From a virus, in the IMG/VR virus record IMGVR_UViG_3300035698_011262, positions 1 through 29,135 of that record: DNA of 29,135 nt; one strand, 5' to 3'. The notes below the pieces were generated by a model that ran no database searches, was not told where the DNA came from, and was given only the letters and a program-made list of their open reading frames with translations. Position 1 is the first letter of the stretch, and every line of letters begins with the position of its first letter. Made by a program: the position numbers and the translations under genes. Positions 1 through 29,135 of the stretch are shown here, piece by piece.

Positions 1-2
1 AT

Positions 3-1925
3 GGATTTGCTATGAAAGAAAGTTGTATAAGAAAATGGCTTCCTTTACCAAATGCTGACCCTTCTTGTAGTGCAGATGCTTACAATGCAACTCACTGTTA
101 TGCTTATGACTGGCAATATTGGGAAGACTTTGGAGGATTTGGAGATTACAATAAATCAATTTGGTACAATAAGCATGATGTAGATGTATTATGTACTGCA
201 TTTATGAATAGAAACCATACTGCGTGGGTTCCATCAACAGGTAATTACAGTTTACTTAATACAATTCACTTATCAAGCGGTGTGTTAGGTTATAGCTTAA
301 AACAAGCAAATACACCATTCTTTAATATTCTATATGATGATTATTTCTATGATATCGGAACTAAATTACAATTACAACCAACAGAAGAAGGAGGGAATCT
401 TTATAGTATGAAATATACTAAAGGAACTGCTTATTACAATAGTACAAGTCATGTAGCTTCTTTTGATGATGGCTTGGAATTCAATACAGCGTCTTTTGAA
501 GTAAGTGTGTTAGACCCCGGAAGTGTTGTAACTTATACAGTTACTATAAATGATTATCATGCTTGTGATATAACTACAGATGGAGTTGCATGGCAATATG
601 AATTACATAGCTGTGATATAAATGAAACAATATGGGAGAATTCTTATGGACATTATGAGTTTGTAATTAATTCAACAGCAGGCGGATATATTGGAACAGA
701 TACAGGAATAACAACTTATGGATATAGAACATTTAGAAGTTCTCCAGATGCTAAAGATTATTCAGTTCAAACTACAGAAAATCTTTATATTAATTTAATG
801 ATGAATATAACTCACAAAGACAGCATAGACACAACAGATAAAATAACGCAGACTAATACTAATTATATTGATACAACAAGAGCAACTAATATGACTTTAA
901 GTTCAAATTATGATTTTAATACTAAGATATGGAATTATCCAATCACTTTAACTGAGGGAATATATAGAGAAATCAAAGCATATAATACTACAGATTTTGT
1001 AAGTATCGGAGCAACAAACACAACAACTTGCGATACAGCAGACCCAACGTTTACATACACATCAGTCGAAGAAGTAGGTCAAGTTGGTGCTTGTTATGAG
1101 AATGGAGGTGGTACTGTTATAACTAGAGTTAGTATGCCTAAACTAAGTACAAAAATAACACAAGCTGTTATGGATGACATACCACCTGAATTTTTAAATT
1201 ATAATTCAACACACACAATAACTATTGGTGATGCTTTTAGTTTAATATTTACAGCTCATGATGTTTCAGGAATTAGTCAATACTGGGTTAATGATACTGA
1301 TAATTTTATTATGTATACAAATGGAACTATGACTTTAAATGGCACACCAGCAATAGGAACTTATAAAGCTTTAACTTCTGTGAATGATACTTATAACAAT
1401 ATCAATAATACAGAAGTGTTCACATTACAAGTCAAAGGAAGTATTATTCCAGCAACTGATACATTTAATATGTCATTTGTTTATCCAACAGATAGAACAG
1501 ATATAGTATTCACACTTGAATTTGATACTGAAGCTACAACATCTTCATCAGTAGGATATTCTACTACACCTACAACATTCCCAAGTTATACTCAAGGATA
1601 TTATTCAATTCCAATCCTTGACAGATATGCAGATGGATATTTAACACAGACTGACAGAGCTCAATTTGGTGTAAATGATATGCCAACATTCCAACATAGC
1701 GATTATTATTTAGCGTTTATGGTTAATGAAAATCAAACAGAGGGCTTAGAGTTACAAGTGGGACCATTTAATATGTCACAGGAATTAGTAAACATAGGAG
1801 TAAATATAAGTATAACTCCTTTTAATCAGAGTAGCTTAGGATTATACATTAATGATTACTGGGGAAATTTAATCCCTTACAACACATCACAGGATAACTT
1901 ACCACTTTGGTATGTTACTAGTTAA
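3..1925 (+). CDS. Sequon-rich surface/adhesin-like protein, 5' end cut by window edge
   Basis: The frame is open to the left edge, so the ATG at 12 is probably internal; it has no ribosome site. At least 637 residues are visible. The protein is rich in Asn, Thr, Tyr and Ser with more than 20 N-X-S/T sequons, typical of an exported or virion-surface archaeal protein. Around residues 388-477 (counted from the ATG at 12) there is a cadherin/Ig-like beta-sandwich unit beginning DDIPPEFLNYN, with AHDVSGISQYWVND in the middle. Such units are common in predicted surface proteins of Woesearchaeota-like genomes. Other parts are not recognised. It lies just upstream of the head genes, so it may be a virion fibre, a receptor-binding protein or a host-surface mimic. 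Function is inferred. Confidence 0.75.
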   Translation, partial: GFAMKESCIRKWLPLPNADPSCSADAYNATHCYAYDWQYWEDFGGFGDYNKSIWYNKHDVDVLCTAFMNRNHTAWVPSTGNYSLLNTIHLSSGVLGYSLKQANTPFFNILYDDYFYDIGTKLQLQPTEEGGNLYSMKYTKGTAYYNSTSHVASFDDGLEFNTASFEVSVLDPGSVVTYTVTINDYHACDITTDGVAWQYELHSCDINETIWENSYGHYEFVINSTAGGYIGTDTGITTYGYRTFRSSPDAKDYSVQTTENLYINLMMNITHKDSIDTTDKITQTNTNYIDTTRATNMTLSSNYDFNTKIWNYPITLTEGIYREIKAYNTTDFVSIGATNTTTCDTADPTFTYTSVEEVGQVGACYENGGGTVITRVSMPKLSTKITQAVMDDIPPEFLNYNSTHTITIGDAFSLIFTAHDVSGISQYWVNDTDNFIMYTNGTMTLNGTPAIGTYKALTSVNDTYNNINNTEVFTLQVKGSIIPATDTFNMSFVYPTDRTDIVFTLEFDTEATTSSSVGYSTTPTTFPSYTQGYYSIPILDRYADGYLTQTDRAQFGVNDMPTFQHSDYYLAFMVNENQTEGLELQVGPFNMSQELVNIGVNISITPFNQSSLGLYINDYWGNLIPYNTSQDNLPLWYVTS

Positions 1926-1926
1926 A

Positions 1927-2319
1927 ATGGAAAAGAAAGAAGAAAAAATAAATATTGAAATAGAAGAAGAAAAGGAAGATTATGGTATAAAAGAGTCTGT
2001 TTATAGACTAAATACTATGGATAGTGGCACTGCTAGCATTGTTACAGAGCCAATACAAGGCAAGCTTTTGGCTATGATAATAAGCACTAATAAGCCTGTT
2101 AAGATAAGGATAACGACAGAACTAGGCATTGAAGTGTTTAATGTAGTTGACTTTAAAGAGATGTTCCCTAAATATATCCCAATCAAAGTAACGAGTATGA
2201 ATTCAGAAGGAAATATTCTTAACTTCTCATCAGACTACTATTGTTTAAATGGTAGTCTAACAATAGATGTAGCAGGGGCAGCACAATCTAGTGTTGATGT
2301 TATTTTGAGGTGGGCATAA
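1927..2319 (+). CDS. Small virion-module protein of unknown function
   Basis: This 130-residue protein has a charged Lys/Glu N-terminus (MEKKEEKINIEIEEEK) followed by a beta-rich domain with KLLAMIIST and DVILRWA strands. I chose the ATG at 1927 because it follows the upstream stop after a single base, which suggests re-initiation. An in-frame ATG at 1912 inside the previous gene would add five residues; neither has a clear ribosome site. It ends in a TAATG overlap with the next gene, so the pair is translationally coupled. Its place between the surface protein and the prohead protease suggests a small structural or assembly role, but no family is recognised. Confidence 0.7.
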   Translation: MEKKEEKINIEIEEEKEDYGIKESVYRLNTMDSGTASIVTEPIQGKLLAMIISTNKPVKIRITTELGIEVFNVVDFKEMFPKYIPIKVTSMNSEGNILNFSSDYYCLNGSLTIDVAGAAQSSVDVILRWA

Positions 2320-2513
2320 TGCCTGAAGCAATTATTACAGGACAAGGTGGAGACGGAACAAATAATTGGGTATCTGTTAATGTTAAGTTTAATGAAGCTG
2401 TTGTTCTTAAAGCAGAAGATGAAGATAAGATGACACTTACAATCAATGATGATTTATCAGGGTTACTTTATCTTAGAGTAGGAGCAGGAGCGAAAGTAGA
2501 AACAAGAGAATAA
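2319..2513 (+). CDS. Small beta-rich protein of unknown function
   Basis: A 64-residue protein starting at the ATG that overlaps the previous stop (TAATG). A ribosome site GAGGTG lies at 2307-2312. A GTG at 2310 is in frame but sits within this site, so it is rejected. The sequence MPEAIITGQGG...VSVNVKFNEAVVLKAEDEDK...LYLRVGAGAKVETRE predicts a compact beta sheet. It is the last gene before the head promoter at 2514-2568, so it belongs to the transcript that carries the left-edge surface protein. It might be a decoration or connector component. No family is recognised. Confidence 0.7.
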   Translation: MPEAIITGQGGDGTNNWVSVNVKFNEAVVLKAEDEDKMTLTINDDLSGLLYLRVGAGAKVETRE

Positions 2514-2568
2514 ATTATATAATATAAAGAAAAATATTTATAAATGAGTAAAATATATTTTAATATAT
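2514..2568 (+). promoter_or_regulatory. Archaeal promoter P1 for the head module
   Basis: The A-rich BRE-like stretch AAAGAAAAATA precedes the TATA box TTTATAAAT at 2537-2545. Transcription should start near 2567, giving a leader of about 24 nt before the protease ATG at 2591. The 55-nt block matches 7424-7478 at 51 of 55 positions, so it is a repeated control element and not chance AT-rich sequence. The TATA/BRE logic is established for archaea; the exact start site is inferred. Confidence 0.8.
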
Positions 2569-2590
2569 GCACAATACAGAAGGTGAAAAA

Positions 2591-3526
2591 ATGGAAACTA
2601 AAAAAGATTGGCGGAAGCTTGAATATGTTATGCCTATTCAAGAGAGTGTAAGTGTCAATGGTGAATTCTTAATTAGAGGAACTGCAATCAATGCAACAGT
2701 AACAAGAAATGGTGTTGAGTATGGAGCAGAAGATCTAGAGAAGTCAGCATTCTCATTACGAAACAAGCCTATACTAAAGGACCATACAAATGAAATTGAT
2801 TCTATTGTTGGTAAGACTACAGAAAATGTTATGTGGAATGTCAATGAAAAGAAAGTTGATTTTGAAGGTAAAATTGTTGACGAGAAAATCAAGAGCATGA
2901 TTAATGATGGCTTAATTGGAGCTGTAAGTGTTGGTGCTATGGTTAGTGAATTAGCAGAAGTACAAAATGACGAAGGAGTTGTTACTCACGTTCAAGCTAA
3001 AGGAATAGATTTTGTTGAGTTGAGTCTGGTCGCTGTACCAGCAGATCCTAATGCAGGATTTTCAAAAGCTATTGCGGAAAGTTTCAGTTTAAAGAATAAA
3101 AAAGTTGATAGTCTGAATGACGGACTAAAAAAACAAAAACAGGAGGATAGTAAGATGGAAAAAAAATCTGATAAGGCAGTTAAGAAACCAGTAAAAGAAG
3201 TTTCTGAAAAGCCAAAAGAAAAAGCTGTTGAGGAACAGATAGTTAAAGTTGATTCTTCTCAGTTAGATGAAGCGATTAAAAAAGCAAAAGAACTTCTAGA
3301 TCTTCAGAAACAAATCTCAGAAAAACCTGAGGAAGAAGCAGAAGAAAAAGAAGAAGTTAAGGAAGAGGAAAAAGAAGAAGTAGCAGAAGAAAAAGAAGAA
3401 GTAAAAGATGAAACACAAGGAGAAGTTGCAGCAGAAGAAGAAGTTGTAGCAGAAGAATCTTCAAGTGATTACATTATTGAAAAAGCTGATAAGGGCTTTG
3501 CAATATATAAGGAGAGGGTGATGTAA
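2591..3526 (+). CDS. Prohead (capsid maturation) protease fused to a scaffold-like tail
   Basis: This 311-residue protein resembles HK97-type prohead serine proteases (U35/S78 group), which process the capsid scaffold during head maturation. The visible motifs are ILKDH with candidate catalytic His65, AVSVGAM with candidate Ser113, and the conserved ELSLVAVPADP at 143-153. After about residue 160 the chain becomes an extremely acidic Lys/Glu-rich coiled-coil, typical of a scaffold or delta domain. The start at 2591 is chosen because it has the ribosome site AAGGTG at 2580-2585 and lies downstream of the predicted transcription start. The in-frame ATG at 2567 lies at about that start site. An internal ribosome site and ATG at 3155 suggest a separate scaffold product. 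It precedes the decoration and capsid genes, as expected. Confidence 0.88.
   Translation: METKKDWRKLEYVMPIQESVSVNGEFLIRGTAINATVTRNGVEYGAEDLEKSAFSLRNKPILKDHTNEIDSIVGKTTENVMWNVNEKKVDFEGKIVDEKIKSMINDGLIGAVSVGAMVSELAEVQNDEGVVTHVQAKGIDFVELSLVAVPADPNAGFSKAIAESFSLKNKKVDSLNDGLKKQKQEDSKMEKKSDKAVKKPVKEVSEKPKEKAVEEQIVKVDSSQLDEAIKKAKELLDLQKQISEKPEEEAEEKEEVKEEEKEEVAEEKEEVKDETQGEVAAEEEVVAEESSSDYIIEKADKGFAIYKERVM
3155..3526 (+). CDS. Nested in-frame scaffold protein (internal start in protease gene)
   Basis: Inside the protease gene, at the boundary between protease domain and acidic tail, a strong ribosome site AGGAGGA (3141-3147) sits 8 nt before an in-frame ATG (codon 189). The product would be 123 residues, almost wholly Lys/Glu-rich coiled coil, with a short C-terminal motif SDYIIEKADKGFAIYKERV. 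This is the same layout as lambda C and Nu3, where the free scaffold is made from an internal start in the protease gene. The sequence signal is direct; that the product is made, and acts as scaffold, is inference. Confidence 0.6.
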   Translation: MEKKSDKAVKKPVKEVSEKPKEKAVEEQIVKVDSSQLDEAIKKAKELLDLQKQISEKPEEEAEEKEEVKEEEKEEVAEEKEEVKDETQGEVAAEEEVVAEESSSDYIIEKADKGFAIYKERVM

Positions 3527-3527
3527 G

Positions 3528-3956
3528 ATGGTTATGAATCCAGCAGGATATGTCCCATTATTAGATGGTGGCAATCCAAGAATAGTAACAGGAAAAGTTT
3601 TTAATACTACAATTTCAGGTGGTATGTTTGTATTTGCATCAGGAGCATCTGGTGTCGTTAGTTCAGGAGCAGATAGTTTTGCAACAACTGACGTAACAGT
3701 TGAACCAGTAGCAAGTGGTGGACAATTTAATGGGATTGCTTTAGCAACAGCAACATCAGGAAACTTAGTTTCATTTGCAACAAGAGGAGCAGTTATCGTA
3801 CAAGATAATGCAGGAGTTACATGTGGAGTAAAAGTTAAGTGTGATGGAACTGATTCAGTTGCAGATTGTGGAGCAGGAGAAGGCGAACAATCAATTGGAA
3901 GAGCATTAACACAAGGAGCAAGTGGCGGCTATGTAATAGTCGACATACAGGGGTAA
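3528..3956 (+). CDS. Candidate capsid decoration/stabilising protein 1
   Basis: A 142-residue, Gly/Ala/Val/Ser-rich protein with an all-beta look (GNLVSFATRGAVIVQDNAG, ALTQGASGGYVIVDIQG). It resembles the small beta-barrel decoration or head-fibre proteins found beside major capsid genes, such as lambda gpD-like or DUF2190-like families. That family placement is inference from pattern and position. The ATG at 3528 has a good ribosome site AAGGAGAGGGTG just upstream and follows the protease stop by one base. The stop lies 5 nt before the capsid gene ATG. Two cysteines (VTCGVKVKC) occur in the second half, and a third in VADCGAG. Confidence 0.7.
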   Translation: MVMNPAGYVPLLDGGNPRIVTGKVFNTTISGGMFVFASGASGVVSSGADSFATTDVTVEPVASGGQFNGIALATATSGNLVSFATRGAVIVQDNAGVTCGVKVKCDGTDSVADCGAGEGEQSIGRALTQGASGGYVIVDIQG

Positions 3957-3961
3957 TCAAG

Positions 3962-4825
3962 ATGGAAAAAGAATTAACAAATGTAAAAGAATTACTTCAA
4001 ACAGACATAGGAACAGAAGGTTCATTATTAATACCTAAAAAAATCTATGACACTTTAATTGAAGAAGTAGACAAAGCATTAATTCCAAGAGACGAAGCAG
4101 CACTAGTATTTGGACCAAGTGATATTCCAGGATCAAGTATTGATGTTGATTTAGTGACACCTAATAAATTAGATGTAAGATTAGTTGGAGAAGGAGCAGA
4201 AGTTCCATTAGACCAAACTGAATATACTTCTATAAACTTCAAACCAGTAAAATACGGAGTTGCAATTAGAATTACTAAGGAATTATTAGAAGACGCAAAG
4301 TGGAATTTATTACAACACAACATCCAAATTGCAGCTAGAAGATTTGCAGAAAATGATAACAAATTAGTTATTACAGCTTTAGATGGAGCAGGCAACACAG
4401 TTGCAGGCGGAGCAGCAATTACAATTGCTAACATCACAAGAGCAATGCAATATCTAGAAGACAGCGACTATAACCCAACTTCATTATTTGTTGGAATGGA
4501 AGTATTAAATGATCTAAGGAACATTGATACTTTTGTTGAAGCAAACAAAGTTGGTAATACAGACATTTTAAAAACTGGCTTCTTAGGTACAATCTATGGA
4601 CTGAATGTAATGAAATTTTCAACAAATGCAGCACCTTCAACTACATATAGTAAATATGCTTATGTAACAGATAAAACAGAAGCATATGCTATTGCAGAAA
4701 AAAGACCTGTAACAATTGAAAACTTTGACTTGCCTACTTATGATATGAGCGGGGCAGTAGTAACTCAAAGAATAAAAGTTAGACTGTTAAGAAGTTCAGC
4801 AGTTGCTAAAATAACTACTAGTTAA
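3962..4825 (+). CDS. Major capsid protein, HK97 fold
   Basis: A 287-residue protein matching the HK97-fold major capsid family. It has an N-terminal segment followed by GSLLIPKKIYDTLIEEVDK, the P-domain-like helix RITKELLEDA near residue 108, then NIQIAARRFAENDNKLVITAL, and the C-terminal FDLPTYDMSGAVVTQRIKVR typical of the family's last strands. I chose the ATG at 3962 because AGGGG lies directly upstream and the product then begins MEKELTNVKELL. The longer frame extends back into the decoration gene with low-complexity, unlikely sequence. The long cleaved delta domain seen in HK97 is absent, which fits a separate scaffold. A terminator hairpin is built around its stop codon, which favours high-level, discrete transcript ends. 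Confidence 0.92.
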   Translation: MEKELTNVKELLQTDIGTEGSLLIPKKIYDTLIEEVDKALIPRDEAALVFGPSDIPGSSIDVDLVTPNKLDVRLVGEGAEVPLDQTEYTSINFKPVKYGVAIRITKELLEDAKWNLLQHNIQIAARRFAENDNKLVITALDGAGNTVAGGAAITIANITRAMQYLEDSDYNPTSLFVGMEVLNDLRNIDTFVEANKVGNTDILKTGFLGTIYGLNVMKFSTNAAPSTTYSKYAYVTDKTEAYAIAEKRPVTIENFDLPTYDMSGAVVTQRIKVRLLRSSAVAKITTS

Positions 4826-4848
4826 GTAGTTTTTTTTTACTTTTTTTC
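4813..4848 (+). terminator. Hairpin plus U-tract terminator at the end of the capsid gene
   Basis: AACTACT (4813-4819) pairs with AGTAGTT (4825-4831) around the five-base loop AGTTA. A run of nine T (4830-4838) follows, then a second T tract. The capsid stop codon TAA (4823-4825) lies at the loop and first stem base, so the terminator overlaps coding sequence. Confidence 0.7.
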
Positions 4849-4874
4849 TTTAGAAAATATAGGTGAAAAACAAA

Positions 4875-5411
4875 ATGCAAGATGGATTAAGAAGCGAAAG
4901 CTCAAAAGTTGAAAACTTAAACTTTTCTGATACAGTATCAGGAGTAGACGTTGCAGTTACAAATGTTGCAGCAACTTCAATATCAGGAACTTCAATAAAT
5001 GCAACTAATGCTGTTGTAGCACAAACATTTACAACTGCATATGGAAGCGGATATGGAACAGTCATTAACAATCTTACAGCAGAAGCTATTATTTCAGGTG
5101 GAACATGGTGCGTAGGTTCAGCAGCATCAGGAACAGTACCAAATGTAGTTGCTAAGGCAGCAGCAGCAAGTACAGCTCAACCATTAGGAATATGTTTAGC
5201 AGATGTAGCATCAGGAGCAAATCCAAATATTTTAACTCAAGGTTATTATAAAGGAATGATTGCAGATGATACAGTTGCAACTGAAGATGGATATAGTGTA
5301 GGTGCAGGAGCAGCTCTAAATACAGTGGGAGCAGCAGCAGCAGGAACTACAAGAGGAACTGTAGTAATGGGTGCAGGATCTGAAGGCACAACAGTTATAT
5401 ATCTATGGTGA
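4875..5411 (+). CDS. Candidate capsid decoration protein 2
   Basis: A 178-residue Ala/Gly/Thr/Ser-rich protein immediately after the capsid gene. The first 60 residues are Thr/Ser/Val-rich and repetitive (NVAATSISGTSINATNAVV). The second part has the beta-rich layout of decoration proteins: AEAIISGGTWCVG, QPLGICLADVASGA, YKGMIADDTVATEDGYSVG, TRGTVVMGAGSEGT. It is similar in style to the product at 3528-3956, so the capsid gene appears flanked by two surface-protein candidates. The ATG at 4875 follows the ribosome site TAGGTGA; the in-frame GTG at 4863 is within that site and is rejected. Family assignment rests on composition and position only. Confidence 0.65.
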   Translation: MQDGLRSESSKVENLNFSDTVSGVDVAVTNVAATSISGTSINATNAVVAQTFTTAYGSGYGTVINNLTAEAIISGGTWCVGSAASGTVPNVVAKAAAASTAQPLGICLADVASGANPNILTQGYYKGMIADDTVATEDGYSVGAGAALNTVGAAAAGTTRGTVVMGAGSEGTTVIYLW

Positions 5412-5416
5412 TTAAG

Positions 5417-5587
5417 ATGACTAGAAGAAAAACAGTTAAAGCAGAAAGGAAAGCTAAAGTTTTTGAACAAGATCAACCAGAACATATTTATCCATGTCCT
5501 AAATGTGGGACAGAAATGAATGTTGTTGCAGTTGGAGTGTTTAGAGATTTGAAGTGTCCTAAATGTGGAACTGGTTTAAGCAAATAA
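5417..5587 (+). CDS. Small two-CPxCG zinc-ribbon protein
   Basis: A 56-residue basic protein with N-terminal TRRKTVKAERKAK and two zinc knuckles, CPKCGTEMNVV and CPKCGTGLSK, separated by about 15 residues. This is a classic zinc ribbon that would bind one Zn ion, and the basic tail suggests nucleic acid contact. The ATG at 5417 is preceded by GGTGAT; an ATG at 5405 in frame is possible but overlaps the previous gene. It sits among head genes, where a zinc ribbon is unexpected. It could be a small transcription or packaging factor, or a minor capsid component. Confidence 0.75.
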   Translation: MTRRKTVKAERKAKVFEQDQPEHIYPCPKCGTEMNVVAVGVFRDLKCPKCGTGLSK

Positions 5588-5612
5588 ATATTTTTTTATT
5601 TTTTTTTAATTT
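5588..5612 (+). terminator. Oligo-T archaeal-type terminator
   Basis: Two long T runs (seven and nine T) directly follow the zinc-ribbon stop codon. No strong stem is present, which fits the U-tract termination used by archaeal RNA polymerase. Confidence 0.5.
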
Positions 5613-5641
5613 TATTAAAATAAAAACACGAGGAAATAAAC

Positions 5642-6094
5642 ATGGGACTATATAATTTAGGAAGCGTAGCAGCAGAAGTTACTTTACAACTTCCAGACAT
5701 GCCTAGCTATATCAGTGGAACACCATTAGAAAGAATTGTGGATAGAAAGCGTACATATGTTGAGCAATATACTGGCTTAAATGTTGGAAGTGTAGGTATT
5801 GCTGAGAAATTCCAACCAGTTCTAGTAAATTTAACCGCTTGTGATGCACTTAAAACTGTTATAGCAAGTAATATTAATTCTAGTACAACTATCGGATCGC
5901 AATCAAGTGATTCAACTGCAGGAAATTTAAAATTAGGTGAATTTTCTTATGATGATGAGAAAGGAAGCACAGCAAGTTTATTGAATGCATCTTCTAAAGC
6001 TTTAACAGAACTACAAAAAGGTTATTGTGAGGAAGGAATGGAGTTGTTGAAACAACTAGGAAGAGATATAAAATTCGAGAGGGTATTATCATGA
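5642..6094 (+). CDS. Head-tail connector / adaptor protein
   Basis: A 150-residue protein at the position of the adaptor that binds the portal. It has TPLERIVDRKRTYVEQYTG, then PVLVNLTACDALKTVIAS, and a C-terminal helix LTELQKGYCEEGMELLKQLG. The alpha-helical layout resembles HK97 gp6-like or gp15-like adaptors, which are all-helical and about this length; that is inference. The ATG at 5642 has the ribosome site CGAGG. It overlaps the next gene by 4 nt (ATGA), opening a tightly coupled run of connector genes to 7424. Confidence 0.65.
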   Translation: MGLYNLGSVAAEVTLQLPDMPSYISGTPLERIVDRKRTYVEQYTGLNVGSVGIAEKFQPVLVNLTACDALKTVIASNINSSTTIGSQSSDSTAGNLKLGEFSYDDEKGSTASLLNASSKALTELQKGYCEEGMELLKQLGRDIKFERVLS

Positions 6095-6330
6095 CAGGGA
6101 CTAATCATACACTATGTAATAAAGAAACAGAAATTGCAGAGATGCATTTAGACATAAAATATATTAGAAAAGCTTTAGAAGGAAATGGGAAAAAGGGATT
6201 GATTGATGACATAAGAGACAACAGTCAATATAGACATGAGTGTAAAGGAAAAGCATCGCTTACAAAATTTATGGTTGGTGGTGGCTGGTTAACAACCATT
6301 GTAGTATTATTACTCAGCCAAATTAAATAG
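6091..6330 (+). CDS. Small protein with coiled coil and C-terminal membrane helix
   Basis: A 79-residue protein. The N-terminal half is charged and helical (KETEIAEMHLDIKYIRKALEG). The C-terminus is a single hydrophobic segment after GKASLTKF, namely MVGGGWLTTIVVLLLSQ at about 60-77. This layout is like XhlA-type holin-associated proteins or other small phage membrane proteins. It starts at an ATGA overlap with the adaptor gene, with GAGGG upstream. Its place inside the head-tail connector cluster is unusual for a lysis protein, and the true holin candidate is at 18097-18297. It could instead anchor assembling particles at the membrane. Function is not established. Confidence 0.65.
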   Translation: MTGTNHTLCNKETEIAEMHLDIKYIRKALEGNGKKGLIDDIRDNSQYRHECKGKASLTKFMVGGGWLTTIVVLLLSQIK

Positions 6331-6340
6331 GGTGAAAATT

Positions 6341-6640
6341 ATGACTAAAACATTATTAAAATATATAGGAAAATATCAAGCATATGGTGAAATTATTGAA
6401 GCACGAGGATGTGCTAAGTGTAGCTTAGTTGAAGCTCTACTTAAAACAGGAGACTATGAATTACTTAGTGATGAATATCCTGAAGAAAAAGAAGTTGTTT
6501 CTGAAGTTCCTAATTTAGATTGGACTGAAAAAGAAATAAAGAATTGGATTAAATTTAATGAAATTGATGTCAAGTATGATATCAAAAATGATACTAAGAA
6601 AGATATCATGTTAAGACTTAAAGATGCTGGAGCAATATAA
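6341..6640 (+). CDS. Small protein with HeH/LEM-like C-terminal domain
   Basis: A 99-residue protein. The C-terminal 45 residues (LDWTEKEIKNWIKFNEID...DTKKDIMLRLKDAG) read as a helix-extended-loop-helix or LEM/SAP-like fold, which in other proteins contacts DNA or protein partners. The N-terminal part has ARGCAKCSLVEALLKTGDYE with one Cys pair. The ATG at 6341 is chosen because GGTGAAA at 6331-6337 is its ribosome site; the GTG at 6332 is inside that site. It ends in a TAATG overlap with the next gene. Phages often carry HeH/LEM-type small proteins near head-tail genes, but the role here is inferred. Confidence 0.65.
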   Translation: MTKTLLKYIGKYQAYGEIIEARGCAKCSLVEALLKTGDYELLSDEYPEEKEVVSEVPNLDWTEKEIKNWIKFNEIDVKYDIKNDTKKDIMLRLKDAGAI

Positions 6641-7065
6641 TGACAGATCCATCTGTAGTAAGTGCAAACTTTCAAAAGCTATTAGATGAGAATTCTGTTC
6701 CAGTTAGAGTTAAACATTATGAAGAGGTAGCAGACCATCAGCAATATGATGATGCATTACAGCTTCAACAGACTGGTGTTGCTGTATGGGTTTCTGGTTG
6801 TATACAACCAATTAAAAATGTTAAAGGTAGTTATGATGCTGTTTTATTAGAACAAGGCAAAATAAAGACTACTGATAAAAAGATTTATGTTCCTAATGTA
6901 GCGACTAATGGAACAATAAAGGTTGGCATAGGATCTCCTGTAACAACAGAGCATAGTGTCATTCCAGATGGAATGGAAGCTTGGGAAATCAGCGGATCTG
7001 TAATATACAAAAAATTATATTTAAGAGAATTAGTAGCAGGCAGTTTAATTGGTGAGTTTCCTTGA
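6640..7065 (+). CDS. Head-closure / head-tail joining candidate
   Basis: A 141-residue protein starting at a TAATG overlap with GGAG upstream. The N-terminus is helical (SANFQKLLDENSVPVRVKHY). The rest is beta-rich (GVAVWVSGCIQPI, GKIKTTDKKIYVPN, WEISGSVIYKKLYLRELVAG), as in head-closure (stopper) or head-tail joining proteins, which form a small beta-barrel ring under the connector. The position between adaptor and the gp10-like protein supports this. No diagnostic motif is visible, so the call rests on order, length and predicted fold. Confidence 0.6.
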   Translation: MTDPSVVSANFQKLLDENSVPVRVKHYEEVADHQQYDDALQLQQTGVAVWVSGCIQPIKNVKGSYDAVLLEQGKIKTTDKKIYVPNVATNGTIKVGIGSPVTTEHSVIPDGMEAWEISGSVIYKKLYLRELVAGSLIGEFP

Positions 7066-7424
7066 GCATTAAAATAATAGGAATACCACAAGCACTTACT
7101 TTTCTAAAGATGAAAGATAAAGAAGCTATTTCAAGAGCAAATGATGCAATACATCAAGCAGGATTTTTTGTTGAAGGAGAAGTTAAAGAAAGTATAAGAG
7201 GAGCTAGAGCAGAGCCACAGAGTGTTGATACTGGAAGATTTTTACAAAGTGTTAAAACTCAGAATGGTAAACTTTCTTCAGTTGTATCTAGTGATGTTGA
7301 ATATGCTAAGTATTTAGAATATGGTACAAGTAGAGTTTCAGCGAGACATCATTTTGGAAACACTAAAACTAGGAATAAAAAGAAGGTAACTGATTTGGTT
7401 AATGATAGCATGAAGAAACTTTAA
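7062..7424 (+). CDS. HK97 gp10-like tail/neck completion protein, TTG start
   Basis: A 120-residue protein with the characteristic family core SVDTGRFLQSV, then VVSSDVEYAKYLEYGTSR and an aromatic/His end ARHHFG. These match HK97 gp10-type neck or tail-completion proteins that join the tail tube to the head. The only plausible start is TTG at 7062, overlapping the previous TGA stop (TTGA), with GGTGAG at 7051-7056 as ribosome site. The C-terminus is strongly basic. It is the last gene before the second copy of the late-type promoter. Confidence 0.8.
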   Translation: MSIKIIGIPQALTFLKMKDKEAISRANDAIHQAGFFVEGEVKESIRGARAEPQSVDTGRFLQSVKTQNGKLSSVVSSDVEYAKYLEYGTSRVSARHHFGNTKTRNKKKVTDLVNDSMKKL

Positions 7425-7478
7425 TTATATAATTTAAAGAAAAATATTTATAAATGATTAAAACATATTTTAATTTAT
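7424..7478 (+). promoter_or_regulatory. Archaeal promoter P2 for the tail module
   Basis: Near-duplicate of P1 (51 of 55 positions identical to 2514-2568). The TATA box TTTATAAAT is at 7447-7455, preceded by the AAAGAAAAATA BRE-like stretch. Transcription should begin near 7478, leaving a leader of about 42 nt that includes CCAAGCGAGG (7503-7512) before the ATG at 7520. Confidence 0.8.
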
Positions 7479-7519
7479 AGGCAAGCAAGTCTATAATATA
7501 ATCCAAGCGAGGAGAGAAC

Positions 7520-8251
7520 ATGGTTAATGAAATTTCAGGTAATACTTTTATATCAGACACTATATTGTCATTGAGAAATATAATGCACGAGAATATAATA
7601 GATACTTTTAATGCTTACATTATAACTTCTGGAACAACTACATTAAATATAGATGTAACTGGTCGTTATGAATCATATGGAACTAATGATGGAAGACGTA
7701 TGTTTAGAAATCAAGGTGCTACTAAAAATTTATTATGGTATAACTCAGGAAGCAATAGATATTTTGTAGGAAGTGCAATAGATGATACATCTGGATATTA
7801 TGATACTACTCCAGGATTTCAACCAAATGGTCCTTATGCTCCATTTGGTGGTGCAGTTGGTTCTCCTGTTGTTGATAATAAAGCAAGAAGTGTAGGCAAA
7901 TTTGTTTACTCAGCTTATCCAAGAAATCCTTCTGGTGTTCAATATCCAATTATAACAGTTAAAGATGCAGGAATTTCTACTATTAGACATTTAGGAATGC
8001 AGAGTGAACAAACAGCAATGAGTTTTCCTGTTGAAATTAGAGTTTGGGCAAGAAATACAAAAGAAAGAGACCAGATCTCTCAAGATGTTTATAGTTATTT
8101 TCAAGGCAACCAATTCGGAACTGGTTCTACTACAAGAAATTTAGGCTTACATGACTTCAAAATGACTAGCATGATAAATGTAGATGAGCCAGGAGAAGAG
8201 GGAGTTAAATCAAAAGTTATGGAGTACGAATACTTGTACTTAAACCAATAA
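7520..8251 (+). CDS. Tail terminator-like protein with an inserted surface domain
   Basis: A 243-residue protein just before the tail tube gene. Residues about 127-200 resemble tail-terminator proteins, including YPRNPSGVQYPIITVKD and FPVEIRVWARNTKERDQI. A typical terminator is about 130-150 residues. Here residues about 41-120 form an extra Gly/Tyr/Asn-rich block (GRYESYGTNDGRRMFRN, NLLWYNSGSNRYFVG, PNGPYAPFGG) that looks like a small beta domain with exposed aromatics, possibly carbohydrate-binding. The ATG has the ribosome site GCGAGGAGAG. It is the first gene of the P2 transcript. The terminator role is inferred from fold pattern and position. Confidence 0.65.
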   Translation: MVNEISGNTFISDTILSLRNIMHENIIDTFNAYIITSGTTTLNIDVTGRYESYGTNDGRRMFRNQGATKNLLWYNSGSNRYFVGSAIDDTSGYYDTTPGFQPNGPYAPFGGAVGSPVVDNKARSVGKFVYSAYPRNPSGVQYPIITVKDAGISTIRHLGMQSEQTAMSFPVEIRVWARNTKERDQISQDVYSYFQGNQFGTGSTTRNLGLHDFKMTSMINVDEPGEEGVKSKVMEYEYLYLNQ

Positions 8252-8267
8252 ATGGAGGACAAATAAA

Positions 8268-9254
8268 ATGGCTTTATACGCAGCTGATACAAATCAGTTA
8301 GGATTCAATTATGAATCTGGAACATATGCCACTGCTTCAGGAACGTTGCAATGGGTCGGTTTGGTTACAAACCACGAGATGACAGAAGGAGAAAACATCT
8401 CAACTATTAGATACTTAGGTACAAATGATAGAAATGTTAATAAATTTGTTGACGGAGCAAGAGATGTAACTGGAACAATTACATATCATCCGCAAGACTG
8501 GAAAGTATTAGCTTTTGCAGTAGGCAGTAATGTTGATGCAGGCTCACCAGATCCATACACACATACAATGAGTGAAACTAATTTATGTGATGGAAATGCT
8601 TTTACTTCAGGAACAGATTCACCTTTCTTTAGTGTGACTCTAGCAGATAGTAGAGGATGCACAGATGGAGATTACTTCAATAGAACAGTTAATGGAGTGA
8701 TGATAACTAATTTTAGTTTAAGTGCATCACAAGGAGACATTGTAGAGTGTAGTGCAGAATATATTGGACAGAATGTAACATTCAGTTCAGGAACAGCTGC
8801 AGCTATTACAGAAGCGACAACAAGACCATTCTTATGGAGTGATATTAGCTTAAGTTTGCCACAAGGAACAGCACAACCTAAACTAAAAGATGTAGAATTT
8901 AGTATTGCAAACAATACTGAAGGACCGCACTATTTGAATGGAAGCAGAGTAGTAGACACTCCATATCCATTAAACAGAGACTATAATTTAAGCATTACAT
9001 TAGACCAAACATATGCTGAAAGCAGTACACTTTACAACCAATATTTTAAAGGAGGATCAACATTTAATGCAACATTAACTATTGATGCTTCAACAGGAAG
9101 TAGAGATTGTGCAATTAGTATGAGTGGATGTAGAATACTTGAAATGGATATTCCATCACCAAATGAAGGAATAGATGAGTATAGCTTAACTGTACAACCA
9201 GAAAGTTGTAGTGTAGTAGTTAACGACGCTATTGAAAGTTATAATCCTTGGTAA
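8268..9254 (+). CDS. Major tail tube protein
   Basis: A 328-residue protein that fits a tail tube subunit: conserved N-terminal TIRYLGTNDRNVNKFVDG, then RDVTGTITYHPQDWKVLAFAVG, a pattern shared by tube proteins of long-tailed viruses. It is larger than typical tube proteins (about 150-250 residues), with a duplicated-looking second half (FLWSDISLSLPQG, then NRDYNLSITLDQTYAES). This suggests a two-domain tube protein or an added surface domain. Several N-X-S/T sequons are present. The ATG has the ribosome site TGGAGGA. A stem-loop terminator is centred on its stop codon, as for the capsid gene, so both are likely highly expressed. Confidence 0.85.
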   Translation: MALYAADTNQLGFNYESGTYATASGTLQWVGLVTNHEMTEGENISTIRYLGTNDRNVNKFVDGARDVTGTITYHPQDWKVLAFAVGSNVDAGSPDPYTHTMSETNLCDGNAFTSGTDSPFFSVTLADSRGCTDGDYFNRTVNGVMITNFSLSASQGDIVECSAEYIGQNVTFSSGTAAAITEATTRPFLWSDISLSLPQGTAQPKLKDVEFSIANNTEGPHYLNGSRVVDTPYPLNRDYNLSITLDQTYAESSTLYNQYFKGGSTFNATLTIDASTGSRDCAISMSGCRILEMDIPSPNEGIDEYSLTVQPESCSVVVNDAIESYNPW

Positions 9255-9279
9255 CAAGGATTAATTTTTTTTCTTTTTC
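9242..9279 (+). terminator. Hairpin plus U-tract terminator centred on the tail tube stop
   Basis: TAATCCTTG (9242-9250) pairs perfectly with CAAGGATTA (9255-9263). The four-base loop GTAA contains the TAA stop codon (9252-9254). Eight T follow at 9265-9272, and more after one C. Confidence 0.85.
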
Positions 9280-9321
9280 AAGCGAGAAAAAGAAAATATA
9301 AACCAAGCGAGGGAAATGAAA

Positions 9322-9699
9322 ATGACAGAATACTTGAAAAAAGAAGATGTACTATATCTTAGAGATACAGAAGGAAAATTATTACCACAAGATGTAAAAT
9401 TAGAAACAATAGAAGGAGACAATGTAGTGAAGGTTTTACCTATGACTAAAGGAGAGCTTAACACATTATATTCACAATTAAAAGACGGTGACACATCAGC
9501 AGAACAAGATGTTGATATTGTTGAAAAGTTTTTGATTGAACCTAAACTAACAAGAGATGAAATAGTTAAGGCAATGAAACCACAAATGATTGCTGCTATT
9601 ACAATTGCGATCTTATCACTAACAACAGGTAAAGATCAAAAAGAATTATCAAATGAAAGCAAGGCTAAGATTGCAGAGAATTCAGATTTTTTGCAGTGA
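9322..9699 (+). CDS. Tail assembly chaperone, G-like (zero-frame product)
   Basis: A 125-residue protein located between the tail tube and tape measure genes, where tail assembly chaperones are found. It has a beta-rich N-terminus (VLYLRDTEGKLLPQDVKLE), LPMTKGELNTLYSQ, and a helical C-terminal part (LTRDEIVKAMKPQMIAAITIAI). The ATG at 9322 lies 9 nt after the ribosome site AGCGAGG; the ATG at 9316 is too close. The frame ends TTT TTG CAG TGA, with a slippery T-TTT-TTG directly before the stop, so part of the ribosomes may shift to -1 and extend the protein to about 188 residues. Chaperone identity is inferred from position and frameshift layout. Confidence 0.75.
   Translation: MTEYLKKEDVLYLRDTEGKLLPQDVKLETIEGDNVVKVLPMTKGELNTLYSQLKDGDTSAEQDVDIVEKFLIEPKLTRDEIVKAMKPQMIAAITIAILSLTTGKDQKELSNESKAKIAENSDFLQ
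9687..9693 (+). promoter_or_regulatory. Candidate -1 programmed frameshift slippery heptamer
   Basis: The heptamer T TTT TTG is in phase with the zero frame (GAT TTT TTG CAG TGA) and only one codon before the stop. A -1 slip moves reading into the frame of the following small gene with no stop between. A 5-bp stem TGCTT/AAGCA with loop TGGAT (9701-9715) begins 7 nt after the heptamer, which is the usual spacer. This mirrors the lambda G/GT arrangement. Confidence 0.65.
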
Positions 9700-9887
9700 G
9701 TGCTTTGGATAAGCAGAAGAAAATATTTTATTTTCTTCATAAGCAAGGATATACATTTATCTCAATCCCAAAGCTAGTACCAGTTGAAATAAACATGCTA
9801 GTTGAACAGTGGAATATAGAGGAAAAAGCTAAGCAAAAAGCACAGAAAAGAAACGAAAGCAAGAAAAAAAATAGCAGAACAAGGTGA
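9696..9887 (+). CDS. Tail assembly chaperone T-like extension (-1 frame)
   Basis: This frame encodes about 63 residues (DKQKKIFYFLHKQGYTFISI, then PVEINMLVEQWNIEEKAKQK) ending in a basic Lys/Arg/Asn tail. It overlaps the end of the chaperone gene. The only possible independent start is GTG at 9696 with no ribosome site in front, which argues for expression as a -1 frameshift fusion from 9693 onward. In long-tailed phages the T part of GT binds the tape measure, whose gene follows here after one small gene. The IPKLVPVEINML-VEQW stretch fits the short helical T domain, but sequence identity to known T domains is not established. Confidence 0.6.
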   Translation: MSALDKQKKIFYFLHKQGYTFISIPKLVPVEINMLVEQWNIEEKAKQKAQKRNESKKKNSRTR

Positions 9888-9892
9888 CTGAA

Positions 9893-10216
9893 ATGTTAAA
9901 AGAAAAATGTGACATATGTGGATCAAAGAAATCTGTTGAAGTTGTATCAAGAGACACACTGTGTGTAGACTGTATAAAGCTAACTTCAATATTAGATAAT
10001 ACTTTTAAATATTACGACCAGTTAGATTTTATTAGAAATTCTGCTATTGATTATAAAGGATTGTCTTGGTATAAAAACGCTAGAGACAAGATTAATGTTA
10101 AAATAATGGAATACTTTGCAACTAAAAAAGCTAAAAGGAAAGGTAAAACCTTGAAAGAAGTTGAAGCTAAAGAAAATAAATATGATGGAATAGTTGCAGA
10201 GGTTGAAAAATGGTAG
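9893..10216 (+). CDS. Small zinc-finger protein between chaperones and tape measure
   Basis: A 107-residue protein. It starts with the zinc-binding motif CDICGSKKSV...DTLCVDC (two Cys pairs) and continues as a basic helical region (NARDKINVKIMEYFATKKAK, then GKTLKEVEAKEN). The ATG at 9893 is preceded by AAGGTGA; a GTG at 9884 is in frame but within the ribosome site. It overlaps the tape measure ATG by 7 nt. A zinc-finger protein at this position is unusual; it may be a further assembly factor acting with the chaperones or tape measure. Function is not recognised. Confidence 0.7.
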   Translation: MLKEKCDICGSKKSVEVVSRDTLCVDCIKLTSILDNTFKYYDQLDFIRNSAIDYKGLSWYKNARDKINVKIMEYFATKKAKRKGKTLKEVEAKENKYDGIVAEVEKW

Positions 10217-12288
10217 GACTTGGCAGTGCTTTATTAGGTGGATTGGCTGGAGGAGCAGCAATCAGTATTGTTATAACAGCAGTAGATAGATTCTCAGGAA
10301 CTTTTACAAAGGCTGGTGTAGGAATGAAAACACTAGGAGGAGCTGCAGCTATGGGTGCCACCGCAATTGCAGCCGTAGGCGTTGCTGCCACTATTGCAGG
10401 AGTTAAGGCTGTCAAAGCATTCAATGAAGTTGAGACTGGCTATGCTAAAGTCAACACTTTATTAGATGAAGGACAAGATGCACAAGAACTATATGGAAAG
10501 TTTATTGAAAAAACTAATGTTCAATTAGGTAATCAAGGAAATCAGCTTGATGCACTATCAGGATTATATCAAACTATTTCTGCTGGAATATCAGATACAG
10601 CAGATGCTCAATTTTTCTTAGAAAAAGCAACCAGAGCAGCAGTTGGAGGTTCAGCAGCATTACCAACAATGATAGAAGCAGGAACTAAAGCAATGGCAGC
10701 ATGGGGTCTTGAGGTTGAAGATAGTGAGCATATTTTTGATTTATTTGCTGCAACAGTTAAAGCAGGTCAAACTACTATGGGAGAATTAGCTTCAGCATTT
10801 CCTCAAGTTGCAGGTATTGCAGCTGAATTAGGAATTACAATGGAAGAAACTCTAGGAACTTTTGCTGGTTTGACTAAAGTCTTAGGCAGCTCAGAAGAAA
10901 CAGCAACAAGTTTATCTGCTACAATGAGAGCATTTTTGAAACCTAGTGGAGACATGCAAACACAGATAGAAGCTTTAGGATTTGAAAGTGGAGTAGCAAT
11001 GGTTAAAAGTGAAGGATTAATGGGATCATTACAGATGATGAAGAAAGCTGTTGATGGTGATGTTAATGCTATGGCTGCATTATTCCCAAATGTTAGAGCT
11101 ATGAAAGCAGTATTTCCAGCTTTAGGTGCAGCAGCAGAAGATGTTGCATCATCAATAGACATATTAAATAATTCTGCAGGAATGTCTAATAAGACATATG
11201 AAGATATGGCTAAGACAGGAGCATTCCAGCTAGGAGCAGCAATGAGTGAGCTGAAAAATATATTTATAGATGTTGGTGGTACATTAGCAGAAGTATTTAT
11301 GCCACCTTTAATTGATTTGCTTAAGATGATAAAAGAGAAAATTATGCCAGCATTGAAACCATTCTTACAGGCTGTTGGAAGTGGAATGCAGAAGGCTTTT
11401 AGTACTGCAAAGAGAATAATTACTCCAATGATTCCTGTGTTCAAAGAGATCTTTGCAACTATAAAGGATGTGGCTACATCTGTATTTGAATCATTAAAAC
11501 CAGCATTTGAAGCATTGATTCCAGTTTGGCAAGCTTCTGTTAGAGCAATATCACCTATTCTTAAAGTATTAGGATTCTTTATTAAGATAATTGCTAAAGT
11601 TGTTGCATGGGTTATAACTAAACTAGCACCAGTATTCAAATGGATGAATATAATATTAGGAGATTTCTTCACTGTTGCATTTAGAGTGCTTACAGATTTA
11701 GGAGAGATATTTAAAATTATTTGGGGAGGAATTAAAAATGTATTCCAAGGATTCTGGAAATTCTTAAAAGGATTTGGGCTTATGTTCAAAGCTGAGTTCC
11801 AAGCTATGGTGGGAGTGTTAAGATGGCTAAGAAATAAATTTGAAATAGCTTGGCTTGGCATGAAATTAATTGTAAAATCGGTATGGAATGGTATTATTGG
11901 CATAATAGAAAAATCTTTAAACTGGGCATTGAATAAGATAAATTGGTTGATTGAAAAAGCAAATAAATTACCTGGAATTAATATTAAAATACTTGATCTA
12001 GCAGATCTAGGAAAATTTAAATCTGACACAGATACAATTAAAGAACAGATTATGGATTTAAGTTCACAATCATTTGGTGATTTTATGGCACCAGCTCTTA
12101 ACACAGCTGCACAAGGTGCAAGTTTAATGGCACAAGGAGCATTACAAATGGTTGGACAAACTCCATCAGGATCTGTTGGACAAGGCAACAATATAACTAA
12201 TGTACAAATAGATAATGTTTATGGAACAGATCCTAATCAAATGACAAGAGCAGTACAAGATGAACTGAATTTTAGGGTGACAACATGA
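10210..12288 (+). CDS. Tail tape measure protein
   Basis: A 692-residue protein of the phage tail tape measure type (TIGR01760-like). Residues 10-70 are Gly/Ala/Val-rich, and AVDRFSGTFTKAGVGMKTLG is typical of the family start. The conserved region about 75-260 includes FNEVETGYAKVNTLLDEG, GQTTMGELASAFPQVAGIAA and MEETLGTFAGLTKVLGSSEE. The C-terminal part is helical and hydrophobic with periodic Trp/Phe (IWGGIKNVFQGFWKFLKGFG). By the usual scale of about 0.15 nm per residue the tail would be roughly 100 nm, which is an estimate. The ATG at 10210 has GAGGTTGA upstream and overlaps the preceding gene. It sets tail length and is ejected with the genome in relatives. Confidence 0.9.
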   Translation: MVGLGSALLGGLAGGAAISIVITAVDRFSGTFTKAGVGMKTLGGAAAMGATAIAAVGVAATIAGVKAVKAFNEVETGYAKVNTLLDEGQDAQELYGKFIEKTNVQLGNQGNQLDALSGLYQTISAGISDTADAQFFLEKATRAAVGGSAALPTMIEAGTKAMAAWGLEVEDSEHIFDLFAATVKAGQTTMGELASAFPQVAGIAAELGITMEETLGTFAGLTKVLGSSEETATSLSATMRAFLKPSGDMQTQIEALGFESGVAMVKSEGLMGSLQMMKKAVDGDVNAMAALFPNVRAMKAVFPALGAAAEDVASSIDILNNSAGMSNKTYEDMAKTGAFQLGAAMSELKNIFIDVGGTLAEVFMPPLIDLLKMIKEKIMPALKPFLQAVGSGMQKAFSTAKRIITPMIPVFKEIFATIKDVATSVFESLKPAFEALIPVWQASVRAISPILKVLGFFIKIIAKVVAWVITKLAPVFKWMNIILGDFFTVAFRVLTDLGEIFKIIWGGIKNVFQGFWKFLKGFGLMFKAEFQAMVGVLRWLRNKFEIAWLGMKLIVKSVWNGIIGIIEKSLNWALNKINWLIEKANKLPGINIKILDLADLGKFKSDTDTIKEQIMDLSSQSFGDFMAPALNTAAQGASLMAQGALQMVGQTPSGSVGQGNNITNVQIDNVYGTDPNQMTRAVQDELNFRVTT

Positions 12289-15011
12289 GCAAAACCAAAT
12301 ATACAATTGGTGCTATAACTTTATTGATATTAGCTTCTTCATTTATGTTGACTTATGATAATATTAGAATGAAGATTGATGATGATGTTACTAGTTTTTA
12401 TCAACCACACGAAGACTATCCACGGATATGGACTGTTGTAGGACGTGAAAAAAATCAATTGTTTGATGGTAATTCTTTAATGAATAGAATGCCAAAAAAT
12501 ATAACACGAGAAGTTTTAATAGATGAACAGCGAGGGACCATACATATAACTCGTACAACACCATATATTCGAGGACCAACTATAATTGATGAATACTATT
12601 ATTATGGGAATATAAAAGCCAAAGAGTTATTCCCTGTTTATCACAAAATAACTGTTCTTAATGGATCAGGATATTTCTATAGATACTTAGCATATGATTT
12701 AGTTTATAATGGTCCAAAGCAGAAGCTGTACACAACAAGTTTTAACTTTGGTAGAGATATGAAAGTTGAATGGCAGAAAGGCTTTAGATGGGCTTGGTTA
12801 GGATGGCCAAATAAAAATAATTCTTTAGCAGTTCAATATGATGTTAAAACAGATGAAGAAGTTTACTGGATTAAATTATTCGATCCTCCAACATTTAATA
12901 CTACTACATTTCAAGATTTAAATTTAACTAAAAGTTTTGATTATGCAGTGGGAAATATTTCAACTGCATATTTATATATACCTAAAAATGCAACAGTTAA
13001 TACTGCAAGACTTAACATATCTAGCAGATATTATAATGATAGCTCTTCTAAGCAAGCAACAGATGCTCAAACTGTAGTTGACCAGAATTCAGGAAGAAAC
13101 ATATATAAAAGTTTTATAAAATTTCCAATTGGAACTCCTCTTCCTAATTTAGCTGAAAATATAACTGGTGCAGAATTAGTAGTCACAATAAATAGTGCAA
13201 CAGGAGTTATTGACACAGATATAAATAGATGGAGACAGGCAGACCAAACATGGACAGGTGGAAATACTTCTACTGAGTTGTTAAATATGGGTGGCACATC
13301 TGATTTAAATACAGATCCATGGACTTCTGTATCAGCAGCAGCAATTAATAGGTGGGATGTAACACATGAAGCTCAAGAAGAGTTTGCAGACTTACACTAT
13401 AATTTAAGTTTTGAAATTGAAGATCCAGATGCATCAGCTTCTAGTAGTTCAGATAAAGCAGATTCTAATAAATACTTTTTTGGAACTAAAAGAGATTCAA
13501 ATTATTTTGTATCATTTTTATCACAAATTATATTAAATTATAACTGGTCAACAAGACCTTACAACGCTTCAATAACACTTAACACAACTAGTGATTTATT
13601 TTATTCTGAGAATAAATACACAGACAAAGATAATCAAACAGCTGACTTTAGCACCGCATTAAATTCAGAATTAGGTACATGTACAGCAGATGGTTCAGGA
13701 TATTGTAGCATACCAATTAACTTTACTTCAGATTATTATGGTGGACTTTATATAAATAATTTGTTTATTGAATATAGTTTACCAGCTGCCCCATCTGATC
13801 CAATATCATATGACATTGTTTTAAACTATCCTGAGTACAATGCTAATCTAACTAATGATGATGTTATACACAATTTTACTCCTACTTGGTACAATACAGA
13901 TAATACTAATTGTAGTCTATGGGGTAATTTTACTGGGAACTGGAGTTTAACTGAAGCAATTAGCGATTCTATTTGTTATCAAGAAACAGCAAATGAATCT
14001 ACATACTGTGGAGGATTAGATACAGGAAGTTATGCAGTAGATAATGGAAATACTTTTATGAATTATTCAAAACCGATTTATTCACAATCCTCATCTATAT
14101 GGCAAGTAGCACATGGAAATGGTGATACTTTTTTTATTGAAAATATTTCTATACCAACAAGTTGTTGGGAACAAAATGTTTTAGAATTGAAGGTATCATC
14201 CGCACGTTCAATTGATACTCAACCATATTGTTATAATGGAACAACTTGGGAAACAATAGGAACTGCTCAATCAGGAGCAACAAGTTGGTGTCCTATATCA
14301 ATCACTGATGTATATAATAAAGGGTATGATGGGGATTGGAATACATATTCAGGATATATAGATGGATGTGGTGCTGGTGTTTTAGGATGGACTAATGCAT
14401 TTGGTTATCTACCATATCAAGCAAACAATGGAGTAAGAAGTAGATTATATGAAGAAGCTATATGGTGGAATATGACAATAAGGAACAATACAGAAACTAG
14501 TTTTAGTAGTTTAAGTCTAGCTGATGGTGATTACTTTTGGAATGTTGAATGTCAAAATAGCACAGGGTATAGTTTCTGGGCACCATCTAATTTTACATAT
14601 TCAATTAATACAACAGGAGAATTAAATGCTAGTTTAAGCATAGGTATTCAAGATATAATATTTGAGTTTGATTCTTCTTATTTTAATACAGATACTTATA
14701 CAATTACACAATACAACATTTCAGCAACTAATCAAACATCTAGTCTGCCTTTGTTCAACATAACTAATAATGATGATAGTGATGCAGTTGATGTTAAACT
14801 TAAAATCAATCAAACAGCTTCAACCCACAATGTTAAGTGCAATGATGCTTATATAATTGGTGGTGCAGCTAATTTGACAACAACAAGCCAAATAATATCA
14901 TACAATCTTCCACCATTGGGTGGAAATATTGGAGTATGGTGTTGGGGAGATTATATACAGGCAACATCAGATTTTAATTTTGATATTGAAATCATTAGGG
15001 TGGTTGTATAA
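12285..15011 (+). CDS. Large signal-anchored, sequon-rich surface protein in the tail operon
   Basis: A 908-residue protein starting at an ATGA overlap with the tape measure, with GGGTGA upstream. It begins with a hydrophobic segment (TIGAITLLILASSFMLT, about 7-23) that reads as a signal anchor. The rest is extracellular in style: over 30 N-X-S/T sequons and beta domains with Cys pairs. Recognisable parts include GREKNQLFDGNSLMNRM near 53-69, a PEYNANLTNDD...TNCSLWGNFTG...ADGDYFWNVECQNSTG Ig/Fn3-like unit, and a C-terminal domain with NQTSSLPLFNITNND and WCWGDYIQ. These are like host surface proteins of Woesearchaeota-type archaea. Between tape measure and baseplate genes one expects a distal-tail or adsorption protein. 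Whether it is in the virion or in the cell envelope is open. Confidence 0.75.
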   Translation: MSKTKYTIGAITLLILASSFMLTYDNIRMKIDDDVTSFYQPHEDYPRIWTVVGREKNQLFDGNSLMNRMPKNITREVLIDEQRGTIHITRTTPYIRGPTIIDEYYYYGNIKAKELFPVYHKITVLNGSGYFYRYLAYDLVYNGPKQKLYTTSFNFGRDMKVEWQKGFRWAWLGWPNKNNSLAVQYDVKTDEEVYWIKLFDPPTFNTTTFQDLNLTKSFDYAVGNISTAYLYIPKNATVNTARLNISSRYYNDSSSKQATDAQTVVDQNSGRNIYKSFIKFPIGTPLPNLAENITGAELVVTINSATGVIDTDINRWRQADQTWTGGNTSTELLNMGGTSDLNTDPWTSVSAAAINRWDVTHEAQEEFADLHYNLSFEIEDPDASASSSSDKADSNKYFFGTKRDSNYFVSFLSQIILNYNWSTRPYNASITLNTTSDLFYSENKYTDKDNQTADFSTALNSELGTCTADGSGYCSIPINFTSDYYGGLYINNLFIEYSLPAAPSDPISYDIVLNYPEYNANLTNDDVIHNFTPTWYNTDNTNCSLWGNFTGNWSLTEAISDSICYQETANESTYCGGLDTGSYAVDNGNTFMNYSKPIYSQSSSIWQVAHGNGDTFFIENISIPTSCWEQNVLELKVSSARSIDTQPYCYNGTTWETIGTAQSGATSWCPISITDVYNKGYDGDWNTYSGYIDGCGAGVLGWTNAFGYLPYQANNGVRSRLYEEAIWWNMTIRNNTETSFSSLSLADGDYFWNVECQNSTGYSFWAPSNFTYSINTTGELNASLSIGIQDIIFEFDSSYFNTDTYTITQYNISATNQTSSLPLFNITNNDDSDAVDVKLKINQTASTHNVKCNDAYIIGGAANLTTTSQIISYNLPPLGGNIGVWCWGDYIQATSDFNFDIEIIRVVV

Positions 15012-16573
15012 TGGCAACCTTTGGAGGAAAATTTACATTTCCTAATATAGAAAGAACTTTTGTTAAGGTTGAAATAGGCGGTGTTAGATATAGCGATTTA
15101 ATAACTGGTTCAGTTACAGCAAGCATCGGAGAGAATAATGCTGTGTCTAACTTTAGCTTAACACTTCAAAACAGATGTGGAAAACACAAAACAGACTTTA
15201 GTCTGAGTGATGAAGTTGTTATTTATGTACAGAAAGGAAATGTTAATCCTACTCAAAAAATAATAACAGGATTAATTGAAGACATAAATTTCACTGGTGA
15301 AGCGAATGTGGAAGAAGTTACTATTTCAGGACGTGATTATTCAGCAAGACTTCAAGATGTTACAGTACAACCAGAAAGTTATTCTAGTCAAGAAGTTAGT
15401 TTAATAGTTAAAGATATCATAGAAGATTACACAGATGATATAACAACTAATAATGTTGACTTAACAACAACTACAATAGACCTAATAACATTTAACCACA
15501 CAAGTGTATTTGAAGCAATTAAACAACTTGCCGATGAAGCAGGATATAATTTTTGGATTGATGTAGACAAAGACTTAAACTTTAAAAAGAAAAGATCTGA
15601 TTCATCAGGAAAGACATTAGATAAAACTAATATTCAGATGAGTGATCTAAGAGTATCAGATCAAGAAATATATAACCAAGTTTGGGTATATGGAAGCAAA
15701 ACTTTATCAGGATGGGAAGAAGCCTTTGTTGCAGATGGCACTGGTTCAACTTTTAATCTTGATTATAAACCTCACAATACAACAGTTAAAGTAGCAGGAA
15801 CAGTGCAAAGAGGAGGAGTTGCTAATATAGTTGATGAAATAGGAGCAACATCAGGAACTCAATATGTTGTTGACTTTGCAAGACAACAAATATCATTCAT
15901 TTCAGGAACAGAAGCAGGAGATAACATTCCATTTTCAGGTGCATCAATTTCAATTGATTATATGAGAGAGACACCTTTGATTAGAGTAGGACGAGATAGT
16001 AGCAGTATATCGCAATATGGTAAGCGTGAAAAAGTAATTGTTGACAAAGATATAGTTAGCGTTGAAGAAGCAAAAGCAGTACTTAGCACAACATTAGAGC
16101 TTCACAAAGATGAAAGAAAAGAGATAACAATTCCTTTATATGATACAATACAATTAACTCCTGGGCAAACTGTTATTGTTAATATTCCTAATCAGAATAT
16201 CAATAGTGAAGATCTTGAAATATTAGAAGTGACTTATGATTTAAACAAAAAAGCTTTGATGGAAAGTAATGTTATGTCTGTTAAGGTCAATAGAAAAATT
16301 CGTAATTTAACAGACACATTAAAAGACATGTATAATGATATAAAGAAAATGCAAGCATCTGATGCTGTAAGTACAGAAGTAATTAGCAGACTTGAATTCA
16401 CAACTGGTTCAGTTGGAGTCCAAAGTAAAAATTGGTATGCAAGAACTAGAGCAATAGGATCTGCATTCTATTTAAATCATTCAACTAATAGCATCCTTGA
16501 TGATGCAGGTTTATCTTTAGATGGACTATCAGGAGTTGGATGGGCAGTTAACCAATCTGGAGGAACTTGGTAA
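15011..16573 (+). CDS. Baseplate hub / gpD-like tail protein
   Basis: A 520-residue protein that resembles baseplate hub proteins of the late-control D / gp27 / XkdQ type. It starts with VEIGGVRYSDLITGSVTAS and DEVVIYVQKG...KIITGLIEDINF, then EEVTISGRDYSARLQDV, then NHTSVFEAIKQLADEAGYNFWIDVDKDLNFKKK (hub domain), followed by the beta-strand block IYNQVWVYGSKTLSGW. The C-terminal 120 residues form a helix (LTDTLKDMYNDIKKM) and a Ser/Gly-rich tip domain that may contact fibres. It starts with a TAATG overlap and GGGTGG upstream. In relatives the hub closes the tube and carries the receptor-binding structures. Confidence 0.8.
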   Translation: MATFGGKFTFPNIERTFVKVEIGGVRYSDLITGSVTASIGENNAVSNFSLTLQNRCGKHKTDFSLSDEVVIYVQKGNVNPTQKIITGLIEDINFTGEANVEEVTISGRDYSARLQDVTVQPESYSSQEVSLIVKDIIEDYTDDITTNNVDLTTTTIDLITFNHTSVFEAIKQLADEAGYNFWIDVDKDLNFKKKRSDSSGKTLDKTNIQMSDLRVSDQEIYNQVWVYGSKTLSGWEEAFVADGTGSTFNLDYKPHNTTVKVAGTVQRGGVANIVDEIGATSGTQYVVDFARQQISFISGTEAGDNIPFSGASISIDYMRETPLIRVGRDSSSISQYGKREKVIVDKDIVSVEEAKAVLSTTLELHKDERKEITIPLYDTIQLTPGQTVIVNIPNQNINSEDLEILEVTYDLNKKALMESNVMSVKVNRKIRNLTDTLKDMYNDIKKMQASDAVSTEVISRLEFTTGSVGVQSKNWYARTRAIGSAFYLNHSTNSILDDAGLSLDGLSGVGWAVNQSGGTW

Positions 16574-16601
16574 TGAAATATAATAATATAGGTGAAAAAA
16601 T

Positions 16602-17075
16602 ATGGCAGTAAGAACAGGAAGTTTTGGAGGAACAAATTGGAGTGCTGAAAGCTTAACATCAGCAGACATGAATGATACTTTTGGATATGTAGCAGAAAGT
16701 TTGTCTCAACCAGCAATTGTAACAGTTTCAGCACACACAGGAAAGATGGAAGCAGGAAGCTTAACTTTATTAGACTATACAGAAACTATTCCAATACCAA
16801 CAGGTTATGAATTACAGATTTCAGCTGTGAGTGGTGGAACTAATTATCTTGGAACATGGAGAGAAGAGACAACTGGAAGTTTATCATTCCAAGCAGGCTC
16901 TTCCCAAACACCTCCTTTCTTTATAGATGGAAGCAGTGCTCCAACACTACCTAAAACAGCAACAGATTCAGTAGCTTGTAGAACAAGTATTGGAGCAAGT
17001 AGTCCTAATAAAGATTTTTATTGGTTCCAGTCATCCTCAAGCTGTCACTTTACTGGAAAATGGGTGAAACTTTAA
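16602..17075 (+). CDS. Tail tip / fibre-like protein 1
   Basis: A 157-residue protein starting with the tail-fibre type motif GTNWSAESLTSADMNDTFGY (residues about 10-29), often seen at the N-terminus of virion tip proteins. A beta-rich domain follows (GKMEAGSLTLLDYTETIPIP, SLSFQAGSS) and it ends in SSSSCHFTGKWVKL. The ATG at 16602 has the ribosome site TAGGTGA. It lies between the baseplate hub and a second small tip protein, so it probably forms part of the adsorption apparatus. Receptor binding is inferred. Confidence 0.7.
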   Translation: MAVRTGSFGGTNWSAESLTSADMNDTFGYVAESLSQPAIVTVSAHTGKMEAGSLTLLDYTETIPIPTGYELQISAVSGGTNYLGTWREETTGSLSFQAGSSQTPPFFIDGSSAPTLPKTATDSVACRTSIGASSPNKDFYWFQSSSSCHFTGKWVKL

Positions 17076-17076
17076 A

Positions 17077-17442
17077 ATGGTAATGACAACAAGCGGAAAA
17101 GAAATAACAGCAAGGCTTTGGTCTGAAGCTGGAACAGTGCCAGCAGCTCATGCTATTGGTTCAGGATCTGGAACAGCTACAATCAATGACACTGCTCTAG
17201 TATCTGAAGTACAAACTTCAGCTTTTACAGGAGGATCAACAGATTATAGTACTTTGCAAGAAGTTTCTATGCAGAGTGATTTTAATGCAGTTGACCTTAG
17301 TGGATTGACTTTAACAGAACATGCAGTTAAGCCAACATCAGGAGTTGGAACAGGAAGCATATTCAATAGAGAAACAACAGCAGATGTAACATTCAGTGGG
17401 AATAGTGAATTACAAATTCAAACTACTTTCCAAACATACTAA
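17077..17442 (+). CDS. Tail tip / fibre-like protein 2
   Basis: A 121-residue beta-rich protein with GSGSGTATINDTALVSE and a C-terminal IFNRETTADVTFSGNSELQI. The pattern of F-N-R-E followed by a strand ending in QIQTTFQTY is common in small proteins at the tips of archaeal and bacterial virus tails. The ATG at 17077 follows the previous stop by one base, with GGGTGAAA upstream. It ends in a TAATG overlap with the peptidase gene. Role inferred from order and fold pattern. Confidence 0.65.
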   Translation: MVMTTSGKEITARLWSEAGTVPAAHAIGSGSGTATINDTALVSEVQTSAFTGGSTDYSTLQEVSMQSDFNAVDLSGLTLTEHAVKPTSGVGTGSIFNRETTADVTFSGNSELQIQTTFQTY

Positions 17443-18104
17443 TGGTTGATTATAAAGCTTTAATTAGGGATATAATCGCACTTATAATGCGGCTTATTAG
17501 TGACAAAAAGACTAATGTAAAGCGGTTTTTAAAAGACTTTCAGAAGCATACAAGGATGTATAAAATACATTCAGATAGTGAATCAAAAGATCTTCAAAAG
17601 TTTTTAGCTTTATGTCTAAAAGATGTAGAGCTTGAAGAGAAAGCTTTAGAATTTAAATTCAAAGATAATATAATCTCTTATGATAAAATTGTTATAGACA
17701 TACTTAGGTTTGTCAAAGGTTATATGAGATATAAAAAGGACTCTGACATTTGGAAGATGGCTGAGTATTGGCAAGTAGCTAAACAAACTTATAAACTTAA
17801 AACTGGAGACTGTGAAGATGGTGCGATCCTTATATTTACATTAGCTAGATTAGTGGGCATTCCAGCAAACAGGATCTTTGTTAGTGCTGGTTATGTTTTA
17901 AGCAGAGGAAAGAAATATGGACATTCATATGCTACTTACATCAGCAATGATGGAAAAGAGTATTCATTAGATTGGTGTTTTAATTATGACAGCAGATTAA
18001 TTAAGAGTAGAAAAACACTATTAGACAACAATAAATATATACTGCCAAGATGGTTTTTTGGCAGTGATGAAGGATTTTATATCCGAGGTGAAACAAATGA
18101 GTGA
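17442..18104 (+). CDS. Transglutaminase-like cysteine peptidase (lysis or virion entry)
   Basis: A 220-residue protein with a transglutaminase-like fold core and a clear triad: Cys124 in TGDCEDGAIL, His161 in YGHSYATYI and Asp177 in YSLDWCFN. The pattern G-D-C-E-D-G-A is the hallmark of the bacterial transglutaminase-like Cys protease group. The first 110 residues are helical and basic (DKKTNVKRFLKDFQKHTRMY). The gene overlaps the holin candidate by 8 nt, so the two look like a lysis cassette at the end of the tail operon. DPANN-type archaea lack peptidoglycan, so the substrate would be a surface protein or S-layer. It could also be a virion-borne entry enzyme. The catalytic class is well supported; the role is inferred. 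Confidence 0.8.
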   Translation: MVDYKALIRDIIALIMRLISDKKTNVKRFLKDFQKHTRMYKIHSDSESKDLQKFLALCLKDVELEEKALEFKFKDNIISYDKIVIDILRFVKGYMRYKKDSDIWKMAEYWQVAKQTYKLKTGDCEDGAILIFTLARLVGIPANRIFVSAGYVLSRGKKYGHSYATYISNDGKEYSLDWCFNYDSRLIKSRKTLLDNNKYILPRWFFGSDEGFYIRGETNE

Positions 18105-18297
18105 AAAATACAAACTAAATAAAGAAGATGGATTGAAAATAGTTAAAGGAGCAGGAATTGCAGTTGCTTCAGCATTACTTGTTTATGGTGCAGAAGTAAT
18201 ACCAAATGTTGATTTTGGTTCTTATACAGCAATAGTAGTAGCTCTTGCAGGAATTTTAATTAATTCAGGAAGAAAATATATGGCTAATAAGAAATAA
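18097..18297 (+). CDS. Holin candidate, two membrane helices
   Basis: A 66-residue protein with a short charged N-terminus (MSEKYKLNKEDGLKIVKG), two hydrophobic helices (AGIAVASALLVYGAEVI, about 19-35, and YTAIVVALAGILI, about 43-55) and a basic tail (RKYMANKK). This is the size and layout of a small class II holin. The ATG at 18097 is chosen because GAGGTGAAA lies directly upstream. It is the last gene of the rightward operon and overlaps the peptidase gene, which supports a lysis role. Archaeal holins are poorly characterised, so this is inference. Confidence 0.65.
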   Translation: MSEKYKLNKEDGLKIVKGAGIAVASALLVYGAEVIPNVDFGSYTAIVVALAGILINSGRKYMANKK

Positions 18298-18300
18298 AGC

Positions 18301-18360
18301 TTTTTTCTAAGTGGAGTTTTCATCCCCAAGTTTAGGCAGCCAACTCTCGGCTGTCCTTTT
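18301..18360 (+). terminator. Terminator region closing the rightward operon
   Basis: A T6 run (18301-18306) directly follows the holin gene. A more GC-rich hairpin follows: AGGCAGCC (18334-18341) pairs with GGCTG-T-CCT (18349-18357) with one bulged T, then a T-rich tail. The site separates the convergent endonuclease gene from the tail operon. Confidence 0.6.
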
Positions 18361-18937
18361 ATTCTTTTAAATAATTTTTAGCTTTTTTCTTATTGTGTAG
18401 AACTATATGACAATAATGGCACATACTTATTAAATTTTTTTTGCTGTTGTTATTTTTATTTTCATCTATATGGTGTACATCAAGCTTTGGTTTAATCTGG
18501 TATTTTTTGCATAATTTGCATTTGTTATTATCTCTACTCCTGATTTCTTCTTTTAAATATCTGTTAAATTCATGACTGTATTTCTCAAAAGATTTCCCAC
18601 CTTCCCACTTATGATTTTTATCTCCTAAAAGCTTTCCTTTATTTGATTGACCTATTTTTCTTTTTGTTTCTTTGGTGTGTTTCTTTCCTTTAAAAGGATT
18701 TATTATTTCTCCACTTTTAAACTTTCTTTTTAATGTTTCACTAACTTTTTTGCAATGCTCTTTTGTTTTTGTTTTTCCTTTTAAAGCTATACTAATTTTT
18801 AAACAAGTCTCTAGTGAATGTTTATTACCAATATGAGAAAGACTTTTCTTCTTATTTGTATCTTTATTGTTGCTATATCTTTTAATAATTTCGCTAGTTT
18901 CTTTAGTTAATCCTTTATTCCAAACTTTTCTTTTCAT
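18359..18937 (-). CDS. HNH homing endonuclease with NUMOD3 repeats
   Basis: A 192-residue basic protein. The N-terminal part has NUMOD3-type DNA-binding repeats: SHIGNKHSLETCLKISIALK (34-53) and KGKKHTKETKRKIGQSNKGK (83-102). The C-terminal HNH domain has CKLC (140-143), DVHHIDENKNN (153-163), CHYC (173-176) and a final His181. These are the expected zinc ligands and catalytic His-Asn residues. The ATG at 18937 is preferred: a TATA-like TTTATAAAT (18968-18960, minus) lies about 27 nt ahead, which would give a leaderless mRNA of its own. An in-frame ATG at 18961 would add eight residues. It is the final gene of the leftward operon, directly after the glycosyltransferase C-half, and probably a free-standing mobile gene. 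Confidence 0.85.
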   Translation of the reverse strand: MKRKVWNKGLTKETSEIIKRYSNNKDTNKKKSLSHIGNKHSLETCLKISIALKGKTKTKEHCKKVSETLKRKFKSGEIINPFKGKKHTKETKRKIGQSNKGKLLGDKNHKWEGGKSFEKYSHEFNRYLKEEIRSRDNNKCKLCKKYQIKPKLDVHHIDENKNNNSKKNLISMCHYCHIVLHNKKKAKNYLKE

Positions 18938-18969
18938 ATATAGCTGACAAGTTAAATGCATTTATAAAT

Positions 18970-19701
18970 CTATTGTTTTAATACTTCTAAAAGTTTTTTT
19001 GCACTATTAGACCAAGTATATTCTTCTGATTTCTTGTATGAATTTTCTCCTAACTTTTTCATTTCAGATTGATGTTCAAAAGCATATCTTAGTTTTTTTC
19101 TAATATCTTTTATGCTGGGTTTAAACCATTTGATTCCTTCATATTGAAGATCTCCTTTAACATCAATCATCTCTCCTTCTTCTATTATTAACCCATTACT
19201 CTTATTGACAAAATCCATATGCCCTCCAAATTTTGTAACAATTACTGGTAAACCACAAGCCATAGATTCTATGACTGGCAGATTAAATCCCTCTGCCATA
19301 GAAGTTGATACAAATACATCACCAGAATTATATAGTTTATTCACTTCTTCTAGGGTTGTTTGTTCTGTGTTGATTAGAATATCCGCATGACCTGTTCCTT
19401 GTTTTATTCCTAGAACTTTCATTGCTTCTGGTATGTCTAGATCAGGTGCATAAGCTGTGTTAATCTTTACCATTAACTTTACCTTCTCTTCTTTTCTAAA
19501 CTCTTCAGCAAAAGCTTGTAGTAAAAACTGCATTCCTCCTCTATCATTAGCAGTTCCTCTCCATCCTTTGTTAGCAACAAATGTAAACTTGTCATCTTTT
19601 TTATCAACTTTAATCTTCTTAAATATACTAGGATTAAATCCATGTGGAACTATTTTAATCTTTTCTTTTATTTTTTGTAATTGTTTTATTGTAAAATCCA
19701 T
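18970..19701 (-). CDS. Glycosyltransferase family 4, C-terminal (donor-binding) half of a split gene
   Basis: A 243-residue protein that equals only the second Rossmann domain of a GT-B, family 4 enzyme. It begins in the interdomain linker with IKIVPHGFNPSIF (16-28), then KFTFVANKGWRGTANDRGG, and holds the nucleotide-sugar motif AEGFNLPVIESMACGLPVI (136-154). The N-terminal acceptor domain is encoded separately at 20344-20754, with an endonuclease gene between. The ATG at 19701 has the ribosome site GGAGGA at 19710-19715, inside the last codons of that endonuclease gene. The split falls at the domain boundary, so both halves could fold and pair. Whether the two-chain enzyme is active is not known. 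Confidence 0.85.
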   Translation of the reverse strand: MDFTIKQLQKIKEKIKIVPHGFNPSIFKKIKVDKKDDKFTFVANKGWRGTANDRGGMQFLLQAFAEEFRKEEKVKLMVKINTAYAPDLDIPEAMKVLGIKQGTGHADILINTEQTTLEEVNKLYNSGDVFVSTSMAEGFNLPVIESMACGLPVIVTKFGGHMDFVNKSNGLIIEEGEMIDVKGDLQYEGIKWFKPSIKDIRKKLRYAFEHQSEMKKLGENSYKKSEEYTWSNSAKKLLEVLKQ

Positions 19702-19702
19702 T

Positions 19703-20347
19703 TTAAAAATCCTCCAATCTTAAAAAAGAACAATTTAATTCTTTTTCAATCTGTTTTTGCCTAGTAATATCTCTAGTATTGTTTTTCTTTCTTTCATCTA
19801 CTTCAATTACTAAGTTTTTATCTGTTATATATCCATCAACCCAATAACCCAATATTGAAAATTGTCTGTATATTTTTTCTTCAAACTCCATTTCCAGAGC
19901 ATCTAATATGCTAGTTTCATTCCTTCCAATTGATGGTCCTCCTCCATTTAATAATATCTGATTTTGTCTAGCAACCCTTCTTAATTCTCTATTCCTAGGA
20001 ATTTTCATTAGTTCTGTTTGTTTAATACTATTTTTTATTTTGCTACTCTCTGTATTTTTTTTTCCAATACAGCTCTTTCTTAAATTTTCAATATGTAATT
20101 TAGAAAACTTTTTACCTTTTTTTAGTTTAGAAATTTTTTTATTTCTTTCTTTATTATTCCACACTTTATTTATCATAATCTTTCTCCATTTGTTTTTAAT
20201 TTTTTTGTCATGCATAGGATTATTATTTTTGAATCTCTTTCTAGAACTTTTAATAACATTTTCTGTAACATAAGAAGGATGATTTTTTTTATAACTTCCT
20301 CTGTCTTTGTCATAGCCTTTTATAAATTGTCCTTTTTTATTTCTCAT
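19703..20347 (-). CDS. Homing endonuclease, Vsr/EDxHD-like, inserted within a glycosyltransferase gene
   Basis: A 214-residue, very basic protein. The N-terminal 115 residues are Lys/Arg/Asn-rich DNA-binding modules (KKGQFIKGYDKDRGSYKKNH, NPMHDKKIKNKWRKIM). The C-terminal 75 residues resemble a Vsr-like PD-(D/E)xK (EDxHD) nuclease: GRNETSILDALE, GYWVDGYITDKNLVIEVDER and QKQIEKELNCSFLRLEDF, with candidate residues Glu144, Asp171, Glu182 and Asp184. Its ATG overlaps the stop of the N-half (ATGA) and its stop lies 1 nt before the ATG of the C-half. It therefore occupies exactly the gap in the glycosyltransferase. This layout fits a mobile gene insertion, not an intron. Confidence 0.75.
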   Translation of the reverse strand: MRNKKGQFIKGYDKDRGSYKKNHPSYVTENVIKSSRKRFKNNNPMHDKKIKNKWRKIMINKVWNNKERNKKISKLKKGKKFSKLHIENLRKSCIGKKNTESSKIKNSIKQTELMKIPRNRELRRVARQNQILLNGGGPSIGRNETSILDALEMEFEEKIYRQFSILGYWVDGYITDKNLVIEVDERKKNNTRDITRQKQIEKELNCSFLRLEDF

Positions 20348-20754
20348 TCTTTTTTTTCCTCAATCAATTTATCAACTGTATTTATTATTGCTTGTTTTAC
20401 ATGTTGACTAGGTACTAATATTTTATTTATATTATCTGTTACCATATGATTTATCCAAAAAGTCGGACATAAATCTCCTTCCCATACACAAAAACCATAA
20501 AACTTCTTAGGATTATCAGCAATAGCAAATTTCCAATAAGGTGGTGTGGTAATAGCAACTGAAGAACACTCTGTAGAAAAGGTCTTAGTCATCATATTTA
20601 ATTCACTATCGCTACATAATATCTCCCAATTATTTGGTTTAGGAGCATCTAGTCTTGTGTCTCTGTTTAATTCATATACGGCTTGGGATAACCCTTTAAC
20701 ATGAGAACTATAACCAGAGCTGTCAAATATTTGTCCTATTATATTAATTTTCAT
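20344..20754 (-). CDS. Glycosyltransferase family 4, N-terminal (acceptor) half of a split gene
   Basis: A 136-residue protein that looks like the first Rossmann domain of a GT-B enzyme. It has the glycine-rich beginning INIIGQIFDSSGYSSHVKGL (3-22), where SGYSSH is the acceptor-side loop, then YGFCVWEGDLCPTFWINHM and a terminal ILVPSQHVKQAIIN, the conserved end of the N-domain. It stops after a short charged tail (DKLIEEKKE), where an intact family member would continue to the P-H-G-x-N-P motif that is found at 19701-18970. The ATG has AAGGTGAT upstream and overlaps the methyltransferase stop (ATGA). Confidence 0.8.
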   Translation of the reverse strand: MKINIIGQIFDSSGYSSHVKGLSQAVYELNRDTRLDAPKPNNWEILCSDSELNMMTKTFSTECSSVAITTPPYWKFAIADNPKKFYGFCVWEGDLCPTFWINHMVTDNINKILVPSQHVKQAIINTVDKLIEEKKE

Positions 20755-21302
20755 CTTATCACCTTTATTTTCTTTGCATAAAAATTAGCACAGTGAGATT
20801 GTGTATGTCTTTCAATTATATCAAACCCTGCTTTCTTTATTAGATGTGCCCATCCTTTCTCTGTTAATACATAATTATGACATGTTGTTATAAATCCTGG
20901 ATCCATTGGAACTCCAATCAATAGTTCACCTCCCATCTTCAATACTCTATTCATCTCTAATAAGCATATCAGTGGACTTATTGTATGCTCTAATGCATGG
21001 CTGCTGAAAACAATATTAAAGTTTTCATCACCAAAAGGAAGTTCATGAGCATCACCAACATAAGTATTCTCTTTTTTATTTTGAATTAAATCAACTCCTG
21101 TCCACTTTGCTTTTACTATACTTGTTTGGTTTGAGCCACAGCCAACATCTAATAAAGATTTGTCAGCACTATCTATATTCATTCTGTGGAAAAAATCCCA
21201 AGCAATAGCTAGATGTCCAGTTCCATTTAAACTTCCCACTCCTGCATAACCATATTCTGCTGTTGCTATTTTAATATAATTCTGCCACTTTTCATCATTC
21301 AT
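20751..21302 (-). CDS. Class I SAM-dependent methyltransferase
   Basis: A 183-residue protein with the Rossmann methyltransferase motifs: LLDVGCGSN (50-58, SAM-binding motif I), GVDLIQ (motif II), GDAHELPFGDENFNIVFSSH (motif III and IV) and ALEH. It is of the Methyltransf_11 type, often acting on sugars or small molecules in glycan gene clusters. The ATG at 21302 is chosen because GGTGG lies upstream; the in-frame ATG at 21329 has none. It overlaps the 50-codon gene before it and the split glycosyltransferase after it (ATGA). It probably modifies a glycan made by the neighbouring transferases. Confidence 0.85.
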   Translation of the reverse strand: MNDEKWQNYIKIATAEYGYAGVGSLNGTGHLAIAWDFFHRMNIDSADKSLLDVGCGSNQTSIVKAKWTGVDLIQNKKENTYVGDAHELPFGDENFNIVFSSHALEHTISPLICLLEMNRVLKMGGELLIGVPMDPGFITTCHNYVLTEKGWAHLIKKAGFDIIERHTQSHCANFYAKKIKVIR

Positions 21303-21447
21303 TGTAATTACCACCAAGTCTAAATACATAATTATTTATGCAAGATGTTCCTGTTTTAGTTATTCTTTCTCTTACTATGAATTCTGCTAATTCTCTTGTA
21401 GATATAATCAAGTCATCTACACCTTCTACATCATAAATTATATGCAT
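21295..21447 (-). CDS. Small protein of 50 residues, unknown
   Basis: This short gene has a strong ribosome site GGAGGA just before its ATG, inside the end of the GT2 gene, and overlaps the methyltransferase start by 8 nt. The product begins MHIIYDVEGVDDLIISTREL and ends CINNYVFRLGGNYNE. It fills the only gap between two tightly packed genes, which supports it as real. No domain is recognised. Confidence 0.6.
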   Translation of the reverse strand: MHIIYDVEGVDDLIISTRELAEFIVRERITKTGTSCINNYVFRLGGNYNE

Positions 21448-22241
21448 TTTTTATTCCTCCAATTTTTCTTAACAAATTCTTCAAATGTCTTTTGATCTGT
21501 CTGTACTTTTTGTTGATACTCTTGGTCTCTAACTCCACCTAAAGGACATAATAAATGATAAGCTTTAGCAGAAGTATTAACTCCTATCTTGAAACCTGCA
21601 TTCTGAGCCTTTAAACTGAAAAAAGCTTCCTCTCTGAAACCGACAGTTGTTAGTGTTTTAGGATATTCTATTTTCTCAATTACACTTTTCTTCATTAAAG
21701 CACAACTTCTGAATTCATTAGCAGGCAGGATCTCTTCTGATAGATAAGACATCCCACAATCGTCTGTATAATTAGTTAGCTTTCCATCTTTATCTGTTTC
21801 AACTCTATTCAAGAAAGGCTTAACAAAGCTTACTTCTCTTTCAAAGTCTGGATTTGCCATTGGTGGTGTAACTCCAGAAGCAATATCATAGCCTTCTTCT
21901 AGAACATGCACTAGCTTTTCTAAATAGTCTGGCTCAATAATAACATCATCATCAAGTCTGCATACTGCATCATTGTTGAATCTGTCGTTTTCTATTATAA
22001 AATTCCTAGCATTACATACTCCAAAGCTTTGATCTCTTCTTATGAATTGGAATCTATGGTCTTCTAATTTCAATCTATTGATTAAATAATTTAAAAAGTA
22101 AGCATTAGCAACTGGTGTGTCTGATGCATCATCTAATATTATCACATCAAATTTCTGATAGGTCTGTGTTCTTAGGCTCTGAAGCAATAAAGCTAATTCA
22201 GTGTGTCTGTTTTTTGTTGCTACATGTATTGTTATTCTCAT
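21438..22241 (-). CDS. Family 2 glycosyltransferase
   Basis: A 267-residue GT-A enzyme. Motifs are ITIHVATKNRHTELALLLQS at the start, FDVIILDDASD (31-41), FGVCNARN (73-80), CRLDDDVIIEPDYLEKL with the metal-binding DxD at 97-99, and an acceptor-side FREEAFFSL that would carry the catalytic base. It would transfer a sugar from a nucleotide donor onto a glycan, lipid or protein in the cytoplasm. The ATG has AGGTGAAA upstream and overlaps the preceding stop (ATGA). It is in the middle of the leftward operon of sugar enzymes. Confidence 0.88.
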   Translation of the reverse strand: MRITIHVATKNRHTELALLLQSLRTQTYQKFDVIILDDASDTPVANAYFLNYLINRLKLEDHRFQFIRRDQSFGVCNARNFIIENDRFNNDAVCRLDDDVIIEPDYLEKLVHVLEEGYDIASGVTPPMANPDFEREVSFVKPFLNRVETDKDGKLTNYTDDCGMSYLSEEILPANEFRSCALMKKSVIEKIEYPKTLTTVGFREEAFFSLKAQNAGFKIGVNTSAKAYHLLCPLGGVRDQEYQQKVQTDQKTFEEFVKKNWRNKKCI

Positions 22242-23533
22242 TCTTTTTCACCTACAATTATTTTATTTGCAAAGTGCCATCTACTTGGCGTTGGTATGAT
22301 TTTGAATCCTTCCTCTTTCATCTTGTCTTCCCACCATGTCCTTGGTTTACAAATCTTGTGGGTAGAGTCTTGGTAATAATCTTTATCATCATCAAATGGT
22401 ATCATAAATAAATAATATTCTCCATTCATCTTATTTAAATTCTGTAGTGCTGAAGTTAGTTCAGACTCTTCTAAGTGTTCAAGTACATCTAAAGTAAATA
22501 TTACATCGTAATTAGTAGTGAATTCATCTTGATAATCTACAATGCTTGCTACTTTTAGATAAGGTTTTACATCTGTGAAAGGAGTATTCAAGATAGCATA
22601 TTTGCTTGTGTCAAAGCCTTTAACTTTCTTCCCCATCATATGAGCTGTTTGTACGAATGGTCCCATACCACATCCACAATATAAAACTGTATCAGCATCA
22701 AAGTAGCTAAACCATTCATAATTAAGCATAAAGTGTTTCATCTCAAGGCTATCACGTCCTTTGAAATAGATCTCTTCTTCTAGATCATCTAGTAAGAAAT
22801 GCTTCTTTAATATAGCAGGAAGTTCTAACACATCTATTTTCTTAGTTGGATATGTACCAAACAAATGACTCTTATACCATCCATCTAAGAACTCTTTAGA
22901 GTGTGCTTCTGATTTTTTTAAGTGTTCTTTGTAACGCTTTAGCACATGGAATGAGTTTTTTACATATCCTAAATGCCAGATTGTGAATGTATCTATGTTG
23001 CCTTCAACAATCTTATCAGTAGGTTTTCCTTTTATATTTAAAACACAGTGTTCTGTTTCAGGATAAAATAAATTTCTCTTTATTTTAAAAAGTCTTCTTT
23101 TGCAGTTGTGTCGTTCTTTAGTTGAGTCTTCTTGTGCTAAACTATATATGCTGTGACGCATTCTAGGATTTAGAAAATAATTATCTGCATCATGCTGCTC
23201 TGCAATCTTTAATTGCTTTTTAATATCTTTGAAATTGTCATCAACCATCTCATCTGGATCGAGAACTAATACCCAAGCTTCTTTGAAAAAAGTTTGAATA
23301 TAATCTAAATATTCATTACGTGCTTTTCCATTCTCTGTCTTAGAAGTTTTATCGAAAGGTCTTTCAATAACTTTTGATTTTCCACCATAACTATTTACAA
23401 TTTTAACTGTATTATCTTTAGAGCCACCATCAATAAATACTATGTGGTCTGCAACATTCTTAACACTATCTAAGCAGAGTTTAATTGTCTCTTCACAATC
23501 CTGTCCTATCATTGCTATAATTAGTTTATTCAT
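22238..23533 (-). CDS. Two-domain GT2 glycosyltransferase - methyltransferase fusion
   Basis: A 431-residue protein joining two enzymes. Residues 1-about 230 are a GT2 domain (KLIIAMIGQDCEETIKLCLD, IVFIDGGSKDNTVKI, and WVLVLDPDEMVDD with DPDE at 92-95). Residues about 270-431 are a class I SAM methyltransferase with VLYCGCGMG (283-291), VKGFDTSKYAI and YDVIFTLDVLEHL (about 342-354), similar to Methyltransf_23. Such fusions are found in surface glycan clusters, where the sugar added is methylated. It lies one base from the zinc-ribbon gene and overlaps the GT2 gene. Motifs are seen directly; the substrate is not known. Confidence 0.85.
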   Translation of the reverse strand: MNKLIIAMIGQDCEETIKLCLDSVKNVADHIVFIDGGSKDNTVKIVNSYGGKSKVIERPFDKTSKTENGKARNEYLDYIQTFFKEAWVLVLDPDEMVDDNFKDIKKQLKIAEQHDADNYFLNPRMRHSIYSLAQEDSTKERHNCKRRLFKIKRNLFYPETEHCVLNIKGKPTDKIVEGNIDTFTIWHLGYVKNSFHVLKRYKEHLKKSEAHSKEFLDGWYKSHLFGTYPTKKIDVLELPAILKKHFLLDDLEEEIYFKGRDSLEMKHFMLNYEWFSYFDADTVLYCGCGMGPFVQTAHMMGKKVKGFDTSKYAILNTPFTDVKPYLKVASIVDYQDEFTTNYDVIFTLDVLEHLEESELTSALQNLNKMNGEYYLFMIPFDDDKDYYQDSTHKICKPRTWWEDKMKEEGFKIIPTPSRWHFANKIIVGEKE

Positions 23534-23534
23534 C

Positions 23535-23720
23535 TTATGGCCATATCCTAAGCTTTACTAATAACTTTTTGCACCTTGAACACTTGTGTACTGCTTTTGT
23601 GTTATGGGGATTCTTTGATCTTGTTCTGAATGAAATCAATTTCATATCATGATTACAGTAAGAACATTTTTCAATGCCCTCCTTTAATCTTGAGTCATCT
23701 TCTGTAATAGTTTTTCCCAT
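23535..23720 (-). CDS. Small zinc-ribbon protein
   Basis: A 61-residue protein with two zinc knuckles, KCSYCNHDMKL and KCSRCKKLLV, 28 residues apart. The ATG at 23720 has GGTGATG upstream, within the 3' end of the preceding glycosyltransferase gene (37 nt overlap). A longer form from 23741 is possible. It is one of several small Cys-pair proteins in this operon. Function unknown. Confidence 0.65.
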   Translation of the reverse strand: MGKTITEDDSRLKEGIEKCSYCNHDMKLISFRTRSKNPHNTKAVHKCSRCKKLLVKLRIWP

Positions 23721-24931
23721 TTTGGCATCACCGCTTCCCATTCATAATATTTAACTGCTTTGGCTCTACCATTTCTGCTGTAGAGTTTTTGAAGTTTCTC
23801 ATCTGCATAAATTCTACTAAGCTTATCTGCACAATCGTGTATGTCCATCATACCACGTTCTACAGTCCAACTTCCTGTTATTGTCCCATTGCTTTTTAGT
23901 ATATCATATTTATGGCTATCAGTATCAAACATGTCAACTTCTTCTGTACCAACTATATTGACTCCTTCTCCTGCCTTGCCATCCTGTAATACTAATTCAG
24001 GTGTAGTTGTATAATCAGTTGCTACAACTGGTACTCCACAAGCCATAGCTTCAATAATAGGAACACCAAAGCCTTCTCCTGAAGTTGTTAGTAAAAATAC
24101 ATCCATTGCATTGTAAACATCTGGCATGTTATCTAAAGGAAAGCCATCATAGAAATTCATTCCTGTAAATATTACTCTGTTCTGAAGACTGTATCTGCTG
24201 ATTAAAGTTCTTAAGTCAAACACAGCTGCATTGTCAACAGGATCTGTATGCATGAATAATATTGCATCAGGTTTATCTTGACAGAATAAAGCGAAAGCCT
24301 TTATTGTTCTGTCTAACATCTTTCGTCCTTGATTACGTGCTACTGTTCCAACAACAAACTTGCCTTGCAATCCCCACTTCTTTTTAATCTCTTCTTTATT
24401 AGCTGGTTTGTACAAACTTGTATCACAAGCGTGTGGAATGTAATCTGATTTTATATTATAATAATCTTTAACTTGTTTCTGACCATGCTTTGACATTGCC
24501 ACAGTATGGTGAAATTTCCGAAGGATATTCTCACAAGTCTGTGGGAGTCCTCCTCCTCCATCGCTTGGATAGTACATCACAGTCTTTGCTGGTGCAAGAT
24601 CCTGCTGAAGAAATCCACTTTGCTGTAACATGAAAGTATCTAATAAAACTCCAAAAATATCTGGTCTCATTTTCTTAGTCAATGGTCCTAGAATATCTCT
24701 GCAGTATGGTTCTTTGCCACATCCTATTACATTGAATGGCATCTTTGGAAACCATCCATTTGGTAATGTTCTTGGTGGAAAAGATCCTATAAAATTATGT
24801 CCTAAATAATTGCAATCATATTTATCTTTTAGTCTATATATTATATTAGTAGAAATTGTTGCGAAGCCAGTCGGCAAAAAAGTACTATCTGACATCCATA
24901 ATATTTTCTTCTTAGTATTTACAGCGTCCAT
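23684..24931 (-). CDS. Family 4 glycosyltransferase, intact
   Basis: A 415-residue GT-B enzyme with both domains. It begins KKILWMSDSTFLPTGFATIS (8-27), has the linker motif SDYIPHACDTSLYKP (162-176), KFVVGTVARNQGRKMLDRTI, and the donor-site motif EGFGVPIIEAMACGVPVV (286-303). The equivalent linker in the split enzyme of the same operon is where the break occurs, so this gene is a direct comparison. The ATG at 24931 is preferred over 24940 because AAGGAGG is 9 nt from it. The 5' end overlaps the previous small gene by 20 nt. Confidence 0.9.
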   Translation of the reverse strand: MDAVNTKKKILWMSDSTFLPTGFATISTNIIYRLKDKYDCNYLGHNFIGSFPPRTLPNGWFPKMPFNVIGCGKEPYCRDILGPLTKKMRPDIFGVLLDTFMLQQSGFLQQDLAPAKTVMYYPSDGGGGLPQTCENILRKFHHTVAMSKHGQKQVKDYYNIKSDYIPHACDTSLYKPANKEEIKKKWGLQGKFVVGTVARNQGRKMLDRTIKAFALFCQDKPDAILFMHTDPVDNAAVFDLRTLISRYSLQNRVIFTGMNFYDGFPLDNMPDVYNAMDVFLLTTSGEGFGVPIIEAMACGVPVVATDYTTTPELVLQDGKAGEGVNIVGTEEVDMFDTDSHKYDILKSNGTITGSWTVERGMMDIHDCADKLSRIYADEKLQKLYSRNGRAKAVKYYEWEAVMPKWEKLLQKMTQD

Positions 24932-25130
24932 ATCTATCATCCTCCTTTTCTTTTACTTCTGTTCCTGATGGTCGTAGCATAATTACACTACCACTAACTA
25001 CTTCTTTGAAGGTAACATTTGCAAATTGGATAGCAACTTCACGTGAAACAGTTATTCCATATGAATCTCCTGTCTTATTACATGTAGTTGTTTTTCTTAT
25101 TTTATGGTATTTAGCTGGTCCTCTGTACAT
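24912..25130 (-). CDS. Small AbrB-like (swapped-hairpin) protein candidate
   Basis: A 72-residue protein. TGDSYGITVSREVAIQFANV and VVSGSVIMLRPSG resemble the two halves of the SpoVT-AbrB/MazE swapped-hairpin DNA-binding fold (usual pattern G-x-S-x-x-I-x-I-P, then a strand ending in I-x-L). The ATG at 25130 has AAAGGTGAT upstream. It is embedded in the leftward operon and could be its regulator. Similarity is by pattern only. Confidence 0.55.
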   Translation of the reverse strand: MYRGPAKYHKIRKTTTCNKTGDSYGITVSREVAIQFANVTFKEVVSGSVIMLRPSGTEVKEKEDDRYGRCKY

Positions 25131-25290
25131 TCATATCACCTTTCAATAAATTTATCTTTGTAATACATTCTTTTTTTCCTTCCCAAAAGTATCTACAGGA
25201 CTCTCTTCCTGAAAAGAAAGTCCTATTAGGACACTTGTGGCATAGTTGCGGAATGTTGCAATTAGTTTTCTTTTTTAATTGGTTTGTCAT
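25111..25290 (-). CDS. Small Cys-rich protein of 59 residues
   Basis: This short gene overlaps both neighbours (29 nt and 20 nt). The product begins MTNQLKKKTNCNIPQLCHKC and continues SCRYFWEGKKEC, so it carries five cysteines at 11, 17, 20, 32 and 42, in a plausible metal-binding arrangement. Its ribosome site is weak, which lowers confidence. Without it, a 131-base gap would be the only break in this part of the operon. Confidence 0.45.
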   Translation of the reverse strand: MTNQLKKKTNCNIPQLCHKCPNRTFFSGRESCRYFWEGKKECITKINLLKGDMNVQRTS

Positions 25291-25711
25291 AATCTTCTTT
25301 TGGAATGTTTATAGTGTATTTGCATCCTCTAGTGTTGCATACATAATCAATATCATAGTGTGTATGTATTGAAGTTCTTACATTGTTAACATTTTGTTGT
25401 GTCATAACTTTACTAACTTTGACTTCTTTGAATTTCTTTGGTGCCATGTATTTGTCTAAATCTAATTCTAATTTTAGATTGTCTACATTTTCAGGATTTA
25501 AACTTCTTCCGACTTCTTTTAGCTTTTGTTCTTTTTCATCTTCATAGTCTAATCTAGCACAGTGGTTGCAGAAAGGTTTGAATTGCTTTCTTGCTTCTTC
25601 TGTTTTCTCAGCCATCTTTTTGAAAAAGAAATCATCAGCTGTTGGTTGTCCAATTACAACGAAATCTTTTTTCTCGTCTGTAGTTGGTTCTCTAATTATG
25701 TTTGTTTGCAT
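25262..25711 (-). CDS. Putative zinc-binding protein, unknown function
   Basis: A 149-residue protein with one Cys/His knuckle QFKPFCNHCARL near 43-54 and a C-terminal YVCNTRGCKYTINI, possibly the two halves of one zinc site. Between them lies a charged helical region. The ATG at 25711 has GAGGTGA upstream and overlaps the coiled-coil gene by 20 nt. No family is recognised. It lies among small regulatory-looking genes ahead of the sugar enzymes. Confidence 0.65.
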   Translation of the reverse strand: MQTNIIREPTTDEKKDFVVIGQPTADDFFFKKMAEKTEEARKQFKPFCNHCARLDYEDEKEQKLKEVGRSLNPENVDNLKLELDLDKYMAPKKFKEVKVSKVMTQQNVNNVRTSIHTHYDIDYVCNTRGCKYTINIPKEDYDKPIKKEN

Positions 25712-25967
25712 TGTCTTTCACCTCGACTCCTTGGTTTATTTGTTTCTTCAATAAATCAATTTTATTTTTATTGAATATGACTTGGTTTACTACTTGAGCT
25801 AATTCTTTTTTCTTGTTGTACATAGCAATTTCAGTTCTTCTAGGAAGCATCTCTATTTCATTGCTAATAACTTCAACTATTTTATTGCTCATTTCCATAT
25901 CTAATTCCATATGTTTGATCTGATTTTTAATCAGAGATTTTTCTTTTGTATTTAATTTTCTTTTCAT
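25692..25967 (-). CDS. Small coiled-coil protein, unknown function
   Basis: A 91-residue, almost wholly helical and charged protein (NTKEKSLIKNQIKHMELDME, then NKNKIDLLKKQINQGVEVKD). The ATG at 25967 follows AGGGTGAATAC and overlaps the previous gene (ATGA). It may form a dimeric coiled coil. No domain is recognised. Confidence 0.65.
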   Translation of the reverse strand: MKRKLNTKEKSLIKNQIKHMELDMEMSNKIVEVISNEIEMLPRRTEIAMYNKKKELAQVVNQVIFNKNKIDLLKKQINQGVEVKDNANKHN

Positions 25968-26140
25968 TTGTATTCACCCTTATAGCTTATTACGTCTACA
26001 TTGTCCTTACCATACTCTTGTAGCTTTTTTGCATAGAAATAAAGTAGATTATAAAGTTCTTCAACTTCTATATTATGGACTGTAAAACTCCTAGATTTCT
26101 TTCTAATATCGTCTTTAACTTGTATCTGTACTCCTTTCAT
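25964..26140 (-). CDS. First gene of the leftward operon, 58 residues, probably leaderless
   Basis: The product begins MKGVQIQVKDDIRKKSRSFT and ends DVISYKGEYK. It has helix VEEVELYNLLYFYAKKLQEYG-like character in the middle (residues about 25-43) and a basic start. There is no ribosome site before the ATG, but a TATA box lies about 28 nt upstream on the same strand, so the mRNA likely starts at or next to the ATG. It overlaps the next gene by 4 nt (ATGA). Function unknown. Confidence 0.65.
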   Translation of the reverse strand: MKGVQIQVKDDIRKKSRSFTVHNIEVEELYNLLYFYAKKLQEYGKDNVDVISYKGEYK

Positions 26141-26163
26141 ATATATATTTCATATATTTAAAG

Positions 26164-26171
26164 TATATAAA
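26164..26171 (-). promoter_or_regulatory. Leftward promoter P4 (TATA box) for the glycosylation operon
   Basis: On the minus strand TTTATATA is preceded by GTAATA and lies about 28 nt ahead of the ATG at 26140, as expected for a leaderless archaeal transcript. It shares a 12-bp inverted repeat with the rightward promoter at 26193-26207. Confidence 0.65.
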
Positions 26172-26204
26172 TATTACGCTTCCACTGAAAGGGTAATATT
26201 TATA
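26166..26204. repeat. 12-bp inverted repeat joining two divergent TATA boxes
   Basis: TATAAATATTAC (26166-26177) and GTAATATTTATA (26193-26204) are perfect inverted copies around a 15-bp spacer. The spacer is less AT-rich than its surroundings and would hold both BRE regions, so a single protein bound there could control both directions. Confidence 0.75.
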
Positions 26205-26207
26205 AAT
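26193..26207 (+). promoter_or_regulatory. Rightward promoter P3 for the S-layer-like gene
   Basis: AATATTTATAAAT with TATA box TTTATAAAT at 26199-26207, followed by TTAAAATAT as in P1 and P2. The predicted start near 26230 leaves a leader of about 28 nt before the ATG at 26258. Confidence 0.75.
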
Positions 26208-26257
26208 AGTTAAAATATCTTATTTTATTAGTAAAATACCATATGGAGGTTATCACT

Positions 26258-27724
26258 ATGGGAAAATTTAAAAAAATTTTTGCTGTTGTAGGAACAGCAG
26301 TACTATTAGGAGTAACAATAACAGGGTGTGTAGAACAACCTGAAGTTGGTATGACACAGGCTGAACTTGACCAAGCTTTGGAAGAAGCTAATCGAGCAGG
26401 AGCAGATAGTGTTGATGTGACAGCAGATAATGCAAATGCAATATCTGGAGCAATAGCAGAAAATGAAGCAGAAATTGCAAGGCTAAAGTTAGTTGTAACT
26501 GACTATGAGCAAGCAGAAGCTGAAGTGGATGCTGAAGTAGCAGAGGAAGAAGCTAAAGTTAATGGCCATGTAATTAATGATGTCAAAATTGGCGATACTT
26601 TTATAGAAACTTTAAGCGATAGAGAAGTTGACAAACTATTAGACACAGAAATAGATTTTGATGACGACGACTATGATGTAGAAGAAGTTGTAACATTAAC
26701 AGCAACAGTTGCTGCAAATGAAGAAGATTTCTTAGACAATACATATATGCAATTAAACGAAGATGGAATAACATATGAGATCCAGTTTGATTCAGAACTT
26801 GATACAAGCTTAATCGATGCAGATGAAACATTAGTTTTCAGTATGCTAGGTGAAGAAGTAGAAATTACTGAATGGGATGTTGACGAAATAACTTTTGTTA
26901 AAGGAACAGATCTATTTGTTAAAGAAAATCAACAATACACAGTTGGTGATGTTGTTCTTGACATCAAAGTAATTGGTGATGGTTGGGTATATGTAGGTGT
27001 TGGAGACAATGCAGTCAAAATCGAAGAAGGCGAAATTAAGAAAATCAATGGCATAGAAATTAAAGCAGTTGAAGTTCTTGATGACGACGACAATGTTGAT
27101 ATGGCTGAGCTATTAGTTAGCGAAGACATTGAAGACACTGTAGAAGATGGCGATGATTATAGTGACGCAGAAGTTTGGAAATGGAACATTGATGCAGATT
27201 CAGTTGGAATTTCTTTAAATCAAAGATATTTAGAACTTGATGAAGAAGAAAAACCATTAGCTGTTGGAGAAACTTTTAGTTTACCTAATGACTATATGAC
27301 ATTTGAATATGCAGGTGAAGTTGTAGATGAGTTTGTAGAAATTCAATTTGAAGACGATGTAGACTATGCAGTTGAAATCACAGGAAACTTTGTTAATGGT
27401 TTAGAAGACTATGACAGATTATATGTTAACACAACAGGTTTCTTTGATGAAGATGACAACTTTGTAGGAACAGTTGTTGAAGTTGATGACACAGATTCAG
27501 ATATGGTATTCAATGGAAACTTTATTGAAGTTGAGGATGTTACAGTTAAATGGACAGACTTATCTAAGATCAAAGTTGACGGAACAAATGTTTGTGATTT
27601 AGAAGATAACTATTTAACAACTTACGGAACAGTTATTGAAAATCCAGAAGACAGTTGTGAAGATGGTGAATACACTATACAAGTTCCAGTTGAAGAGCAA
27701 GAAGTAGAAATAAAGGTTTATTAA
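26258..27724 (+). CDS. S-layer-like lipoprotein
   Basis: A 488-residue, very acidic exported protein. The N-terminus FKKIFAVVGTAVLLGVTITG is a signal peptide ending in lipobox I-T-G-C (Cys24). Residues about 35-105 are an Ala/Glu-rich helical stalk. The rest resembles S-layer proteins of DPANN archaea: KIGDTFIETLSDREVDKLLD, FDDDDYDVEEVV, MLGEEVEITEWDVDEITF, EIKKINGIEIKAVEVL, AEVWKWNIDADSVGISLNQR and PLAVGETFSLPNDYMTFEYA. Clustered Asp suggest calcium binding. The ATG at 26258 has GGAGGTTATC upstream, close to the full anti-SD complement; the ATG at 26243 is inside that site. It is alone on a P3-driven transcript. A virus-borne copy could change or mask the host coat. Family call is from memory of motifs. 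Confidence 0.75.
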   Translation: MGKFKKIFAVVGTAVLLGVTITGCVEQPEVGMTQAELDQALEEANRAGADSVDVTADNANAISGAIAENEAEIARLKLVVTDYEQAEAEVDAEVAEEEAKVNGHVINDVKIGDTFIETLSDREVDKLLDTEIDFDDDDYDVEEVVTLTATVAANEEDFLDNTYMQLNEDGITYEIQFDSELDTSLIDADETLVFSMLGEEVEITEWDVDEITFVKGTDLFVKENQQYTVGDVVLDIKVIGDGWVYVGVGDNAVKIEEGEIKKINGIEIKAVEVLDDDDNVDMAELLVSEDIEDTVEDGDDYSDAEVWKWNIDADSVGISLNQRYLELDEEEKPLAVGETFSLPNDYMTFEYAGEVVDEFVEIQFEDDVDYAVEITGNFVNGLEDYDRLYVNTTGFFDEDDNFVGTVVEVDDTDSDMVFNGNFIEVEDVTVKWTDLSKIKVDGTNVCDLEDNYLTTYGTVIENPEDSCEDGEYTIQVPVEEQEVEIKVY

Positions 27725-27748
27725 ACCTTTTTATTTTTTTCTTTTTCT
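27712..27748 (+). terminator. Hairpin plus U-tract terminator centred on the S-layer-like gene stop
   Basis: AAAGGTT (27712-27718) pairs with AACCTTT (27724-27730); the loop TATTA contains two bases of the TAA stop (27722-27724). T-rich tracts follow, broken by single A and C. The tract also holds the end of the convergent small membrane gene. Confidence 0.75.
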
Positions 27749-27862
27749 TTTTAATTCTAGCACAATCCCCAATAATATAAATGGTATGATTAGCCAAAAT
27801 ATTGAAATGGCTAGTATAAAAACTGTCAATATCCCTAGTCCTAGATTTACAAACCATGTCAT
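27731..27862 (-). CDS. Tiny membrane protein of 43 residues
   Basis: The ATG at 27862 has AAGGAGGAGG upstream, inside the end of the preceding gene, and follows its stop by two bases. The product begins MTWFVNLGLGILTVFILAIS, continues IFWLIIPFILLGIVLEL and ends in a basic tail KRKRKK, so it is one long or two short membrane helices with a cytoplasmic basic end. A longer reading in another frame here (27675-27896) has no ribosome site. Possible holin, antiholin or membrane exclusion peptide. Confidence 0.65.
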   Translation of the reverse strand: MTWFVNLGLGILTVFILAISIFWLIIPFILLGIVLELKRKRKK

Positions 27863-27864
27863 TT

Positions 27865-28047
27865 TCAATCCTCCTCCTTAGTCTCTGGAGTTCCACCAGC
27901 TTTTTCTATTTCTAATAATTTGTTGAGCCTTTCCATCTTTCTCTCATGTTCTTTGACTGCTGCATTTTCTTGAATTATTAATAATTCAAGCTTATTGCTG
28001 TGTTTAAGTTTTTCAAATTCTATGTCTTCTGCTTGATTTTTTACCAT
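27865..28047 (-). CDS. Small coiled-coil protein of 60 residues
   Basis: The sequence is heptad-like and charged (EDIEFEKLKHSNKLELLIIQ, then KEHERKMERLNKLLEIEKAG) with an acidic end. The ATG at 28047 follows GGAGGAAA. It is coupled to the tiny membrane protein gene (two bases apart), so the two may act together. No family recognised. Confidence 0.65.
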   Translation of the reverse strand: MVKNQAEDIEFEKLKHSNKLELLIIQENAAVKEHERKMERLNKLLEIEKAGGTPETKEED

Positions 28048-28067
28048 TTTGTTTCCTCCAAGTTTAT

Positions 28068-28123
28068 TTTAAAAAACTAGTGGTGAATAGGAAAAGAGGT
28101 ACCCAAACCTACTCGTCCACTAG
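28068..28123 (-). terminator. Possible leftward terminator
   Basis: On the minus strand CTAGTGG (28123-28117) can pair with CCACTAG (28083-28077), with a 33-base loop, followed by six T. The stem starts inside the end of the gene at 28109-28306. The long loop makes this uncertain. Confidence 0.35.
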
Positions 28124-28306
28124 CTCAAGTTTGATATAGACTTTCTTGCCTATTAATTCTTTTGGTGTTGCGATCCTACTGCCTCCTAAATATATGGCAC
28201 CAGTTGAATATTTAGTTGCTTTAACAGTAAATTGCAAAACATTACCAGCATTAGTTCTTGACTTCTCTACAACCCATTCTCTATTAGGCAACATTATTGC
28301 TCTCAT
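28109..28306 (-). CDS. Small beta-rich protein of 65 residues, possibly DNA-binding
   Basis: The end KYSTGAIYLGGSRIATPKEL followed by IGKKVYIKLELVDE looks like a short swapped-hairpin or DUF2080-like motif (G-x-I-Y-L-P-K-x-x-I-G-K-K-V), which occurs in small DNA-associated proteins of archaea. The ATG at 28306 has AAGGAGCTGA upstream and overlaps the preceding gene (ATGA). Assignment is weak. Confidence 0.6.
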   Translation of the reverse strand: MRAIMLPNREWVVEKSRTNAGNVLQFTVKATKYSTGAIYLGGSRIATPKELIGKKVYIKLELVDE

Positions 28307-28674
28307 AGTTTCAGCTCCTTTTTAAGATTAATTTCAAGTTCATTCCAAACAGTGTTAACAGGAAGTGAATCACCATAAATCAATCTTGCTTTTTTTATTA
28401 TCTTTTCAACAGCTTTCTCAACACTACCTTTATAATCTTCCATAACTTCTTGTAAAATCATTAATATCCTTGCAGAGTTATAATCACAAATTCCATTAAC
28501 AATTAAACCATCTGAATCTATTTCTATTTTCCATTTATCTTTTATTGATGCGGGTTTTTGTCCTAAAATGGTAACTGGATAATGATCTAATTTTTCTTCA
28601 TCCCACATAAAAGTTCCTTTTTTCAAATCTAGTTTACTTAATCCAACAGCCACAGTCACACTTTTAAATTTCAT
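28303..28674 (-). CDS. Conserved-looking protein of 123 residues, unknown function
   Basis: A mixed protein with beta-rich first half (FKSVTVAVGLSKLDLKKGTF, WKIEIDSDGLIVNGICDYNS) and helical second half (ARILMILQEVMEDYKGSVEK). The ATG at 28674 is preferred to 28683 because GAGGAGG lies 9 nt before it. It overlaps the genes on both sides. No domain recognised. Confidence 0.6.
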   Translation of the reverse strand: MKFKSVTVAVGLSKLDLKKGTFMWDEEKLDHYPVTILGQKPASIKDKWKIEIDSDGLIVNGICDYNSARILMILQEVMEDYKGSVEKAVEKIIKKARLIYGDSLPVNTVWNELEINLKKELKL

Positions 28675-28981
28675 TTTCTGCATCCTCCTCTGCTATGTAA
28701 TTAGCTACATCGTGCCTATGTTTTAACATACATGTGTCACTGATTAGCTTATCTATCTCCCCATCCTTTAATATCCTCTCTAATATTAGCCATTGACACT
28801 TAATATCATGGCGTTTAACAGCTTTTTCTGTTGTATCTGGTGTAATGCTAACCCTAAGCTCTTTTAACTCTTTAATGAGCCTAAACAAAGCATTCTTTTT
28901 AATGACAATATTCTCTACTTCTCTGCCTTTTGGTGTTAAATAAAGCTGTCGATCTCCTGCTTCTTCTTGTAGCTCCTTCAT
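28664..28981 (-). CDS. Protein of 105 residues at the terminal inverted repeat
   Basis: A helical charged protein (KGREVENIVIKKNALFRLIK, then DIKCQWLILERILKDGEIDK) with no recognised domain; it might be a small regulator. The ATG at 28981 has the ribosome site TAGGTGAT in a good position. The first 25 codons lie inside the 108-base inverted repeat, and a second, divergent copy of the same start (29060 onward) begins MNELQEEAGDRQLYL with a single Lys-to-Asn change. Confidence 0.65.
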   Translation of the reverse strand: MKELQEEAGDRQLYLTPKGREVENIVIKKNALFRLIKELKELRVSITPDTTEKAVKRHDIKCQWLILERILKDGEIDKLISDTCMLKHRHDVANYIAEEDAENEI

Positions 28982-29135
28982 TTAAATCACCTACCTTTGA
29001 AGTCACATCAGTTGAGATTGTACAAATAACTGATGTGACTTCAAAGGTAGGTGATTTAAATGAATGAGCTACAAGAAGAAGCAGGAGATCGACAGCTTTA
29101 TTTAACACCAAAAGGCAGAGAAGTAGAGAATATTG
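28906..29135. repeat. Large inverted repeat at the right end (108-base arms)
   Basis: Bases 28906-29013 are the reverse complement of 29028-29135 with one mismatch (28976 C against 29065 T), around the 14-base spacer 29014-29027. The repeat is open at the right edge and could be longer. It includes the start and ribosome site of a gene on each side. Confidence 0.85.
29060..29135 (+). CDS. Divergent partial copy of the gene start at 28981, cut by window edge
   Basis: The frame repeats the beginning of the minus-strand gene at 28981 (residue 2 is Asn instead of Lys) and runs off the right edge after 25 codons. It keeps the TAGGTGAT ribosome site. It is real only if the inverted repeat is real and not an assembly fold-back. 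Confidence 0.35.
   Translation, partial: MNELQEEAGDRQLYLTPKGREVENI

Follow-up and report, generated by a model that had tools for sequence, protein, structure and literature searches.

We identified a GT4-type glycosyltransferase gene that quite probably exists as a gene in pieces, split into two open reading frames (ORFs) by the precise insertion of a nuclease gene and probably still encoding a working enzyme of two chains. The locus lies in the IMG/VR virus record IMGVR_UViG_3300035698_011262, whose 29,135 bases were analysed as a whole (the window) and include genes for capsid, tail tube, tape measure and baseplate-hub proteins. On the minus strand, the operon runs in the order methyltransferase, N-half, nuclease, C-half and NUMOD3-HNH endonuclease (Table 1). 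Judged by sequence, the N-half corresponds to the N-terminal domain and the C-half to the C-terminal domain of a single GT4-type glycosyltransferase. The two halves share a reading frame (1053 nt apart); the N-half and the nuclease ORF overlap by ATGA (20344-20347), and a single base (19702) lies between the nuclease stop codon and the ATG of the C-half. An earlier note on this DNA had given the coordinates of the two halves, described the nuclease gene between them as touching both, credited each half with a good ribosome site (that of the C-half inside nuclease codons) and placed an intact GT4 gene in the same operon; we confirmed all of these observations. Ribosome sites are present at all three starts, that of the N-half being AAGGTGAT, and a GGAGG at a distance like that of the C-half is found before just 1.1% of all ATGs in the whole window. 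We also found a stable hairpin (AAAAAGAAUUAAAUUGUUCUUUUUU) in the stretch 19700-19750 of the minus strand, in the 3' end of the nuclease gene and just upstream of the C-half ribosome site (z-score -2.65; 2 of 200 shuffles were equally good). This hairpin may possibly serve in regulation or as a weak terminator.

Table 1. Features of the split glycosyltransferase locus and its surroundings in the window
Feature	Position	Strand	Description
N-half, GT4-type glycosyltransferase	20344..20754	-	136 aa; complete Rossmann-like N-domain, ends in inter-domain linker
C-half	18970..19701	-	243 aa; remaining linker and nucleotide-sugar-binding domain with E-x7-E (EGFNLPVIE)
Vsr-like/EDxHD-type nuclease ORF	19703..20347	-	214 aa; basic N-terminal region, C-terminal nuclease domain
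Minimal insertion	19702..20346	-	645 bp, exactly equal in length to the nuclease ORF; flanking halves in one continuous frame
Nuclease K188 codon	19784..19786	-	His in all 61 alignable relatives
GGAGG ribosome site of C-half	19711..19715	-	within last nuclease codons
GAGG ribosome site of nuclease	20358..20361	-	within last N-half codons
NUMOD3 and HNH endonuclease gene	18359..18961	-	directly downstream of C-half; HNH residues present
Methyltransferase	20751-21329	-	between GT2 gene and N-half
GT2 glycosyltransferase	21438..22241	-	syntenic anchor; nearest conserved operon gene upstream of intact ortholog in 9/9 relatives
Intact paralogous GT4	23684..24940	-	418 aa; same operon as split gene

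The two halves and their intact orthologs

The C-half matches the Pfam families Glycos_transf_1 (PF00534) and Glyco_trans_1_4 (PF13692), and by itself it covers positions 137-371 of the 374 positions of phrog_2170. Joined to the N-half, it gives a collinear and continuous match to positions 89-371 of 374, so that what is one chain in phrog_2170 and the GT4 glycosyltransferases is spread here over two. The N-half alone matches neither a Pfam family nor a phage protein. Nine intact orthologs from related viruses, described below, are matched by the N-half with E-values of 3e-19 to 6e-50 and by the C-half with E-values of 5e-50 to 1e-71. In addition, the N-half alone (E 4e-7) and the C-half alone (E 2e-14) match, in order, one intact 387-aa ORF in L010. 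The AlphaFold2 model of the N-half is a confident α/β domain (pLDDT 86.5) whose new C-terminus is borne on the final helix. Foldseek returned only weak Rossmann-like matches for this model, those to solved glycosyltransferases included, despite the strong sequence matches of the N-half to the orthologs. The two-domain GT-B arrangement with the E-x7-E motif is thus distributed over two chains, the N-domain being assigned by its collinearity with the orthologs.

A scan with the major capsid protein identified 80 related viral contigs (51-77% identical in this protein), and 50 of these records were searched for both halves. Both were matched in nine records, each time within one ORF of 361-396 aa and with 37-48% identity; a tenth record gave a distant glycosyltransferase match alone. 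The capsid proteins of the nine ortholog-bearing viruses are 55-76% identical to that of the window. In all nine, the intact ORF lies downstream of the ortholog of the GT2 gene of the window, and in six of the nine fetched stretches a baseplate-hub or neighbouring structural gene is convergent just beyond it, as in the window. An uninterrupted ORF was also found in each of the 80 fetched sequences from more distant viral relatives. The earlier note had described one glycosyltransferase split in two at its domain linker and had proposed, as a check, that the halves together should span a complete enzyme without losing a motif and that relatives should carry an unbroken allele. Both were found: the halves together make up the whole enzyme, and the gene is uninterrupted at the same place in all nine syntenic orthologs.

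The joined halves amount to 379 aa and are 44.7% identical to the 378-aa ortholog of one of these viruses (L278, IMGVR_UViG_3300033141_004453). The alignment across the junction is free of gaps, with NTVDKLIEEKKE/MDFTIKQLQKIKEKIKIVPHG in the window against NTIKRYEKGKNELELTEKQLERIRDKIRIVPHG in the ortholog, and the inter-domain linker is 23 aa long in both. Linker length differs greatly from ortholog to ortholog, the measured ones having about 6-24 residues. Since the joined halves align without gaps to an ortholog of nearly equal length, the event was an insertion of precisely one ORF length, 645 bp, at a tolerant place in the linker, and nothing was lost. Distant relatives with short linkers had suggested that the head of the C-half might be extra, newly acquired sequence; this idea was dropped, because the L278 ortholog has the same 23-aa linker. 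No direct repeat was found when a target-site duplication flanking the insert was looked for.

The split allele was found in one contig. The relatives were reached through the capsid protein only: scans of viral contigs with the N-half, the C-half or the nuclease singly gave no matches, scans of GTDB with a glycosyltransferase motif and with the tail tube protein gave none either, and a strict EGFN motif scan retrieved distant glycosyltransferases only. The methyltransferase gene upstream of the N-half was not matched at that place in the nine relatives, so genes may be gained and lost at this end of the operon.

The capsid-related contigs (L171-L250) form a sizeable group of tailed, apparently uncultivated viruses with no close match to an isolated phage; the capsid protein of the window itself has a sole, weak match among isolated phages. 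Two checked members of the group encode PCNA and one encodes a family-B DNA polymerase. These genes indirectly support an archaeal host, in line with the earlier assignment of the DNA to an archaeal virus.

The nuclease between the halves

The protein encoded between the halves has a weak match to DUF559 and belongs to a large viral family, of which 134 relatives were matched in IMG/VR. Searches of PDB sequences with it yielded nothing useful. In Foldseek comparisons of its predicted structure with the PDB, the best named nuclease is I-Bth0305I (3r3p; probability 1.00, E 2e-3), and Vsr (1vsr) is matched with a probability of 0.95. Thus, the protein shares the nuclease-domain fold of Vsr and of the EDxHD homing endonucleases such as I-Bth0305I, but it is free-standing where I-Bth0305I is intron-borne. 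The EDxHD family is named for its conserved active-site residues (PMC3943268, PMC6083498). Every one of the 61 relatives alignable in this region shares the acidic core residues D171, E182 and D193 as well as R196. On the other hand, the His that is invariant in the alignable relatives has been replaced by Lys (K188), and the loop that holds it is shorter. We infer that the H of the EDxHD motif is this His, given how conserved it is and where it lies. The nuclease thus looks like a derived EDxHD relative and is probably inactive, as the family-invariant His has given way to Lys, although the loss of this residue alone is no proof. The earlier note had called the protein a basic EDxHD/Vsr-like nuclease, which stands as to homology and fold but not as to the conserved His. 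It had also named a homing endonuclease as the agent of the split: a relative of that family does lie inside the interrupted gene, but with the His missing an active enzyme should not be assumed.

The nuclease was absent from the 20 related viral records in which it was sought. With 25% GC, as against 30-36% for the operon, the nuclease and NUMOD3-HNH genes are the most AT-rich part, as expected of acquired DNA. The NUMOD3-HNH gene follows the C-half after 8 bp and has no clear ribosome site; it is absent at this locus in the related viruses, a few of which carry a similar gene elsewhere. It might be an active partner of the apparently dead Vsr-like nuclease. Other members of the nuclease family (in L092, L093, L115, L131, L137, L123, L147, L164 and L169) are lodged tightly between baseplate or tail genes, some with overlapping codons, and these are ordinary intergenic free-standing endonucleases.

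Decay, splicing and the likely history of the locus

Of the 50 residues that all nine orthologs share, the halves retain 46; their sequences thus show no visible decay. Their mean identity to the orthologs (41.0%) falls within the range of the intact genes (36.4-44.1%), and their branch length is ordinary; the neighbouring GT2 gene gives a similar picture. The full conservation of both halves makes it most likely that the N- and C-chains assemble into a working two-chain enzyme. If the split were very recent, the halves would likewise be free of decay. The glycosyltransferase might then be a fresh pseudogene, killed by a real insertion too recent to have left a trace in the sequence, and the other glycosyltransferases of the operon could cover for its loss. 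We consider this rather unlikely. Besides the retained invariant residues and the lack of excess divergence, the C-half has its ATG at the exact junction, with a well-spaced GGAGG of the kind that so few ATGs in the window possess. Furthermore, the nuclease itself has already lost its His, and the insertion is therefore probably not brand new.

A nuclease gene within an intron (group I, group II or bulge-helix-bulge), with an unbroken glycosyltransferase made after splicing, is far less probable still. Both halves do share one frame and the insert length of 645 bp is divisible by three, which means that excising it exactly would restore the ORF. However, Rfam intron families gave no match up to E 5 in the region 18200-21400, and pairing between the two junctions (-7.5 kcal/mol) was no better than in shuffles (mean -7.9 kcal/mol). 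The nuclease ORF also takes up the entire insert, so that no ribozyme lies outside it, and each downstream ORF has its own ribosome site. We therefore rejected an intron of any of these types around the nuclease ORF. The earlier note had held that splicing out of the nuclease would speak against a split gene; neither the Rfam search nor the junction pairing lends support to such splicing.

That the two chains are joined by protein trans-splicing, as in fractured genes of the split-intein type, can practically be dismissed: split-intein halves do flank relatives of the nuclease in terL-like and IMPDH-like genes, but the tail of the N-half and the head of the C-half together match the 23-aa ancestral linker seen in the ortholog, which accounts for every junction residue and leaves no intein sequence on either half. 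As the insert is no longer than the nuclease ORF, there is no room for an intron or an intein. In 2009, Dassa and colleagues reportedly described genes fractured with split inteins together with a new family of endonucleases (cited in PMC10448857). In those genes a nuclease of the same broad family lies between the gene halves, whereas the halves in the window carry no split intein and would remain separate chains. We found six nuclease relatives in genes fractured by split inteins (terL-like in L122, L124, L140 and L168, IMPDH-like in L099, and one in L153), each locus being established by both flanks matching one intact protein. All six other fractured genes found in the nuclease family carry split inteins, and that of the window does not.

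The reading that we prefer, a gene in pieces made by a precise insertion, suggests the following history. The ancestral gene would have encoded a GT4-type glycosyltransferase of about 379 aa in a tailed, probably archaeal virus. A 645-bp gene for a free-standing Vsr-like (EDxHD-type) homing endonuclease would have inserted precisely into the hypervariable linker between the two Rossmann-like domains, a point defined by the nine syntenic intact orthologs. The insertion would have supplied the stop codon of the N-half through the ATGA overlap, and the C-half would have been left to start from an ATG at the junction, preceded by a ribosome site inside nuclease codons. From these signals, which are seen in the sequence, we infer that both halves are translated and that a single polycistronic message serves for all three proteins, whose translation is probably coupled. 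Each chain makes up a full domain, and the two would then most likely assemble into a working enzyme. The nuclease has lost its invariant His and, probably, its activity. It could nevertheless persist, because the gene would be restored only if the nuclease were removed exactly and because the start signal for translating the C-half now lies within it. Carried further, this would make the nuclease a fixed dead spacer that no longer cuts and whose 3' end holds the C-half start signal, and the glycosyltransferase an obligately two-chain enzyme; we give this extension an even chance. If it holds, the locus is a fracture by a Vsr-like nuclease that needs no split intein.

Comparison with known split genes

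That free-standing endonucleases can split genes without any splicing is established, although the known cases are rare and concern other genes. In phage Aeh1, nrdA is split by mobE into a ribonucleotide reductase gene in pieces, and the two-chain enzyme is fully active; gene 60 of T4 is split by mobA, a free-standing endonuclease, without splicing; and gene 43 of Aeromonas phage 25 is possibly another such split, whose two chains co-purify and are active (PMC2988022). The earlier note had cited Aeh1 nrdA with its assembling halves as the known precedent; this is correct for nrdA, but several other phage genes belong beside it (PMC2988022). Our literature search found no gene split by a homing endonuclease gene in an archaeal virus or in a glycosyltransferase, which is weak evidence of absence as most subscription papers lay outside the search. 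Several features of the locus appear to be new: a nuclease of the Vsr-like family fracturing a gene without a split intein, an ORF-exact insertion in a domain linker that can be set against nine intact syntenic alleles, a probably dead nuclease, and the gene and host concerned, a glycosyltransferase in a probable archaeal virus.

The locus adds a clean, checkable case to the short list of genes split by homing endonuclease genes without splicing. The nine intact orthologs place the uninterrupted site almost to the base, which makes target choice, linker tolerance and two-chain assembly directly testable. If the extended reading is true, this is a natural case in an archaeal virus in which a selfish gene has converted an enzyme of one chain into one of two subunits. 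The locus also bears on the origin of multi-subunit enzymes, since a selfish gene could settle here at a domain boundary and cause no loss. The absence of the His suggests that such an element can outlive its own activity. For annotation, it is a warning that a short orphan ORF beside a lone glycosyltransferase C-domain can be part of one enzyme.

Like Aeh1 nrdA with mobE, T4 gene 60 with mobA and gene 43 of phage 25, the locus combines a free-standing endonuclease gene with two ORFs in an operon and has neither intron nor intein. For Aeh1 nrdA the active two-chain enzyme is established; for the glycosyltransferase of the window it is the probable product. Those cases involve HNH or GIY-YIG nucleases, bacterial phages and replication enzymes; the window, in contrast, has a Vsr-like nuclease without its His and a glycosyltransferase of a probable archaeal virus, divided ORF-exactly in its domain linker.
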